64,000 bases of DNA from the NCBI GenBank assembly GCA_030154265.1, contig JASKKH010000002.1:1-64000 (forward strand). The letters run 5' to 3'. Below, piece by piece: positions 1 through 64,000 of the stretch (position 1 is the stretch's first letter; every line of letters begins with the position of its first letter). The position numbers and the translations under genes are program-made. The DNA comes from Clostridia bacterium. GTDB taxonomy: Bacteria > Bacillota > DSM-521 > Neomoorellales > Neomoorellaceae. A model generated the notes under the pieces. It saw only the letters and a list, made by a program, of their open reading frames with translations. It had not been told where the DNA came from and ran no database searches.

Positions 1-452
1 GCAGCAATAATCGCCGATACTGTCGTGTTAAAGCGTTGTGCCAGTGAGTAACAGGTGTCACCAGGTTTGATGGTGTAGGGGAAGGTACCAGGAGGACAAG
101 GTTTAGGTGGTTGGACAGAAGGAATACAAATAACCTGCCCAATTTGAAGGTTGTTAGGGTCAATTCCTGGATTAATAGCCATAATTGCTTCAACAGTAGT
201 GTTATATTGTTGAGCTAATTTCCATAAGGTATCTCCTGATTTAATTGTGTAGGCAAAAGAACCAGGAGGACAAGGTTTAGGTGGTTGGACAGAAGGAATA
301 CAAATAACCTGCCCAATTTGTAGATTGTTAGGGTCAACTCCAGGATTAGCAGCCATAATTGCCTCAACAGTAGTATTATACTGTTGAGCTAATTTCCATA
401 AGGTATCTCCGGACTTGATAGTATAGGGGAAAGTTCCCGATGGACATACCAT
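1..452 (-). CDS. LysM-repeat protein, C-terminal part cut by window edge
   Basis: At least 150 codons are visible, starting at the ATG complementary to 450-452 and running off the left edge. The product has three LysM-like units, each with a core like YTIKSGDTLWKLAQQYNTT followed by an NLQIGQVICIP-type end. They are joined by short Pro/Cys linkers (SVQPPKPCPPG). LysM modules bind N-acetylglucosamine polymers such as peptidoglycan, so a cell-wall or spore-cortex/coat role is expected. No signal peptide is visible: the protein opens MVCPSGTFPYTIK, which is unusual for an exported protein but common in small spore or cytoplasmic LysM proteins. A GGGGGT run at about 463-468 serves as Shine-Dalgarno. 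Units one and two are nearly identical at DNA level, suggesting recent duplication. The true C-terminus is unknown. Confidence 0.85.
   Translation of the reverse strand, partial: MVCPSGTFPYTIKSGDTLWKLAQQYNTTVEAIMAANPGVDPNNLQIGQVICIPSVQPPKPCPPGSFAYTIKSGDTLWKLAQQYNTTVEAIMAINPGIDPNNLQIGQVICIPSVQPPKPCPPGTFPYTIKPGDTCYSLAQRFNTTVSAIIA
88..435. repeat. 174-bp tandem direct repeat inside the LysM gene
   Basis: Two adjacent units of 174 bp (58 codons) are almost identical: the segment around 101-250 recurs at 275-424 with only scattered substitutions. A third, more diverged unit lies towards the window edge. The period is an exact multiple of three, so copy number can change without breaking the frame. 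This is an intragenic domain repeat, not a CRISPR array. Confidence 0.85.
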
Positions 453-499
453 GTATACATACACCCCCAAATTAAAATATCTGCAATAACAGAATATGA

Positions 500-528
500 T
501 TGTGATGATTAAATAGTTCAGGTAAAAA
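500..528 (+). promoter_or_regulatory. Possible weak promoter for a short transcript
   Basis: TTGTGA (500-505), a 17-nt spacer and TAAAAA (523-528) resemble a weak vegetative promoter. It lies about 90 nt before the intrinsic terminator at 618, with no open reading frame between. It is the only sign of what the plus-strand terminator could belong to. The match is weak and could be chance in AT-rich DNA. Confidence 0.2.
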
Positions 529-617
529 ATTCAATAATTGGGGTTGTTTGTTTAACGTAAAAACTGAAACTGTATTATTCCTTGTCGTTCCAATGTTGAT
601 TTTATAATTTTCTCAAT

Positions 618-646
618 AACCCGTCCTATCAGGGCGGGTTTTATTT
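618..646 (+). terminator. Intrinsic terminator
   Basis: The stem AACCCGTCC/GGGCGGGTT (one G-U pair) has a 5-nt loop and is followed by TTATTTTG. The T-rich side is on the plus strand, yet no plus-strand gene lies upstream within the window, so it may end a small RNA. Confidence 0.7.
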
Positions 647-916
647 TGTCTTTTTGCCTATTACTATTGCTTGCTATAGTTAATATTCCATCGTGGAATA
701 TTTCGATTATATATTGTCTTAAAAGCATGCTTTTTTATAGCTTATTACTGGAAAAACGAAAGCGATAAAACAACGGGTTTTTAATAAAACTTAGAGTAGT
801 TTGAATTTATAACGGTCACGTGCATAGTATTAATGAAGCATATCTCCAGAAATCAGGTTATAACAATATTTTATAAAAAAGATAAAAGGATGTAATTGTT
901 TTCGCACGAAATCATA

Positions 917-1021
917 ATGTATTACAGAGGTTACAACTATCAGAACTTAATAGTTCCACCTGAACCTCGGAAAGTAGGAGCTGTTGGAACAGCTTTATAT
1001 GCTGAAAGGAGACAGCAATGA
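917..1021 (+). pseudogene. C-terminal relic of a CoA-dehydratase activase (BadF/HgdC type)
   Basis: A 34-codon reading frame opens at the ATG at 917, and its TGA overlaps the next gene's ATG (ATGA). Its last 25 residues include NLIVPPEPRKVGAVGTALYA, which matches the usual C-terminal end of 2-hydroxyacyl-CoA dehydratase activases (VPP-P--VGALGAAL-A). The ATPase body is absent and an in-frame TAA sits at 893-895. I read it as the surviving tail of an activase that stood upstream of the DUF3343 gene. Family knowledge: such activases often accompany DUF3343 and selenium genes in Clostridia. It may still act as a translated leader that couples to the next gene. Recognition rests on a short motif. 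Confidence 0.45.
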
Positions 1022-1245
1022 CTAATAACAGTTTCTATTACGTGGTTTTTCCTTCCACCCATCATGGGCTTAGGTTAGAAAAAATACTCCGAGATAAAGA
1101 AATACCATTCACCATTGTCCCCACCCCTCGCCAGATTAGTGCTTCCTGTGGTATAGCCATTTGTGTTACCGAGGGGTTAAAAGAGCAGGTACGGATAGTT
1201 ATTAAAGAGAATGAGGTTAAAATTGAAGGTATTTACCGGCTATAA
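1018..1245 (+). CDS. DUF3343 family protein of the selenium cluster
   Basis: This 75-residue protein matches the small DUF3343 family, often named putative Se/S carrier protein. Features visible are YYVVFPSTHHGL near the start and SCGIAI about two thirds in; the single Cys at about residue 44 could carry sulfur or selenium. The ATG follows AAAGGAG with good spacing and overlaps the stop of the preceding relic. The next genes are a cysteine desulfurase and yedF, a known genomic association with selenium metabolism. The molecular function has not been established as far as I know. Length is normal for the family. Confidence 0.75.
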   Translation: MTNNSFYYVVFPSTHHGLRLEKILRDKEIPFTIVPTPRQISASCGIAICVTEGLKEQVRIVIKENEVKIEGIYRL

Positions 1246-1322
1246 ATAAGTTAAAGTTCAGATTTTTATGGGCTTTTAAAGAAATAAAAAAGATTTATGT
1301 GCTACTAAAGGGGGGGTATCTT

Positions 1323-2492
1323 TTGAGCATTATCTATATGGATAACGCCGCAACGTCCTGGCCTAAACCGCCAGAGGTTAGCGAAGCAATGGTTAATTTT
1401 ATGAAAAAAACTGGTGCTAATCCCGGACGCTCCGGTCACAGGCTCTCCATTGAAGCGGGTCGAGTTTTATATGAGGCCCGGGAGGCAGTGGCCTCTCTTT
1501 TAGGAATCAAGAATCCCATGCAGGTGGTTTTTACTTTAAATGTTACCGAGGCTCTGAATCTAGCACTTTTAGGTCTTTTGGAACCGGGCGACCACGTCAT
1601 TACCAGCAGCATGGAGCATAACTCAGTGTCTCGTCCCCTACGATACCTAGAGGAAAAGGGCGTAGAGCTAACTATTGTCCAGTGTTCTTCTACGGGACAC
1701 CTGGAACCTCAAGATGTTAGAACGGCAGTACGTGCTAATACCCGTATGATTGTTCTCACTCATGCCTCCAATGTGATCGGTACTCTTTTACCACTTAAAG
1801 AGGTTGGGAACATAGCTAGAGAATGTGAGTTAATCTTTGTAGTAGATGCTGCTCAAACCGCCGGATGTTACCCCATCGATGTTAGTGAACTGAACATTGA
1901 TCTCTTGGCCTTTGCTGGTCATAAAGCCATGTTAGGCCCCCAGGGTACAGGGGGACTTTATGTAGCCGAGAGTGTTAAGCTGTCCCCGCTAAAAAGGGGA
2001 GGTACGGGGAGCCGTTCTGAATTTGATATCCAACCGGAATTTCTTCCCGACCAGTTTGAAAGTGGTACGCCAAATACTGTCGGAGTAGCGGGACTGGGAG
2101 CAGGCGTCCGGTTTATCTTAGAGCAAGGTGTAGAAACAGTTCGGCGACATGAGGTGTTATTAACGAAAAGGCTTTTAGATGGTCTAAACGAAATTGAAGG
2201 CGTAACTATTTACGGTCCTCTTCAGGCAGAAGAACAGGCTCCGGTTGTAGCTTTTAATATCAACGGGCTCGAGCCCTCAGATGTTGGTTTTGCTCTCGAT
2301 CGGCGTTATGGGATTATGACCCGGGTGGGCCTCCACTGCGCCCCTTGGGCACACCGTACCATCGGTACCTATCCTCGAGGTACAGTTAGGTTGAGTTTAG
2401 GTTGGTTCAATACGACCCAGGACGTGGATTATGTATTGGAAGCTATAGCTGAGTTATGCCGCCAGGGACATCATGGCTTTGTAGAATATTAG
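1323..2492 (+). CDS. Cysteine desulfurase family aminotransferase (class V)
   Basis: A PLP enzyme of about 389 residues that would abstract sulfur or selenium from cysteine or selenocysteine and pass it to an acceptor. It opens with YMDNAATSWPKPP, typical of the family. The PLP lysine is in the AGHKAMLGPQGTGG segment, and the active-site loop has LHCAPWAH with the catalytic Cys. I chose the TTG at 1323 because the AAAGGGGGGG Shine-Dalgarno lies 6-7 nt before it; an upstream in-frame GTG at 1299 has no such site. It lies between DUF3343 and yedF, so a role in selenium delivery rather than general Fe-S assembly is likely but inferred. Confidence 0.88.
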   Translation: MSIIYMDNAATSWPKPPEVSEAMVNFMKKTGANPGRSGHRLSIEAGRVLYEAREAVASLLGIKNPMQVVFTLNVTEALNLALLGLLEPGDHVITSSMEHNSVSRPLRYLEEKGVELTIVQCSSTGHLEPQDVRTAVRANTRMIVLTHASNVIGTLLPLKEVGNIARECELIFVVDAAQTAGCYPIDVSELNIDLLAFAGHKAMLGPQGTGGLYVAESVKLSPLKRGGTGSRSEFDIQPEFLPDQFESGTPNTVGVAGLGAGVRFILEQGVETVRRHEVLLTKRLLDGLNEIEGVTIYGPLQAEEQAPVVAFNINGLEPSDVGFALDRRYGIMTRVGLHCAPWAHRTIGTYPRGTVRLSLGWFNTTQDVDYVLEAIAELCRQGHHGFVEY

Positions 2493-2523
2493 GATAATAA
2501 CATTATTAAGGAGGAACAAAACC

Positions 2524-3129
2524 ATGACCAAAAGGGTAGAAATAGATAACCGAGGTTTGGCCTGCCCCATGCCGGTGGTCAACACCAAGAAGGCATTGGA
2601 AGAATTAGATAGCGGAATAGTAACGTGCTTAGTTGATAATGAGATAGCCAAGGAGAATGTATCCAAATTTGCCCGTAACGCTGGATACAATTTCCGGGTG
2701 GATTCAGAAGGAGAAAACTATCGTATTATCATCAGTAAAGGTGCTTCTTTACCCGAATCATCGGAAAAGGATAAGGAAACTACATGCGAATTGGGAAAAA
2801 CGTATTTAATTTCTACCAATTACTTTGGTAAGGGGGAAAAGGAATTAGGACGGCTTCTGATGCAAAGCTTCCTTTATTCATTAACTGAACAGGAGTCTGT
2901 ACCGAAGGTTTTGATTTTCATTAATAGTGGTGTTTATCTGACCACTGAGGGTTCCCCTGTGTTGGAACATTTAAAGAGTCTGGTGGCCAAAGGAACAGAT
3001 ATTATATCTTGTGGAACTTGCCTGGACTATTACAAGCTTAAAGATAAATTGGTAGTTGGTCGGATAACCAATATGTATGAGATTGTTGAACAACTAAACG
3101 ATACGCAAAATGTTGTAACAATTGCGTGA
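2524..3129 (+). CDS. yedF: Selenium metabolism protein YedF (TusA-DsrE fusion)
   Basis: The protein has 201 residues. The N-terminal 75 residues form a TusA/SirA-like domain with the signature NRGLACPMPVVNTKKAL, whose Cys is the expected sulfur or selenium acceptor. The C-terminal half (about 85-200) is DsrE/F-like with a GTCLDYY Cys motif. It follows the cysteine desulfurase by 31 bp behind AAGGAGGAAC. Family knowledge: this architecture co-occurs with selD and selenoproteins, with the exact step unproven. selD, selA and selB are not in this window, so the remaining pathway must be elsewhere or lost. Confidence 0.88.
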   Translation: MTKRVEIDNRGLACPMPVVNTKKALEELDSGIVTCLVDNEIAKENVSKFARNAGYNFRVDSEGENYRIIISKGASLPESSEKDKETTCELGKTYLISTNYFGKGEKELGRLLMQSFLYSLTEQESVPKVLIFINSGVYLTTEGSPVLEHLKSLVAKGTDIISCGTCLDYYKLKDKLVVGRITNMYEIVEQLNDTQNVVTIA

Positions 3130-3389
3130 AATAAAAATATATTAAGAAAGTGCTATATTTAGCACCTGTTGTTAGTATAGGTACTAAACATCCTCCAGGT
3201 GCAGGCCCCCAATTCATAAATGGGTTTTACCTATATTAGTAGGAGAAATAGAAGCTGAAAATAAGCGTTTGAAAGAGAAACTGTATGAATCTCTATGTTA
3301 ATGTGTCGCAGTAGATAGTATAGTTCATATATTTCAATGTGTAGTAAAAGATTATGAAATAATTATGATAATTTTTTAGGAGCGGTCCA
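3130..3389. other. Gene-free stretch after yedF
   Basis: No supported gene was seen. A 6-bp hairpin, GTGCTA/TAGCAC, lies at about 3150-3165 without a T tract. Two short coding-like pieces in different frames could be decayed gene fragments: one ends in a charged helix-like peptide (EIEAENKRLKEKL) around 3240-3300, and another encodes TKHPPGAGPQFINGFYLY around 3185-3240. Neither has a start with a ribosome site, and I do not recognise a parent family. Confidence 0.35.
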
Positions 3390-3587
3390 ATGTGGCTCGT
3401 AAAAAAGATATTAAAATTACGGGAAAAAGCGTCTTAAGATTTGTTGGATGGTTTGACAATTTTTACAGGGGTAATATCTCTGATTATTACTACAGTATCC
3501 AATAAGCCACTAACTACCCCTGTTATATTTGTTTTAGTGAATGGAGCATTTTGTTTATTTCTGGGATATGTTTATAATAAGGATTAA
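3390..3587 (+). pseudogene. Small membrane protein gene with an internal stop
   Basis: An AGGAG site precedes the ATG at 3390. The frame reads MWLVKKILKLREKAS, meets TAA at 3435-3437, and continues in the same frame for 49 more codons to the TAA at 3585-3587. The second part has two hydrophobic segments (LTIFTGVISLIITTV and TPVIFVLVNGAFCLFLGYV) separated by a short loop. The whole would be a 65-residue, two-helix membrane protein with a basic amphipathic start, a size and layout seen in small holin-like proteins. The single in-frame stop suggests a recent nonsense mutation or a sequencing error. I do not recognise the family. A short overlapping GTG frame looks non-coding. Confidence 0.45.
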
Positions 3588-3653
3588 AAACTTGGGCATA
3601 CTGTATATTATCTATATTATGTGAAGCAAATTTCAGGTAGGTTGTTTATATAT

Positions 3654-3697
3654 AAAAAAGGGAGAGTCCTTATCATTAGGGCTTCTCCCTTTTTTTA
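3654..3697. terminator. Bidirectional intrinsic terminator
   Basis: A strong hairpin has A-rich and T-rich flanks: AAAAAAGGGAGAGTCCT pairs with AGGGCTTCTCCCTTTTTTT around a 7-nt loop, with one imperfect step in the arm. It sits between the plus-strand broken small gene and the converging FmdE-like gene and can serve both. Confidence 0.85.
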
Positions 3698-3707
3698 GTA
3701 TAGATAA

Positions 3708-4304
3708 CTATGTGGACAACGAACTACATGGGATGCAGATTATTTTACCATTTTGAATCCGGGCTCGTGGTTCCATTACTGTTTCTCCGCATATAGCACA
3801 TTCTACGGATTGAAAGATTTGGGCTTTGCGAGGTAAATCCAAGGTTACATGTGTTATTTCGAGAATTTCTTCCTCGGGTGCGTTAAGTATTCTTTCAGTT
3901 TTCTCTTTATGTATTTTCTTAAAAGTTTTTTTATCTTCTTCTGTTGCATTTCCATTTAGAACACTTTTTATTAAAACATAATAATTTTTATTTTCTACTC
4001 GATTTTTCTTTTTAATAGATATTCGAACAGCTTTACCGTCACTTCGACGTCCGATAGTAAAGACGTGTTTCCCATAATCCCGAAATATTAAATTTCCTTT
4101 TCCAAAGGAACAACCAGTTAAAACCTGAATGGCATCTACACCACAGGCATCATTTTCAACTATAGCAACCAATTGTTCATCCTCGCTCCGGGATACTTGT
4201 AGTTCACGCAGAGCAGCGAGAGCAGCACGGTAACCAACAGCTAATCCTGGGCATATATGTCCATGGAACTCAACTACTTTATCCCAATCACTTAACTGAT
4301 ACAT
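3708..4304 (-). CDS. FmdE family protein (formylmethanofuran dehydrogenase subunit E-like)
   Basis: A 198-residue protein with the FmdE signature FHGHICPGLAVGYRAALAAL at about 14-33. A GCSFGKGN segment follows near residue 64, and a C-terminal zinc-ribbon has two CxxC pairs (CAICGE and CIPC, about 168-195). In methanogens FmdE accompanies the molybdenum or tungsten formylmethanofuran dehydrogenase; in non-methanogenic Firmicutes its job is unknown, though it is often linked to molybdopterin enzymes. The start at 4304 follows AGGAGGTAAAT. Its position next to the selenium cluster suggests a link to a Mo/W- and Se-dependent enzyme such as formate dehydrogenase, which is inference. Confidence 0.85.
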   Translation of the reverse strand: MYQLSDWDKVVEFHGHICPGLAVGYRAALAALRELQVSRSEDEQLVAIVENDACGVDAIQVLTGCSFGKGNLIFRDYGKHVFTIGRRSDGKAVRISIKKKNRVENKNYYVLIKSVLNGNATEEDKKTFKKIHKEKTERILNAPEEEILEITHVTLDLPRKAQIFQSVECAICGETVMEPRARIQNGKIICIPCSSLST

Positions 4305-4318
4305 ATTTACCTCCTGAC

Positions 4319-4487
4319 CAAAATTGAAAACTAGTTTATTTATAAGTACTTTTTATGGACATAAAAAATAACCTTATCATAATCGATTATATAACGAATT
4401 CTACTAAAAGACAGAAATTTAGTAAATTCCATTTTAACTAAATCCATTAAAATACAGGAATAAACTTTATTGTATTGATAAGTTTAA
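4319..4487. other. AT-rich gene-free stretch
   Basis: This lies upstream of the minus-strand FmdE-like gene and probably holds its promoter. I could not identify a confident -35/-10 pair. No other structure was seen. Confidence 0.3.
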
Positions 4488-4667
4488 ATTTTATCTCATT
4501 TTTATGGTAATGAACTGGCATCTCTTGGGTTGATTTTAGGGAGTATTCTTAGTTGGGCTCTCTGTCCGTTACAGCCGGCTTATGGTTCAGGTGTTTTTCC
4601 TGCAATCTTATTAGGGCAGTTTCTGACTGCAGCTATTGGAGTATTCCTTCACTTGTTGCTTCAATAG
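4488..4667 (+). pseudogene. Hydrophobic ORF fragment, probably a decayed membrane protein
   Basis: The frame is open from 4488 (after a TAA) to the TAG at 4665-4667 and encodes about 59 residues. Two hydrophobic stretches (LASLGLILGSILSWAL and GVFPAILLGQFLTAAIGVFL) are joined by CPLQPAYGSG. No start codon has a Shine-Dalgarno, so it looks like the C-terminal end of a larger polytopic membrane protein whose 5' part is gone. I do not recognise the family. The composition is clearly protein-like, unlike the surrounding AT-rich DNA. Confidence 0.4.
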
Positions 4668-4713
4668 ATAAAAAATATTTAAATCGATAGACAAAGCAAC
4701 AAAATTATGTAAT

Positions 4714-4753
4714 AAAGCCAAGGTTTTTAGCTAAAATGCCTTGGCTTTAATTT
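4714..4753 (+). terminator. Intrinsic terminator
   Basis: A perfect 10-bp stem, AAAGCCAAGG/CCTTGGCTTT, has a 15-nt loop and is followed by AATTTTTA. It separates the plus-strand ORF fragment from the converging cotJ operon and may work in both directions. Confidence 0.75.
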
Positions 4754-4762
4754 TTAGTCAAT

Positions 4763-5335
4763 TTAGAAAAATTTCTTACTATCCATGTAATCCTGTACTA
4801 AATTTAATGCTTCACCGAAACGTTGGAAGTGAACGACTTCCCGTTCACGTAGGAAGCGTAAGGCATCGGTAACATCAGGATCATCGGAGAGTTGAATAAG
4901 GTATTCATAAGTTGCTCGGGCTTTTTGCTCAGCTGCCATATCTTCATATAAATCAGCAATTGGGTCTCCCTTGGACTGAATATAGGTAGCTGTCCAGGGG
5001 TTACCAACGGCGTTGACAAAGTATAGGGCACGATCGTGATCGGCATAATAGCCATCCAGGCCGGCTCTTTTTATTTGTTCAATTGAAGCGTCTTTTATTA
5101 AGTTATATACAAGTGCAGCTACTATTTCCATATGAGCTAATTCTTCAGTGCCAATATCTGTTAGGATGGCCTTAGCTTGGGGGATAGGCATGCTATAACG
5201 CTGGGTAAGGTAACGTAAAGAAGCGGCTAGTTCGCCATCTGGACCTCCATATTGGGTAATAATATTCTTAGCAAGGGCTGGATTGGTAGAACTAACACGT
5301 ACCGGATATTCAAGTTTTTTTTCGTATATCCACAT
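4763..5335 (-). CDS. cotJC: Spore coat protein CotJC (manganese catalase family)
   Basis: A 190-residue protein that starts MWIYEKKLEYPVRV and contains the ferritin-like helices of the Mn-catalase fold, with metal-ligand type residues in EELAHMEIVAAL (about 65-76), EDMAAEQKARATYE and REREVVHFQRFGEAL. CotJC is a spore-coat component made in the mother cell, and some homologues have catalase activity. It is the last gene of cotJA-cotJB-cotJC, preceded by a GGAGGAG site. Length is as expected. Confidence 0.93.
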   Translation of the reverse strand: MWIYEKKLEYPVRVSSTNPALAKNIITQYGGPDGELAASLRYLTQRYSMPIPQAKAILTDIGTEELAHMEIVAALVYNLIKDASIEQIKRAGLDGYYADHDRALYFVNAVGNPWTATYIQSKGDPIADLYEDMAAEQKARATYEYLIQLSDDPDVTDALRFLREREVVHFQRFGEALNLVQDYMDSKKFF

Positions 5336-5350
5336 ATAATCTCCTCCGCT

Positions 5351-5608
5351 TTAAAAACTTATTTCCCAGGGCCAGGGTTCTTCAACCCACCGCCAGGCAT
5401 TATGACTTGGCGAAAAACCATAATTAAGCAAGGGGCCGTAATATGCTTCATAATCTTTTTTGGCGAGAAGCAAAGCTTGACTAACTTCATTAAACTCTGC
5501 CAGAGCTCGTTGATCATTGGGATGGGTATCAAGATAAAGATTAAGTTCAAGGGCAGTAAACTCTAAGGCCATAATTTTTTTTAATAAATTTAGTCGTTGA
5601 CCGTCCAT
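5351..5608 (-). CDS. cotJB: Spore coat protein CotJB
   Basis: An 85-residue protein with the characteristic LMALEFTALELNLYLDTHP-like N-terminal helix and the aromatic end WRWVEEPWPWE. CotJB is needed with CotJA and CotJC for a spore inner-coat layer. It lies 15 bp before cotJC and 32 bp after cotJA in one operon, with an AGGAGG site upstream of its ATG. Confidence 0.93.
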   Translation of the reverse strand: MDGQRLNLLKKIMALEFTALELNLYLDTHPNDQRALAEFNEVSQALLLAKKDYEAYYGPLLNYGFSPSHNAWRWVEEPWPWEISF

Positions 5609-5640
5609 ATTTTTTTCTTCCTCCTGTTAGAGGTTTGGAT

Positions 5641-5844
5641 TTAGTATTTATCTCTCTTATAGGGTTTATAAAGTTCAGGGAAAATTGTTCCTCGGGTAAG
5701 TCCTTCCATAGGATCCCATTTTTTAGTAAAACGCTGCCATGGTACGTAGGCGCGGGCGAGTTCATAAGAGAAGGATTGTTTTTCTAATTTGTCATCATTG
5801 GGGCGTATAGTGATACCTCGACTTTTTTCTTGTTTTTCTTCCAT
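5641..5844 (-). CDS. cotJA: Spore coat associated protein CotJA
   Basis: About 67 residues. The conserved core is LARAYVPWQRFTKKWDPMEG, followed by LTRGTIFPELYKPY, typical of CotJA. I start it at the ATG complementary to 5842-5844, because GGGAGG ends 9 nt before it; an in-frame ATG three codons upstream touches the Shine-Dalgarno and is unlikely. It is the first gene of the cotJ operon, which in Bacillus is transcribed by SigE. I could not fix a SigE promoter here with confidence. Confidence 0.9.
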   Translation of the reverse strand: MEEKQEKSRGITIRPNDDKLEKQSFSYELARAYVPWQRFTKKWDPMEGLTRGTIFPELYKPYKRDKY

Positions 5845-6014
5845 AAAGAACATCCTCCCTCAAATAAGATTACTACATAATATGTCTTTATTATGGGTAA
5901 AGTTACCATTAAATGATAAAATTTGTATATAATGCAAATATAACTATAAAAATATGGCTTTGAACTATATCTGGCATTCTAGGTAAAAGCTCTTTAGAGG
6001 CGGTGGTTTGAAAT

Positions 6015-6299
6015 ATGACAACTAATGATGAACGGGCAATAATAACCATATTAGGTCGTGATAAAGTTGGCATATTAGCTGAGGTAACAGCTGTTTTAGC
6101 CAAAGCTAATATCAACATCTTAGACATTAGCCAGACTATATTACAGGAATTTTTTACAATGATTATGATTATTGATTTGTCACCTGGTAAAATCAATTTT
6201 TATGAACTACAACAAGTGCTAAAGGAGAAAGGGAAAGATCTATCTCTTGAAATAACAGTACAAAGGGCAGAAGTCTTTAAATTTATGCACAGAATTTAA
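6015..6299 (+). CDS. ACT domain protein (UPF0237)
   Basis: A 94-residue single ACT domain: [20 protein letters not shown] (about 6-25), then [15 protein letters not shown] domains bind small ligands, usually amino acids, and regulate partner proteins; UPF0237 members resemble the GcvR regulatory fold. It is 19 bp upstream of a UPF0210 gene, a conserved pair across many anaerobes, so the two products probably work together. The actual ligand is unknown. Confidence 0.88.
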
Positions 6300-6318
6300 G
6301 GAGGGCAAAGGGAATAAA

Positions 6319-7689
6319 TTGTTACCTACATTTTCAATTGATGAAATTTTAGAGACTATTCGGATGGTTAAAGTAGAACATTTAGACATCAGGACTGTGA
6401 CTTTAGGTATAAGCTTACAGGATTGCATTACAACAAGTATGGAGAAAACTTGCCAACGGATATATGATAAGGTGACTCGTTCTGCTAAACGATTAAATGC
6501 TGAGGTTGAAAGAGTTGTAGCTAACTATGGTATCCCTGTAGCAAACAAAAGGATAGCTGTAACTCCTATTGCCCAAATAGGCCAGTCCATAAGTGATAGT
6601 AATTCTTTTATTCCAATAGCTCAGATTTTGGACCGGGCGGCTAAGGAAATAGGTATTGACTTTATTGGTGGTTTTTCTTCTTTGGTACATAAGGGTTTTA
6701 CAAAGGGTGACCGCATTTTATTTAACTCTTTACCGGAAGCTTTGTCTACTACTGAACGCGTTTGTGCTTCAATAAATGTGGCGAGCAGTAAAACTGGCAT
6801 AAATATTGATGCAATTTCTGATTTAAGTAAATTGATTAAGGAAATAGCGTATTTAACTGCAAATCAAGATGGTTTTGGTTGTACTAAATTAGTTACTTTC
6901 TGCAATGCTCCAGAGGATAATCCTTTTATGGCTGGGGCTTTTCATGGTGTTGGAGAACCAGAATTTGTTATAAATGTTGGTATTAGCGGACCCGGAGCTG
7001 TTCTTGCGGTTCTTCGAAAAAATCCCCATGTTGATTTAAGAGAACTTACCAGGTTAATTAAAAATACAGCTTTTAAAATTACACGAATAGGGGAATTAGT
7101 AGGTAAAGAGGTTGCAAATCGCTTAAATATACCTTTTGGTATTGTCGATCTATCTTTAGCGCCTACTAATGCTCAGGGTGACAGTGTGGCAGAAATTCTT
7201 GAAGCCATTGGTTTGGAGCGGTGTGGTTGTCCTGGTACTACAGCAGCTTTAGCACTCTTAAATGATGCTGTAAAAAAGGGAGGAGCTATGGCTGCGTCTT
7301 ATGTTGGTGGTCTAAGTGGTGCTTTTATTCCAGTGAGTGAGGATAATGGTATGATTAGGGCGGTTCAGGATGGTTCGATGACTATAGAAAAATTGGAAGC
7401 ACTTACAGCTGTTTGTTCGGTTGGGCTTGATATGTTTGCTATCCCTGGGGATACACCAGCTGAAACTATTGCAGGTATTATTGCTGATGAAGCAGCAATA
7501 GGTGTTATAAATAACAAGACAACAGCAGTAAGAGTAATTCCTGTTCCTAATAAAAAGCCTGGGGATATGGTTGAATTTGGGGGACTATTAGGACGTGCTC
7601 CTATAATGTCAATTAATAGATTTAGTCCAAAAGATATGTTTAAGCGCGGGGGCCATATACCATCACCGCTGCAGGCTTTAGGAAATTAG
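6319..7689 (+). CDS. UPF0210 / DUF711 (PFL) family protein
   Basis: A 456-residue protein with [19 protein letters not shown] at the N-terminus and glycine-rich segments later ([38 protein letters not shown]). The family adopts a fold similar to glycyl radical enzyme cores, but its reaction is not known. It is paired with the ACT protein just upstream. The TTG at 6319 follows AAAGGG; no ATG fits the conserved N-terminus. Length is normal. Confidence 0.88.
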
Positions 7690-7761
7690 AGGCACCTTTT
7701 AGGTAATTCTTAAGGTATAAGGTTGCTATTGCATGACAATAATATACCAGAGGTGAAGCTT

Positions 7762-8271
7762 ATGGCCAATAATAAACAGCAGGGACCACCCAAAAAGCCT
7801 TTAACTTTAACGGAACAAGTAATGCAGCAAAAACAGGCATATGACCAAAAGGCTTATAAGCAGTTAGCTGACAGCGTAAAGCCCAAGAACAATGTATTGG
7901 TTAATGCAATAAATGCTTTCTGGGTGGGCGGAACAATAAGCGCTATAGGTCAAATTATAACTTTAATGTTTACTGCTAATGGTTTGCCCCCAAAAGATGC
8001 TGCTTCGGCTACGGTAATAGTAATGGTTTTCTTAGGTACCTTTTTAACTGGATTAGGTGTCTACGACCGAATTGGTAAAATGGCTGGAGCAGGTTCGATT
8101 ATTCCCATTACTGGATTTGCTAACTCTATTGTGTCACCGGCCATGGAATATAAAAGAGAAGGTTTTGTTTTCGGAGTAGCGGCTAAAATGTTCAGTATAG
8201 CCGGTCCAGTTTTGGTTTATGGGTTTATTATTTCAGTCGTCATCGGTTTAATAGCTTATCTTATATCCTAG
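7762..8271 (+). CDS. spoVAC: Stage V sporulation protein AC
   Basis: About 169 residues with four hydrophobic segments after a polar N-terminus of about 50 residues. SpoVAC is a mechanosensitive-channel-like component of the forespore inner-membrane SpoVA complex that moves dipicolinic acid in during sporulation and out during germination. Conserved stretches include NAFWVGGTISAIGQ and IPITGFANSIVSPAMEYKRE. I use the ATG at 7762 behind AGAGGTG. It begins the spoVAC-D-E-F series; spoVAA and spoVAB are not present, as in many Clostridia. Confidence 0.93.
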   Translation: MANNKQQGPPKKPLTLTEQVMQQKQAYDQKAYKQLADSVKPKNNVLVNAINAFWVGGTISAIGQIITLMFTANGLPPKDAASATVIVMVFLGTFLTGLGVYDRIGKMAGAGSIIPITGFANSIVSPAMEYKREGFVFGVAAKMFSIAGPVLVYGFIISVVIGLIAYLIS

Positions 8272-8283
8272 GGGTGAATATTA

Positions 8284-9300
8284 TTGAGTGCTCCAAAAAG
8301 GATTGGAAAATCTACCGTACAGTTTTCAAATCCACCGGTAATTGTTGCTACTGCTTCAGTTGTAGGGCCTAAAGAAGGGGAAGGACCTTTAGGTAAGACC
8401 TTTGATATGGTTACTCAGGACAGCTACTTTGGACAAGAGTCTTGGGAAAAAGCTGAACGAAAAATGTTAGAAGAAGCAGTTAAAATGGTTATTAATAAAG
8501 CCCGGTTAAAACCACAAGATATTGATGTTTTTTTAGCTGGGGACTTATTAAATCAAACAATATCAGCAAACTATGCCGCTCGAACTTTAGGTATACCATT
8601 TTTGGGTTTATATGGTGCCTGTTCAACTATGTATGAGTCAATGGCAATAGCATCTATGATAATAGATGGTGGTTTTGCTCACCATGTGGTGACCGCAGTT
8701 AGTAGTCATTATGATACAGCAGAACGCCAGTATCGTTTTCCTACTGAACAGGGTGTACAACGTCCTCAGACTGCACAATGGACAGTTAGTGGAGCTGCCG
8801 CAGTATTACTAGCTCCAGCAGGTAATGGACCCCGTATAACCCATGCTACCATCGGAAAAGTTGTCGATGCAGGTATTAAAGATCCTAATGATATGGGTTC
8901 AGCTATGGCTCCTGCTGCTGTAGACACTATTGTCCGGAATTTTCAAGATACTGGGCGTAGTCCCGTTGACTATGACCTTATTGTTACAGGTGATCTTGGT
9001 AAGGTGGGTCATACTATAGCCACAAAACTTCTACAACAGCAGCAATATGATGTTTCTAATAACTACAATGATTGTGGAATTATGATTTATGACCACGAAC
9101 GCCAGGATACCCATGCTGGTGGTAGTGGATGTGCCTGCTCTGGTGTCGTCTTTGCGGGGCATTTAATGGGTCAATTTAATAACGGTAAGATTAAACGCAT
9201 GCTTGGGGTTGGTACTGGGGCCCTATTAAGTCCAACAGCTATACAGCAGGGAGAATCAATTCCAGGTATTGGACACGGTGTTGTTATTGAAATGCTCTAA
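8284..9300 (+). CDS. spoVAD: Stage V sporulation protein AD
   Basis: A 338-residue protein with a thiolase-like fold. SpoVAD binds dipicolinic acid on the outer face of the forespore membrane and partners with SpoVAC and SpoVAEb. Visible are the LGLYGACSTMYESMAIASM segment at the position of the thiolase Cys and a GGSGCACSGVVFAGHL region near the end. The start is a TTG 12 bp after spoVAC behind AGGGGTG. Length fits the family. Confidence 0.95.
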   Translation: MSAPKRIGKSTVQFSNPPVIVATASVVGPKEGEGPLGKTFDMVTQDSYFGQESWEKAERKMLEEAVKMVINKARLKPQDIDVFLAGDLLNQTISANYAARTLGIPFLGLYGACSTMYESMAIASMIIDGGFAHHVVTAVSSHYDTAERQYRFPTEQGVQRPQTAQWTVSGAAAVLLAPAGNGPRITHATIGKVVDAGIKDPNDMGSAMAPAAVDTIVRNFQDTGRSPVDYDLIVTGDLGKVGHTIATKLLQQQQYDVSNNYNDCGIMIYDHERQDTHAGGSGCACSGVVFAGHLMGQFNNGKIKRMLGVGTGALLSPTAIQQGESIPGIGHGVVIEML

Positions 9301-9335
9301 TCTATCAAAAAGTGAAAAGAGAGGGAAGGTGTTTT

Positions 9336-9692
9336 ATGAGCGTAGTTATGGCATTTATTATAGGCGGATTAATATGTTTAGTGGGACAGCTAATCATGGA
9401 TTTAACCCCCTATAATGTAACTCCTGCTCATATATTAGTCGGTTTTGTAACTGGCGGAGCTGTTCTAAGTGCTTTGGGTATTTACGGGCCATTGGTAAAA
9501 ATAGGCGGTGCCGGTGCTACCATACCAATTAGCGGTTTTGGCCATACTTTAGCCCAAGGTACCCTTGAGGCTGTTCAATCCCAAGGTTTACTAGGCGCTT
9601 TTACTGGTGGTGTTACGGCAGGAGCAGCAGGGGTAGCTGCAGCTGTAATTTTTGGTTATGTCATTGCAGTATTATTTAACCCACAAGGTTAG
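9336..9692 (+). CDS. spoVAE: Stage V sporulation protein AE (SpoVAEb)
   Basis: About 118 residues with four hydrophobic helices and the conserved GGAGATIPISGFGHTLAQG loop, which parallels the loop of SpoVAC. It is a membrane component of the dipicolinate channel complex. I chose the ATG at 9336 because AGGGAAGG precedes it; an in-frame GTG at 9312 would add an unconserved eight-residue extension. Confidence 0.93.
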   Translation: MSVVMAFIIGGLICLVGQLIMDLTPYNVTPAHILVGFVTGGAVLSALGIYGPLVKIGGAGATIPISGFGHTLAQGTLEAVQSQGLLGAFTGGVTAGAAGVAAAVIFGYVIAVLFNPQG

Positions 9693-9703
9693 AAGGGGAA
9701 AAT

Positions 9704-11296
9704 ATGACAATAACAGGTGATAAAGTTCAAGTTCACAAAAAAATAGAAGTTAATGTGGATTGGATTTCAAGAGAGCTAGGGGTTGGCGAGAGCTTTGATG
9801 TTATTAAACGCGATATAATTTTTGCGGGAAGAAAGGCAACTTTATTTTATATTAATGGTCTTGTTAAAGACGATGTAATGACTTATATTTTAACTTCAAT
9901 ATCTAAGCTAGAACGTGAGAATCTAGTTCCAGATGCTTTCTTAAAGGTCTATAATCAGTACTTAAGCCATATTCAAGTTTCAGCTGTAGATGATCTTCAT
10001 GAAGTAGTTGATAAAATCTTAACCGGCGAATTGGCAATGATTGTCGATGGTTTTGATAAGGTTTTTTCCATCGATGTTCGTAAATATCCGGCCCGTAATC
10101 CTGAGGAATCTGATTTAGAGCGGGTTGTACGTGGTTCTCGTGATAACTTTATTGAAACAATAATATTTAACACTGCCCTTATACGCCGGAGGGTACGTGA
10201 TCCAAAGTTAAGGACTGAAATACTTCAAGTTGGCAGCCGTTCCAAAACAGATATTTCTGTAGTTTATATTAAAGATATAGCAAATCCAAAATTAGTAAAG
10301 ACCATTAAGAAAAGAATTCAGGATATTAAAATGGATGGACTGCCTATGGCAGAAAAATCTCTTGAAGAATTCATTAGTCCAGGGAGTTTTTGGAACCCAT
10401 TTCCGCGAGTCCGTTACACTGAACGACCAGACGTAGCAGCTGCTCATCTTTTAGAGGGTCATGTCTTGGTTATGGTAGATACATCTCCAAGTATTATGAT
10501 TTTACCAGCGACCCTTTTTCATCATCTTCAACATGCCGAAGAATTTCGTCAGGCACCTCTGATAGGGACTTTTGTCAGGGCCGTACGTTTTATAGGTGTT
10601 GCTGCCTCCGTATTTTTACCGCCTCTTTGGCTTTTAGTTGCTTTGCAACCTAATTTACTACCACCTAATTTAAAATTTATAGGACCAAAAGAAATAGGAC
10701 ATGTTAATTTAATATGGCAATTTCTTTTTGCTGAGCTTGGTGTTGATTTAATGCGATTAGCTGCTATTCATACACCAACGTCTTTGGCTACAGCTCTAGG
10801 CTTAATTGCTGCTGTGTTAATCGGTGAAATTGCAATTGAGGTAGGTTTATTTAATCCGGAAGTAGTCTTATATATGGCTATTGCAGCTGTAGGGATTTTT
10901 GCAACTCCTAGCTATGAACTTGGTATGGCTAATACTATTATAAGAATCCTATTAATTATTGGTGTAGGATTATTCGGTATACCTGGTTTAGTAGCTATAT
11001 TGTTAGCTACAATGATACTTTTACTAACGACAAAATCTTTTGGGCTGCCTTATCTTTGGCCTTTAGTACCTTTTAATCTCAGGGCTATTAAGGATATTTT
11101 AATACGTCCACCTGTTCCCTTGTTAAAATTACGATCTAAAGCTTTACATCCCTTAGATATGGATCGGCAACCTTACCCAACTGTAGCCCGTAGACCTCTA
11201 AATCAAAAGCAAGTTACCAAAGCTGGTCAGATAAAAGAAGAAGAGACAAAAATCTGGCCAGAGCTTGATAAGGAAGATGATGGAAATGGAAGGTAA
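9704..11296 (+). CDS. spoVAF: GerA-family protein SpoVAF
   Basis: A 530-residue protein of the GerAA/SpoVAF family. It has a soluble N-terminal half (for example IFAGRKATLFYINGLVKDDV and ALIRRRVRDPKLRTEILQVG), the FPRVRYTERPD segment at about 228-238, then about five or six membrane helices and a polar C-terminal tail of about 65 residues. In Bacillus SpoVAF associates with the germination apparatus and speeds dipicolinate release. It follows spoVAE by 11 bp. Its end overlaps the next gene, implying continuous transcription into the dehydratase/activase module. Confidence 0.92.
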   Translation: MTITGDKVQVHKKIEVNVDWISRELGVGESFDVIKRDIIFAGRKATLFYINGLVKDDVMTYILTSISKLERENLVPDAFLKVYNQYLSHIQVSAVDDLHEVVDKILTGELAMIVDGFDKVFSIDVRKYPARNPEESDLERVVRGSRDNFIETIIFNTALIRRRVRDPKLRTEILQVGSRSKTDISVVYIKDIANPKLVKTIKKRIQDIKMDGLPMAEKSLEEFISPGSFWNPFPRVRYTERPDVAAAHLLEGHVLVMVDTSPSIMILPATLFHHLQHAEEFRQAPLIGTFVRAVRFIGVAASVFLPPLWLLVALQPNLLPPNLKFIGPKEIGHVNLIWQFLFAELGVDLMRLAAIHTPTSLATALGLIAAVLIGEIAIEVGLFNPEVVLYMAIAAVGIFATPSYELGMANTIIRILLIIGVGLFGIPGLVAILLATMILLLTTKSFGLPYLWPLVPFNLRAIKDILIRPPVPLLKLRSKALHPLDMDRQPYPTVARRPLNQKQVTKAGQIKEEETKIWPELDKEDDGNGR

Positions 11297-12230
11297 AAAA
11301 TGGCGTTTGGGGGTGCCTCGTGCCCTCTTTTATTATTACTATGGTTCATGGTGGAAAGCCTTTTTTGAGGATTTAGGTTTAGAAGTATTGGTTTCACCAC
11401 CCACTTCCAAAGAAATATTAGATATGGGAGTAAGCTTAGCAGTTGTTGAAGCGTGCTTACCAGTAAAGGTTTACTATGGTCATGCTGCTTGGTTATCTGA
11501 AAGGGTTGACGCACTTTTTGTTCCTAGATTAGTAAGTGTGGAAAGAAAGAGTTTTATTTGTCCCAAACTAATGGGCTTACCTGATATGTTAAGAACGGCT
11601 TTAAAGCCATGTCCAAAAATAATTGATAGCACAATAAATCTATCCCGAAATCCGCAAAAGGGTTTAGAAACTGCAGTAAGGAGCGTAGCCAGAACTTTAG
11701 GATTTTCAGGTTCAAAAGTACTTAAGGCTAAAGAGAAAGCGGAAAAATGCTATAAGGCATGGTTGGCAAAACAGAGGGAAGATAAATTAACTGCAGGTAC
11801 AACCGAAAATCCTATCAATATAGGAATTGTGGGACATGGATATCTTTTATATGATCGTTATCTTGGAATGGACATCCCACACAAGGTACAGAAGCTTGGA
11901 AGCAGAGTATATTTACCTGAAAATTTAACTGACGATGAAGTTGAAGAAGCATGCCGGGTACTCCCTAAACGACTTTATTGGACCCTTGGACAAAAAACCA
12001 TGGGTGCAGTTTTAAACTTTATGGAACGAGATGATATTGACGGTATAATTCATTTAACTGCATTCGGTTGTGGGCCTGACTCTATGGTTGGTGAGTTGGC
12101 TGAGCGTTATGCCAGGCGTTGCGGTAAACCGTTTTTGTTATTAAATTTGGATGAGCATACTGGAGAGGCAGGTCTTAATACACGCCTTGAAGCATTTGTG
12201 GATATGCTGACCCGGAGGTGTTCAGCATGA
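11286..12230 (+). CDS. 2-hydroxyacyl-CoA dehydratase-related protein (DUF2229 type)
   Basis: About 314 residues related to the iron-sulfur subunits of 2-hydroxyacyl-CoA dehydratases and to the DUF2229 part of large activase fusions. It opens with LGVPRALFYYYYGSWWKAFF. Candidate cluster ligands are Cys in VEACLPVKVYYGH, FICPKLMGLPDM and TAFGCGPDSM. The C-terminus carries LDEHTGEAGLNTRLEAFVDM, repeated almost exactly in the next gene. I start at the ATG at 11286 behind AAGGAAG; other in-frame ATGs upstream are possible. It overlaps spoVAF by about 11 bp and the next gene by 4 bp. Substrate unknown; it may be a redox or reductase partner rather than a dehydratase. Confidence 0.72.
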   Translation: MEGKKWRLGVPRALFYYYYGSWWKAFFEDLGLEVLVSPPTSKEILDMGVSLAVVEACLPVKVYYGHAAWLSERVDALFVPRLVSVERKSFICPKLMGLPDMLRTALKPCPKIIDSTINLSRNPQKGLETAVRSVARTLGFSGSKVLKAKEKAEKCYKAWLAKQREDKLTAGTTENPINIGIVGHGYLLYDRYLGMDIPHKVQKLGSRVYLPENLTDDEVEEACRVLPKRLYWTLGQKTMGAVLNFMERDDIDGIIHLTAFGCGPDSMVGELAERYARRCGKPFLLLNLDEHTGEAGLNTRLEAFVDMLTRRCSA

Positions 12231-13324
12231 AAGTAACTTTTCCTCATATGGGGAATCTTTGGATTGTTTTGAAAACATTATTTACTCACCTTGGACTGGA
12301 TGTTGTGGTTCCACCACCATGTACCAAACGTACAATGGAGTTAGGTGTGAGGTATGCCCCGGAATCAGCCTGTCTTCCTTTAAAAGTTAATTTAGGTAAT
12401 TTCTTAGAAGCAAGGGAACTAGGGGCTGATACCATTGTCATGGCTGGTGGAGTTGGTCCTTGCCGTATTGGTTATTATGCTGCTGTACAACATGAAATTT
12501 TAAAGGACCTTGGTTATGAGTTTGATATGGTAGTTTTTGAACCTCCTGATGTACACTTTTCAGAAGTTTGGGATAAGATCAAATATCTAAACCGCCGTCC
12601 ATGGCAAGAAGGAGTACGTGGGGTGATTTTAGCCTGGCAAAAGGCTTGTGCTATTGATGCCCTTGAGCAACAGTTACATCGCTTGCGTCCCCTTGAAGAA
12701 AAGCCCGGACAAGCAGATTTAATTTTTCGAAAAGCATTAGAGAAAATAGACGAAGCAAATGACCGAAGGTCAATAAAAAGGGTATATAAAGAGGCTGAAA
12801 GTGAATTAAATAACATACATAGACGATCTATTAATCCACTTAGAATAGCGATAGTAGGGGAAATTTACACTGTTTTAGAACCTCTAGTTAACCTTGATAT
12901 GGAAAAACGCTTAGGCAGATTAGGAGTAGAGGTTGTTAGAGGGCTTTTTATAAGTCGATGGATTAATGATAACCTTTTTAAAGGTATTATGCCTTTACCC
13001 AATCATCATCCGGAGAAAACTGCACCCCCTTATTTAAATCATTTTGTTGGTGGTCACGGTTGGGATTCGGTTGGTGATGCAGTAGCTTTTTCTCGTTCAG
13101 GTTGTGATGGGGTAATTCAGTTAGCTCCACTTACTTGTATGCCGGAAATTGTTGCTCATTCGGTTATGCCGTCTGTACAACAGGATACAGGTGTTCCTAT
13201 TATGACAATTTACTTAGATGAACAAACGGGTGAAGCAGGACTACAAACGCGACTCGAGGCTTTTGTCGATATGATTGGGCGTCAGAAAAATAATTCCTTA
13301 AATAAAGGAATAATTAATATTTAA
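12227..13324 (+). CDS. 2-hydroxyacyl-CoA dehydratase-related protein, second subunit
   Basis: About 365 residues, distantly similar to the preceding product, with opening FPHMGNLWIVLKTLFTHLGL. Likely cluster Cys are in APESACLPLKV, GGVGPCRIGYY and LAPLTCMPEIVA. It ends with LDEQTGEAGLQTRLEAFVDM, matching the upstream gene's C-terminal motif. The ATG at 12227 overlaps the upstream TGA (ATGA) and lies 8 nt after CGGAGG, so translation is coupled. Together the two resemble the two halves of a heterodimer that is part of a single large polypeptide in other Clostridia. Function beyond iron-sulfur binding is not known. Confidence 0.72.
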   Translation: MKVTFPHMGNLWIVLKTLFTHLGLDVVVPPPCTKRTMELGVRYAPESACLPLKVNLGNFLEARELGADTIVMAGGVGPCRIGYYAAVQHEILKDLGYEFDMVVFEPPDVHFSEVWDKIKYLNRRPWQEGVRGVILAWQKACAIDALEQQLHRLRPLEEKPGQADLIFRKALEKIDEANDRRSIKRVYKEAESELNNIHRRSINPLRIAIVGEIYTVLEPLVNLDMEKRLGRLGVEVVRGLFISRWINDNLFKGIMPLPNHHPEKTAPPYLNHFVGGHGWDSVGDAVAFSRSGCDGVIQLAPLTCMPEIVAHSVMPSVQQDTGVPIMTIYLDEQTGEAGLQTRLEAFVDMIGRQKNNSLNKGIINI

Positions 13325-13336
13325 GGGGCTGATATT

Positions 13337-14296
13337 TTGGCAACAGTTTACTTAGGCATAGATGTCGGTTCGGTTAGTACCAATGTTGTTGCCTTAGATA
13401 AGCAAGGTGAAGTTCTTCATTCTGTATATATAAGAACCCATGGGCAACCTATTAAAGCATTGCAAGATGGGTTAAGACAACTAATAAGTGATTTAGGAAA
13501 AAATATTAAGGTTGGTGGTGTTGGTACAACCGGAAGTGGTCGAACCTTAGCAGCAGTTCTTGCTGGTGCTGATGTAGTTAAAAATGAGATAACTGCCCAT
13601 GCCGTTGCCTCAAGTTATCTAGTTCCTGAAGTACAAACTGTAATTGAGATAGGTGGTCAAGATTCAAAAATAATAATTTTGCGTAATGGGGTTGTGACGG
13701 ATTTTGCTATGAACACAGTTTGTGCTGCGGGAACAGGGTCTTTTCTGGATCAACAAGCAGCTAGACTTGGAATTCCTATCGAAGAGTTTGGGGCTAAAGC
13801 TCTTAATGCCAAAAATGCGGTTCGCATTGCAGGCCGTTGTGCGGTTTTTGCAGAGTCAGATATGATACATAAACAACAACAGGGACATCCTTTAGAGGAT
13901 ATTCTTGCTGGATTATGTGAAGCTTTAGTACGTAATTACTTAAATAATGTTGGTAAAGGTAAGGAGATTTTAGCACCCATAGTTTTCCAAGGTGGTGTTG
14001 CTGCCAATGATGGTATGCGTCAAGCCTTTAGTAAAAATTTAGGTGTTGATGTAATTGTGCCTAAATATTATGGGGTCATGGGAGCGTTTGGATCAGCTTT
14101 ATTAGCAAAAGAAATGTATCCTAAAGTTAGTGCCTTTAGGGGTATAGACCTTACAGAAAGAGAATTTAGTACCGGTGGGTTTGAATGTAGCGGTTGTGCC
14201 AATCATTGTGAGATAGTTGAATTAAAGGAAGGCAAAAAGGTTCTTGCACGCTGGGGTGACCGCTGTGGTAAATGGAGCAATGCTGCGGCGGTATAA
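13337..14296 (+). CDS. Acyl-CoA dehydratase activase (BadF/BadG/BcrA/BcrD ATPase)
   Basis: A 319-residue ASKHA-fold ATPase. Seen are the phosphate-1 motif GIDVGSVSTNVVALD (7-21), GVGTTGSGRT, VIEIGGQDSKIIIL, and the FAMNTVCAAGTGSFLD and AGRCAVFAESDMIH segments. The Cys in the last two are the known ligands of the [4Fe-4S] cluster bridging an activase dimer. These proteins use ATP hydrolysis to inject an electron into the partner dehydratase. The C-terminus adds ECSGCANHCEI, an extra Cys cluster beyond the short activases. The TTG start is 12 bp after the previous gene. It completes a three-gene module directly behind spoVA. Confidence 0.85.
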   Translation: MATVYLGIDVGSVSTNVVALDKQGEVLHSVYIRTHGQPIKALQDGLRQLISDLGKNIKVGGVGTTGSGRTLAAVLAGADVVKNEITAHAVASSYLVPEVQTVIEIGGQDSKIIILRNGVVTDFAMNTVCAAGTGSFLDQQAARLGIPIEEFGAKALNAKNAVRIAGRCAVFAESDMIHKQQQGHPLEDILAGLCEALVRNYLNNVGKGKEILAPIVFQGGVAANDGMRQAFSKNLGVDVIVPKYYGVMGAFGSALLAKEMYPKVSAFRGIDLTEREFSTGGFECSGCANHCEIVELKEGKKVLARWGDRCGKWSNAAAV

Positions 14297-14342
14297 AATT
14301 TACAACCAGAATTGGTATAAAGATTGTTTTTTATATAAAGTT

Positions 14343-14381
14343 AAGGGAGAACTTTGTTGTTTAAATAGTTCTCCCTTTTTT
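14343..14381 (+). terminator. Intrinsic terminator after the spoVA/activase operon
   Basis: A perfect 11-bp stem, AAGGGAGAACT/AGTTCTCCCTT, has a 13-nt loop and a TTTTTT tail. It ends the plus-strand transcript and may also stop galU coming from the other side. Confidence 0.9.
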
Positions 14382-14410
14382 ATAGAAAATGCTTTAGCGG
14401 TTCTTGTTTG

Positions 14411-15325
14411 TTATTTATCTTTACAAGCAGCAACTTCCAGGTTTCCTAACATAGAAGGTATTATGTTAGCAAGATATTCACGGAAAGGTTTTGAAAGATC
14501 CGGATGGAATAATGCAATTTCAATTGTGGCTTGAAGATAGCCTAATTTATCACCCACATCATAACGTTTACCTTCGAAGCGGTAAGCGTAAACTGGACTG
14601 TTTTTAGCAAGCATTCTTAAGGCATCTGTTAGTTGGATTTCGCCACCTGCACCAGGTTTTACTTTTTCTAAAAGTGGGAAAATTTCAGGTACTAAAATAT
14701 ATCGTCCAATGACGGCCAAATTAGAAGGAGCTTTATCGGGGTCAGGTTTTTCTACCATATCTTTAACCTTAATAATAGGCCCGTCAATATCTTCCGGTTC
14801 AATAATCCCATATTTATTTACTTCATCTTCTGGCACTTCTTGTACGGCAAGTATAGTAGCTTTTACATCTTTATATATTGAGAGCATTTGTTCAAGACAT
14901 GAAGGTTTATTAATTATAATGTCATCACCTAATAATACAGCAAAAGGTTCATTACCAATAAATTCACGGGCACAATAAACAGCATGCCCTAGACCTAGTT
15001 GCTCTTTTTGCCTAATATAGTAGATGTCAGCAAGGCTTGATATGTTTTCTACCATTGATAAAAGGTCTTTTTGAGCTTTTTCATGCAATATATTTTCTAA
15101 TTCCTGGGAGCGGTCAAAGTGATCTTCAATGGCACGCTTGTTTTTACCTGTTATAATTAGGATGTCTTCCATTTTAGCATTGACTACTTCTTCAACTATA
15201 TATTGAATGGTTGGTTTATCAACAATTGGCAGCATTTCTTTGGGTTGAGCTTTGGTTGCGGGTAAAAAACGAGTGCCCCAACCTGCAGCAGGAATAACAG
15301 CTTTTTTGACTATTGACAACATCAT
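14411..15325 (-). CDS. galU: UTP-glucose-1-phosphate uridylyltransferase
   Basis: A 304-residue nucleotidyltransferase that makes UDP-glucose for cell-surface polysaccharides. The nucleotide-binding motif AAGWGTRFLPATKAQPKEML is at about 13-32, with ILIITGKNKRAIEDHFD, a LLGDDIII metal/substrate site, and the VEKPDPDKAPSNLAVIGRY segment. The start follows AAAGGAG. It is a single gene transcribed against its neighbours. Confidence 0.94.
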   Translation of the reverse strand: MMLSIVKKAVIPAAGWGTRFLPATKAQPKEMLPIVDKPTIQYIVEEVVNAKMEDILIITGKNKRAIEDHFDRSQELENILHEKAQKDLLSMVENISSLADIYYIRQKEQLGLGHAVYCAREFIGNEPFAVLLGDDIIINKPSCLEQMLSIYKDVKATILAVQEVPEDEVNKYGIIEPEDIDGPIIKVKDMVEKPDPDKAPSNLAVIGRYILVPEIFPLLEKVKPGAGGEIQLTDALRMLAKNSPVYAYRFEGKRYDVGDKLGYLQATIEIALFHPDLSKPFREYLANIIPSMLGNLEVAACKDK

Positions 15326-15589
15326 TCACTCCTTTTATTTTAAGTAAAGTCAGTATTTAACTAGATATTAATAGTAACCTATATTTTCTATATTTTCCAC
15401 GGCGAGGTGGTATTTACCTTCTAATTTGTAATTATTTCACCAACTAAATTCTGTAAAAAATTTTCTAGATTTACCTTATTAATAAGGATATATTAGGTTA
15501 TAAGTAAATTATTACACTTTTTCTGGACAGGAACTTTTACCTTAGTTAAAATGAAATATAAATTGGGTGAAAGGAGTAAATCGGATTCA
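15326..15589. other. Divergent intergenic region between galU and lysA
   Basis: AT-rich and probably contains promoters for both directions, but I could not place a convincing -35/-10 pair. No lysine-riboswitch-like conserved core was recognised upstream of lysA. Confidence 0.3.
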
Positions 15590-16912
15590 ATGAAATTACA
15601 AGGAACGATGCAGATAAACTCCGCAGGTAATCTTACTATTGGAGGTCTAGAAGTAACTCAATTGGCCCGTGAGTTTGGCACCCCCCTTTATATTTTTGAT
15701 GAAGAATTAATTCGTAATAATTGTCGTAAATTTTACGAGGCTTTTGCTGTAGGGGAAGGACAGTCAGAAGTAATCTATGCAAGTAAGGCTTTTTTGACTA
15801 CAGCAATGTGTCGAATTATTGCTAGTGAAGGGCTGGGTCTAGATGTGGTTTCTGGTGGGGAACTCTATACAGCTTTAGCAGCCGGTTTTCCTGTGGAACA
15901 CATTTATTTCCATGGTAATAATAAGAGTTATATGGAACTTTGTCAGGCTTTAGATGCTAATATAGGGCGATTTGTTGTAGATAATTTTTCTGAAATGGAG
16001 CTTCTAAGTCGCCTCGCGGTAGAAAAAGGACAGGTTGCCAATGTTATTCTAAGAGTAACGCCAGGTATAGAAGCCCATACTCATGATTATATAAGAACTG
16101 GCCAGATCGACTCCAAGTTTGGTTTTACTCTACCTAATGGGCAAGCATTGGAGGCTGCTAAAAGAGTTAAAGATTTACCTGGACTTGAGTTTAAAGGTTT
16201 ACACTGCCATATAGGATCCCAAATATTTGACCAAGAACCTTATGGTGAGGCGGCAGCTATTATGCTAAAACTTGCCGCAGAAATTAAGGAGTCTACAGGT
16301 CTTCTTACCACAGAGCTAGACTTAGGGGGAGGCTTTGGTATTTATTATGCTGAGGGCGACACTCCTCCCTCCATTAATTCTTTTGCTCAAAAAATTCTTA
16401 TTGAAGTAAGTAAAAAAGCTAAAGAATTCAATTTACCTAAACCTAAGGTTATAGTAGAACCTGGTCGCTCTATTGTTGGGCCGGCAGGTAGTACTGCTTA
16501 TACTGTAGGAAGTATTAAAGAAATACCTGGTGTACGCAAGTATGTTGCTGTAGATGGTGGCATGGCTGATAATATTCGCCCGGCTCTATATGAGGCCAAG
16601 TATGAAGCCATTATTGCTAACAAAGCTAACTTACCGGCTGAAGAGACAGTAACTATTACCGGTAAATGTTGCGAGTCAGGCGATATGCTAATATGGGATA
16701 CCAAGTTACCTAAGGTTGAAGTTGGCGATATTTTATTAGTATCCTGTACCGGTGCATATGGGTATACCATGTCCAGTAACTATAACCGTCTAGGAAGACC
16801 AGCAGCAGTATTGGTACGAGAACAAAATGCTGATTTGATAATAAAACGTGAAGACTATAATGACCTTCTTCGTAATGATATTCTACCGGCACGTCTAATA
16901 TGTACAAAATAG
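15590..16912 (+). CDS. lysA: Diaminopimelate decarboxylase
   Basis: About 440 residues; a PLP fold-III enzyme converting meso-diaminopimelate to lysine. The PLP lysine is in VIYASKAFLTTAM, the phosphate-binding region includes ELDLGGGFGIYYAEGD, VEPGRSIVGPAG follows, and the second-subunit catalytic Cys is in GKCCESGDML. I start at the ATG at 15590 (MKLQGTMQIN), consistent with clostridial homologues and with AAAGGAG 13 nt upstream; an in-frame ATG at 15551 lacks a ribosome site. Other lysine genes are absent nearby. Confidence 0.94.
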   Translation: MKLQGTMQINSAGNLTIGGLEVTQLAREFGTPLYIFDEELIRNNCRKFYEAFAVGEGQSEVIYASKAFLTTAMCRIIASEGLGLDVVSGGELYTALAAGFPVEHIYFHGNNKSYMELCQALDANIGRFVVDNFSEMELLSRLAVEKGQVANVILRVTPGIEAHTHDYIRTGQIDSKFGFTLPNGQALEAAKRVKDLPGLEFKGLHCHIGSQIFDQEPYGEAAAIMLKLAAEIKESTGLLTTELDLGGGFGIYYAEGDTPPSINSFAQKILIEVSKKAKEFNLPKPKVIVEPGRSIVGPAGSTAYTVGSIKEIPGVRKYVAVDGGMADNIRPALYEAKYEAIIANKANLPAEETVTITGKCCESGDMLIWDTKLPKVEVGDILLVSCTGAYGYTMSSNYNRLGRPAAVLVREQNADLIIKREDYNDLLRNDILPARLICTK

Positions 16913-16979
16913 ATTAAAAATTAGTTATGAATATGCTAGCTTAATCCCTGTAGGGCCTTGCCTTAAAAAGGAGGCAGTC

Positions 16980-17609
16980 ATGTACCTGTATAACTTAACT
17001 CAGTTTGTTTTAGGTATACCTGCGATTATTATAGCGCTGACTTTTCATGAGTATGCTCATGGTAAGGTGGCCTATATATTGGGAGATCCGACAGCTAGAA
17101 ATCAGGGACGGTTAACTCTTAATCCCATGGCTCATCTTGATATTATGGGAACCCTATTGCTGATTGTAGCCGGTTTTGGTTGGGCTAAACCAGTACAAAT
17201 AAATCCCTTTTATTTCCAAATGGATCGGCGTAAGGCAATGATGTTGGTGGGTTTAGCAGGTCCGGTTATGAATTTGGTATTAGCTTATCTGGCGGCAGTT
17301 GCCTTGCATATTGTTTTTCAATTAGGTATCAGTTTTACTTGGTTACCTATTTTTTTAAGATTGTTAATAGGTTATAATGTAGTACTTGCCGTCTTTAATA
17401 TGATCCCAGTTCCACCCTTGGATGGTTCCAGGGTTTTAGCAGGTCTCTTATCTCACGAAGGGGCGGCAACAATTTACCGACTAGAAACTTACGGTCCTAT
17501 TATTTTGCTATTGCTTATCGTTACTGGTATTATAAGAATTATTGTGGGCCCTATTGTAGATATAATTATGACCCTTATTATTAAAATTAGTAGCTTTACT
17601 TTAATATAG
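16980..17609 (+). CDS. Site-2 protease family membrane metalloprotease (M50)
   Basis: A 209-residue polytopic membrane protein. The zinc motif HEYAHG is in the first helix (about 24-29), and the third ligand is in NMIPVPPLDGSRVL (about 139-152). About five hydrophobic helices are visible. Members of this YwhC-like subgroup cleave membrane substrates, but natural substrates are mostly unknown. It sits 67 bp after lysA behind AAGGAGG, and 55 bp before trpS, a common clostridial arrangement leading into scpAB. Confidence 0.9.
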   Translation: MYLYNLTQFVLGIPAIIIALTFHEYAHGKVAYILGDPTARNQGRLTLNPMAHLDIMGTLLLIVAGFGWAKPVQINPFYFQMDRRKAMMLVGLAGPVMNLVLAYLAAVALHIVFQLGISFTWLPIFLRLLIGYNVVLAVFNMIPVPPLDGSRVLAGLLSHEGAATIYRLETYGPIILLLLIVTGIIRIIVGPIVDIIMTLIIKISSFTLI

Positions 17610-17664
17610 GAATATAGGGTTGATTTAGGGTTGACTTCGTATTTTGAAAGGGTGTAATTGGGGT

Positions 17665-18642
17665 ATGCGTATTTTAAGCGGTATGCGTCCTACGGGACGG
17701 CTTCATATTGGGCATCTAAGTGTTTTAGAAAATTGGGTACGCCTACAGGAAGAAAACGAATGCTTTTACTTCGTTTCTGACTGGCATGCCTTGACAACCG
17801 GATACGATAATACAGAAGAGATTAAAAATAACATCCGGAATATGCTTCTTGATTGGCTGGGGGCTGGCTTAGACCCGGAGCGCAGTACTCTATTTGTTCA
17901 GTCCCATGTGAAGGAACATGCTGAACTTCATTTACTCTTTTCCATGTTTACACCTATATCATGGTTAGAGCGTTGTCCAACCTATAAAGATCAAATTCAA
18001 CAATTGGGTAAGGAAGGAAAAGATCTTTCCACTTATGGATTTTTGGGTTATCCTCTTTTGATGACAGCAGATATTCTACTATATCTTGCTGATGCTGTTC
18101 CGGTAGGTGAGGATCAACTTCCACACCTGGAATTTTCCCGGGAAGTGGCACGGCGGTTTAACCATCTTTATAGAACTGATTTATTAGTAGAACCTCAAGC
18201 CCTTTTAGCTAAAGTAGCTATGCTTCCGGGTGTTGATGGTCGTAAAATGAGTAAAAGTTATCATAATGATATTACCATATCGGCGACTCCAGAAGAGGTA
18301 TGGCAACGAGTCCGGCTTATGGTAACCGATCCGGCTCGAATTCATAAAACAGACCCTGGAAACCCAGAAGTGTGTTTGGTTTATAAGTACCACAAAATTT
18401 ATAATAACGAGGAAATTGAGGATATAGAAGCTAATTGTCGTGCAGGTAAAATTGGTTGTGTAGCTTGTAAAAAACGTTTAGCAGAAAAATTAAATGCTTT
18501 CTTAGAGCCAGTTCGTGAACGGCGGGCCAAGTGGGAGGCGCGTCCAGAATCAATAGATGAGATTTTAACTGATGGAGCTGCTAAAGCAAGAGCTACTGCT
18601 AGTGAAACTATGAACAAAATTCGTGAAGCAATGAAAATATAG
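17665..18642 (+). CDS. trpS: Tryptophan-tRNA ligase
   Basis: About 325 residues; class Ic synthetase charging tRNA-Trp. It has the HIGH-type motif TGRLHIGHL near the start, GEDQLPHLEFSREVARRFN, and the KMSKS loop as DGRKMSKSYHND. I use the ATG at 17665 (MRILSGMRPTG) with AAAGGGTG upstream; the in-frame TTG at 17644 would sit on the Shine-Dalgarno itself. It is not linked to the trp operon in this window. Confidence 0.95.
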   Translation: MRILSGMRPTGRLHIGHLSVLENWVRLQEENECFYFVSDWHALTTGYDNTEEIKNNIRNMLLDWLGAGLDPERSTLFVQSHVKEHAELHLLFSMFTPISWLERCPTYKDQIQQLGKEGKDLSTYGFLGYPLLMTADILLYLADAVPVGEDQLPHLEFSREVARRFNHLYRTDLLVEPQALLAKVAMLPGVDGRKMSKSYHNDITISATPEEVWQRVRLMVTDPARIHKTDPGNPEVCLVYKYHKIYNNEEIEDIEANCRAGKIGCVACKKRLAEKLNAFLEPVRERRAKWEARPESIDEILTDGAAKARATASETMNKIREAMKI

Positions 18643-18677
18643 AGATAAATTTAAAAAATTATGATGGGGTGAGACGG

Positions 18678-19424
18678 GTGATTGGTAATATAAGGCTAGA
18701 TATTTTTCAAGGCCCTTTGGATCTCCTGCTCACCCTTATTGAACGTCAAGAAATAGATGTAAACTTAATTTCCGTAGCTGAGGTAACAGCTCAGTATCTG
18801 GATTTTTTACACGAAGTACAGGAGCTAAATTTAGACTGGGCGAGTGAATTTTTAGTTCTGGGAGCGGAATTACTAGCATTAAAGGCTCGGCTTCTGTTAA
18901 ACCATCCAAATGATGATGAAGCAGAGGAAATAGAAGAGGAAATTTCTGCTCAAGCTATAGCTGAACGATTGGAAACTTATCGTCAATATAAAAAAGCAGC
19001 AGAACATTTAAGTGGACTAGCCGTCAGCGGGGGTCTTTCTTTTGGACGACCTCTTGACCAGGAAGCTGTTAACCAGGCACTGGCAAAGGTTAATCCTTTA
19101 GCTGGGGTAACACTTAATGATCTTGTCAGGATTATGAATGAGGTACTAACCAAGAAAAAAGATATCAAAGAACCAGAAAAAAAAATAATAAAGCGTTCAC
19201 CTATGAGTTTGGTTGGACAGATTCGCCATATTTGGAGAAAGCTATACCGAGAAAAAGTTGTTAGTCTAAGAAAACTTTTAAGTTCTAAGCCTACCCGTTT
19301 GGAAGTAGCCTTAAGTCTTTTGGCTATATTAGAATTAGCCCGTAGAGGTCGGTTGGTTTTTAACCAGAAGGAAATGTTTGGAGATATTGAAGTGCGGCTT
19401 AAAATAGCTGACCGCATTCCTTAA
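18678..19424 (+). CDS. scpA: Segregation and condensation protein A
   Basis: About 248 residues; the kleisin that bridges the two SMC heads and binds ScpB during chromosome segregation. The N-terminus has the signature FQGPLDLLLTLIERQEIDV; acidic middle and C-terminal winged-helix part (TRLEVALSLLAILELARRG) are seen. The start is either GTG 18669 or GTG 18678; I favour the second because GGGGTGAG then acts as ribosome site. scpB follows after 14 bp. Confidence 0.93.
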   Translation: MIGNIRLDIFQGPLDLLLTLIERQEIDVNLISVAEVTAQYLDFLHEVQELNLDWASEFLVLGAELLALKARLLLNHPNDDEAEEIEEEISAQAIAERLETYRQYKKAAEHLSGLAVSGGLSFGRPLDQEAVNQALAKVNPLAGVTLNDLVRIMNEVLTKKKDIKEPEKKIIKRSPMSLVGQIRHIWRKLYREKVVSLRKLLSSKPTRLEVALSLLAILELARRGRLVFNQKEMFGDIEVRLKIADRIP

Positions 19425-19438
19425 AGAAGGTGGTTTTT

Positions 19439-19978
19439 TTGCCGTTATTTTTTAGCGGTGATTTGCGGGCTGCTTTAGAATGCTTACTTTTTGTAGCCGG
19501 GGGACCAGTTAAAATTGAAAAATTGGCTGAGTGTTTAGGTGTTACTAAGGAAGATGTTGTTGAGTTAATAACAGAACTAAAAGATATTTATAATTCTGAG
19601 GGTCGAGGTTTACAAATCAGGGAAATTGAAGGCGGCTATCAAATGTGCACTCGACCGCAATTTTCTAATTATGTTGAGGATTTTTTGCAACCTGAATTAC
19701 CTGCTTTATCTCGAGCGGCTTTAGAAACACTTGCTATCATTGCTTACAAGCAACCAATAACTCGTTCGGAGATAGAATATATTCGCGGGGTAAAGGTAGA
19801 TGGTATTTTAAACAATCTATTAAAACGTGGTTTGGTTAAGGAGATGGGTCGCAAAGATTCTCCTGGCCGACCTAACTTATATGGAACAACACCTCAATTT
19901 TTAGAATTCTTTGGATTAAAAGATTTGAGTGAGCTACCTCCTTTGGATAAAGTTGTTAATGAGGAAAATAGTATATAG
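19439..19978 (+). CDS. scpB: Segregation and condensation protein B
   Basis: About 179 residues with two winged-helix domains: LRAALECLLFVAGGPVKIEK at the start, and the conserved ALSRAALETLAIIAYKQPIT and EYIRGVKVDGILNNLLKRGL segments. It dimerises and binds ScpA in the SMC complex. I chose the TTG at 19439, 6-7 nt after AAGAAGGTGG; a GTG at 19430 lies within that site. Confidence 0.93.
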   Translation: MPLFFSGDLRAALECLLFVAGGPVKIEKLAECLGVTKEDVVELITELKDIYNSEGRGLQIREIEGGYQMCTRPQFSNYVEDFLQPELPALSRAALETLAIIAYKQPITRSEIEYIRGVKVDGILNNLLKRGLVKEMGRKDSPGRPNLYGTTPQFLEFFGLKDLSELPPLDKVVNEENSI

Positions 19979-20028
19979 CAGCATGTTGGTGGAAAAATAA
20001 TATCAACTTTGTCATCGGAGGTGCAAAA

Positions 20029-20727
20029 GTGCTCTGGGCCGGGATTACAGGTTATCTTTTGGGGGTATTTTTATTACTCCTGGTTCCGGTACAGCTAGAA
20101 GTTTTATATAAGTATGATAATAAAAATGAGCGTTTGGTGGTAAAATTTCGACTACCTGGTGACTGGTGCTTTTGGCAATTGGATACGTCATCTTTACATA
20201 AGCGATTGCCAAATTGGTTCTTTATTATAATAGATATTTTACAAGAAAAACTGCAATCTAATCAGTATAAAGGAAAAGAAAATAAGATTGATAAAGAAAG
20301 TAACGCTGATAAGGTAAACCATGATTTTGGGCCTGCCAGATTCTTAAAACTTATTTTAAGCTTTCTAAAAAAAGCAGGCGGGATATGGCGTCGATTTTTA
20401 GCTCGGGGTACCTGTCAGCGTTTTAATTTGGACTTAACTTTTGGTACTTCAGAACCTGCAACAACAGCTATTTTATACGGTTCCCTTTGGCAATTAATGG
20501 CATTATTTTATCGCAATTTGCTAGACAGGACTAAACTAAATTCTAAAGGATTAAAGTTAAACATAAAGCCCAACTTTAATGGGGAATATTGCCAATTGGA
20601 TTTTCATTGTATATTTACCTATCGTCTGGGCTATATTATTAGCGCTGGTTTACATTTAATATTGATTTTAATGCAATTAGTCTGGCAAACAAGGGGGGTA
20701 GGACAGAATGTCCGAACATCCCATTGA
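20029..20727 (+). CDS. DUF2953 membrane-associated protein
   Basis: A 232-residue protein with an N-terminal membrane helix (GITGYLLGVFLLLLVPVQ), a charged middle, and a hydrophobic C-terminal segment. It fits DUF2953, a family found next to ytfJ/gerW in spore formers. Function is unknown; the context suggests a role in sporulation. It starts at a GTG behind GGAGGTG and its end overlaps ytfJ by 20 bp. Confidence 0.8.
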   Translation: MLWAGITGYLLGVFLLLLVPVQLEVLYKYDNKNERLVVKFRLPGDWCFWQLDTSSLHKRLPNWFFIIIDILQEKLQSNQYKGKENKIDKESNADKVNHDFGPARFLKLILSFLKKAGGIWRRFLARGTCQRFNLDLTFGTSEPATTAILYGSLWQLMALFYRNLLDRTKLNSKGLKLNIKPNFNGEYCQLDFHCIFTYRLGYIISAGLHLILILMQLVWQTRGVGQNVRTSH

Positions 20728-21166
20728 AGTCTTGATGAAAACTGCTATGGAAAGCATCAAGGATATGGTGGATGTTAATACTGTTGTTGGGGATCCAATT
20801 GAAACACCCGATGGCTATGTAATTGTGCCAGTTTCGAGGGTTTCTGCTGGTTTTGCTGCTGGTGGTTCTGATTATGACATTAACAATGGGGGAAATAACG
20901 GTAACGGGCCTTTACCATTTGGTGGTGGCAGTGGTGCTGGGGTTTCAGTCAAACCGGTTGGATTTTTAGTAGTAGGTAAACAACAGGTAAGGTTAATTCC
21001 TGTTGATAAGAATGCTGTCGTTGACAGAGTATTAGATGTAGCTCCTCAGGTAGTAGAAAAAATTCAACAGATTATAAGTGGTAAGAAAAATAAAGCCAAT
21101 ACTGCTCAGACCCAGACAACAACCATGAAAAAAACGGTTGTAACAACCCCAGAGAATAATTCCTAG
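20708..21166 (+). CDS. ytfJ: Sporulation protein YtfJ (GerW family)
   Basis: A 152-residue protein with the conserved IEVLMKTAMESIKDMVDVNT start, TVVGDPIETPDGYVIVPVS, a glycine-rich loop (about 58-82) and VKPVGFLVVGKQQVRLIPVD. GerW proteins are needed for normal germination in Bacillus. It overlaps the DUF2953 gene, so their translation is probably coupled. The C-terminal 30 residues are Thr/Lys-rich and poorly conserved. Confidence 0.92.
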   Translation: MSEHPIEVLMKTAMESIKDMVDVNTVVGDPIETPDGYVIVPVSRVSAGFAAGGSDYDINNGGNNGNGPLPFGGGSGAGVSVKPVGFLVVGKQQVRLIPVDKNAVVDRVLDVAPQVVEKIQQIISGKKNKANTAQTQTTTMKKTVVTTPENNS

Positions 21167-21265
21167 GTAATGGGTAGAATTTGGTAGAAAGTAAATGGCA
21201 GGAGATTAATTAACACAAGGCGAATTAACCCCATAATTTAAGGTGTAGGGGGTTCCTTAAAAATA

Positions 21266-22423
21266 GTGCTTAAAAGATACTACCCCCGGTTAATAATAAC
21301 CGGGGTCTTTTTGTTTTTTTTATTAGGTTTTATTAAAGTTTGTTTAGCAGTAACACCTAGTATTCAAGCTAAAAGTGCTTGTTTAATGGATGCTCATTCC
21401 GGTCAAGTTTTATGGGCAAAAAACCTTCATGAAAAACGTCCACAAGCCAGTACAACTAAAATCACTACAGCTATTTTAGCGTTGGAAAAAGGACAACTAA
21501 ATCAGGTTGTAAAGGCCAGTCATAATGCCTCCCAAACCCCTGAAAGCTCTATGTATTTGCAGGAAGGGGAAGAACTCACTTTAGAGGAGCTTCTTTATGC
21601 TTTATTGTTGAAATCAGCTAATGATGCTGCTGTAGCCATTGCTGAAGCAATTGGCGGCAGTGTCGAAAACTTTGCTGTGATGATGAATGAAAAGGTAAAG
21701 GAAATTGGAGCTTTAAATACAAATTATGTTAATCCACATGGTTTAACTGCGCCTAATCATTACTCGTCAGCATATGATTTAGCTTTGATTGGTCGTTATG
21801 CTATGAAGAATTCTAAATTCAGAGAGATTGTGGCAACTAAGGAACGGATTATTCCATGGCAGGGTAAGCCTTGGTCACGTTATTTATTAAATGAAAATCG
21901 ACTCCTTTGGGGTTATAACGCTTATAAAGGAGCTGACGGCATAAAAAACGGTTATACGACTCCGGCTGGTCAAGTCCTTGTTGGGTCAGCTACGAGGGAA
22001 GATTGGCGACTGATAGCTGTAGTCATGAAATCACCTAATATGTATCAAGAAACATCTGAATTATTAGATTATGGTTTTAATAATTTTCACCAAGTGAAAT
22101 TGATGTCTGCTAATAAACAGGTGATTACTGCTGATGTGAGAGGAGGACTGGTTCGGTCTATTCCGATAGTTACGGCAGATGATGTGATAGTAGTTGAGCC
22201 CAATAATGAATCCTGGCAGTGGAAGCAACGAATTGAGCTCAAAGAACTTCATGCACCTATTAGAAAGGGAGAAAAAGTCGGAAGTTTGATTTTTAGTTCT
22301 CATGGTCAAGAAGTTACTGTTGATTTATTGGCTGTAACTTCTGTAAAACGTCGTTCTTGTTGGTTGGACTTTATTTATTCTTTTGTTTCAGTATTTAATC
22401 TGCCGCTGTTAAAATTAGTATAG
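21266..22423 (+). CDS. dacF: D-alanyl-D-alanine carboxypeptidase (DacF-like)
   Basis: A 385-residue class-A low-molecular-weight penicillin-binding protein. It has a signal peptide (about 1-30), the active-site SxxK as ASTTKITTA (Ser about residue 70), SAN in LKSANDAAVAIAEA, and KNG in DGIKNGYTTPAG where most relatives have KTG. The C-terminal beta domain ends in a short hydrophobic tail. Family knowledge: DacF regulates cortex cross-linking in the spore. A GTG start at 21266 is used; its ribosome site (GTAGGGGG) is rather far upstream. A terminator-like hairpin lies inside the signal-peptide codons. Confidence 0.9.
   Translation: MLKRYYPRLIITGVFLFFLLGFIKVCLAVTPSIQAKSACLMDAHSGQVLWAKNLHEKRPQASTTKITTAILALEKGQLNQVVKASHNASQTPESSMYLQEGEELTLEELLYALLLKSANDAAVAIAEAIGGSVENFAVMMNEKVKEIGALNTNYVNPHGLTAPNHYSSAYDLALIGRYAMKNSKFREIVATKERIIPWQGKPWSRYLLNENRLLWGYNAYKGADGIKNGYTTPAGQVLVGSATREDWRLIAVVMKSPNMYQETSELLDYGFNNFHQVKLMSANKQVITADVRGGLVRSIPIVTADDVIVVEPNNESWQWKQRIELKELHAPIRKGEKVGSLIFSSHGQEVTVDLLAVTSVKRRSCWLDFIYSFVSVFNLPLLKLV
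21284..21321 (+). terminator. Terminator-like hairpin inside the dacF signal-peptide codons
   Basis: A perfect 9-bp GC-rich stem, CCCCGGTTA/TAACCGGGG, has a 4-nt loop (ATAA) and is followed by TCTTTTTGTTTTTTTT. By shape it is a strong intrinsic terminator, yet it lies 18 bp after the chosen dacF start. It could reduce dacF transcription when the mRNA is untranslated, or dacF could start later than annotated. Confidence 0.6.
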
Positions 22424-22459
22424 GCAGGTACATAATTACTGGTGTTCTAGAAATTATTA

Positions 22460-22500
22460 CCCCTTCATAAATGTTACTAGGGAGGTAATTTATGGAGGGG
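22460..22500 (+). promoter_or_regulatory. Hairpin overlapping the spmA ribosome binding sites
   Basis: CCCCTTCATAAA (22460-22471) pairs with TTTATGGAGGGG (22489-22500) in a 12-bp stem with one G-U pair. The right arm contains the GGAGGGG Shine-Dalgarno of spmA and the ATG of a preceding mini-ORF, so folding would hide both. No T tract follows, which argues against a terminator. Confidence 0.5.
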
Positions 22501-22512
22501 TTATTATGGTAA
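22492..22512 (+). CDS. Six-codon upstream ORF overlapping the spmA start
   Basis: ATG GAG GGG TTA TTA TGG TAA encodes MEGLLW. It has its own strong site (AGGGAGG, 22479-22485, 6 nt before its ATG), and its last codons overlap the spmA ATG at 22506. It could couple or tune spmA initiation. Whether it is translated is unknown. Confidence 0.35.
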   Translation: MEGLLW

Positions 22513-23096
22513 ATTTAATATGGTTGTTGATGCTTGTTGCAGGTATTGTTGTTGCTGGTCTCAATGGAAATATTGAAATAGTAACCAGGGCTGCGTTAGA
22601 AGCAGCACAGAATGCAGTTACTTTATCTTTTGAGCTTATTGGTCTTATGGCAATGTGGTTGGGACTTTTAAAGATTGCCGAGGAAGCGGGAATAGTATCT
22701 CTTTTGGCCAAAATTTTACGTCCATTAACTAATTATTTATTTCCCGAAATTCCCAGGAACCATCCTGCGACTGGTTCTATTATCATGAATTTGAGTGCCA
22801 ATATTCTAGGATTAGGGAATGCTGCTACTCCCTTTGGCCTTAAAGCTATGCAGGAGATGCAAAGCTTAAATAAAAAACCAGATGAAGCTACCCCTGCCAT
22901 GTGTACTTTTTTGGCTTTAAATACAGGTTGTTTTACTTTAATTCCGGCGACCATTATTGGGGTCAGAGCAGCAGCAAATTCAACTGACCCGGCAATTGTT
23001 GTAGGCCCAACAATTATAGCTACCGGTTTTAGTATGATAATGGCTATTATTTTTGATCGCCTCTTTCGTCGTATATACAACGGTCGTAGGGGGTGA
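22506..23096 (+). CDS. spmA: Spore maturation protein A
   Basis: A 196-residue integral membrane protein of the nucleoside-recognition (Gate) family. Conserved parts are ISFELIGLMAMWLGLLKIAE-like helix 2, HPATGSIIMNLSANILGLGN and ATPFGLKAMQEMQ. SpmA with SpmB affects spore-core dehydration in Bacillus. The ATG at 22506 follows GGAGGGG. The 3' end overlaps or abuts spmB. Confidence 0.92.
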   Translation: MVNLIWLLMLVAGIVVAGLNGNIEIVTRAALEAAQNAVTLSFELIGLMAMWLGLLKIAEEAGIVSLLAKILRPLTNYLFPEIPRNHPATGSIIMNLSANILGLGNAATPFGLKAMQEMQSLNKKPDEATPAMCTFLALNTGCFTLIPATIIGVRAAANSTDPAIVVGPTIIATGFSMIMAIIFDRLFRRIYNGRRG

Positions 23097-23101
23097 TAGT
23101 A

Positions 23102-23635
23102 GTGACAGAAATAGTAGTCGAAATCTCTCGTTGGGCAATTCCCATAATTCTTTTACTAATTCCGGTTTATGGCTATTTACGGGGTGTACCGGTTTATGAA
23201 ACTTTTGTTACTGGGGCTGAAGATGGTTTTAAAGTAGCTGTAAAGATAATTCCATTTCTTGTTGGCATGTTAGTAGCTATTGGTGTTTTTAGAGCCTCAG
23301 GAGCCATGGATCTTTTTGCAGGTGTTTTAAATCCGGTATTGCAGTTAATCGGAGTGCCTGGTGAAATTTTGCCTTTAGCTCTCATGCGTCCACTTTCCGG
23401 TGGCGGTGCTTTGGGGATAGCGGCCGAACTAATCGGTAGTTATGGTCCCGATTCTTTTATTGGGCGTTTAGCTTCAGTGATGCAGGGTAGTACTGATACA
23501 ACTTTTTATGTTTTAACAGTTTATTTTGGTTCCGTAGGGGTTCGGCGTTATCGATATGCTTTAGCTTTGGGGCTTCTTTCTGATATTTCCAGTCTCATGG
23601 CAGCAATTGCTATATGTCAAATAATGTTTGGGTAG
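23102..23635 (+). CDS. spmB: Spore maturation protein B
   Basis: About 177 residues; a membrane protein paralogous to SpmA with ISRWAIPIILLLIPVYGYLR, ETFVTGAEDGFKVAVKIIPF and ALMRPLSGGGALGIAAELI. It acts with SpmA in spore dehydration. I chose the GTG at 23102 (9 nt after GGGGGTGAT); a GTG at 23093 overlapping spmA is also possible. It ends only 4 bp from the converging PAP2 gene, with no terminator visible between them. Confidence 0.92.
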   Translation: MTEIVVEISRWAIPIILLLIPVYGYLRGVPVYETFVTGAEDGFKVAVKIIPFLVGMLVAIGVFRASGAMDLFAGVLNPVLQLIGVPGEILPLALMRPLSGGGALGIAAELIGSYGPDSFIGRLASVMQGSTDTTFYVLTVYFGSVGVRRYRYALALGLLSDISSLMAAIAICQIMFG

Positions 23636-23639
23636 GTAT

Positions 23640-24257
23640 TTATGTTTTTATTTTTTTCATAAAAGCCAGCGAAAAAGAAAGAATTGCCAGACCTGCTGTA
23701 TAGCCTCCAACAACATCTGTAGGGTAGTGGAGACCCAAGTAAAGACGACTTAAACCAATCAAAAGTAAAAGTGCAGAAATTATTCCAATTACCAGTAAAC
23801 GGTGGCGGGGACAAACTCTTCTTATTAGCCAGAATGCTAGCAAACCCAAAAATACTGTACATAACATAGCATGACCGCTAGGGAAACTGAAACCCTTAGC
23901 CGGTTCCAAAGGAGCAAAAATAGGACGAGGCCGGTTAAATAGTTGTTTTAATCCTTCCATGATAGCATAAGTACTGCCCATAGTAAGCGAAACAGTTAAG
24001 GGTCCAAGTACGTCTTGCCAAAAGAAGTATATGATACATAAAGCTACGGTCCCAGGGAAAAAGAACATGGGGGAACCAAAAGAAGTTATAAATTTAAAGA
24101 AAATTGTAGCATTGTGTGTTCGGTATGAAATTATTTTTTTAAGTATTAAAAGGTCTAGATCTTGAATTGGTGGTATAATGGTTGATATACCAACTGCAAT
24201 GAATATAAAAATCATAAATTTTGTTAATAATAAATAACGATTAACATTTTTCATCAT
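23640..24257 (-). CDS. PAP2-family membrane phosphatase
   Basis: A 205-residue membrane protein with about five or six helices. The three phosphatase motifs are all present: KQLFNRPRP, FPSGHAM and SRLYLGLHYPTDVVGG. Members dephosphorylate undecaprenyl pyrophosphate or phosphatidylglycerol phosphate at the outer membrane face; which applies here is not shown. It is transcribed against spmAB from an AT-rich region shared with rluB. Confidence 0.9.
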   Translation of the reverse strand: MMKNVNRYLLLTKFMIFIFIAVGISTIIPPIQDLDLLILKKIISYRTHNATIFFKFITSFGSPMFFFPGTVALCIIYFFWQDVLGPLTVSLTMGSTYAIMEGLKQLFNRPRPIFAPLEPAKGFSFPSGHAMLCTVFLGLLAFWLIRRVCPRHRLLVIGIISALLLLIGLSRLYLGLHYPTDVVGGYTAGLAILSFSLAFMKKIKT

Positions 24258-24424
24258 TTTCCTCTTCCTCTATAAAAATCAATAATATCATAACTAGAAA
24301 TAATTGTATATAATTTCAGTATATTTTATTGGTGTATATTTTAAAAAGTTAATAAAAAATAGTGTAGCAATATTGCCTTAAAGTAGTTAATATGATAGCA
24401 TAAAAACGTTGTTGGAGGATGTAC

Positions 24425-25168
24425 ATGCGATTACAAAAGTATCTGGCTCAGGCTGGAGTTGCTTCAAGGCGTCGTGCTGAAGCAATGATTCGTGCCGGAC
24501 ACGTTGAGGTGAACGGCCAAAAGGTAACAGCCATGGGGAAACAGGTACAACCTGGGCGGGATAAGGTAACAGTTAATGGACAAGTTGTTAAGCTTGTAGA
24601 AGAAAAAGTGTATATCTTGTTATATAAACCTGCCGGTTACATAACAACAGTTACCGACCCGCGAAATCGGCCTAAGGTGATGGATTTAGTCAAAGACGTA
24701 CCTGTCAGGTTATATCCGGTTGGTCGTCTTGATTATTCCACTGAGGGCCTTTTATTACTTACAAATGACGGTGAGTTGACTTTACGGTTAACCCATCCAC
24801 GCTATGAAATTTCTAAAACATACCTGGCTAAGGTAAAAGGTATACCTAAGCCAAGAACTATTAAACGATTATCTCAGGGGGTTATGTTAGAAGACGGCTT
24901 GACTCTACCTGCTGAGGTACATTTAAAACAAGTCAAGAATAATAATGCAGTCCTAGAGTTAACATTACGGGAAGGCCGTAACCGTGAAGTTCGTAGGATG
25001 TTAAAAGCTGTAGGACATCCAGTTATTCGGCTTCGACGTACACGCTTGGAATTTCTGACTTTAAAAGGTTTAAAGCCGGGTGAATACCGTTATCTTACTG
25101 AAAGGGAAGTGTCACGGTTATATAGCCTAGTAGGAATGAAACGACAAAGTAATAACATTACATATTGA
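24425..25168 (+). CDS. rluB: 23S rRNA pseudouridine synthase (RluB/RsuA family)
   Basis: About 247 residues. An N-terminal S4 RNA-binding domain (RLQKYLAQAGVASRRRAEAM) precedes the catalytic domain with GRLDYSTEGLLLLTNDGEL, whose Asp is the catalytic residue, and a C-terminal EGRNREVRRML motif. It modifies a uridine in 23S rRNA; the exact target is inferred from family. The ATG at 24425 has TTGGAGG 6 nt upstream. An ATG two codons earlier touches the site. Confidence 0.92.
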   Translation: MRLQKYLAQAGVASRRRAEAMIRAGHVEVNGQKVTAMGKQVQPGRDKVTVNGQVVKLVEEKVYILLYKPAGYITTVTDPRNRPKVMDLVKDVPVRLYPVGRLDYSTEGLLLLTNDGELTLRLTHPRYEISKTYLAKVKGIPKPRTIKRLSQGVMLEDGLTLPAEVHLKQVKNNNAVLELTLREGRNREVRRMLKAVGHPVIRLRRTRLEFLTLKGLKPGEYRYLTEREVSRLYSLVGMKRQSNNITY

Positions 25169-25183
25169 TTGAGGAGGAGAAAA

Positions 25184-25735
25184 ATGGCAGAACAAGAAAA
25201 GCTGGAGGGTTTAGAACAGGGGCTAGTCCAGATTTATACTGGTAATTGTAAAGGTAAAAGTACGGCTGCATTTGGTTTGGCACTACGTGCTGCTGGATAC
25301 GGCTTAAAAGTTCACATTATCCAGTTTATGAAGACCCCTGATTATGGGGAACATAAATCATTCCCCAGATTGGCTCCAGAGATTGAGGTTAAGACTTTTG
25401 GTCGAAAAGGTTTTATTGTCGATCCTAAAAAACCTAAACAAGAAGATATTGACCAGGCAACTGCTGCTATGAATTATGCCAGGAAAGTAATTAAGAGCGG
25501 CAATGTAGATGTATTAATTTTGGATGAAATTAATAATGCCATTTACTTTAACCTTATAAAAGAAGAAGAAGTATTAGAATTTTTGAAACAGCGACCCAAA
25601 AATGTTGAAATAATACTTACAGGAAGAAATGCTCCAGAAAGTTTAATTGAAATTGCTGATTTAGTAACAGATATGCGTCAAGTAAAACATCCTTATGAAC
25701 AGGGAATTAATGCCAGAAAAGGTATTGAGTACTAA
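25184..25735 (+). CDS. cobO: Cob(I)yrinic acid a,c-diamide adenosyltransferase
   Basis: About 183 residues of the CobO/BtuR/CobP family, which transfers the adenosyl group of ATP to the cobalt of corrinoids. The P-loop is GNCKGKSTAAFGLALRAAG, followed by HIIQFMKTPDYGE, LILDEINNAIYFNLI and ILTGRNAPESLIEIAD. Its start follows GAGGAGG and it lies 15 bp after rluB, so they may be cotranscribed. No other cobalamin genes are near. Confidence 0.93.
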   Translation: MAEQEKLEGLEQGLVQIYTGNCKGKSTAAFGLALRAAGYGLKVHIIQFMKTPDYGEHKSFPRLAPEIEVKTFGRKGFIVDPKKPKQEDIDQATAAMNYARKVIKSGNVDVLILDEINNAIYFNLIKEEEVLEFLKQRPKNVEIILTGRNAPESLIEIADLVTDMRQVKHPYEQGINARKGIEY

Positions 25736-25825
25736 CTTGTTGGGGAATTATACCACTAAGGCAGGAATTTATAGTTCATTTAAGAATATAATGTTACAAT
25801 ATTTTTATGGGAGGTGAAATCCTGA

Positions 25826-26839
<1,014 letters not shown>

Positions 26840-26865
26840 TTCAGACTAAAACCATTGGAAGTTTG

Positions 26866-26888
26866 GCCCCGGGCCTCCCGGGGCTTTT
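26866..26888 (+). terminator. Intrinsic terminator after ilvC
   Basis: GCCCCGGG/CCCGGGGC forms an 8-bp GC-only stem with a 3-nt loop, followed by TTTT. The T run is short but the stem is very stable. Confidence 0.7.
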
Positions 26889-26943
26889 GGATTGCATTTT
26901 TAAAAATTTATAATGAAATGATGTTGATGAGGAGGAAGTTTTT

Positions 26944-28962
26944 GTGGAACTGGTAGTACCTTTGGCGGGGTTACTGGCATTATTGTTTGCGTTTTACCTC
27001 ACCAATAAAATTAATAGTGCCGATCCTGGAAATCCAAGGATGCAGGAAATAGGAAGCGCAATTCATGAAGGTGCTATGGCCTTCTTGATGCGTGAATATC
27101 GTACATTATTTGTCTTTATCATAGCCATGGCTGCTTTAATAGTTGCTGCTGGCATATTTACCACTGGTTCTAATACCATGCAACCGACGACAGCCATTTC
27201 CTATATAATTGGGAGTTTTTGTTCTATAGCTGCCGGTTATATTGGTATGAAAGTTGCTACTAAGGCTAACGTTAGAACAGCTAATGCTGCTAGAACAAGT
27301 GCTAATGCAGCCCTTGGAATTGCCTTTTCCGGTGGTTCTGTAATGGGTATGTCCGTTGTAGGTTTGGGTCTTTTAGGTCTTGGTATTGTTAATTATCTTT
27401 TTAAAGATCCCAATATTATTAATGGTTTTGCCTTAGGGGCTAGTTCTATCGCTCTTTTTGCCCGTGTTGGAGGCGGTATTTATACAAAGGCTGCGGATGT
27501 TGGTGCTGACCTTGTTGGTAAAGTAGAAGCTGGTATTCCTGAAGACGATCCGCGTAATCCTGCTGTTATTGCTGATAATGTCGGTGATAATGTCGGTGAC
27601 GTTGCAGGAATGGGTGCAGACCTTTTTGAATCCTATGTTGGTTCAATTATTTCTGGTATAGCTCTGGCAGCTGCTTTAAATATTCCTAACGGTACTCTTG
27701 TACCACTGGTTATTGCCGGTTTGGGTATTGTATCATCAATAATTGGTACATTTTTTGTCCGTACTAATGAAGGTGCTAACGCCCAGACAGCTTTAAATAC
27801 CGGAACAATTGTATCCAGTATTTTGGCTGTTGGCGGGATTTATCTTGCTACACGTTTACTGCCGGCTCAGTTTCCTGCTGGTGGGGCTGTTTATACCTCT
27901 ATGGGAGTATTTATAGCTGCAATAGCTGGCCTTATCGCTGGGTTTCTTATTGGCCGTATTACTGAATATTACACATCTGATAATTATAAACCGGTAAGAG
28001 AAATTGCTAAGGCATCACAGACAGGTACTGCTACTAATATAATTGAGGGCATGGCTGTTGGTATGCTTAGTACTGTCCTACCGATTATAGTAATTGTTAT
28101 CGCTATTATTGCTGCTTATAACTTTGCAGGTCTTTATGGTATTGCTATGGCGGCAGTTGGTATGCTTTCAACAACCGGAACTACTGTTGCTGTTGACGCT
28201 TATGGTCCTATTGCTGACAATGCTGGTGGAATTGCAGAAATGGCAGAGCTCGATCCTAAAGTACGTAAAATTACCGATGCTCTTGACTCGGTAGGTAATA
28301 CTACAGCAGCTATCGGTAAGGGATTTGCTATCGGATCAGCAGCTCTAACAGCCTTAGCTCTCTTTTCTGCATATACTGCTGCTGCTAATATTACTGCTAT
28401 TGATATAACTGATCCTAAAGTTGTAAGTGGTTTATTTATTGGAGGTATGTTGCCATTTCTTTTTGGAGCCTTAACCATGCAAGCAGTTGGGCGTGCTGCT
28501 TTCCAGATGATTGAAGAAGTACGTCGTCAATTTAAGACTATTCCGGGATTAATGGAAGGTAAGGCTCGTCCCGATTATGCCCGTTGTGTAGCTATCAGTA
28601 CCGGGGCAGCAATCAAAGAAATGATTGTACCAGGTTTATTAGCAGTTGTAGTGCCCTTAGCGGTAGGTCTCATTCCTGGTCTAGGTAAGGAAGCTTTAGG
28701 TGGACTCCTTGCTGGGGCATTAGTTAGCGGTTTTTGTTTAGCTGTTATGATGGCTAATGCTGGTGGTGCTTGGGATAACGCTAAGAAATATATTGAAAGT
28801 GGACAGTATGGTGGTAAAGGTTCATCTGCCCATGCTGCAGCTGTTAACGGTGATACAGTCGGGGATCCGTTTAAAGATACCTCTGGGCCGTCCATGAACA
28901 TTCTAATTAAACTTATGACTATAGTATCTTTGGTCTTTGCCCCTCTATTTATGAGTTTATAA
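26944..28962 (+). CDS. hppA: Membrane-bound ion-translocating pyrophosphatase
   Basis: A 672-residue protein with about 16 membrane helices that couples pyrophosphate hydrolysis to H+ and/or Na+ export. The substrate site is seen as [20 protein letters not shown] and [20 protein letters not shown], with a later matching set near [14 protein letters not shown]. The position that sets potassium dependence reads [11 protein letters not shown], with Ala where K+-independent enzymes have Lys, so it should be a K+-dependent type; ion specificity cannot be decided by eye. It has a GTG start behind GGAGGAAG. Confidence 0.95.
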
Positions 28963-29008
28963 TTTAAGAAAAAGGGTCAAGATTATAGAAAGCTGCTTAA
29001 GTTTTTTG

Positions 29009-29036
29009 AGGAGGTGTGATAGCACCTCCTTTTTTT
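29009..29036 (+). terminator. Intrinsic terminator after hppA
   Basis: AGGAGGTG/CACCTCCT forms an 8-bp stem around a 6-nt loop, followed by seven Ts. Confidence 0.88.
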
Positions 29037-29124
29037 AATAAATACTCAAATCAAATATTTATATGTTATAATTTTGTATGTAGATAGGAAAAAATAAATA
29101 GTTTGATTCTCAGGTGGTGTGGTG

Positions 29125-29535
29125 ATGGACTACGGGAGTAAAAAGGTTACGGCAGTAGCCATAAAGATGGCATTATCAGAAAGTCGTGAAGAAGAGCTTA
29201 GTATGAAAAAAGAAAATCTTGCTATAGGTATTCGCTCTGCAGGTGTGGATTACGGTGGAGAATTTATTAATTCAGTTCAAAAAATCGTTGAGCGAACGGT
29301 GGTTGCTGCTAAAAGGGAAGGTATAATTAAAGATAATCATGCTGAAGAGGGTGCCGTTGCTGGAGCAACAAGGGAGGCTTTATCACAGATTATGCCGAAG
29401 GCTATTGGGTTAAACGTTGGAGGGAAAATTGGGATAGCTCGCTATAAAGATCATTTAAGTGTAGCTATCTTCTTCTGTATCGGTTTGCTTCACTTAGATG
29501 AAGTTGGTATAGGCTTGGGACATCGAGCTGTTTAG
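29125..29535 (+). CDS. hutP: HutP family RNA-binding regulator
   Basis: About 136 residues, similar to the Bacillus HutP antiterminator that binds NAG-rich RNA with histidine and Mg2+. Visible are AAIKMALSESREEE-like N-terminus, VEEGAVAGATREALSQI-like core, and the metal/ligand-type HLDEVGIGLGHRAV end. No histidine-utilisation genes are nearby, so the target RNA is unknown. I start at ATG 29125 with AGGTGG upstream; GTGs at 29119 and 29122 are alternatives. Confidence 0.8.
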   Translation: MDYGSKKVTAVAIKMALSESREEELSMKKENLAIGIRSAGVDYGGEFINSVQKIVERTVVAAKREGIIKDNHAEEGAVAGATREALSQIMPKAIGLNVGGKIGIARYKDHLSVAIFFCIGLLHLDEVGIGLGHRAV

Positions 29536-29570
29536 AAAATTGTAGTATGGTAGGAGGGTAGAAAATCAGT

Positions 29571-29954
29571 ATGGATAACAAAAAACAGTTTAAACATAGT
29601 TATGAAGGTAAAGTGCAGGGTATTCGTGGAGCTATTGATGTAAAGGAAAATACAGCGGAAGCAATTCTTACTGCTACTGATTATTTGCTTAGAGAAATAA
29701 TAGCTAAAAATGGCTTGAAGGAAGATAATGTTATAAGTGCTTTTTTTACATTAACACAGGATTTAAATGCTGCTTTCCCTGCTGAAGCAGCTCGTAAATT
29801 AGGTTGGCGGGAAACTGCTTTAATGTGTGCTGCGGAAATACCAGTACTCGGGAGTTTGCCTAAGATTATCCGTGTTTTAATTCATGCTTATTGTGAAAAA
29901 AAGCCAGTCCATGTTTACTTAGGTAAGGCTACTCAATTACGATCTAGAAAGTAA
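29571..29954 (+). CDS. aroH: Chorismate mutase, AroH class
   Basis: A 127-residue monofunctional mutase converting chorismate to prephenate. It matches the Bacillus AroH fold at the active-site positions: Arg in QGIRGAID, Phe in NAAFPAEA, Glu in MCAAEIPV, Arg in IIRVLIHAY and Tyr in VHVYLG. It has a 14-residue N-terminal extension relative to Bacillus AroH. It lies 35 bp after the HutP-like gene. It feeds the pheA and tyrA products encoded further on. Confidence 0.92.
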   Translation: MDNKKQFKHSYEGKVQGIRGAIDVKENTAEAILTATDYLLREIIAKNGLKEDNVISAFFTLTQDLNAAFPAEAARKLGWRETALMCAAEIPVLGSLPKIIRVLIHAYCEKKPVHVYLGKATQLRSRK

Positions 29955-30024
29955 TTGATTGATTAATTGATTTATTTGTTAGTTGGGGTACTTTTATACT
30001 AAAGTTAGTTTACTTAATCTGTCT

Positions 30025-30053
30025 AAAGCAGGGTTCTTAAACCTTGCTTTTTA
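30025..30053 (+). terminator. Intrinsic terminator after aroH
   Basis: AAAGCAGGGTT pairs with AACCTTGCTTT (one G-U) around a short loop and is followed by TTTTTAT. Confidence 0.8.
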
Positions 30054-30091
30054 TAGATTAAACAATAGTTATGTTTTAAAAGTTTATAGAA

Positions 30092-30472
30092 TTAAAGCTT
30101 TACAATTCCAATAGTACAGCGTGAAACACAAATTAAATTATTTTGTTCATCAGTGATTTTAATATCCCAAACCATTGTTTTTTTTCCTTTATGTAAAGGG
30201 GTTGCTACAGCAATGACTAACCCTTTTGATATACTCCTTATATGATTAGCATTTATTTCAATACCAACGGCTGTTTCTGATTTATTATCAATATTTAATA
30301 ATGTACCAATACTTGCGGCTGATTCAGCTAGCACGACAGATGCACCGCCATGCAAATAACCCATTGGTTGTCGAGTCTTTGGTCCTACTGGCATTGATAG
30401 AACAACACGATTAGGTGATAATTCAATATTTTTTATGTTTAAGGTTTCAAGGATTGTTCCTTTATAATCCAT
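30092..30472 (-). CDS. menI: Hotdog-fold thioesterase, probable DHNA-CoA hydrolase MenI
   Basis: A 126-residue protein of the PaaI/YdiI type. The catalytic region reads GYLHGGASVVLAESAAS with the Glu nucleophile or base in LAES, preceded by MPVGPKTRQPMG; both closely follow E. coli MenI (YdiI). It would release 1,4-dihydroxy-2-naphthoate from its CoA ester, the step after MenB. It is divergent from menF with 232 bp between, so its job in menaquinone synthesis is well supported by context. A broader acyl-CoA thioesterase role remains possible. Confidence 0.82.
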   Translation of the reverse strand: MDYKGTILETLNIKNIELSPNRVVLSMPVGPKTRQPMGYLHGGASVVLAESAASIGTLLNIDNKSETAVGIEINANHIRSISKGLVIAVATPLHKGKKTMVWDIKITDEQNNLICVSRCTIGIVKL

Positions 30473-30551
30473 TTATTGATATCCTTTCTTAAAAAAATCT
30501 TAATATGATGCACAAAAACAGATAAACTGTTTATTATTTTACCTAAAAGAA

Positions 30552-30581
30552 TTGACAATTCAATAATTAAAGGTGTATCTT
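30552..30581 (+). promoter_or_regulatory. Candidate menF promoter
   Basis: TTGACA (30552-30557), an 18-nt spacer and TATCTT (30576-30581) precede menF by about 120 bp. Between it and the gene lies a very AT-rich palindromic stretch (ATTATAATTAATTTATAATT, about 30640-30660). The -10 match is only moderate. Confidence 0.35.
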
Positions 30582-30704
30582 TTAATATAAACATATGTCG
30601 GTATTTGTTGTCAAAAAAATTAGGTAAAATATTTTTTTAATTATAATTAATTTATAATTAATCATTTTTGGAAATTATATATATTAGGTTAAGTGGGAGA
30701 AATT

Positions 30705-32123
30705 GTGGACACATCAAGTCAAGTTAAAGAACTATACCAACAATTTGTTAAAGGAATTGAAAAATTACGGCAGACTTCCCGTACCATACTAATTAGTGAG
30801 TTGAAAAAAGTAAACTTTATAGATCCTTTATGTTTTTTTGCTTCAGAAAAGGCGGCTGAATTAAGGGATCGTGTTTATTGGACTGATCCAACGAAAAAGT
30901 TTATCTTAGCTGGTGTGGGTTCTGCGCGTATTTTTTCAGCATCGAATTTAAAAGACCGTTTTACTTATATAGAAAATGAATGGAAGAAAATAGTAAAGAA
31001 TAGTATAATACCTAATGCTCTTTTGCCTGCTACAGGACCTATTATTATCGGTGGATTTTCATTCGATCCATTTAAAAAAAGATCAAATCTTTGGTATCAA
31101 TTTCCTGATGCCAAGATGATTTTACCAAAATTTATGTTAACTGCTTCGCAAGATGGAACCTGGCTTACCACTAATATAATGCTTCGCTTGGATGATAATA
31201 TAGAAGGACAATTAAGAAATATTGTCCAGGAAAGGGAACAGTTATTTCAACAAAACAGTAATCTTCAGTATGACTCAAAAGACCTTAAATATACTTATCG
31301 AGAAATATATCCGGAAAAGTGGATACAAGCAGTTGATAAAATAACAGAAGAAATTCGTTCAGGCATTTTGGAAAAAGTAGTCTTAGCACGCGAACTTCGT
31401 ATTTATGCCAATAAGGTCATAGATCCTGCTCTAGTATTAAATAGGTTACGAGAAGAACAACCAATGAGTTATATATTTGCCATAGAGAGTGAAGGTGATT
31501 GTTTTTTGGGGGCTTCTCCTGAACGTTTAGTTAAACGTAAAGGTTCCCAACTACTTTCTTCGTGTTTAGCGGGTTCAATAGCACGTGGGAAGACGTATGA
31601 GGAAGATGAAAAATTAGGTTTAGAACTTCTTCATAATGAAAAAAATCTTCATGAACATAAAATTGTTGTTAAAATGGTTAAGTCTGGAATGTCCAAAGTA
31701 TGCGAGACAGTTAGTGCTTCTCAAAGTCCTACTTTATATAAATTAAGAGATATTCAGCATTTATATACTCCTATAATCGGAAAAGCACGTGAAGGAATTT
31801 CGCTTTTATCAGTGGTAAAACATTTACACCCAACGCCAGCTTTAGGTGGATTTCCCAGAAAAACAGCCATTCAAAAAATTAGAGAAATGGAATCTCTTGA
31901 TCGTGGATGGTATGCTGGACCTATCGGTTGGATTGATTATAAAGGTGATGGTGAATTTGCAGTTGCTATTCGGTCCGGGTTATTGAAAGGGGCGGAAGCT
32001 TCACTATTTGCTGGATGTGGCATAGTAGGGGATTCGGATTCAGTAACTGAATATAAAGAAACGCAAATTAAATTTAAACCCATGATAAGTGCATTGGGAG
32101 GGACATGGAATGACAACAAATGA
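30705..32123 (+). CDS. menF: Isochorismate synthase
   Basis: About 472 residues; it turns chorismate into isochorismate, the first step of menaquinone synthesis. The chorismate-binding domain occupies the C-terminal half: KVVLARELRIYAN, FLGASPERLVKRKG, CLAGSIARGKTYEEDEKLG, HPTPALGGFPRKTA and SLFAGCGIVGDSDS. I use the GTG at 30705 after GGGAG; an in-frame GTG at 30693 lies within that site. It begins menF-D-H-B-E-C, the same order as in Bacillus. Confidence 0.94.
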   Translation: MDTSSQVKELYQQFVKGIEKLRQTSRTILISELKKVNFIDPLCFFASEKAAELRDRVYWTDPTKKFILAGVGSARIFSASNLKDRFTYIENEWKKIVKNSIIPNALLPATGPIIIGGFSFDPFKKRSNLWYQFPDAKMILPKFMLTASQDGTWLTTNIMLRLDDNIEGQLRNIVQEREQLFQQNSNLQYDSKDLKYTYREIYPEKWIQAVDKITEEIRSGILEKVVLARELRIYANKVIDPALVLNRLREEQPMSYIFAIESEGDCFLGASPERLVKRKGSQLLSSCLAGSIARGKTYEEDEKLGLELLHNEKNLHEHKIVVKMVKSGMSKVCETVSASQSPTLYKLRDIQHLYTPIIGKAREGISLLSVVKHLHPTPALGGFPRKTAIQKIREMESLDRGWYAGPIGWIDYKGDGEFAVAIRSGLLKGAEASLFAGCGIVGDSDSVTEYKETQIKFKPMISALGGTWNDNK

Positions 32124-33891
32124 GCCAATGACAGCATATGTTGCTGCTTTTGTTGATGAGTTAGCTCGTGCGAATGTTCGTAATGTTGTCATCAGTCCTG
32201 GGTCGCGTTCTACGCCACTAGCCATGGTTTTAGCTGAACACCCTGATATAAAAATATGGTTAAATATCGATGAGCGTTCAGCTGGTTTTTTTGCTTTAGG
32301 TATGGCAAAAGCCAAAAAAGAAGTAGTAGCGCTTTTATGTACTTCCGGAACTGCGGCAGCTAACTATTTTCCTGCAGTAGTGGAAGCAAAACTGTCCCGT
32401 GTACCTTTACTTGTTTTAACTGCAGACCGACCGCATGAGTTAAGGGATGTAGGAGCACCACAAGCAATAGACCAAATTAGGCTATATGGTAACTATCCGA
32501 AATGGTTTGTTGAAATGGCTTTGCCAGAGGATTCATGTGAAATGATAAAATACGTACGAACAGTTGCAGAAAGAGCTGTTTCTACTGCTATAGCGGGACC
32601 TTCGGGACCGGTACACTTAAACTTTCCTTTTCGTGAACCGTTAATTCCTAACCTTTCAGCTTGTCATTCAATTTGGGACAAGGGTCGAGAAAACGGGGAA
32701 CGGTATGTGAATGTTTCTTATAGTTTAAAATGGATGCATGATAGAGAATTATATGCAGTAGGAAGCCAATTACAAAAGAAAAAACGTGGATTAATTATAT
32801 GCGGCCCTGATGATAATCCTGCACTAGCAAAAGCGGTTGTAAGATTAGCAGACGAGTTAAATTATCCTATATTAGCTGATCCTCTTTCTCAATTAAGAAG
32901 TGGTCAACATTCAAAAGAATTGATTATTGATGGTTATGATGCATTTTTAAGAAACGAAGAAGTAGTTAATTCACTTCAACCTGAGGTAATTATCCGCTTT
33001 GGTGCTATGCCGATATCTAAGTCTTTATTATTATACATAAAACGTTATCCAAAGTGTCAACAAATTATTATTGATGAGGATAATGGATGGCGTGACCCAA
33101 CGCTAATGGCTTCTAATATGATTTATACAGAACCTGTTCATTTTTGTAATAACTTGGTTAATTATTTATCTAGTTGTTCAAATCGTATTCAAGCCCAGAA
33201 AACAAATTGGTTAAAAAAGTGGCTTATGCTTAATCAGATTACTCGAGATATTGTTTTAAAAAATGGGAGAACTGATAATTTATTTGAAGGACAGGTTTTT
33301 ATAGAGTTAACAGAATTATTACCCCCAAACGCAACGTTATATGTTGGTAATAGTATGCCAATACGTGATCTTGATACCTTTTTTAGAAACAATGATTGTT
33401 CGTTTAGAGTTCTGGCGAATCGGGGAGCAAATGGTATCGATGGGGTTGTTTCAAGTGCATTAGGTGCAAGTACAGCAGTTTCTCCCCTCGTGCTAGTAAT
33501 TGGGGATTTATCGTTTTTTCATGATTTAAATGGTTTATTAGCAGCTAAATTATATGGCTTAAATATAACTATTATTGTTTTTAATAATGATGGAGGCGGT
33601 ATTTTTTCATTTTTACCTCAAGCAAAAAATGAAAAATACTTTGAGGACTTATTTGGGACGCCAACAGGTTTAGATTTTCGACATGTCGTAGAAATGTATT
33701 GCGGTAGATTTATTAAAGTTAATTCTTGGGAATTATTTAGAAATGAAGTAAAAAACAGTATTAACAGTAAGGGTCTAACTGTTATTGAAGTTCCAACTGA
33801 ACGGAAAAGTAATATGGATATGCATCGTAAAATATGGCAAGCAGTATTAGATAAACTGTCTTTAAAAATGGTAGAAGTGAATAACCTATGA
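32110..33891 (+). CDS. menD: SEPHCHC synthase (MenD)
   Basis: About 593 residues; a thiamine diphosphate enzyme joining 2-oxoglutarate to isochorismate. The N-terminal part has VISPGSRSTPLAMVLAEHP and the catalytic Glu in LNIDERSAGFFALG; the ThDP-binding part has GDLSFFHDLNGL and NNDGGGIFSFLPQ. The ATG at 32110 follows GGGAGGG and overlaps menF by 14 bp. The 3' end overlaps menH (ATGA). Confidence 0.95.
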   Translation: MTTNEPMTAYVAAFVDELARANVRNVVISPGSRSTPLAMVLAEHPDIKIWLNIDERSAGFFALGMAKAKKEVVALLCTSGTAAANYFPAVVEAKLSRVPLLVLTADRPHELRDVGAPQAIDQIRLYGNYPKWFVEMALPEDSCEMIKYVRTVAERAVSTAIAGPSGPVHLNFPFREPLIPNLSACHSIWDKGRENGERYVNVSYSLKWMHDRELYAVGSQLQKKKRGLIICGPDDNPALAKAVVRLADELNYPILADPLSQLRSGQHSKELIIDGYDAFLRNEEVVNSLQPEVIIRFGAMPISKSLLLYIKRYPKCQQIIIDEDNGWRDPTLMASNMIYTEPVHFCNNLVNYLSSCSNRIQAQKTNWLKKWLMLNQITRDIVLKNGRTDNLFEGQVFIELTELLPPNATLYVGNSMPIRDLDTFFRNNDCSFRVLANRGANGIDGVVSSALGASTAVSPLVLVIGDLSFFHDLNGLLAAKLYGLNITIIVFNNDGGGIFSFLPQAKNEKYFEDLFGTPTGLDFRHVVEMYCGRFIKVNSWELFRNEVKNSINSKGLTVIEVPTERKSNMDMHRKIWQAVLDKLSLKMVEVNNL

Positions 33892-34694
33892 TTTTAAAGC
33901 TAAATGACATTAATTACTATGTAAATGTTCATGGTAAAGGTTTTCCTCTACTTTTATTACATGGGTTTACTGGGAGTAGCGAAAATTGGCATCCTTTTAT
34001 AAAGTTTTGGGAGCATAGTTTTCAGCTAATAATGGTAGATATTATTGGTCATGGAAAAACGGAAAGTCCTGATAATGCTAAAAGATATAGCATGGATTAT
34101 GTTACAGATGATTTATTAGAACTACTTAATAAATTAGATTTAGATAAAATTAATTTACTAGGTTATTCAATGGGAGGTCGGTTAGCGCTATCTTTTGCCA
34201 TTAAATACCCCAACCGAGTCCACAGGTTAATTTTAGAAAGTACTTCTCCGGGGCTTCAATCTTTAAATGAAAGAAAAGAAAGAATGATAAGGGACGAAAA
34301 ACTCGCAGAGCGTATAATGAGCCAAGGAATTGAAGCTTTTGTTGATTATTGGGAGGCTATACCGCTTTTTGCTAGTCAGAATAAATTATCTAAAGAAAAG
34401 AAAACTGCATTAAAGAAACAACGTTTATGTAATTCTACTATAGGTTTAGCAAATAGTCTAAGAGGTATGGGGACCGGAATACAACCTTCTTGGTGGGAAC
34501 ATCTGGCAGATTTAAACATCCCTACGCTTTTACTTGTTGGTGAGCTAGACAAAAAATATTGCCAAATTGCTAGATTAATGTGTAATAAGCTACCTAATTC
34601 AGAATTGAAGGTAATTAAAAATACAGGACATAATGTTCATTTGGAGGAACCTCAGATTTTTAGTCAAATAGTATTACATTACTTATTAAATTAA
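33888..34694 (+). CDS. menH: SHCHC synthase (MenH), alpha/beta hydrolase
   Basis: A 268-residue alpha/beta hydrolase fold enzyme that eliminates pyruvate from the MenD product. The oxyanion loop is [13 protein letters not shown], the nucleophile elbow [13 protein letters not shown], and the His [11 protein letters not shown] near the C-terminus. The ATG overlaps the menD stop by 4 bp. Confidence 0.92.
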
Positions 34695-34728
34695 AGAGAA
34701 ACTCTATAAAAATAAGGAGGTTTATATT

Positions 34729-35547
34729 TTGAAAGTTGAATGGGTTACCCGTCGTGAATATGAAGATATTTTATATGAGACATACGGTGGTATTGCCAAA
34801 ATCACAATTAATCGACCGGAAGTACGTAACGCTTTCCGGCCAAAAACTGTTCAAGAATTAATTGATGCTTTTACATGTGCTCGTGATGATGCAGATATAG
34901 GAGTTATTATCTTAACGGGTGCAGGTGATGAGGCTTTTTGCTCAGGTGGGGATCAAAAAGTAAGGGGACACGGCGGTTATGTTGGAGAGGATAAAATCCC
35001 TCGCTTAAATGTATTGGATTTACAGCGTTTGATTCGTATTATTCCCAAGCCAGTTATTGCCATGGTTGCAGGTTATGCCATTGGCGGAGGCCATGTATTA
35101 CATGTTGTCTGTGACTTAACAATTGCAGCAGATAACGCTGTTTTTGGACAAACAGGGCCTAAGGTTGGCAGCTTCGATGCCGGTTATGGTGCAAATTATC
35201 TGGCCCGTATCGTTGGACATAAAAAAGCGCGTGAAATTTGGTATTTGTGCCGTCAGTATTCAGCTAAAGAAGCACTAGAAATGGGTTTGGTCAACGCTGT
35301 TGTTCCTCTTGAAAAACTAGAAGAAGAGACTATAAAATGGTGCAATGAAATCTTAGAAAAATCACCTACAGCTATACGTTTCTTAAAAGCTTCCTTTAAT
35401 GCTGATACAGACGGATTAGCAGGACTTCAACAATTAGGTGGAGATGCAACACTACTATATTATACAACGGATGAGGCAAAGGAAGGTCGTGATGCATTTA
35501 AAGAAAAAAGGAAGCCTGATTTTAAAAAGTTTCCACGGTTTCCCTAA
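34729..35547 (+). CDS. menB: 1,4-dihydroxy-2-naphthoyl-CoA synthase
   Basis: A 272-residue crotonase-fold enzyme that cyclises O-succinylbenzoyl-CoA. Typical MenB stretches are [76 protein letters not shown] and the C-terminal [17 protein letters not shown]. It starts at TTG behind AAGGAGG. A terminator hairpin follows the gene. Confidence 0.96.
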
Positions 35548-35566
35548 TGTTATAAAAAATTTTGGG

Positions 35567-35602
35567 AATCAGCTTGAGAATTACTTTATCAAGCTGATTT
35601 TT
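35567..35602 (+). terminator. Intrinsic terminator between menB and menE
   Basis: A perfect 11-bp stem, AATCAGCTTGA/TCAAGCTGATT, has an 11-nt loop and is followed by TTTTTC. It lies inside the men cluster, so menE and menC may depend on read-through or on a separate promoter. Confidence 0.82.
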
Positions 35603-35647
35603 CTATATAAATTAACAGTTATAGGGATTTAGGGAGTTGTATTAACT

Positions 35648-37123
35648 ATGGCTAATCAAAAAATGCAAAATTGGTTATATAAGAGAGCATCTCTTACCCC
35701 TAATCGAATAGCATTTATTACAGAGGAAGGTCAATGTACTTTTGCCGAATTAAATAAGAGAGCAGTACAAATGGCTTATCGGTTTGGTACTTTGGGGATA
35801 AAAAAAGGAGATCATATTGCTATCTTAGCAAAAAATAATCTTCGTAGTGTGCTGGTCATAAATGCACTACATTATATAGGGGCAGTTATAATTTTTTTAA
35901 ATAATCGTCTAACTTCTTATGAATTATTATGGCAAATAAAAGATTCGGATGCTAAGATGCTAATTTATGACCCTACTTATTCTGACAAAGTAAATAATCT
36001 AAAGAAATATAATCAACTATTAGATTTCTTTTCCTATGATGAATTAAGTGATATTAAACAAACAAAAGTCCCATTACAATTTGAAATAGACTTAGAGTCA
36101 AATGAAGCAATTATTTATACATCAGGGACAACAGGATATCCTAAAGGTGTAATGTTAACATATGGCAATCATTGGTGGAGTGCGATTGCCTCTTCATTAA
36201 ACCTTGGACTTTATCATGAAGATTGTTGGTTGGCATGTGTTCCTATTTACCATGTAAGCGGCTTATCAATTTTAATGAGAGGCTTGATTTATGGAATTCC
36301 AGTGGTCTTACAAGAAAGTTTTAATCCAGAATTAGTTAATTATGCAATTTTTAAACGAGATGTTACTATAGTATCAGTTGTTAGTGCAATGTTAACTAAT
36401 TTGTTGGAGGATTTAGGGACATCAAATTATCCAGAAAAATTTCGATGTATGCTGTTGGGTGGAGGTCCTGTGCCTTATTCTTTATTGCAGGAATGTAAAG
36501 CACATAGGGTCCCTGTTTTCCAAACATATGGAATGACAGAAACTGCTTCACAAATTGCTACATTAGCCCCAGAATATATGTTAAAAAAAATGGGCTCAGC
36601 AGGTAAGGCATTATTTCCGGTACAATTAAAAATTGAAAACAATGAAATTCCAACTAAGCCTGGTGAAGTTGGTGAAATTGTAGTAAAAGGGCCAAATGTA
36701 ACAAAGGGGTATTATAATAGGCCAGAGCAAACAGAAAAAACAATCCAAGATGGTTGGTTATATACTGGTGATATTGGTTATTTCGACGAGGACGGTTTTC
36801 TTTATATACTTGATCGCAGAACAGACCTGATAATTTCTGGCGGGGAAAATGTTTATCCTGCTGAAATCGAAACCGTTTTATTATCCCACGAAGCGATAGA
36901 AGACGCAGGTGTAACGGGAATAAAGCATGAGAAATGGGGGGAAGTTCCTGTTGCATTTGTAAAAATTCGTGATGGAAGAAATGTCAATGAAAAACAAATA
37001 ATAGCATTTTGTGAGAAAAGACTAGCACGTTATAAAGTTCCCGTTTCTGTTTATTTTGTTAATTATATACCGCGTAATGCTTCGAAGAAGTTATTAAGAA
37101 GGAAACTCTTAGAGCTCATCTGA
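35648..37123 (+). CDS. menE: O-succinylbenzoate-CoA ligase
   Basis: A 491-residue adenylate-forming enzyme. It has the P-loop-like motif IIYTSGTTGYPKGVML, FQTYGMTETASQ, the hinge DGWLYTGDIGYFDEDGFLYI with LDRRTDLIISGGENVYPAEI, and a C-terminal Lys in RNASKKLLRR. It activates O-succinylbenzoate with ATP and CoA. The ATG at 35648 lies 100 bp after menB, beyond the terminator. menC follows by 15 bp. Confidence 0.95.
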   Translation: MANQKMQNWLYKRASLTPNRIAFITEEGQCTFAELNKRAVQMAYRFGTLGIKKGDHIAILAKNNLRSVLVINALHYIGAVIIFLNNRLTSYELLWQIKDSDAKMLIYDPTYSDKVNNLKKYNQLLDFFSYDELSDIKQTKVPLQFEIDLESNEAIIYTSGTTGYPKGVMLTYGNHWWSAIASSLNLGLYHEDCWLACVPIYHVSGLSILMRGLIYGIPVVLQESFNPELVNYAIFKRDVTIVSVVSAMLTNLLEDLGTSNYPEKFRCMLLGGGPVPYSLLQECKAHRVPVFQTYGMTETASQIATLAPEYMLKKMGSAGKALFPVQLKIENNEIPTKPGEVGEIVVKGPNVTKGYYNRPEQTEKTIQDGWLYTGDIGYFDEDGFLYILDRRTDLIISGGENVYPAEIETVLLSHEAIEDAGVTGIKHEKWGEVPVAFVKIRDGRNVNEKQIIAFCEKRLARYKVPVSVYFVNYIPRNASKKLLRRKLLELI

Positions 37124-37138
37124 ATAGTTGGAGGAGAC

Positions 37139-38254
37139 ATGATCGATTTAAAAAGAATTATACTTCGTCAAATTAGGATGAAATTAAAAGCACCGTTTAC
37201 AACAAGCTGGGGCTCCATCCAAGAGCGTGATTTGGTTATCGTGGAAATACATAATAATGAAGGTTTAATCGGGTGGGGGGAAGGTGTAGCTTTTTCTGCT
37301 CCATGGTATACAGAAGAAACAATTAAAACAACATGGCATATGCTGGAAGACTTTTTAATACCAATTTTACTTAAAAATAAAATAAGTCATCCTCAAGAAG
37401 TTTCATGTCTTTTTTCTAAAATACGAAAAAATAATATGGCCAAAGCAGCGATAGAAGGTGCAGTATGGGACTTATATGCTAAAAGTAAAAAAATTACTTT
37501 GGCCGAAGCCATTGGTGGCAATAAACAAAAAATTGAAGTTGGTGTAGCAATAGGTATAAAACCTGTTGAACAATTATTAAAACAAATTTCCTTTTTTATA
37601 GAGCAAGGCTATAAAAGGATTAAGATTAAAATAAAGCCTGGACTTGAGAGAAGGTTTTTAGAACCGATTCGAGAAAACTTTCCCAAAATACCTTTAATGG
37701 TAGATGCTAATTCTGCTTATACCTTAAAAGATATAAATCTTCTTAAAGTTTTTGATAAGTACAATCTGATGATGATTGAACAACCGCTTGCCCCGGATGA
37801 TATTATTGACCATGCTAAACTTCAAAAAGAGTTACAAACTCCTATTTGTTTAGATGAAAGCATTAATTCTTACGAAGATGCCAGAAAAGCAATTGAATTA
37901 GGTAGTTGTAAAATAATTAATATAAAAATTGGGCGTGTTGGGGGAATATTGGAAGCAAAACGAATCCATGATCTTTGTAGTGAAAAAGGAATTCCAGTAT
38001 GGTGTGGAGGAATGCTTGAGTCTGGTATAGGAAGAGCACATAATATTGCCCTTACAACCTTAAATAACTTTATTTTACCTGGAGATACCTCGGGTTCTTG
38101 TCGCTATTGGGAAAAGGATATTATAGAACCTGAAGTTATTGTTAAAAATGGTGTAATAGAAGTACCAGAAAAATACGGCCTTGGGTTTAACGTTAATATA
38201 CATGAATTAGAAAAAGTAACTATCCATAAAAAAGTATTTGAGAATAAAATCTAG
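37139..38254 (+). CDS. menC: O-succinylbenzoate synthase
   Basis: A 371-residue enolase-superfamily enzyme dehydrating the MenH product. It contains the KIKIK pair of catalytic lysines (about 160-164), metal ligands in [20 protein letters not shown] and CLDESINS, and the second lysine face [10 protein letters not shown]. This subgroup also includes N-acylamino acid racemases, but the men context fixes the role. The ATG follows GGAGG. No men terminator is visible before the trp promoter. Confidence 0.94.
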
Positions 38255-38291
38255 ATATTTTTAATATTCATTTTGCAAGTATAAAATATCA

Positions 38292-38321
38292 TTGACAAAC
38301 ATTAACTTATGGTGGTAGTAT
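38292..38321 (+). promoter_or_regulatory. trp operon promoter
   Basis: TTGACA (38292-38297), an 18-nt spacer and TAGTAT (38316-38321). Transcription would start about 38328, just before the NAG-repeat leader. Confidence 0.65.
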
Positions 38322-38340
38322 TATATCGACAATTGAATTT

Positions 38341-38429
38341 GAGTAGAGAAGAGCTAAGATTGAGTTAAGCTGAGAGTGGAGCAAGGTTAAGCTGAGAGTA
38401 TAGTAAGGTTGAGTTTAGGTTTGAGAGAG
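38341..38429 (+). promoter_or_regulatory. trp leader: NAG-repeat array resembling a TRAP binding site
   Basis: At least 14 GAG, UAG or AAG triplets occur in 89 nt, for example at 38341, 38344, 38351, 38356, 38362, 38367, 38372, 38379, 38383, 38389, 38394, 38401, 38405, 38411, 38416, 38423 and 38427. Most gaps are 1 to 4 nt. In Bacillus the tryptophan-activated TRAP ring binds eleven such triplets in the trpE leader. A GAGCAAGGTT segment at 38379-38388 inside the array can pair with the 5' arm of the following terminator (AACCAGTGCTC, 38432-38442: 5 + 4 bp around a small internal loop), giving a possible antiterminator that TRAP binding would block. No T-box element was seen. The gene for TRAP (mtrB) is not in this window. 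Confidence 0.6.
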
Positions 38430-38431
38430 CT

Positions 38432-38465
38432 AACCAGTGCTCACTTTGAGTACTGGTTTTTATTT
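38432..38465 (+). terminator. Attenuator terminator in the trp leader
   Basis: AACCAGTGCTC pairs with GAGTACTGGTT (one G-U) around a 5-nt loop, followed by TTTTATTTTA. It lies 25 nt before the trpE start and after the NAG-repeat array, so it can act as the OFF state of an attenuator. Confidence 0.8.
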
Positions 38466-38489
38466 TACCTTTTTGGGGGGAGATGTGTA

Positions 38490-39962
38490 TTGGTAATCGA
38501 GCCTGATTTTAAAACTTACCAATCTCTTGCTAAAGATGCACCTTATGTTCCAGTTTGGACAGAAATATTAGCTGATACCGAAACTCCCATTTCTTTATAT
38601 TTAAAACTTGGTAATTCTTCTAATAGTTTTTTACTTGAAAGCGTAGAAGGTGGAGAAAGGTTAGGCCGGTATTCCATCATAGGCTATAATCCTTTACTAA
38701 CCTTTAAAACTATAAATGGGAAAGCTTATACCGTTACTGTGGGTCAGGAGAAAGAACTAACAGAGAAGCCTTTAGATGCTTTATATAAATTAATCAATCA
38801 GCTATCCTTGCCACCAATAACTGAACCTCGTTTCCTCGGAGGTTTGGTGGGGTTTTTGGGATATGATTTGGTACGTGAATTGGAGAATTTACCAGAGCAT
38901 GAAAATGATGATTTAGAGCTACCTAGTACTTATCTAACATTACACCAAGAACTCTTAATTTACGATCATGTCAAACGAACAGTCCGAGTAGCTTATTTGG
39001 GACGTGGCGGCGAGATGACAAAAGATGGCTATGAGAAAGCCGTGGAAAAGGTAAAGGAGATCGTAAAAAAAATAAGTACTCCAATGGTTACTGAAAAAGT
39101 TAACAGTGAATTTTCTTTAATAGGCTCTTGGGAGGCGAATTTAACCCGTAAGGAATTCATGGAACGGGTAGAAAAAGCTAAGGAATATATAGCTGCAGGA
39201 GATATATTTCAGGTAGTTCTCTCCCAAAGGTTTAATTCGCCGTATAAAGGAGATCCCTTAGTTATTTATCGGCAGCTTCGTGCACTTAATCCTTCACCTT
39301 ACATGTTTTATCTTAATTATCCGGAAGTTCAATTGGTAGGGGCCTCTCCTGAAATGCTGGTACAGGTTGAAAATGGTGTAATTAACTATCGGCCAATTGC
39401 TGGTACTAGACCAAGAGGACACAGTGAAGCAGAAGATAGAGCTTTAGCACAGGAGCTTTCCAATGATGAAAAGGAACGGGCCGAGCACTTAATGCTTCTA
39501 GATTTGGGCCGGAACGATGTTGGCAAAGTGGCAGTGCCCGGAAGCATTCAGATACCGGAACAAATGGTTGTAGAATACTATTCTCATGTAATGCATCTGG
39601 TTTCCAGTATAACTGGTCGTTTAGCTCCAGGTAAAAACGCCCTGGATGCCCTGTTAGCTTGTTTTCCTGCAGGGACGGTTACTGGAGCACCAAAAGTCAG
39701 GGCCATGGAGATAATTGCTGAATTAGAAAAAGTTGCTCGAGGTCCTTACTCTGGTGCGGTTGGCTATTTTAGCCTTCATGGCAATCTTGATACCTGTATT
39801 ACCATTCGCAATATTGTTTTTACTTCAGGGCAGGCATTTGTGCAGGTAGGAGCAGGTATAGTAGCCGATTCTGATCCAGCAAGGGAGTATGATGAAACAA
39901 TTAATAAAGCCAGAGCTTTATTCAGAGTTTTGAGTGGCCAGGAGGTAAAATTATGCTCTTAA
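38490..39962 (+). CDS. trpE: Anthranilate synthase component I
   Basis: About 490 residues; it converts chorismate and ammonia to anthranilate with TrpG. The N-terminal domain carries the Trp-feedback element ([18 protein letters not shown]), and the chorismate-binding domain has [29 protein letters not shown] and [11 protein letters not shown]. The TTG at 38490 is 7 nt after GGGGGGAG; earlier in-frame codons lie in the leader and terminator and are not likely translated. Its end overlaps trpG by 10 bp. Confidence 0.95.
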
Positions 39963-40531
39963 TAATTGATAATTATGACTCATTTACTTACAACCTGGTT
40001 CAATATTTTCAAGAACTTGGCCAGGAGGTAATAGTAAAGCGTAATGATGCCATAACCATACCGGAAATTGAAAAATTGAATCCTCAGTTTTTAGTTATAT
40101 CTCCCGGGCCATGTACTCCAACAGAAGCTGGTATTTCTTTGGATGTCATAAGAAATTTTTCTGGGAAAATACCAATATTGGGTGTTTGCCTGGGACACCA
40201 GACAATTGCTCAGGCTCTTGGTGGTCGGGTGGTGAGAGCTAAAAGGTTGATGCATGGAAAAACTTCAACCATTTATCACGATGGGAAAACAATCTATAAA
40301 TGCTTACCCAACTCATTTACGGCTACCCGCTATCATTCCTTAATTGTTAAAGAAGATAGTTTACCTGCTTGTTTAGAGATAACGGCTAGAAGTGAAAATG
40401 GTGAACTTATGGGTTTGCGTCACCGCTTTTTACCTATAGAGGGAGTTCAATTTCATCCTGAATCAATTTTAACAACAGTTGGTAAAAAATTACTTAATAA
40501 TTTTTTAGAAACCTATAGAGGGTATTGTTAA
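39953..40531 (+). CDS. trpG: Anthranilate synthase component II (glutamine amidotransferase)
   Basis: A 192-residue class I amidotransferase. It has the catalytic Cys in [15 protein letters not shown] (about residue 79) and the His/Glu pair in [11 protein letters not shown]. It delivers ammonia to TrpE; in many bacteria one such protein also serves p-aminobenzoate synthesis. The ATG overlaps trpE and follows CCAGGAGG. Confidence 0.95.
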
Positions 40532-40567
40532 CGTCCTAAGACGAGTAATTTTAGAGAGGAGCTGAGT

Positions 40568-41593
40568 TTGAGAATGTTAAAACCTATAATTAGCAAAGTA
40601 GTAGAGGGACAATCTTTAAACGAGATGGAAGCTGAGAAAGCAATGGATATTATCATGTCGGGAGAGGGTACACAAGCTCAAATAGGTGCTTTTTTAACAG
40701 CTTTACGCCTGAAAGGTGAGACAGTTGAGGAAATAACCGGCTTTGCTCGTAGTATGCGCCGCCGGGCAGCATCTATAGTACCCAAAACCAGGACTTTTGT
40801 AGATACATGCGGTACCGGTGGAGATGGCAGTCAAACTTTTAATATTTCTACAACAGCTGCTTTTGTAGTTGCAGGAGCTGGGGTAGCTGTAGCTAAGCAT
40901 GGTAATCGTTCAGTATCAAGTCGCTGTGGTAGTGCTGATATGTTGGAAGCGTTGGGTATAAAAATAGACCTACCCCCGGAAGCTGTGGCTTGTTGTTTAG
41001 AAGAGGTAGGGATGGCATTTCTCTTTGCTCCTGTCTTTCATAGTGCCATGAAACATGCTGCAGGACCACGCCGGGAGATTGGTATTCGAACGGTTTTCAA
41101 TCTTCTTGGGCCCTTAACAAACCCAGCTAGTGCTCCCTGCCAATTGATGGGCGTTTATGACCCCAATTTGACAGAAACAGTTGCTGGTGTTTTAAAACGT
41201 TTGGGAACTAAGAGAGCTTATGTAGTCCATGGTAGTGATGGTTTAGATGAAATATCAACTACTGGCGAAACTAAGATAACTGTTTTAGATAATGGGGAAA
41301 TAAAAACTTTTAATTTGACTCCTGAAGAGGTTGGTTTGCCCCGAGCCAGATTATCTGACCTGACTGGGGGTACTGCAGAAGACAATGCAAATATTGCTAA
41401 AGCAGTCCTTTCTGGAGAAAAAAGTCCGGCACGAGATATCGTTGTTCTTAATGCTGCTTTTGCCCTTTTAGCCGGGGGTGCTACATCTAACCTTACTAAA
41501 GCAATAGAAATTGCTAAGGAGAGTATAGACTCTGGTAGAGCATTAGCAAAACTTAAGGCTATGGTGGCTTGGGGGGAAAGTTGGGTTGCGTAA
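40568..41593 (+). CDS. trpD: Anthranilate phosphoribosyltransferase
   Basis: A 341-residue enzyme coupling anthranilate to PRPP. It has DTCGTGGDGSQTFNISTT (PRPP loop), KHGNRSVSSRCGSADMLEAL and HHA-type FNLLGPLTNPASA motifs. It starts at TTG 40568, 6 nt after GAGAGGAG; an ATG two codons later is possible. It overlaps trpC by 1 bp. Confidence 0.95.
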   Translation: MRMLKPIISKVVEGQSLNEMEAEKAMDIIMSGEGTQAQIGAFLTALRLKGETVEEITGFARSMRRRAASIVPKTRTFVDTCGTGGDGSQTFNISTTAAFVVAGAGVAVAKHGNRSVSSRCGSADMLEALGIKIDLPPEAVACCLEEVGMAFLFAPVFHSAMKHAAGPRREIGIRTVFNLLGPLTNPASAPCQLMGVYDPNLTETVAGVLKRLGTKRAYVVHGSDGLDEISTTGETKITVLDNGEIKTFNLTPEEVGLPRARLSDLTGGTAEDNANIAKAVLSGEKSPARDIVVLNAAFALLAGGATSNLTKAIEIAKESIDSGRALAKLKAMVAWGESWVA

Positions 41594-42381
41594 TGTTAAG
41601 TAAAATCTTAGAACAAAAAATTAAAGAAATAAGAGAAGCAAAAAAACGACTACCTTTATCAGATTTAGAAAAAAAAGTGTCAAATCTACCTTTAACCCGG
41701 GATTTTACTGTAGCACTTAAAAGAAAGGGCAATGGTCTTAACTTAATAGCAGAGCTAAAAAAAGCATCTCCGTCAAAGGGAATAATTAATGCTGACTTTG
41801 ATATTGAAGATCAGGCTCGGAAATATACAGCTGCAGGAGCGGCGGCAATTTCCGTCTTAACAGATAAACGATTTTTTAAAGGAAGCTTGGATTATCTTCC
41901 AAGAGTACGAAAGGTAATCTCCTGTCCTCTATTAAGAAAGGATTTTATTATTGACCCCTACCAAATTTATGAAGCAAGGGCTTTTGGAGCAGATGCTATT
42001 TTACTTATTGTAGCAGCTTTAGAAAAGTCGCAGCTAAAGGATTTTTTACATATAGCTCATAATCTTGGGTTAGCGGCTCTGGTTGAGGTTCATACAGTTT
42101 CAGAAATAGAAACAGCCGTTAATGCGGGTGCCCGAATTATTGGTATAAATAATCGCGATTTAAAAACTTTTGAGGTTGACTTAAATACAACTTTAAATTT
42201 AAGACCTTATATAAGACCCGGAATTATAGTTGTTAGTGAAAGTGGAATAAAAAATGAGGCTGATGCTAATTTTGTAGCAGAAGCCGGGATAGACGCAATA
42301 TTAGTTGGCGAGGCTTTAATGAGGAGTAAAGATATAGAGGCAAAGGTTAAGGAGTTGACTTTGAGAGATAAGGTTTGTTAG
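41593..42381 (+). CDS. trpC: Indole-3-glycerol phosphate synthase
   Basis: About 262 residues, a TIM-barrel enzyme. Conserved parts are LIAELKKASPSKGII, LRKDFIIDPYQIYEARAFGA, LVEVHTVSEIETA, GINNRDLKTFEVDL and VSESGIKNEADA. It closes the indole ring of the TrpF product. The ATG overlaps the trpD stop codon (TAATG), suggesting coupled translation. Confidence 0.95.
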   Translation: MLSKILEQKIKEIREAKKRLPLSDLEKKVSNLPLTRDFTVALKRKGNGLNLIAELKKASPSKGIINADFDIEDQARKYTAAGAAAISVLTDKRFFKGSLDYLPRVRKVISCPLLRKDFIIDPYQIYEARAFGADAILLIVAALEKSQLKDFLHIAHNLGLAALVEVHTVSEIETAVNAGARIIGINNRDLKTFEVDLNTTLNLRPYIRPGIIVVSESGIKNEADANFVAEAGIDAILVGEALMRSKDIEAKVKELTLRDKVC

Positions 42382-42423
42382 TTGTTGTAACTATTTGGAA
42401 GTACTATAGGGGAGCTATTCCTA

Positions 42424-43047
42424 ATGGTCAAAGTAAAAATTTGCGGGATTAAAACTTGGGAAGAGGCAAAAAGTGTCATTGATTTGGGTGTTGATATCAT
42501 AGGTTTTGTCTTCGCCAAAAGTCCCAGACAAGTAAAGCCAGAGACTGCAAAAGAAATAATAAAAAAACTGCCTCCTTTTGTTACTAGTGTAGGTGTCTTT
42601 GTAAATGAACCAAAGGACAGGCTGATAGAAATTGCCTATTATTGTCAATTAGATATCCTTCAACTTCATGGGGATGAGACACCAGAATATTGTGAAGGAA
42701 TCTCTAAACGGTTAATTAAGGCTTTTAGAGTTAAGGATACCAGCTATTTGGAGGCAATGAAACTTTACAAGAATGTAAAAGGCTTTTTACTTGATGCTTA
42801 TGTTAAGGGAGTTGCTGGCGGTACAGCTAAAACATTTAATTGGGAATTAGCTAAAACTGCTTCCAGCAGTGGAAGGCCTATAATTCTTGCTGGCGGTTTA
42901 ACCCCCAAAAATGTTGGTAAGGCCATTAAGATCGTTAAACCGTATGCGGTTGATGTTTCTAGTGGTGTTGAAACTAATGGTTATAAAGATCCAGTTAAAA
43001 TAGCTGCTTTTTTAAAAGCAATTAATCAATGGGAGAAGGAGATTTAA
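42424..43047 (+). CDS. trpF: Phosphoribosylanthranilate isomerase
   Basis: A 207-residue TIM-barrel enzyme with [13 protein letters not shown] (catalytic Cys at about residue 7), [29 protein letters not shown] and [14 protein letters not shown] plus [14 protein letters not shown]. It is a separate gene rather than fused to trpC. trpB begins 1 bp after its stop. Confidence 0.95.
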
Positions 43048-43048
43048 A

Positions 43049-44257
43049 ATGGAATATCCAGATAAACGAGGCTATTATGGCGCCTTTGGAGGACGGTTTG
43101 TACCGGAAACTCTTATACCGGCACTTGAAGAATTAGAAGCAGCTTATTTAGATGCCAAACAAGATGCGAATTTTAAGAAAGAGTTAGAAAGTTATCTTAA
43201 AGAATATGCTGGTCGGCCCACAACCTTATATTATGCTGAAAATTTAACCAAGTATCTTGGTGGAGCTCGTATTTATCTTAAACGTGAAGACTTAAATCAT
43301 ACAGGTTCTCACAAACTTAATAACGTTCTGGGCCAGGCTTTACTTGCGGTTCGTATGGGGAAAAAACGTATTATTGCTGAGACTGGAGCAGGGCAGCATG
43401 GTGTGGCAACGGCAACAGTTGCGGCTTTATTGGGATTAGAATCTGACATTTATATGGGAACAGAGGATACACGTCGTCAGGAATTAAATGTGTTTCGGAT
43501 GGAATTAATGGGTTCTAAGGTGATACCAGTAGATGCTGGTAGTGCTACCCTAAAGGACGCTATTAATGAAGCTTTACGAGATTGGGTTACTAACGTAAGA
43601 ACAACATATTACCTACTTGGATCAGTAGTAGGACCTCATCCTTATCCGATGATGGTACGAGATTTTCAAGCTATTATCGGTAATGAAGTAAAACAGCAAA
43701 TTCTAGAACAAACCGGAAGGTTGCCTGATCACCTTATTGCTTGTGTTGGCGGTGGTAGTAACTCCATTGGCCTTTTCTATCCCTTTATTAAAGATGAAGG
43801 GGTTAAAATGTGGGGTGCAGAAGCTGCTGGTCGAGGGTTAAATAGTGGGGAACATGCTGCTTCCATAACTGCCGGTCGCCCTGGTGTTCTTCAAGGAGCT
43901 TACAGCTATGTTTTACAAGATGATAATGGGCAGATTCAATTGGCCTATTCAGTATCCGCAGGTTTAGACCATCCAGGCGTTGGTCCTGAGCATAGTTACC
44001 TTAATGATATTGGTAGAGTTAGTTATACAGGAATAACTGATACTGAAGCATTAGAGGCTTTTAAATTATTAAGTCGAACTGAAGGCATCATCCCGGCTTT
44101 AGAAAGTGCTCATGCCGTAGCCCTGGCTATTAAGATGGCACCAGAACTGTCGTCTGAGCAAACTATCGTTGTTAACTTATCTGGTCGCGGTGATAAGGAT
44201 GTCCAGCAGGTTGCAGCTATTCTTGGTAATGGGGGGATAAAACGTGGGTGTAAATAG
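43049..44257 (+). CDS. trpB: Tryptophan synthase beta chain
   Basis: A 402-residue PLP enzyme (TrpB1 type) joining indole and serine. The PLP lysine is in [13 protein letters not shown], the channel region [15 protein letters not shown] follows, phosphate binding is [13 protein letters not shown], and [12 protein letters not shown] is the COMM-type region. The ATG follows GGAGAAGGAG. The 3' end overlaps trpA by 14 bp. Confidence 0.96.
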
Positions 44258-45026
44258 GTTAACCAAGGCCTTTAGTGCTAGAAAGACGGAAGGCCGTAAA
44301 GCTTTAATTATATACCTTTCTGCTGGGGATCCATCATTGGAAATGACAGCCAGGGCTGTACAGGAGCTAAGTGAAGCGGGAGTAGATATTATTGAGTTGG
44401 GGGTACCTTTTTCAGACCCAATAGCTGATGGGCCTGTAATTCAGGCTGCCAGTAACCGTGCTCTATCTTCTTTAACTAATTTGAAGAAAATAATAGAGCT
44501 AGTAAAAGAATTGCGCTCTAAGGTAAAAATACCGTTAGTACTCATGAGTTATTATAATCCCTTTCTACAGTACGGTATCGAGAGGTTAGCTGCTGACTTA
44601 GATGCAGCAGAGGCTGATGGTGTTATTATTCCTGATTTACCGTTAGAGGAGAATACTTTTTTAAGGGAAAGCCTGGATAAGAAAAATATTGCCACTATTC
44701 CTTTGGTCGCTCCAACAACACCAAAGGAAAGATTAAATAAAATAACGAAAACAGCTAGTGGATTTGTTTATTGTGTATCATTAACAGGAGTAACTGGCGC
44801 AAGAGAAGATTTACCACCAGGAATTAAGGAATATTTAGAAAGGGTTCGAGATATAACTGATATACCCATAGCAGTAGGATTTGGTATTAATGGTCCGGAA
44901 CAAGCCAGACAATTATCACCGTTATGTGACGGTATTATTGTTGGCAGTGCTGTTGTTCGTACCCTACATGAGGAAGGAATATCAAAGACTATTGAGTTAG
45001 TGAAGAAATTACGTCAAAGTATCTAA
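44244..45026 (+). CDS. trpA: Tryptophan synthase alpha chain
   Basis: A 260-residue TIM-barrel lyase that cleaves indole-3-glycerol phosphate to indole. Motifs: [34 protein letters not shown] with the catalytic Glu and Asp, and [18 protein letters not shown] start inside the 3' end of trpB gives a coupled pair. It ends the complete trpEGDCFBA set. No terminator lies directly after it. Confidence 0.95.
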
Positions 45027-45062
45027 AAAATAAATTACTTACAGTACAGTTTAATAATACCT

Positions 45063-45090
45063 TGCCAGGAGTAGTAAGCTGTGCTATATT
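45063..45090 (+). promoter_or_regulatory. Candidate aroF promoter
   Basis: TTGCCA (45063-45068), a 16-nt spacer and TATATT (45085-45090). A start near 45097 would make the UAG repeats the very 5' end of the aroF mRNA. Confidence 0.5.
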
Positions 45091-45097
45091 TAAGGTG

Positions 45098-45139
45098 TAG
45101 AATGGTAGGTAGTTTGGTAGATAGTTTTTTAGTAGATAG
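45098..45139 (+). promoter_or_regulatory. UAG-repeat element in the aroF leader
   Basis: TAG occurs at 45098, 45106, 45110, 45118, 45122, 45130, 45133 and 45137, mostly in a GGTAGNTAGTTT-like pattern of about 12 nt. Two more lie at 45192 and 45200. The triplets alternate 1- and 5-nt gaps, unlike classical TRAP spacing but with a similar average density. It may be a protein-binding RNA element shared in logic with the trp leader, or a simple tandem repeat. Confidence 0.4.
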
Positions 45140-45229
45140 TACTTATTGGTTTATTATTTAGTTTTATTCTAAACTATTAAATGTATAACGGTAGGATGGT
45201 AGTATGGCAGGAGGAACTATTTGAAAAAT

Positions 45230-45265
45230 AACGTCACTCCTGGCAGGGGTGGCGTTTTGTTTTTT
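45230..45265 (+). terminator. Intrinsic terminator in the aroF leader
   Basis: AACGTCACTCC pairs with GGGGTGGCGTT (11 bp, two G-U) around a 5-nt loop TGGCA, followed by TTTTGTTTTTTC. It lies 80 nt before aroF, so it either ends trp read-through or attenuates aroF. Its ACTCCTGGCA is exactly complementary to TGCCAGGAGT at 45063-45072. Confidence 0.75.
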
Positions 45266-45344
45266 CTATCTTCCAAGCGAACCTCCATAAAACAAATTTG
45301 TAGATGTCTAAGTATGACATTAGTGTTTTTAGAGGGGGGTTACA

Positions 45345-46358
45345 ATGATTGTCGTCATGCGACCGGGAGTTACCCAAGAAGAAATACAATCTGTAATCAG
45401 CCGATTAGAGAGGGAAGGTTTTAAAACACATTTATCTGAAGGGGTAGAACGGACAATTATAGGTGCAATTGGTGATAAAACTCGATTAAGAGATGAAAAT
45501 TTAGCGGTCATGCCTGGAGTTGAGAAGGTTGTCCCTATCTTACATCCATATAAACTAGCTGGACGGGATTTTCATCCGGAGGATAGTGTCATAAAAATAG
45601 GTGATATGACCATTGGTGGACCTCAAATTCAAATTATTGCTGGGCCATGTGCCGTGGAAAGCCGTTCATTACTTTTGGAGGTTGCTAACGCTGTCAAGGA
45701 AGCAGGAGCAACCATGCTAAGGGGTGGAGCATTTAAACCTAGAACTTCCCCTTACTCTTTCCAGGGTTTGGCAGATAAGGGTCTTGAATTGTTAGCTGAA
45801 GCACGAGAGGTTTCTGGACTACCGATTATTACAGAAGTAATAGACCAGTCCTCAGTAGATGCAGTAGCAGAAGTTGCTGATATTTTACAGATTGGGTCCC
45901 GCAATATGCATAATTACCCTTTACTACAAGCTGTGGGTCGCCAAAGTAAGCCAGTAATGTTAAAGAGAGGACTTTCAGCAACATTTGAAGAATGGTTATT
46001 AGCAGCGGAATATATTCTTAAAGAAGGTAATTCCAAGGTTATTTTATGTGAACGTGGTATTCGTACTTTTGAAAGCTATACTAGAAATACTCTTGACCTT
46101 AGCGCTGTTCCGGCAATAAAAAGTTTATCGCACTTGCCTATATTTGTTGATCCGAGTCACGGAACTGGACGTAGGTATATGGTTGCTCCTATGGGCCGGG
46201 CTGCTCTGGCTGCAGGGGCAGATGGTTTAATAATAGAGGTTCATCCTAATCCCGAAGAAGCTCTTTCCGATGGTTCACAATCTTTGACACCTGAACAATT
46301 TGCACAATTAGTAAAGGAGATAAAACCCATAATTAGTGCCACAGGGCGTGAATTGTGA
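45345..46358 (+). CDS. aroF: 3-deoxy-7-phosphoheptulonate synthase (DAHP synthase, type I beta)
   Basis: A 337-residue enzyme starting the shikimate pathway. The N-terminal about 65 residues form a ferredoxin-like regulatory domain ([20 protein letters not shown]), as in the feedback-inhibited Thermotoga enzyme. The barrel has [45 protein letters not shown] and [11 protein letters not shown]. The ATG follows GAGGGGGG. It leads aroF-pheA-tyrA-aroA-cmk. Confidence 0.95.
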
Positions 46359-46372
46359 GGCGTTAAATTTAT

Positions 46373-47218
46373 ATGAGTCAAATAGTTTATCTTGGACCCT
46401 TAGGTACATTTTCTCATGAAGCGGCAGTAAAGTGGGGTCAAAGGACAGGTCAGGATTCTTTTCTGGCCTGTTCTAGTTTATCAGAAGTATTTTCGGCTAT
46501 ACGTAATAGAAGAGACAGAGTAGCTATATTACCTGTAGAGAATTCAACTGAAGGTTCAATCAACCTCACATTAGATTTAGTGTTAGCAGAAGACGAACTT
46601 AAAGTAATAGGAGAGGTAGTTCTAAATATCTCACAATGCTTGGTAAGCCAAGCAAAAGACTTTAAACAGATTAAAGAGGTTTGGTCTCATCCTCAGGCTT
46701 TAGCCCAGTGTCGTAATTACCTTGATATTAATCTACCGGGTGTAGCCTTAAGGCCTAGTGCTAGTACAGCAGAGGCCATAAGTAATGCCAGGTATAATCC
46801 CCATATGGCTGCTATTGGCTCATCCTTTGCTGCGGAAATATACCAGATACCAATAATAGCCTCTGGCATACAGGATTATAAAAATAATAAGACACGTTTT
46901 TGGGTTTTGGGTAGAGAACCAATTTCCTTTTCGGGAACTTATAAAACATCCTTGGTTGTTGCTGCACCCGCCAATCGTCCAGGTAGTTTGTACAATATTT
47001 TGAGATATTTTGCTGAAGCAGATATCAATTTAACAAGGATTGAGTCTCGGCCAACCAAGAAGGAGCTAGGGGAATACTTGTTTTTTATTGATTGTGAAGG
47101 TAAGTCGATGGAGCCACCTCTAAGAGATGTATTAGAAAGTTTAAAATCTTCGACGGTTTTGTTGAAAGTGCTTGGAACCTATCCCCAAGATAAGGGGTGG
47201 AAATATGAATTTAAATAA
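46373..47218 (+). CDS. pheA: Prephenate dehydratase
   Basis: A 281-residue enzyme forming phenylpyruvate. The catalytic domain has YLGPLGTFSHEAA, LPVENSTEGSINLTLDLV and NKTRFWVLGR with the Thr-Arg-Phe active-site triplet; the C-terminal ACT domain includes ADINLTRIESRPTKK for Phe feedback. It carries no fused chorismate mutase, consistent with the separate aroH. It overlaps tyrA by 14 bp. Confidence 0.95.
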   Translation: MSQIVYLGPLGTFSHEAAVKWGQRTGQDSFLACSSLSEVFSAIRNRRDRVAILPVENSTEGSINLTLDLVLAEDELKVIGEVVLNISQCLVSQAKDFKQIKEVWSHPQALAQCRNYLDINLPGVALRPSASTAEAISNARYNPHMAAIGSSFAAEIYQIPIIASGIQDYKNNKTRFWVLGREPISFSGTYKTSLVVAAPANRPGSLYNILRYFAEADINLTRIESRPTKKELGEYLFFIDCEGKSMEPPLRDVLESLKSSTVLLKVLGTYPQDKGWKYEFK

Positions 47219-48368
47219 TAATGATTTATTATCACTAAATAAAAAAGTGAAAAGTTCTCAAACTAATTTTAAGCTAAAAAAAGCTGCCATAATTGGGCTG
47301 GGGCTTATTGGTGGTTCAATTGGCTTAGCTTTATTACACGGAGGATTAGTACAAGAATTAGTTGGTTATGACAAAAATAGAGATGCAATTAATACGGCCT
47401 TAGATGTTGGTGCTATTAATCAAAAGGCTTCGGATTTAAAGGAAGCAGTTGAAGGGGCAGAGTTTATAATTTTGGCAGTACCGGTAGGTGCTTTAAGTAC
47501 GGTAGCCAAAAAAATAACTCCATATCTAAATTCACAAACGATAGTAACTGATACCGGGAGTGTTAAAGGGCCTATTGTCAAAGAATTGGAAGAAATCTTT
47601 AAGGGTCGGGCTTTATTTGTCGGTGGACACCCTATGACAGGTTCTGAACAGGCGGGAATTAAAGCCGCGGATCTTTATCTTTTAGAAAATGCTGTTTATG
47701 TTCTAACTCCTACAAAAAGTACTGACAAAAAGGCTTTAAATATTGCTTTTGATCTTTTTGAGGCATTAGGTTCAAGGGTTATTACCCTCGAACCAGAGGA
47801 ACATGATATTATAGTTGCTGGGGTGAGCCACTTGCCCCATTTTTTAGCTGTCAGCCTCATGTTAAACACTGGCAAATTAGCAAAAGAGTATGACAGGACT
47901 TTAGGGTTAGCTGCTGGGGGATTTCGTGATACTACTCGCATCGCTGGCGGCGATCCTATTATGTGGCGCGATATTTTTCTTCATAATCAGAAAGCCATTC
48001 TTAAAATGTTAAAATCCTGGCGTTATGAGATTGAAAAACTTGAGGAAATGATATTAAAAAATGACACCCGGGGTATGGTAGAGGTTTTAGAACAGGCTCG
48101 AAATTTACGGTCTAAGGTACCTGCAAAGAAGAAGGGCTTATTACCAACTTTGCATGAACTAGTAGTCACAGTACCTGATCGCCCAGGTGTAATTGGGGCT
48201 ATTGCTAGTTCATTAGGTAACGAAGGTATTAATATTATAGATATAGAAATTTTAAGGGTAAGGGAAGGAGAAGGAGGCAGTATCCGTTTAGGTTTTACTA
48301 CGGCCTCAGCTGCCAATAGGGCAATGGAAATACTCATTAAATCAAATATTAAAGTACGAAAGTTATAG
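47205..48368 (+). CDS. tyrA: Prephenate dehydrogenase with C-terminal ACT domain
   Basis: About 387 residues; oxidative decarboxylation of prephenate towards tyrosine. NAD-binding IIGLGLIGGSIGLALLHGG follows a 30-residue polar N-terminus; VGGHPMTGSEQAGIKAAD and GVSHLPHFLAVSL are the prephenate-site segments. The C-terminal ACT domain is ELVVTVPDRPGVIGAIASSL onward. I use the ATG at 47205 behind GGGGTGG. Confidence 0.93.
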   Translation: MNLNNNDLLSLNKKVKSSQTNFKLKKAAIIGLGLIGGSIGLALLHGGLVQELVGYDKNRDAINTALDVGAINQKASDLKEAVEGAEFIILAVPVGALSTVAKKITPYLNSQTIVTDTGSVKGPIVKELEEIFKGRALFVGGHPMTGSEQAGIKAADLYLLENAVYVLTPTKSTDKKALNIAFDLFEALGSRVITLEPEEHDIIVAGVSHLPHFLAVSLMLNTGKLAKEYDRTLGLAAGGFRDTTRIAGGDPIMWRDIFLHNQKAILKMLKSWRYEIEKLEEMILKNDTRGMVEVLEQARNLRSKVPAKKKGLLPTLHELVVTVPDRPGVIGAIASSLGNEGINIIDIEILRVREGEGGSIRLGFTTASAANRAMEILIKSNIKVRKL

Positions 48369-48429
48369 GAAAGGCTTGACACAAGGGGTCATTACTGGTA
48401 GTTTTGAAAGGAGAATTAAAAACGCGAAA

Positions 48430-49734
48430 ATGAATCTAATTATCCGACCGCCACTTTCCATTAAGGGAACAATAGACCCCCCAGGAGATAAATCTATTTC
48501 GCACAGGGCAGCTATAATAGGTGCTCTGGCAGAAGGGGAAACCCGAATAGATGGCTTTTTAGAAGGGGCAGATTGTTTAAGTACCTTAAAATGCCTACGG
48601 GATTTGGGTGTGGTAATTGAAGGTCCCTATGATGGTCAGGTTATTATCAGAGGGAAAGGGCTTAATTCTTTAAAAGAACCCGAGACAGTTCTTGATGCTG
48701 GAAATTCCGGTACAACCATGCGCTTACTTTCAGGGGTTTTAGCTGGACAGTCTTTTTATAGCGTTATTACCGGAGATGAATCCTTGCGCTCTCGGCCGAT
48801 GGGTCGTGTGACTAAACCCCTTAGAAGTATGGGGGCTAAAATATGGGGGCGTTTGGGAGGAGATTTAGCTCCTTTAAGTATTCAGGGAAACAGCTTAACT
48901 CCTATTAAGTATACTTTACCTGTTGCTAGTGCCCAGGTAAAATCTGCCCTACTTTTAGCAGGTCTTTTTGCTAATGGGGAAACAGTTATTACAGAACCTC
49001 ACCGCTCAAGGGATCATAGTGAGCGGATGCTAAAAGCTGCGGGGGCAGATATAACAATTGAGGATAAGACTGTTAGGATTAAAGGGCAGGAGAAACCCTT
49101 AAAACCTTTGAAAATGAAAATTCCTGGAGATATTTCCGGGGCTGCTTTTTTCCTGGTAGCGGGGTGCATTGTACCTCGAGGAATAATTCTCCTTAAGGAT
49201 GTTAATTTAAATCCAACAAGAACAGGTATTTTAGAAGTTTTAAAGGCTATGGGTGCACAAATAACAGTTACTCCTAAAGGTGAAACAAGTGGGGAGCCAA
49301 TAGGTGATATCGAAGTAAGTTGTAGTAATCTTCAAGGAACAGAGGTAAATGGTGAGTTAATTCCAAGGCTTATTGATGAAATTCCTGTTTTAGCTGTGGC
49401 CGCAACCCAGGCCAAAGGAAAAACAATAATTAGTGACGCTGCCGAACTTAAGTTTAAAGAAACTGACCGTATATCTTTAGTTGCAAAAGAATTAATAAAA
49501 ATGGGAGCAGATATCTTACCTCAGCCTGATGGCTTACTAATCAAAGGAAGCCCACTACATGGAGCAGTAGTTGATACCCATGGCGATCATCGGTTGGGAA
49601 TGACATTAGCAGTAGCTGCTTTAGTAGCTAAAGGAGTCACAGTAATTCGAGGTGCCGAATGTATAAACATATCATACCCCAACTTTGCTAAAGATATGGA
49701 AAGGTTGGGAGTAGAGGTAAGGGAAGAAGATTGA
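48430..49734 (+). CDS. aroA: 3-phosphoshikimate 1-carboxyvinyltransferase (EPSP synthase)
   Basis: About 434 residues. Motifs: PPGDKSISHRAAIIGALAEG at the start, DAGNSGTTMRLLSGVLAG, PVASAQVKSALLLAGLFA, DIPVLAVAA-like EIPVLAVAATQAKG and the KFKETDRI-type LKFKETDRIS. The ATG at 48430 fits the conserved start; AAAGGAG is at 48407-48413, rather far, so an unusual start between them cannot be excluded. It overlaps cmk by 4 bp. Confidence 0.94.
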   Translation: MNLIIRPPLSIKGTIDPPGDKSISHRAAIIGALAEGETRIDGFLEGADCLSTLKCLRDLGVVIEGPYDGQVIIRGKGLNSLKEPETVLDAGNSGTTMRLLSGVLAGQSFYSVITGDESLRSRPMGRVTKPLRSMGAKIWGRLGGDLAPLSIQGNSLTPIKYTLPVASAQVKSALLLAGLFANGETVITEPHRSRDHSERMLKAAGADITIEDKTVRIKGQEKPLKPLKMKIPGDISGAAFFLVAGCIVPRGIILLKDVNLNPTRTGILEVLKAMGAQITVTPKGETSGEPIGDIEVSCSNLQGTEVNGELIPRLIDEIPVLAVAATQAKGKTIISDAAELKFKETDRISLVAKELIKMGADILPQPDGLLIKGSPLHGAVVDTHGDHRLGMTLAVAALVAKGVTVIRGAECINISYPNFAKDMERLGVEVREED

Positions 49735-50414
49735 CTAAGGAATTAAGAGGAAACATAGCTATTGATGGGCCAGCCGGTGCTGGTAAAAGTACAGCAGCCC
49801 GTCTCTTAGCACAAAAAATAGATTATTTATATATTGATACAGGAGCTATGTATCGAGCACTTACATGGTTGGCATTGTGTCGAGGTATTGACTTAAATGA
49901 TGCTGACAAATTATGTGCTTTGGCAGAGTCAACTGACATTAGTCTGGCATGTAGAGAAAACGGTGACATATCTGTATATTGTTGTGGTGAGGACATTACA
50001 GCGGCTATTCGTCAGGCCGAGGTTTCCCGTAATGTTTCTATTGTTGCCCGTGTGTCCAGAGTCCGTAAGCAAATGCTTCAAAAGCAGAGGCAAATGGCCG
50101 CTACTGACCAAGTAGTTATGGATGGCCGCGATATTGGTACTTACGTTCTGCCTGATGCACCTTTTAAATTCTTTTTAACGGCCTCCTTAGAAGAAAGAGC
50201 ACGTCGTCGTTATGAAGAATTAACTGCTGCTGGTGAAGACGTGACACTGGAAACAGTAAAAGAGGAAATATTCCAAAGGGATAAAGAAGACAGCCAGCGA
50301 GAGATAGCTCCTTTAAAACCCGCACCTGACGCCACTATCATTGACACAAGTGATATGAATATAAATGAAGTAGTAACTATGCTTTTAAATTTAATCAAGG
50401 AGCGAATAAGGTAA
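49731..50414 (+). CDS. cmk: Cytidylate kinase
   Basis: A 227-residue kinase for CMP/dCMP with the P-loop AIDGPAGAGKSTAARLLAQK, YIDTGAMYRALTWLAL, MDGRDIGTYVLPDAPFKFFL and the lid RDKEDSQREIAPL. It begins at a TTG that overlaps the aroA stop (TTGA). The aroA-cmk link is common in bacteria. Confidence 0.95.
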   Translation: MTKELRGNIAIDGPAGAGKSTAARLLAQKIDYLYIDTGAMYRALTWLALCRGIDLNDADKLCALAESTDISLACRENGDISVYCCGEDITAAIRQAEVSRNVSIVARVSRVRKQMLQKQRQMAATDQVVMDGRDIGTYVLPDAPFKFFLTASLEERARRRYEELTAAGEDVTLETVKEEIFQRDKEDSQREIAPLKPAPDATIIDTSDMNINEVVTMLLNLIKERIR

Positions 50415-50416
50415 AA

Positions 50417-50995
50417 GTGTTTTACCAAGTAGCTAAATTTCTTTGCTACATATTTTTAAGGTTTATATGCCGTTGGAAGGTACAAGGGCAGGAAAATGTA
50501 CCTCTTGAAGGGCCAGTTATTATTATTTCTAATCATATTTCTTTATTAGATCCGGTTGCAATAGGTGTTGCTCTTCCTCGCGTTATAAATTATATGGCAA
50601 AAGAAGAACTTTTTCATATTCCTATCTTAAAAAGTATTATTAAAGGTTTAAAAGCTTTTCCTGTTCGTAGAGGTCAATCCGATCGGAATGCGTTAAAAGC
50701 AGCTTTAAAAGTTCTTCATGAAAATGAGGTATTAGGTCTATTTCCAGAAGGAAAACGTAGTAAAGATGGAAAACTAAATAATTTTCAGAATGGGGCAGCT
50801 TTATTGGCTTTAAAAACAGGTGCAACCATTGTACCTGTTGCTCTTAAAAATACTAATAAAGTTTTTCGTGGAGGTAGAATTGAAGTTATTATAGGAAAAC
50901 CCCTGGAGGTTTCAGTTTCAGGTAGTTATACTCCTCAGCAGGTTCAGGATTTGACTTCAACTGCTTACGAGGAGATATCTAAGATGCTGGCTTAA
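50417..50995 (+). CDS. plsC: 1-acyl-sn-glycerol-3-phosphate acyltransferase
   Basis: A 192-residue membrane-associated acyltransferase. The catalytic HX4D motif is ISNHISLLDPVAIG, with FPVRRGQSDRNALK and the substrate motif LFPEGKRSKDGKLNNFQNGA. It makes phosphatidate from lysophosphatidate. GTG start 2 bp after cmk. An intrinsic terminator overlaps its stop codon. Confidence 0.92.
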   Translation: MFYQVAKFLCYIFLRFICRWKVQGQENVPLEGPVIIISNHISLLDPVAIGVALPRVINYMAKEELFHIPILKSIIKGLKAFPVRRGQSDRNALKAALKVLHENEVLGLFPEGKRSKDGKLNNFQNGAALLALKTGATIVPVALKNTNKVFRGGRIEVIIGKPLEVSVSGSYTPQQVQDLTSTAYEEISKMLA

Positions 50996-51010
50996 ATGCC
51001 AGCTTTTTTG
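50986..51010 (+). terminator. Intrinsic terminator overlapping the plsC stop
   Basis: GCTGGC/GCCAGC has a 6-nt loop that includes the plsC TAA, followed by six Ts. It probably separates the aro block from ispH-rpsA. Confidence 0.78.
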
Positions 51011-51109
51011 GCTTGGATTGAAGGAATTTACAATTTGTTCGCGAATTGTTAATAATGTTTGGCTGAAATTAGCAGACTAAGTTTTAGCCATACTAGGAGA
51101 AGATGTATT

Positions 51110-53248
51110 TTGGAAGTGATTGTAGCTGAACATGCTGGATTTTGCTATGGTGTTAAGCGGGCTGCCGATAAGGCCACTAATGCCTCCAAACCGGTGGCTT
51201 CCCTGGGTTCACTGGTACATAACCAACATGTAGTGGATAAATTAACTAAAGAAGGCGTTTACCCTGTAAAATCAATGGATGAGGTTGATTGTGAACGGGT
51301 ACTTATTCGTTCTCATGGGGTTCCGCCTAACATATTATCTATAGCTAGAGAAAAAGGTTTGGAGATTATTGACGCTACTTGTCCATATGTTGCCCGGGCT
51401 CAAAAATTAGCCCAAAAATTATCTAATGATGGTTACCAGGTAATAATAATTGGTGAAGCTGATCATCCAGAAGTAAAAGGACTGTTGGGTTGGGCCGGAC
51501 CTAACGCTATTGTAATTAGTAATAAAAAAATGGCCATGGAATTACCATTTAACTCACGGCGTGCTGTATTAGTTCAGACGACCCAACCTGAATCATTATT
51601 AGCAGAAGTAGTTGGCACTTTATGTTTAAATACCTATAATCTGGTAATACACAATACCATATGCCAGGCTACTCGTCAGCGCCAGGAAGCAGCTATCAAC
51701 TTGGCGCGTCAAGTAGACGTTATGGTGGTAGTTGGTGGCAAGAATAGTGCCAATACCAGGCATTTAGTTGAATTATGCCGAACTACTGGTAAACCGACCT
51801 ACCACATTGAACGGGCCGAGGAGTTGTGTGACCAGTGGTTTATAAATGCCCAAAGGGTCGGGGTAACAGCAGGTGCTTCGACCCCAGCATGGATTATTGA
51901 GGAGGTAGTAGCAATGTTGAGTGAACAGGAAAAAGCAATGGTTGATGAAAAGGAACAGGTCGAAATGCCGGAAGCTGCCAATGAGCAAGAAGCAGAAACC
52001 AATGAGGTTACGGCTGAAGCAGAAGGTGGGGTAGAAGCACCGGCAGCAAATGGAGAACCTCAGGCTACGGGGCAGGAACAAAGTGAAATGCAAGAAATGA
52101 CTACCACAATGCCTGAATTGCGCCGCGGCAGTATAATTGCGGGTAAAGTAGTGCAAATCAATGATAATGAAGTTTTGGTTGACGTAGGTGGGAAATCAGA
52201 GGGAGTTATTTCATTAACAGAGCTAACTCACCGTAATATAAATGACCCGCATGAGGTTGTATCCGTGGGCGATAATATAGATGTTATGGTATTAAGACCG
52301 GAAAACGAAGAAGGCCATCCTGTTTTATCTAAACGTCGTGCTGATCGACGTGTTGCTTGGCAGAACTTAGAGGAAAAATTTGCCAAAGACGAGGAAATTC
52401 AAGGTGAAGTGATGGAAGTTGTTAAGGGTGGCTTATTGGTAGACGTAGGGGTAAGGGGTTTTGTGCCTGCATCCTTAGTCGAAAGAGGCTATGTTGAAGA
52501 TTTAAGTACTTATGTAGGAAAAACTCTACGTTTAAAAGTTATTGAGCTTGATAGAGGTAAAAACAAAATAGTTTTATCTCGGAAAGCTATCCTTGATAAG
52601 GAATATGAGGAACAAAGAGAAGCTACTTGGAATGAGTTAGAAGTTGGCCAGGTTCGTAAAGGCATTGTGCGCAGGTTAACCAATTTTGGTGCTTTTGTTG
52701 ATCTCGGCGGTGTAGATGGTTTACTTCATGTATCAGAGATTTCTTGGGGTCGTGTAGAACATCCTAAGGACGTCTTAAGTGAAGGAGAGGAAATTGAAGT
52801 TAAAGTATTAGGTATTAACCGTGAAGAAGGTAAAGTTTCCTTAGGGCTTAAGCAATTAATATCTAATCCTTGGAATACCGCTGCTGAACGTTATCCAATA
52901 GGGACAGTTGTAGAAGGTAAAGTACTTCGGATAGCACCCTTTGGTGCTTTTGTTGAGGTAGAACCTGGTATTGAAGGTTTAGTTCATATTTCTCAGATGG
53001 CTAATAAGCATGTAGAAAAACCTGAGGACGTAGTTAGTATAGGAGATACTGTTCCTGTCAAGGTTTTAGGAGTTGACCAGGATGCCCAACGTATGAGTTT
53101 AAGTATGCGTCAGGCCAATAATGAAAATAAACCTAAGAAAGCAGCTCCAAAACAGGTAGAGAAACCTCAGGTAACAACTGGTGAAAGCGGAGTAAAATTA
53201 GGAGATCTATTCGGTGACCTTTTTGAAGAAAACAAAGGTGAGAATTAA
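51110..53248 (+). CDS. ispH: IspH (HMBPP reductase) fused to ribosomal protein S1
   Basis: About 712 residues. Residues 1-280 are IspH/LytB, the [4Fe-4S] enzyme making IPP and DMAPP; the three ligand Cys lie in HAGFCYGVKRA, DATCPYVARA and HNTICQATRQRQ. A Glu/Ala-rich acidic linker (about 280-340) follows, then four S1 RNA-binding domains, starting near SIIAGKVVQINDNEVLVDVG, EIQGEVMEVVKGGLLVDVGV, RKGIVRRLTNFGAFVDLGGV and VEGKVLRIAPFGAFVEVEPG. This fusion is known in Clostridia. The TTG at 51110 follows AGGAG and gives the conserved MEVIVAEHAGFCYG start; the upstream in-frame TTG at 51059 would add unconserved residues. Confidence 0.93.
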   Translation: MEVIVAEHAGFCYGVKRAADKATNASKPVASLGSLVHNQHVVDKLTKEGVYPVKSMDEVDCERVLIRSHGVPPNILSIAREKGLEIIDATCPYVARAQKLAQKLSNDGYQVIIIGEADHPEVKGLLGWAGPNAIVISNKKMAMELPFNSRRAVLVQTTQPESLLAEVVGTLCLNTYNLVIHNTICQATRQRQEAAINLARQVDVMVVVGGKNSANTRHLVELCRTTGKPTYHIERAEELCDQWFINAQRVGVTAGASTPAWIIEEVVAMLSEQEKAMVDEKEQVEMPEAANEQEAETNEVTAEAEGGVEAPAANGEPQATGQEQSEMQEMTTTMPELRRGSIIAGKVVQINDNEVLVDVGGKSEGVISLTELTHRNINDPHEVVSVGDNIDVMVLRPENEEGHPVLSKRRADRRVAWQNLEEKFAKDEEIQGEVMEVVKGGLLVDVGVRGFVPASLVERGYVEDLSTYVGKTLRLKVIELDRGKNKIVLSRKAILDKEYEEQREATWNELEVGQVRKGIVRRLTNFGAFVDLGGVDGLLHVSEISWGRVEHPKDVLSEGEEIEVKVLGINREEGKVSLGLKQLISNPWNTAAERYPIGTVVEGKVLRIAPFGAFVEVEPGIEGLVHISQMANKHVEKPEDVVSIGDTVPVKVLGVDQDAQRMSLSMRQANNENKPKKAAPKQVEKPQVTTGESGVKLGDLFGDLFEENKGEN

Positions 53249-53254
53249 TATAAA

Positions 53255-54274
53255 ATGCCAGAAAACTCTTTAGGGAGAGGCCAGCGAAAACTTGATCATT
53301 TAAAATTCTTTAAGCAAGATAATAACGGAAGTAATGGCCTTGAATATGTTAACCTCATCCACCAGGCTTTGCCGGAGTTGGATTGGGATGACATTGATAT
53401 CACATGTCGGTGGCTGGGGAAAAACCTAGCCGCCCCTTTTATTATTAATGCTCTTACTGGAGGTCCTCCAGAAACTAAAGAAATAAATGCTGCTCTTGCT
53501 CGTGTTGCTCGGCGGACAGGTATTGGTATGGCAGTAGGTTCTCAAAAAGCAGCGTTGGAGAATAGTGAATGGAGAGAAAGTTTTACTATTGTACGCAAGG
53601 AAAATCCAGACGGTTTAATCCTTGCTAATTTAGGAGCAGGTAGTTCTCTTACTTTAGCTAAAAAAGCGGTAGATATGATTGCTGCTGATGGGTTACAATT
53701 ACACCTTAACGCTGCCCAAGAACTTATCATGCCAGAAGGGGATAGAACATTTAGAGGCTGGTTAGAGAACATTAACTCTATTGTTCAGAATTTGGATTTA
53801 CCTGTTATTGGGAAAGAGGTGGGTTTTGGCCTATCTAAAGAATCTGCGTTATTACTATTTCAAGCAGGAATACGTATTGTTGATGTTGGAGGACGTGGTG
53901 GAACTAATTTTGCGGCCATAGAAGGAATGCGTCGTGACAACTATGTTTCTGCTTTATCACAATGGGGTTTACCAACTGCTATCAGTATTATGGAAGTAAA
54001 GTCATTAAAACTTCCAATAGAGATTATAGCTAGTGGTGGTATTAAAAATGCATTAGATGCTGCTAAGGCTATAGCTTTAGGTTCAAAAATAGTAGGTGTT
54101 GCTGGACATTTTCTTCAAATACTATTAGAGCAAGGGGAAGATCATTTAACTAAGGAGATATTTAACTGGCAAGAAGATTTAAAGCGTATATGTCTATTAA
54201 CTGGTTGCCAAAGGCCATCAGAGCTTCAAACTAAGCGTTTGGTTTTTACTGGTACTATAATGCATTGGCTTTAG
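53255..54274 (+). CDS. fni: Isopentenyl-diphosphate delta-isomerase, type 2
   Basis: A 339-residue FMN-dependent isomerase interconverting IPP and DMAPP. Seen are APFIINALTGGPPETKEINA, MAVGSQKAALEN, ANLGAGSSLTLAKKAVDMI, QLHLNAAQELIMPEGDR, VIGKEVGFGLSKE, VDVGGRGGTNFAAIE and IASGGIKNALDAAKAIALG. It begins 6 bp after ispH-rpsA, so two consecutive isoprenoid functions are linked, useful for menaquinone side chains. Confidence 0.94.
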   Translation: MPENSLGRGQRKLDHLKFFKQDNNGSNGLEYVNLIHQALPELDWDDIDITCRWLGKNLAAPFIINALTGGPPETKEINAALARVARRTGIGMAVGSQKAALENSEWRESFTIVRKENPDGLILANLGAGSSLTLAKKAVDMIAADGLQLHLNAAQELIMPEGDRTFRGWLENINSIVQNLDLPVIGKEVGFGLSKESALLLFQAGIRIVDVGGRGGTNFAAIEGMRRDNYVSALSQWGLPTAISIMEVKSLKLPIEIIASGGIKNALDAAKAIALGSKIVGVAGHFLQILLEQGEDHLTKEIFNWQEDLKRICLLTGCQRPSELQTKRLVFTGTIMHWL

Positions 54275-54280
54275 TATGAT

Positions 54281-54308
54281 AACACCGTTTTTTGCGGTGT
54301 TTTTTTTT
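54281..54308 (+). terminator. Intrinsic terminator after fni
   Basis: AACACCG/CGGTGTT forms a 7-bp stem with a 7-nt T-rich loop, followed by a run of Ts. Confidence 0.85.
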
Positions 54309-54373
54309 CTATTTTAAATTCAGTATATTTATATGCCAAAGGGGAATTCTAACCAACAAAGGGGGACTAAATC

Positions 54374-55108
54374 ATGTTTGGATATACTATTGGTGTTTTA
54401 TTGTTAGTTATTGTTTTCGGTTTAATTTATTTTGGATTAGCACAAAGGGTACTAGACCGTCTTTACTTAAGTGATAAGGTTGCACTATCACTTCTAGTAG
54501 CCATGATCGTTGGTAGTTTCATAAATATTCCACTAACCGGTGGACGTATTATTTCTTCCATTAATGTAGGTGGGGCTCTAATACCATTAGGTTTAGCCAT
54601 TTATGTCCTTTATCGGGCTGGCACTAGCCGAGAAGTAGGGAGGGCTTTATTAGGATCCGTAATTACTGCAGGTGTTCTTTTTGCAATTAATATCGTTACT
54701 CGAGGTAAGGAGGCTTGGGCTGTTTATGCATTAAGACTTCTCGACCCAATATTCTATTATCCACTTATAGCTGGGTTAGTTGCTTACCTTGTAGGACGTT
54801 CACGACGAGCAGCTTTTGTTGGAGCTATTCTAGGTGTTATTTTGTTAGATATTGCTGATCTTATCTTTTATGTTAACCAAGGTTTAAGAGGAACAGTTGC
54901 TTTTGGTGGGGCTGGTATCATTGATGTAACTTTTATGTCTGGTGTAGTAGCTGTTTCCTTGGCAGAGGCTATTGGTGAAGCAAGGGAAAGGTTACAGGGC
55001 GGCCCAGTAGCTGAAGGACATTCTAAATCATTACTAGCTAATTTACAACAACCCATGCAAAAGCCTTTACCTAATGAAACAGAGGGTGAGGAGGGTAATG
55101 ATGAGTAA
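54374..55108 (+). CDS. DUF1614 membrane protein
   Basis: A 244-residue protein with about seven hydrophobic segments and a polar, acidic C-terminal tail of 45 residues. FINIPLTGGRIISS and NVGGALIPLGLAIYVLYRAG match the DUF1614 pattern; GIIDVTFMSGVVAVSLAEAI is near the last helix. Its function is unknown. It overlaps spoIIP by 11 bp, and this pairing suggests a sporulation role. The ATG at 54374 follows AAAGGGGGA. Confidence 0.8.
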   Translation: MFGYTIGVLLLVIVFGLIYFGLAQRVLDRLYLSDKVALSLLVAMIVGSFINIPLTGGRIISSINVGGALIPLGLAIYVLYRAGTSREVGRALLGSVITAGVLFAINIVTRGKEAWAVYALRLLDPIFYYPLIAGLVAYLVGRSRRAAFVGAILGVILLDIADLIFYVNQGLRGTVAFGGAGIIDVTFMSGVVAVSLAEAIGEARERLQGGPVAEGHSKSLLANLQQPMQKPLPNETEGEEGNDE

Positions 55109-56354
55109 CTTTAAATGGTCCTTAAAGTACTGGAAAGGTTTAGTATTTGTGGTATTAATTCTTACAATAGTAGGAGTTTTCTACCAGCAAAAAAATGAAC
55201 CCAGGTCAAATAGACAGGTTTTTAACCTAACAGAACTGTTACAAAGGGAGCATACACAGGGAGATTATTCAATCTTAGTTGATGAACAAGGAAATGTGCT
55301 AGATAAAATGGCTCGGAGTGTCTACCTTCATGATGAATTTATTGCTAGTGATAATCGTCGTTATGAGGTCGTTCGTATTGAAGGTAATAAAGCTATTTGC
55401 CATCTACTAGGGTTAGAAAAAATTTCCCTAATTAAAGTTAATTCAACAGTTTTAAAAGAAACTGCTCTTCCAGTTCAGGCAGGAAATAAAGCGGTTGGTA
55501 TTTACTATTCTCACAGTGACGAATCATATGTACCTAGTGATGGTAACGAGAGTATCCCAGGAAACGGTGGTGTATATGATGTTGGAACTGCCTTTGCAAA
55601 CAGTTTAGAAAAGGAAGGATATGCTGTAATAAATGATACGACACCCCATGAACCTCATGATGATGGTTCTTATCGTCGTTCTCGTCGTACAGCGATATCA
55701 TTATTAAAAAAAGGAGTAGCAGCTATTTTTGATGTTCACCGAGACGGTGTTCCTGATCCCAATTTTTACCGCAGGAATATAAACGGCCAGACAGTTGCAA
55801 CACTTCGGTTCGTTGTAGGTAGACAAAACCAGAATATGAGTGCAAATCTTGATTTTGCTAAACGGTTGAAAGCAGCTGCTGATGCCAAATATCCAGGTCT
55901 TGTTAGAGGAATATTCTTAGGCCAAGGGAGTTATAATCAAGATTTATCACCAAGAGCAGTGTTAATTGAAGCTGGTACTCACACCAATAGTAAAGAAAAT
56001 GCAATAAAAGGGATAAATCTTTTAGCTGATGTGGTTCCTGCTGTACTAGGTACTCCTGGTGCTGGTGGTACAGTTCGAACTCAAAGCACGGCTGCTGATT
56101 GGAAGGGGGTTTTCTTAGTTATCTTAGCGTTTATTGTTGGTGGTGCAGCCTATTTGGTAATTTCAGCCGGTAGCTGGGAAAATGCTTTATCAAGGGTTAG
56201 ACAAATTACATCAATAGAGTGGGTTAATTTATTAGGTTGGCAGCAACAAAGGCGACCTTTTACTAAAGATGATAAGCAAGAAATAGCCAAGAAAGAGCTA
56301 TCAGATAAAGAGTTTAAAAATAATAATGAAAGGGCCGATTGGCAGAAGGATTAA
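55098..56354 (+). CDS. spoIIP: Stage II sporulation protein P
   Basis: About 418 residues. An N-terminal membrane helix (GLVFVVLILTIVGVFY) precedes the amidase/endopeptidase domain, whose metal and catalytic residues lie in YYSHSDESYVPSDG, FDVHRDGVPDPNFY and IEAGTHTNSKENA. SpoIIP cleaves septal peptidoglycan with SpoIID during engulfment. Unlike Bacillus SpoIIP, a second hydrophobic helix (GVFLVILAFIVGGAAYLVIS) follows the enzymatic domain, then a charged tail of about 60 residues. The start at 55098 or 55101 follows GAGGAGGG and overlaps the DUF1614 gene. Confidence 0.92.
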   Translation: MMSNFKWSLKYWKGLVFVVLILTIVGVFYQQKNEPRSNRQVFNLTELLQREHTQGDYSILVDEQGNVLDKMARSVYLHDEFIASDNRRYEVVRIEGNKAICHLLGLEKISLIKVNSTVLKETALPVQAGNKAVGIYYSHSDESYVPSDGNESIPGNGGVYDVGTAFANSLEKEGYAVINDTTPHEPHDDGSYRRSRRTAISLLKKGVAAIFDVHRDGVPDPNFYRRNINGQTVATLRFVVGRQNQNMSANLDFAKRLKAAADAKYPGLVRGIFLGQGSYNQDLSPRAVLIEAGTHTNSKENAIKGINLLADVVPAVLGTPGAGGTVRTQSTAADWKGVFLVILAFIVGGAAYLVISAGSWENALSRVRQITSIEWVNLLGWQQQRRPFTKDDKQEIAKKELSDKEFKNNNERADWQKD

Positions 56355-56355
56355 A

Positions 56356-56823
56356 ATGAAAATTATTTATCATTGCTTTGGTGGTTCTCACTCTTCGGTT
56401 ACAGCAGCAGCTATTCATTTGGGGTTATTACCCACAAACAGATTACCTACGGCAGCGGAACTACTGACCCTGCCGTATTTTGATGCAAGAAGTCGGGGGG
56501 AAGAAGGGGAAATTAAATATATGGGTACAGATACTTATAATAACAAGGTTTTTGCTGCTGGCAAAAAAAACTTGGGTAATAGGTTTGAAGCATTGATTTA
56601 TGATTTAATGGATGTTATTGGTGTATCACGCGATCAAGTTTTATTACTTAATACATCACCATTTGTTAATCCCTTAATGGCATTTGGAGGGTTTACCTCC
56701 CGACGTTTGGGTTTGACGTTAATAGGTCGCCCTATAGTATCTTTAGGTACTCAACTGGCCTTCTTTAAATTGGTGGATTATGTTAATCGGAATAAATTTT
56801 TATGGGAGGGGGTTAACAATTGA
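56356..56823 (+). CDS. DUF3189 family protein, copy 1
   Basis: About 155 residues. It opens MKIIYHCFGGSHSSVTAAA, typical of DUF3189, with LPYFDARSRGEEGEIKYMG and VSRDQVLLLNTSPFVNP further on. The CFGGSHSS motif resembles a phosphate-binding loop but no activity is known. Family members occur in spore formers near spoIIP and der. I chose the ATG at 56356 after AGAAGGA. The stop overlaps the next start. Confidence 0.8.
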   Translation: MKIIYHCFGGSHSSVTAAAIHLGLLPTNRLPTAAELLTLPYFDARSRGEEGEIKYMGTDTYNNKVFAAGKKNLGNRFEALIYDLMDVIGVSRDQVLLLNTSPFVNPLMAFGGFTSRRLGLTLIGRPIVSLGTQLAFFKLVDYVNRNKFLWEGVNN

Positions 56824-57302
56824 TAATTGTCTATGCTTGCTATAGTGGTATCCATGCGGCAGTTCTAGCAGGAGCTCTACATTTAGGCTGGATTACTTCG
56901 TTTTCATTATCGGGTTGGCATAGTTTTAAGAGACTAAGCTATTTCGATTCTTCAGAGGGTCGGAGTGGATTAAGATATTTAGGTCGGACTGATAAAGGTA
57001 ATTTAATTTATACTGCTGCCGTTGGCAATGATGGGGGGACTGCTGAAAAGGCAGTAAAAAGCTTACTAACAATATTAAATAGAAACCCAAATGATCTTTT
57101 ATGGGTAGACGTATCTAGAGAGGTGTCTTTGTTATGGAGGTTAGGCGGATGCATTAAACGTTCTCGTTTATTAGAATTTTTAGGTCGTTTTTTATTACAG
57201 ATTGGTATTTGGTGGGATTATCCCAGAATCGTTAAATTAGTTAAAAATGTTTATAATCAATATGAAGGAAGTTGGGATAGTAAGATAACTGCAAAAACTT
57301 GA
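56820..57302 (+). CDS. DUF3189 family protein, copy 2
   Basis: A 160-residue paralogue of the preceding gene, opening MIIVYACYSGIHAAVLAGAL with matching LSYFDSSEGRSGLRYLGRTD and LLWVDVSREVSLLWRL. The TTG start overlaps the previous TGA and follows GGGAGGGGG. Sequence similarity to copy 1 is clear by eye but low, so the duplication is old. They may form a heterodimer. Function unknown. Confidence 0.78.
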   Translation: MIIVYACYSGIHAAVLAGALHLGWITSFSLSGWHSFKRLSYFDSSEGRSGLRYLGRTDKGNLIYTAAVGNDGGTAEKAVKSLLTILNRNPNDLLWVDVSREVSLLWRLGGCIKRSRLLEFLGRFLLQIGIWWDYPRIVKLVKNVYNQYEGSWDSKITAKT

Positions 57303-57383
57303 CGCCTAAGGCAAAATATTGGATAATTAAGGCGCTAAGCTGGTTTTAGCTTAAAAAGAGTTTATTTAGAGGAGCTGAATTAT

Positions 57384-58724
57384 TTGCCTTACAAAGGGGC
57401 GGTAATTACAAATGTAAGCGAAGGTAGTATTGCCGCCGACTTAGGAGTTGAACCAGGTGATTACCTGTTTAAAATTAATGGTGAGCAGGTATTTGATATT
57501 ATTAGTTATCATTACCTTTGTGTTGATCAAGAACTTCAAATAGAAATTGTTAAACCTGATGGCGAGCATTGGTTATTGGATATTGAAAAAGACTATGGAG
57601 AAGATTTGGGTATAGAATTTGCACATCCCACGTTTGATGGTTTAAAACGTTGTTCCAACAATTGTCTTTTTTGTTTTGTCCAGCAAATGCCCAAGGGACT
57701 AAGAAAAGGACTTTACGTAAAAGACGATGATTATCGATATTCCTTTTTACACGGTAACTTTATTACTTTAACAAATATGAAGCCCAAGGACTGGGAATAT
57801 ATCTATCGTTGGCATCTTAGCCCTTTATATATATCTGTACATACTACAAATCCTGATTTACGGCGTAAGTTAATGGGTAATAAAAGAAGTGGGGAGATTA
57901 TGGACCAGCTTAAAGAGCTGGCCAAAAATGGTATTAATATGCATACCCAAATTGTTCTTTGCCCTGGATTAAACGATGGAATTGAATTGGAAAGAACGGT
58001 TAATGATCTTAGTAGTTTTTATCCCGCAGTTCAGTCTATAGCTATAGTCCCAGTGGGCTTAACCTCATGTCGAGAAGGTTTATACCCTTTAAGACGGGTA
58101 ACAAAGACTGAAGCCCAAAAAATAATTGATAAGATAAAGAATTGGCAGGAGGATTTTCGTAATAGGTTTGATTATGGATTGGTCTACGGTTCTGATGAAT
58201 TTTATATATTAGCTGAGGCGCCAATCCCTGATAATATTTATTATGACGATTATCCCCAGACGGAAAACGGAATTGGGATTACCAGGTTATTTATTGATGA
58301 ATTTGAAGAAGAAATAAATCATATACCCCATGTTTTATCGGAGCCTCATTGTGTGGCTATAGCTACTGGTACCTTGATAGCACCAATAATGGAAAAATTA
58401 GTTCAAAAGATTACTAAAAAGACTTCAAACCTTGAAATTAAGGTAGTACCAGTAGTTAACAGATTTTTTGGTTCAGAAGTAACTGTAGCAGGGCTTCTTA
58501 CAGGAAAAGATTTATTGATAGGTTTAAAAGAGGTTAGCAATTGGTTAAAAGATAATAATGGAACAATTATTATTCCTGATGTTATGCTAAAAAGCGATGA
58601 TACAGTCTTTTTAGATGACATGACTCCTGATATGTTATCTTCAGAATTAAAGTTACCAGTTGAGGTTGCTAAAACTACAGGCCGAGGTCTTATAGAGGCT
58701 GTTATAGGAAAGAAGCTAAAATAA
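57384..58724 (+). CDS. DUF512 radical SAM protein with PDZ-like N-terminus
   Basis: A 446-residue protein. Residues 1-60 form a PDZ-like module (ITNVSEGSIAADLGVEPGDY). The radical SAM cluster motif CX3CX2C is CSNNCLFCFVQQMPKGLRKG, followed by LYVKDDDYRYSFLHGNFITL. The C-terminal DUF512 part includes GTLIAPIMEKLVQKI and VAGLLTGKDLL. It belongs to a widespread putative radical SAM family whose reaction is unknown, usually placed next to der. The TTG start follows AGAGGAG. Confidence 0.9.
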   Translation: MPYKGAVITNVSEGSIAADLGVEPGDYLFKINGEQVFDIISYHYLCVDQELQIEIVKPDGEHWLLDIEKDYGEDLGIEFAHPTFDGLKRCSNNCLFCFVQQMPKGLRKGLYVKDDDYRYSFLHGNFITLTNMKPKDWEYIYRWHLSPLYISVHTTNPDLRRKLMGNKRSGEIMDQLKELAKNGINMHTQIVLCPGLNDGIELERTVNDLSSFYPAVQSIAIVPVGLTSCREGLYPLRRVTKTEAQKIIDKIKNWQEDFRNRFDYGLVYGSDEFYILAEAPIPDNIYYDDYPQTENGIGITRLFIDEFEEEINHIPHVLSEPHCVAIATGTLIAPIMEKLVQKITKKTSNLEIKVVPVVNRFFGSEVTVAGLLTGKDLLIGLKEVSNWLKDNNGTIIIPDVMLKSDDTVFLDDMTPDMLSSELKLPVEVAKTTGRGLIEAVIGKKLK

Positions 58725-58765
58725 TTAGTAATAAAAAGTAGTAAAGATTTTGGAGGAATTATATA

Positions 58766-60079
58766 TTGGCAAAACCAATAGTAGCAATAGTAGGGCGTCC
58801 TAATGTTGGTAAATCAACCCTTTTTAATCGGATAGCTGGTGGACGGGTAGCTATTGTAGAAAATACACCTGGTGTAACCCGTGACCGTATTTACCGGGAT
58901 ACAGAATGGTCTGGTCGTCAGTTTATTTTAGTAGACACTGGAGGTATTGCTCAGATTGATGATCCCTTAATCAAGCAAGTAAGGTATCAGGCTAAGCAAG
59001 CTCTAGAACAAGCTGATGTAATCCTCTTTCTGGTTGATGCCCGGACAGGTATAACATCTGATGATGAAGAAATAGCGAATCTTTTACGTCGTTCAGGAAG
59101 ACCGGTTATTCTTGTTGCCAATAAAGTTGAAGATTTTAGTGATCAAAGTCTACTCAATGAGTTCTATAGTTTAGGTTTGGGTGACCCTATCCCAATTTCC
59201 GCAGCCCATGGGTTAAATACTGGGGACCTTCTTGATAAAGTAGTAGAGTTATTACCTGAAGAAGTTGATGATGAAGAAGAAAAGGCAACTAAAATAGCTG
59301 TAGTAGGGAGACCAAACGTAGGTAAATCCTCCCTTGTGAATCGCCTTATAGGAGAAGAGAGGGTTATTGTAAGTGATATACCTGGGACTACCAGGGATGC
59401 CATAGATACTTATTTTCGTAAGGGAGATAAGGAGTATATTCTTATTGATACCGCAGGGATTCGCCGGAAAAGCAGAATATCTGTCTCTACTGAACATTAT
59501 AGTGTTTTAAGGGCATTAAGAGCTATTGAACGAGCTGATGTAGTTCTTTTAATCATTGATGGTACGGAAGGTGTAACGGAACAAGATAAAAAAATTGCAG
59601 GTTATGGTCATGAAAAAGGCAAAGCATCTATAATAGTAGTAAATAAGTGGGATATAGTAGATAAAGATGATAAGACTATAATCCGTTATACAGAGGCGAT
59701 ACGTGATCAATTGAGTTTTATGGCTTATGCACCAATACTTTTTATTTCAGCATTAACGGGACAGCGAGTAAATCGGGTTTTAGAAAATGTAGATGCTGTT
59801 GCAGAAGAAGCCTATAAACGTGTTTCTACAAGTATTCTAAATAATATTTTACAAGAAGCAGTAATTTTGACTCCTCCACCATCAGTTAAGGGCCAGAAGA
59901 TTAAATTTTATTATGCTACCCAGGTTAAAATTAAACCGCCAACTTTTGTATTCTTTACTAATCGCCCTGATGACGTTCACTTTTCCTACAAGCGTTATTT
60001 AGAAAATCAAATTCGCCAAGCTTTTGGTTTTGAAGGAACGCCGATAAATTTGATTTTTAGGCGTGGTAGAGAGCGTTAA
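58766..60079 (+). CDS. der: Ribosome biogenesis GTPase Der
   Basis: A 437-residue tandem GTPase. The first G domain has [17 protein letters not shown] and DTGGI, the second [23 protein letters not shown] and NKWDIVDK; the C-terminal KH-like domain follows (about 350-437). It assists 50S subunit assembly. It starts at TTG behind TGGAGGAA. Confidence 0.96.
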
Positions 60080-60102
60080 CCGGAGAGGGGAGGTAAATAT
60101 TA

Positions 60103-60687
60103 ATGTGGTTACTGGCCCTGGTATTAGCTTATTTAATCGGTTCTGTCCCTACTGCTTTTTTAATTGGACATTATATCTATAAATTTGATATTCGCCGTAA
60201 AGGCAGTGGTAATGTCGGTGCTACTAATGCTTTACGAACTATGGGAACAATACCGGGCTTAGTTGTATTAGCTGTCGATCTTTTTAAAGGTGTATTAGCG
60301 GTTTTATTGGGACAGATATTTGATGGCCCGGGTTTGGCGACGTTGATGGCTTTTCTAGCTATAATCGGGCACAACTGGTCTATTTTTCTTGAATTTAAAG
60401 GTGGCAAGGGAGTAGCTACTGCTGCTGGTGTTATCTTAGCTATGTCCCCAATATCTTTCTTTTGGATAGCATTAATATGGGCAGTAATTACTATTCTGAC
60501 TCGTTATGTATCATTAGGATCAATTATTGCGGCTTTGGTTGCTCCATTTATAATGCTTTATTATCATCGACCTTGGCCTTATTTACTTTTTACTTTTATT
60601 GTAGCAGCCCTAATCATTTATAGACATAAATCTAATATTAATCGGTTACTTACTGGTACAGAACATAAATTAGGGGAGCGGAGTTAA
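60103..60687 (+). CDS. plsY: Glycerol-3-phosphate acyltransferase PlsY
   Basis: A 194-residue membrane enzyme using acyl phosphate to acylate glycerol-3-phosphate. Motifs are GSVPTAFLIG, RRKGSGNVGATNALRTMG and GHNWSIFLEFKGGKGVATAAG, with five to six helices. It ends directly before gpsA, which provides its substrate. Confidence 0.95.
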   Translation: MWLLALVLAYLIGSVPTAFLIGHYIYKFDIRRKGSGNVGATNALRTMGTIPGLVVLAVDLFKGVLAVLLGQIFDGPGLATLMAFLAIIGHNWSIFLEFKGGKGVATAAGVILAMSPISFFWIALIWAVITILTRYVSLGSIIAALVAPFIMLYYHRPWPYLLFTFIVAALIIYRHKSNINRLLTGTEHKLGERS

Positions 60688-61695
60688 TTGACCGGAACCA
60701 TTGCTGTTATTGGTGCTGGAAGTTGGGGTACAGCTTTAGCTATTTTGCTCGCCCGTAAAGGGTTTAAGGTTAATTTGTGGGGGAGACGTCCTAAGCAAAT
60801 AAAAGAATTATTAGAAACTAATGAAAACAAAACCTACTTACCTGGAATTAAGCTACATGATAATATAGAACCTATGAACGATTTAGGAAAAGCTGTAAAA
60901 GATGTTTGTTTGGTAGTTTTAAGTGTACCTTCCCATGCTGTACGGTTGATGGCTAAGGAATTAAAAAAATATCTAGATGATAAAACAATAGTTGTTAATA
61001 CAGCCAAGGGGTTAGAATTAGACACAAAAAGGCGTTTATCAGTAGTATTACAAGAAGAAGGTTTTAACCGAATAGCGGTTTTATCTGGTCCAAGTCATGC
61101 TGAAGAAGTAGGTAGCAGCCTTCCTACGACAGTAGTTGTGGCTTCCCAAGAACGTGAAATTGCGGAATATGTCCAAGATATTTTTATGGATCCTACTTTT
61201 CGAGTATATACTAATCCTGATGTAATAGGAGTAGAGTTCGGAGGAGCTTTAAAGAATATTATTGCCCTTGCAACAGGAATGGCAGATGGTCTGGGATTAG
61301 GAGATAATTCCCGAGCTGCCCTTATGACAAGAGGAATGACAGAAATAGCGCGCCTTGGGGTAGCCATGGGAGGTAAGGTTTTAACCTTTACCGGACTAAG
61401 TGGGATCGGTGATTTAATAGTGACTTGTACCAGTATGTACAGCCGTAATCGTCGGGCTGGTATACAACTGGGGCAAGGTAAGTCGTTATCTGAGGTATTA
61501 AATGAGATAGGCATGGTTGTTGAAGGAATAAAAACAACGGCTGCGGCTTTTGAATTGGCACAACAGTATGATGTTCAAATGCCTATAACAAAAGCAATCT
61601 ATCAAGTGCTTTATGAAAATAAACCTGTAACTGATTGTGTAGCTGAACTCATGCAACGCCCCCGTACTCATGAGGTAGAATCAGAAAATTGGTAA
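60688..61695 (+). CDS. gpsA: Glycerol-3-phosphate dehydrogenase [NAD(P)+]
   Basis: A 335-residue enzyme reducing dihydroxyacetone phosphate. The nucleotide motif is IAVIGAGSWGTALAILLARK; the active-site Lys lies in GGALKNIIALATGMADGLGLG. It starts at TTG immediately after the plsY stop. The last gene of the der-plsY-gpsA group, followed by a terminator. Confidence 0.96.
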   Translation: MTGTIAVIGAGSWGTALAILLARKGFKVNLWGRRPKQIKELLETNENKTYLPGIKLHDNIEPMNDLGKAVKDVCLVVLSVPSHAVRLMAKELKKYLDDKTIVVNTAKGLELDTKRRLSVVLQEEGFNRIAVLSGPSHAEEVGSSLPTTVVVASQEREIAEYVQDIFMDPTFRVYTNPDVIGVEFGGALKNIIALATGMADGLGLGDNSRAALMTRGMTEIARLGVAMGGKVLTFTGLSGIGDLIVTCTSMYSRNRRAGIQLGQGKSLSEVLNEIGMVVEGIKTTAAAFELAQQYDVQMPITKAIYQVLYENKPVTDCVAELMQRPRTHEVESENW

Positions 61696-61702
61696 AAAAT
61701 TA

Positions 61703-61735
61703 AGAACCTATCGTACAAGATAGGTTCTATTTTTT
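61703..61735 (+). terminator. Intrinsic terminator after gpsA
   Basis: A perfect 10-bp stem, AGAACCTATC/GATAGGTTCT, has a 6-nt loop and is followed by ATTTTTTATT. Confidence 0.88.
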
Positions 61736-61778
61736 ATTAATAACAATATAATTTTAAAAGAATCTGGATCATAAAACT

Positions 61779-61807
61779 GTCATATTGTTGTTGTTAAGGC
61801 ATATACT
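61779..61807 (+). promoter_or_regulatory. SigE-type promoter of spoIVA
   Basis: GTCATATT (61779-61786) fully matches the Bacillus SigE -35 consensus GKCATATT, and after 13 nt CATATACT (61800-61807) matches the -10 consensus CATACAMT at seven of eight positions. spoIVA is a known SigE-dependent mother-cell gene, which supports the call. Confidence 0.75.
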
Positions 61808-61864
61808 TGTAATGTTAAAAGATACCAGATCTGAAAACTTAAGGCCTGGGAGGGAGAAATCGGG

Positions 61865-63349
61865 GTGGAAAAAGAAAAACAGGATATTTTCCGAGACATA
61901 ACTGAACGTACCGGCGGTGATATTTATTTAGGTATTGTTGGACCAGTTCGAAGCGGCAAATCAACTTTTATTACCAAATTTGTAGAAAAACTTGTGTTAC
62001 CTAACATTCAAAACCCCAATGAGCGTGACCGGGCCACGGATGAGCTACCTCAAAGCGGCGCTGGTCGCATGATTATGACTACCGAACCAAAGTTTATTCC
62101 CAACGAAGCAGTTGAGATTGACATTCGTGAAGGTCTAAGCATGCGAGTTCGGTTGGTTGATTGTGTAGGCTATACCGTACCTGGGGCAGAGGGATATGAA
62201 GATAGCGAAGGTCCCAGGATGGTTAATACACCGTGGTTTGAAGAACCTGTACCTTTTCAAGAGGCTGCAGAAACAGGTACTCGTAAAGTAATAACCGATC
62301 ATGCAACAATGGGTATAGTTGTCACAACTGATGGAAGTGTGGCAGAAATTCCTAGGGAAGATTATGTTGAGGCTGAAGAACGTGTTATCTGGGAATTAAA
62401 AGAATTAGGCAAACCTTTCTTGGTTTTATTAAATTCAGTTCATCCTATGGCAGAAGAGACAGTTAGTCTTGCGGGTTCATTAGAGGAAGCCTATAATGTT
62501 CCTGTTTTACCGGTAGATTGCTTCAATTTAAGTGAAGAAGATATTAATAACATTTTAGAAGAACTTCTCTATGAGTTCCCAGTGGCCGAAGTTAACGTTA
62601 ATTTACCTCGCTGGGTAGATGGCTTAGATGGGGATCATTGGCTACGTCAGCATTTAGAAGGTGCTGTTAGGGAAGCAGTTGAAGAAGTTCATCGTTTAAG
62701 AGATATTAGTACCGTAATTGATAAATTAGATAAAAATGAATACGTATCAAAAGTTGTTTTAAAGGATATGGACTTGGGAACAGGTGCTGCCCATGTTAAC
62801 ATGAGCACCAAAGAAGGACTTTTCCATCAGGTTCTCAAAGAAGTTTGTGAATTAGATATTGAGGATGACTTCGATGTATTACGCTGGATGAAGGAATTAG
62901 CGGCCGTTAAAAAGGAATGGGATAAAATTTCCTATGGAATACAGGAAGTTCGTAATACCGGTTATGGCGTAATTACGCCTACTGAGGACGAGATGGAACT
63001 TGCTGAACCGGAGCTTATTAAACAAGGAGGCCGTTCTGGGGTAAGATTAAAGGCTCAGGCACCGTCTTATCATTTAATTCGTGCTGATATTAACACAGAA
63101 GTAACACCTCTAATTGGTACCGAGAAACAATGTGAAGATCTAATCAACTTTATTATGGAAGAGTTTGAGGACAATCCACAAAAAATCTGGCAGACAAATG
63201 TCTTTGGTAAATCTCTTAGTGAGCTTGTTCGTGAAGGTATTCAAAGCAAACTTTATCGTATGCCCGAGAATGCTCAAGTTAAACTCCAGGAGACTGTCGA
63301 AAGAATAGTTAATGACGGCAGTGGTGGTCTAATTTGTATTATAATCTAG
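61865..63349 (+). CDS. spoIVA: Stage IV sporulation protein A
   Basis: A 494-residue ATPase that polymerises on the forespore surface to form the base of the spore coat. The Walker A motif is IVGPVRSGKSTFITKFVEK (about 23-41), with DCVGYTVPGAEGYEDSEGP as the switch-like region. The C-terminus ends in GSGGLICIII, similar to the short hydrophobic end needed for coat targeting. It starts at GTG after a GGGAGGGAG site. It has its own SigE-type promoter and a terminator after it. Length matches the family. Confidence 0.96.
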   Translation: MEKEKQDIFRDITERTGGDIYLGIVGPVRSGKSTFITKFVEKLVLPNIQNPNERDRATDELPQSGAGRMIMTTEPKFIPNEAVEIDIREGLSMRVRLVDCVGYTVPGAEGYEDSEGPRMVNTPWFEEPVPFQEAAETGTRKVITDHATMGIVVTTDGSVAEIPREDYVEAEERVIWELKELGKPFLVLLNSVHPMAEETVSLAGSLEEAYNVPVLPVDCFNLSEEDINNILEELLYEFPVAEVNVNLPRWVDGLDGDHWLRQHLEGAVREAVEEVHRLRDISTVIDKLDKNEYVSKVVLKDMDLGTGAAHVNMSTKEGLFHQVLKEVCELDIEDDFDVLRWMKELAAVKKEWDKISYGIQEVRNTGYGVITPTEDEMELAEPELIKQGGRSGVRLKAQAPSYHLIRADINTEVTPLIGTEKQCEDLINFIMEEFEDNPQKIWQTNVFGKSLSELVREGIQSKLYRMPENAQVKLQETVERIVNDGSGGLICIII

Positions 63350-63363
63350 GGTTGGAGGTGTTA

Positions 63364-63395
63364 AAACCGGGGACTGAAGGACCCCGGTTTTTTTA
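63364..63395 (+). terminator. Intrinsic terminator after spoIVA
   Basis: AAACCGGGG/CCCCGGTTT forms a 9-bp stem with a 9-nt loop and is followed by a T run. Confidence 0.9.
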
Positions 63396-63464
63396 TTGTT
63401 ACTTATTGACAGAATTTTACGACTTGTCTTACTTTTACCCTTGACTTAAAGGCAGGCGATAACT

Positions 63465-64000
63465 TTGACTAATTCAAAAAAGTTTTTATTTAAACCTATT
63501 AACCGTAATCCTAAGAACGTGTATCATAGGGTTGTTGATGAAATAAAACAAAGTATATTTGAAGGAAAAATGACTCCTGGTGACCGTCTGCCGGCTGAAA
63601 GAGAACTTGCTGAAATGCTAGGTGTTAGTCGTACTTCTGTTAGAGAAGCATTAAAAATGTTAGAAGCACAGGGATTGGTTACTATACGTCATGGCCAGGG
63701 AGTTTTTATTAGTGAACAAGATGCAGATGAGTATCTAAAGAACTTTGCTAATCACTTACTTGTTAACGAAGAAACAGTTAGCCATCTTTTTGAGGTACGA
63801 AAAACTCTTGAACCCCAGACGGTTCGTTGGGTTGCTAAAAGGGCAAGTGATGCAGATATTAACGATATATATAACCATGTAGTAACTACCCAAGAGCAGT
63901 TAAAGAAACTTGGTAGTGGTCGTCTATCGCTTTTGGCTGGTCATGATAGTAATTTTCATAATTATTTAGCTAAGGCTACTGGTAATACTGTTTTGGTTCG
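63465..64000 (+). CDS. FadR/GntR-family transcriptional regulator, 5' part
   Basis: 178 full codons are visible before the window ends. The N-terminal winged helix has VYHRVVDEIKQSIFEGKMTP, GDRLPAERELAEMLGVSRTS, VREALKMLEAQGLVTIRHGQ and GVFIS (about residues 19-86). It is followed by an FCD-type effector domain start (FEVRKTLEPQTVRWVAKRA, HDSNFHNYLAKATGN). Such regulators bind small organic acids such as lactate, pyruvate or gluconate. The start is TTG 63465 after AAAGGCAGG. A TTGACA at 63406-63411 may be part of its promoter, but no good -10 is seen. The C-terminus and target genes lie outside the window. Confidence 0.88.
   Translation, partial: MTNSKKFLFKPINRNPKNVYHRVVDEIKQSIFEGKMTPGDRLPAERELAEMLGVSRTSVREALKMLEAQGLVTIRHGQGVFISEQDADEYLKNFANHLLVNEETVSHLFEVRKTLEPQTVRWVAKRASDADINDIYNHVVTTQEQLKKLGSGRLSLLAGHDSNFHNYLAKATGNTVLV

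What the first reader, a model, noticed from the sequence alone, without database searches (positions are those of the whole stretch)
11286..14296. Dehydratase/activase iron-sulfur module attached to the spoVA operon
Two proteins related to 2-hydroxyacyl-CoA dehydratase subunits and a BadF-type activase follow spoVAF with an 11-bp overlap, a 4-bp overlap and a 12-bp gap, ending at one terminator. So they appear to belong to the dipicolinate-channel operon. The two dehydratase-like proteins share a near-identical C-terminal LDEHTGEAGLNTRLEAFVDM-type motif. ATP-driven low-potential electron transfer in a spore context is unexplained.
Basis: partly seen in the sequence, partly recalled or inferred. 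Interest (0 to 1): 0.65.

Follow-up and report, generated by a model that had tools for sequence, protein, structure and literature searches.

The report
Split plasmalogen-synthase-like module in spoVA operon
Three genes at the end of the operon that builds the spore's dipicolinate channel look like a split version of the anaerobic enzyme that turns ester lipids into ether lipids (plasmalogens), and the arrangement is so widely conserved in anaerobic spore-formers that it suggests the spore membrane is chemically remodelled during sporulation.

Summary
In detail: spoVAC-AD-AE-AF is followed by DhA, DhB and a BadF-type activase (Act), closed by an intrinsic terminator. The linkage is old: in 250 surveyed genomes the module sits behind a spoVA gene (rarely sigF) in at least 103 genomes of 47 families. 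Where a real gap precedes DhA, a sigma-F/G-type promoter is found far more often than before housekeeping genes (29% vs 4%). The module is absent from all 17 aerobic-type genomes. 'Dehydratase' is only the superfamily. DhA, DhB and Act match the Red1, Red2 and Act2 parts of PlsA-type fusion proteins (plasmalogen synthase / glycerol ester reductase) and keep their cluster cysteines; ordinary dehydratase-family proteins match only the last ~65 residues. Four named Moorella genomes have no fused PlsA, only two such split modules, yet the literature reports plasmalogen-derived dimethylacetals in Moorella. Best reading: a forespore ATP-driven ester-to-ether reductase that remodels the spore membrane. 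Shown by sequence: anatomy, family branch, linkage, promoter enrichment. Inferred: expression, substrate, effect. I found no paper describing it.

The parts
7715..7744 (+). candidate sigma-F/sigma-G promoter before spoVAC (GTATA-N15-GACAATAATA)
   Evidence: 10 of 11 sigma-F and 8 of 9 sigma-G consensus positions, about 18 nt before the spoVAC ATG at 7762; consensus match only
7762..8271 (+). spoVAC
   Evidence: TIGR02838 above cut-off; ORF tool starts it at TTG 7723, ATG 7762 has a better ribosome site
8284..9300 (+). spoVAD
   Evidence: PF07451, TIGR02845
9312..9692 (+). spoVAE (spoVAEB type)
   Evidence: TIGR02839 above cut-off
9704..11296 (+). spoVAF
   Evidence: PF03323 GerA; the bona fide SpoVAF group separates cleanly from GerA paralogues by score
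11286..12230 (+). DhA: Red1-type reductase subunit (DUF2229), cluster cysteines C57, C92, C262
12227..13324 (+). DhB: Red2/PlsR-type reductase subunit, cluster cysteines C48, C78, C303
13337..14296 (+). Act: BadF-type ATPase activase (Act2 type) with cluster cysteines C129, C168 and a C-terminal four-cysteine tail (C284, C287, C291, C310)
   Evidence: TIGR00241, relatives of solved activators
14345..14381 (+). intrinsic terminator closing the operon

Best explanation
The three genes are the last part of the spoVA operon and encode a split, forespore-expressed enzyme of the PlsA/PlsR/Ger branch of the benzoyl-CoA reductase / 2-hydroxyacyl-CoA dehydratase radical family. Act, an ATPase expected to form a dimer around one [4Fe-4S] cluster, uses ATP to push low-potential electrons onto the [4Fe-4S] clusters of DhA and DhB, each held by three cysteines. 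DhA-DhB then reduces the acyl-ester carbonyl of a membrane glycerophospholipid, most likely at sn-1; loss of water gives a vinyl ether (plasmalogen), or further reduction an alkyl ether. Made in the forespore together with the dipicolinate channel, it would convert part of the future spore inner membrane to ether lipids, plausibly lowering permeability and raising heat and chemical stability. A second copy elsewhere in the genome would serve the growing cell. Shown by sequence: anatomy, fold prediction, cysteine sets, PlsA-branch membership, conserved spoVA linkage, forespore-promoter enrichment in relatives. Inferred: forespore expression in this organism, electron flow, substrate, effect on the spore.
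For: Linkage to spoVA or sigF in at least 103 genomes of 47 families, also where spoVAF is lost. Forespore-type promoters before DhA where a gap exists: 16/42 vs 2/63 with short gaps; 29% vs 4% housekeeping vs 2% shuffled, p = 4e-7; also 57-62 bp upstream of three copies that left the spoVA locus. PlsA branch: DhA matches Red1 nearly end to end (106-118 bits), DhB matches Red2, Act matches Act2 with its cysteine tail (202-234 bits), while HGD-D proteins match DhA by 27 bits or less at the C-terminus; all six reductase cysteines and the Act cluster cysteines are kept in all four fused proteins. Four named Moorella genomes carry only two split modules and no fused PlsA, and the paper on Moorella strains reports iso-C15:0 dimethylacetal, 23% in M. 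carbonis and less in the other species profiles (PMC11328732). Module absent from all 17 aerobic-type genomes; among SpoVAF genomes 0/13 vs 89/98. Linked modules without an adjacent Act are in genomes with a close Act elsewhere.
Against: No expression, biochemistry or spore lipid data. The lipid substrate is inferred from homology; the DhB-Red2 match is modest (best single domains 37-52 bits). In Moorella the second, non-spore module could make all the plasmalogen seen. Some anaerobic spore-formers lack the module, including two genera of the window's own family (L041, L042), so it is not essential to sporulation. The window itself has no promoter directly before DhA and depends on read-through. 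Downstream housekeeping order is also conserved, so linkage alone is not proof of co-function. Promoter and oxygen statistics are not corrected for shared ancestry. The fused proteins used are PlsA-like by domain plan; the C. perfringens sequence itself was not compared.
Confidence: 0.6

Rival explanations
1. A forespore-expressed radical reductase or dehydratase of the same superfamily that acts on a soluble CoA thioester or another small molecule in the spore core, not on membrane lipid.
For: Same fold and electron chemistry as HadBC, BzdNO and DCCP; public annotation of relatives as 2-hydroxyacyl-CoA dehydratase; all spo-linkage and promoter evidence fits equally.
Against: Nearest relatives by sequence are the PlsA-type fusions, not HGD-D proteins; no CoA-pathway genes recur in the neighbourhood.
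Confidence: 0.22
2. The enzyme is a general (vegetative and sporulation) ether-lipid synthase whose position behind spoVA is mainly conserved gene order, without a spore-specific task.
For: lysA, cca, trpS and scpAB are also conserved downstream; Moorella plasmalogens were reported from cultures, not spores.
Against: 22 linked loci keep spoVA-module without these housekeeping genes nearby; forespore-type promoters before DhA, also in relocated copies; module-type genes are mostly confined to genomes with GerA-type spore genes, 171/216 vs 5/34; a separate second module exists in the window genome.
Confidence: 0.12
3. It replaces or assists dipicolinate synthesis, or reactivates corrinoid / Wood-Ljungdahl enzymes in the germinating spore.
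For: Neighbourhood of the dipicolinate channel and lysA; BadF-type ATPases reactivate metalloenzymes elsewhere (general knowledge).
Against: The window genome has a DpaA-like gene (6e-89, just under the curated cut-off) and so do most module carriers; dipicolinate formation is an oxidation (general knowledge). The window genome has no CdhC match and 109 of 176 genomes with a strong DhB match lack CdhC.
Confidence: 0.03

Closest known systems
PlsA-PlsR plasmalogen synthase (C. perfringens; single-chain PlsA of Enterococcus, Bifidobacterium) and Ger glycerol ester reductase
   Same: Act2, Red1 and Red2 parts, all cluster cysteines, cysteine tail of Act2; oxygen-linked distribution
   Different: Three separate proteins in the order Red1-Red2-Act2; no Act1; encoded in the spoVA operon with forespore-type promoter signals. 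Activity not shown.
Extra PlsA homologues without activation domain in Bacillota, role called unclear in PMC13274423
   Same: Reductase parts without a fused activation domain, in Bacillota
2-hydroxyacyl-CoA dehydratase HadBC / HgdAB and BzdNO benzoyl-CoA reductase
   Same: Fold, three-cysteine [4Fe-4S] site, BadF-type activator
   Different: Sequence match limited to the C-terminal ~65 residues; CoA substrate not supported
Double-cubane cluster proteins (DCCP) and YjiM/YjiL
   Same: Fold and activator class
   Different: DCCP-type HGD-D proteins have about nine conserved cysteines against three per subunit here
Bacillus spoVA operon
   Same: spoVAC-AD-AE-AF followed by lysA in the wider cluster (Bacillus order from general knowledge)
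   Different: Extra reductase-activase module between spoVAF and lysA

Membership tests
BCR/HAD radical enzyme superfamily | fold of the reductase subunits | tested here: met
   AlphaFold2 models match DCCP, HadBC, BzdNO, MbdON with Foldseek probability 1.00
BCR/HAD radical enzyme superfamily | three-cysteine [4Fe-4S] site per subunit | tested here: met
   exactly three conserved cysteines in DhA and in DhB, spacing like BzdO C95/C128/C380; cluster itself not observed
BCR/HAD radical enzyme superfamily | BadF-type ATPase activator with bridging-cluster cysteines | tested here: met
   TIGR00241; C129 and C168 invariant
2-hydroxyacyl-CoA dehydratase proper | full-length HGD-D similarity | tested here: not met
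   only the C-terminal ~65-72 residues match
2-hydroxyacyl-CoA dehydratase proper | 2-hydroxyacyl-CoA substrate | not testable with these tools
   needs biochemistry
DCCP | second set of cysteines for a double-cubane [8Fe-9S] cluster | tested here: not met
   three conserved cysteines per subunit against about nine in the HGD-D set
PlsA/PlsR/Ger ester reductases | Red1 and Red2 domains | tested here: met
   DhA to Red1 nearly end to end, DhB to Red2, in four fused PlsA-like proteins; cysteines kept
PlsA/PlsR/Ger ester reductases | activation domain of Act2 type with cysteine tail | tested here: met
   202-234 bits including the tail; YjiL matches without it
PlsA/PlsR/Ger ester reductases | second activation domain (Act1) and a single chain | tested here: not met
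   absent here; treated as not defining because PlsR is a separate gene in C. perfringens and one-activase homologues go with plasmalogens (PMC12838417, PMC13274423)
PlsA/PlsR/Ger ester reductases | conversion of acyl ester to vinyl or alkyl ether | not testable with these tools
   indirect only: Moorella genomes with split modules alone, Moorella lipids with dimethylacetals
spoVA operon / forespore regulon | conserved co-directional adjacency to spoVA | tested here: met
   103 genomes, 47 families
spoVA operon / forespore regulon | sigma-F/sigma-G type promoter | tested here: met
   window: 10/11 match before spoVAC; relatives: enrichment before DhA, p = 4e-7. Consensus evidence only
spoVA operon / forespore regulon | measured forespore expression | not testable with these tools
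   no transcript data at hand

The most novel reading that the evidence does not exclude
Programmed conversion of ester lipids to ether lipids in the forespore is an old, common step of sporulation in anaerobic Bacillota, encoded inside the spoVA operon and lost where sporulation became aerobic, so that spores of these anaerobes have a chemically different inner membrane from Bacillus spores.
Probability: 0.45. Interest if true: 0.87.

Novelty: new variant of a known kind. Interest (0 to 1): 0.76.

Why it matters
Most molecular knowledge of the spore inner membrane comes from Bacillus; aerobic genomes in this survey lack the system. If anaerobic spore-formers rebuild their spore membrane with ether lipids, that gives a concrete, deletable candidate contributor to the extreme heat resistance of spores such as Moorella's, a new class of spore-maturation enzyme, a physiological role for bacterial plasmalogens, and a possible role for PlsA homologues that the lipid literature calls unexplained. 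It also adds genes to the sporulation set of anaerobes that lists built from Bacillus would miss.

Tried and rejected
(1) Dehydratase proper as nearest family: HGD-D proteins match only at the C-terminus. (2) DCCP/double cubane: too few cysteines. (3) Dipicolinate-synthase substitute: DpaA-like genes are present in most carriers. (4) Wood-Ljungdahl/corrinoid reactivation: no consistent co-occurrence with CdhC; none in the window genome. (5) Chance or local synteny artefact: rejected by 47 families and by loci that keep spoVA-module without the housekeeping neighbours. (6) Strict SigG regular expressions gave too few hits to be useful; scored consensus with shuffles and housekeeping controls was used instead; the SigG-only score showed no clear enrichment. 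(7) A first profile alignment with HGD-D proteins was spoiled by wrong-strand ORFs and redone. (8) Two C. difficile sporulation-regulon papers and the main text of the Moorella spore proteome mention no such proteins; supplements could not be read.
Full report
OBSERVATION. The reading frames are as described. spoVAC, spoVAD, spoVAE and spoVAF are followed, all on the + strand, by DhA, DhB and Act with overlaps of 11 and 4 bp and a gap of 12 bp. A strong hairpin plus T6 at 14345-14381 ends the run; galU lies on the other strand behind it. A sigma-F/G-like promoter (GTATA-N15-GACAATAATA, 7715-7744) lies just before the spoVAC start codon.

WHAT THE PROTEINS ARE. Pfam sees DUF2229 with only the C-terminal end of HGD-D in DhA and DhB, and BcrAD_BadFG in Act. 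AlphaFold2 models (pLDDT 85, pLDDT 88) match DCCP, HadBC, BzdNO and MbdON in the PDB with probability 1.00. Across relatives exactly three cysteines are conserved in DhA (C57, C92, C262) and three in DhB (C48, C78, C303), with spacing like BzdO C95/C128/C380 as reported in PMC11971306. Act keeps two cysteines at the places expected for the bridging cluster and has a four-cysteine tail. So by sequence these are single-cubane subunits with an ATP-driven activase.

WHICH BRANCH. Profiles of the three families were run against four long fused proteins (from Listeria, Collinsella, Haliovirga, Acetoanaerobium) and against 17 HGD-D proteins including YjiM. The fused proteins are built Act1-Act2-Red1-Red2. 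DhA covers Red1 nearly end to end at 106-118 bits. DhB covers Red2 (best single domains 37-52 bits). Act covers Act2 with its cysteine tail (202-234 bits), while the classical activator YjiL matches without the tail. HGD-D proteins give DhA 27 bits or less, over the last ~65 residues. All Red1/Red2 cysteines, both Act cluster cysteines and C284/C287/C291 are kept in all four fused proteins. This domain plan is that of plasmalogen synthase PlsA/PlsR, described as Act1, Act2, Red1, Red2 of the BCR/HAD family (PMC12838417), and of the related glycerol ester reductase Ger (PMC13274423). That the four fused proteins are PlsA orthologues rests on this plan and on the review listing plsA in Listeria (PMC9702350); the C. 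perfringens sequence itself was not compared.

DO SPLIT MODULES MAKE ETHER LIPIDS? A whole-genome search with a fused PlsA-like protein found no fused protein in Moorella stamsii, M. mulderi, M. sulfitireducens or strain DSM 21394 (M. thermoacetica in the record title, M. caeni in PMC11328732). Red1/Red2-type hits occur there in two split modules per genome, one behind spoVAF and one elsewhere. The window genome shows the same pattern. Moorella fatty-acid profiles contain iso-C15:0 dimethylacetal, the usual derivative of vinyl-ether lipids: 23% in M. carbonis, said to be more than in the other profiles compared (PMC11328732). So at least one of the two split modules very probably does the PlsA reaction; which one is not shown, and the M. 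carbonis genome was not examined.

LINKAGE. A contig scan found spoVAF-DhA-DhB in many lineages down to about 45% identity. In 250 genomes of the phylum (at least 90% complete), true SpoVAF occurs in 111, and a DhB lies within 3 kb downstream on the same strand in 61 of them. Reading 120 regions raised the total to at least 103 genomes in 47 families. The common order is dacF-spoIIAA-spoIIAB-sigF-spoVAC-AD-AE-(AEA)-AF-DhA-DhB-Act-(TrpB-like)-lysA-cca-M50-trpS-scpA-scpB. When spoVAF is missing, DhA follows spoVAE or spoVAEA; in three loci it follows sigF. In 22 loci the module sits in the spo cluster without the housekeeping genes within 3.5 kb. In the DhB tree the linked state dominates and unlinked copies are scattered; the window genome's second module groups with other unlinked ones in a fully supported set. 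The 106-of-126 linked fraction is biased by how the loci were chosen; the survey counts are the fair ones.

EXPRESSION SIGNALS. Scored sigma-F consensus sites (10 of 11 or better) occur before DhA in 16 of 42 linked loci with a gap of at least 70 bp but in 2 of 63 with a short gap. Against controls: DhA with gap 29%, spoVAC with gap 22%, housekeeping 4%, spoIIAA 2%, shuffled 2-4%. Three copies that are not beside spoVA also carry a sigma-F or sigma-G type site 57-62 bp upstream of the aligned start (L120, L117, L116); the window genome's second module does not. This is consensus evidence, not measured expression, and related genomes are not independent.

OXYGEN AND ACTIVASE. All 17 genomes with aerobic-type COX1 (E below 1e-140) lack the module; among SpoVAF genomes it is 0 of 13 versus 89 of 98, p = 2e-11, not corrected for phylogeny. 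The surveyed linked modules without an adjacent Act lie in genomes that have a close Act elsewhere, as expected if the activase is required.

ALTERNATIVES. A dipicolinate-synthase role and a Wood-Ljungdahl role are contradicted as general explanations by co-occurrence. A soluble CoA substrate remains possible. I found no paper linking these genes to sporulation in the library held; a 2012 survey of sporulation genes does not mention them in its main text. That library omits most subscription journals, so prior description elsewhere cannot be excluded.

VERDICT. It is best read as a split PlsA-type ester reductase wired into the forespore programme of anaerobic spore-formers. Confidence is about 0.9 that it is a genuine sporulation-linked operon part and about 0.6 for the full lipid mechanism.

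Noticed in passing
L040 (window genome contig C69) 1131-4619: Second split module DhA-DhB-Act followed by a Fur-type regulator; no good forespore promoter; forms a separate clade from the spoVA-linked copies. Candidate vegetative ether-lipid synthase.
   Followed up: partly
L024, L026, L028 (Desulfosporosinus), L025, L030: DhB homologues with no recognisable DhA or Act next to them and not beside spoVA.
   Followed up: partly
L071, L072 (family f73): spoVAF is followed directly by Act, while DhA-DhB lie elsewhere in the genome.
   Followed up: no
L021, L022, L090: dacF-spoIIA-sigF is followed directly by DhA-DhB with no spoVA genes nearby.
   Followed up: no
window genome G000: No CdhC (acetyl-CoA synthase) match, although the other genomes surveyed in its family have one.
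   Followed up: no
G013, G196, G148, G122 (open frames of about 730-755 aa): A third architecture: Red1-Red2 fused without activation domain, next to a separate Act; resembles the 'PlsA homologues lacking the activation domain' of PMC13274423.
   Followed up: no
L020 7960-9312 and many other loci: A TrpB-like PLP enzyme (TIGR01415) often lies between Act and lysA; its role in this cluster is unknown.
   Followed up: partly
L023, L038: DhA-DhB-Act modules linked to a GH57 branching enzyme and a nucleotidyltransferase-phosphomannomutase fusion instead of spoVA.
   Followed up: no
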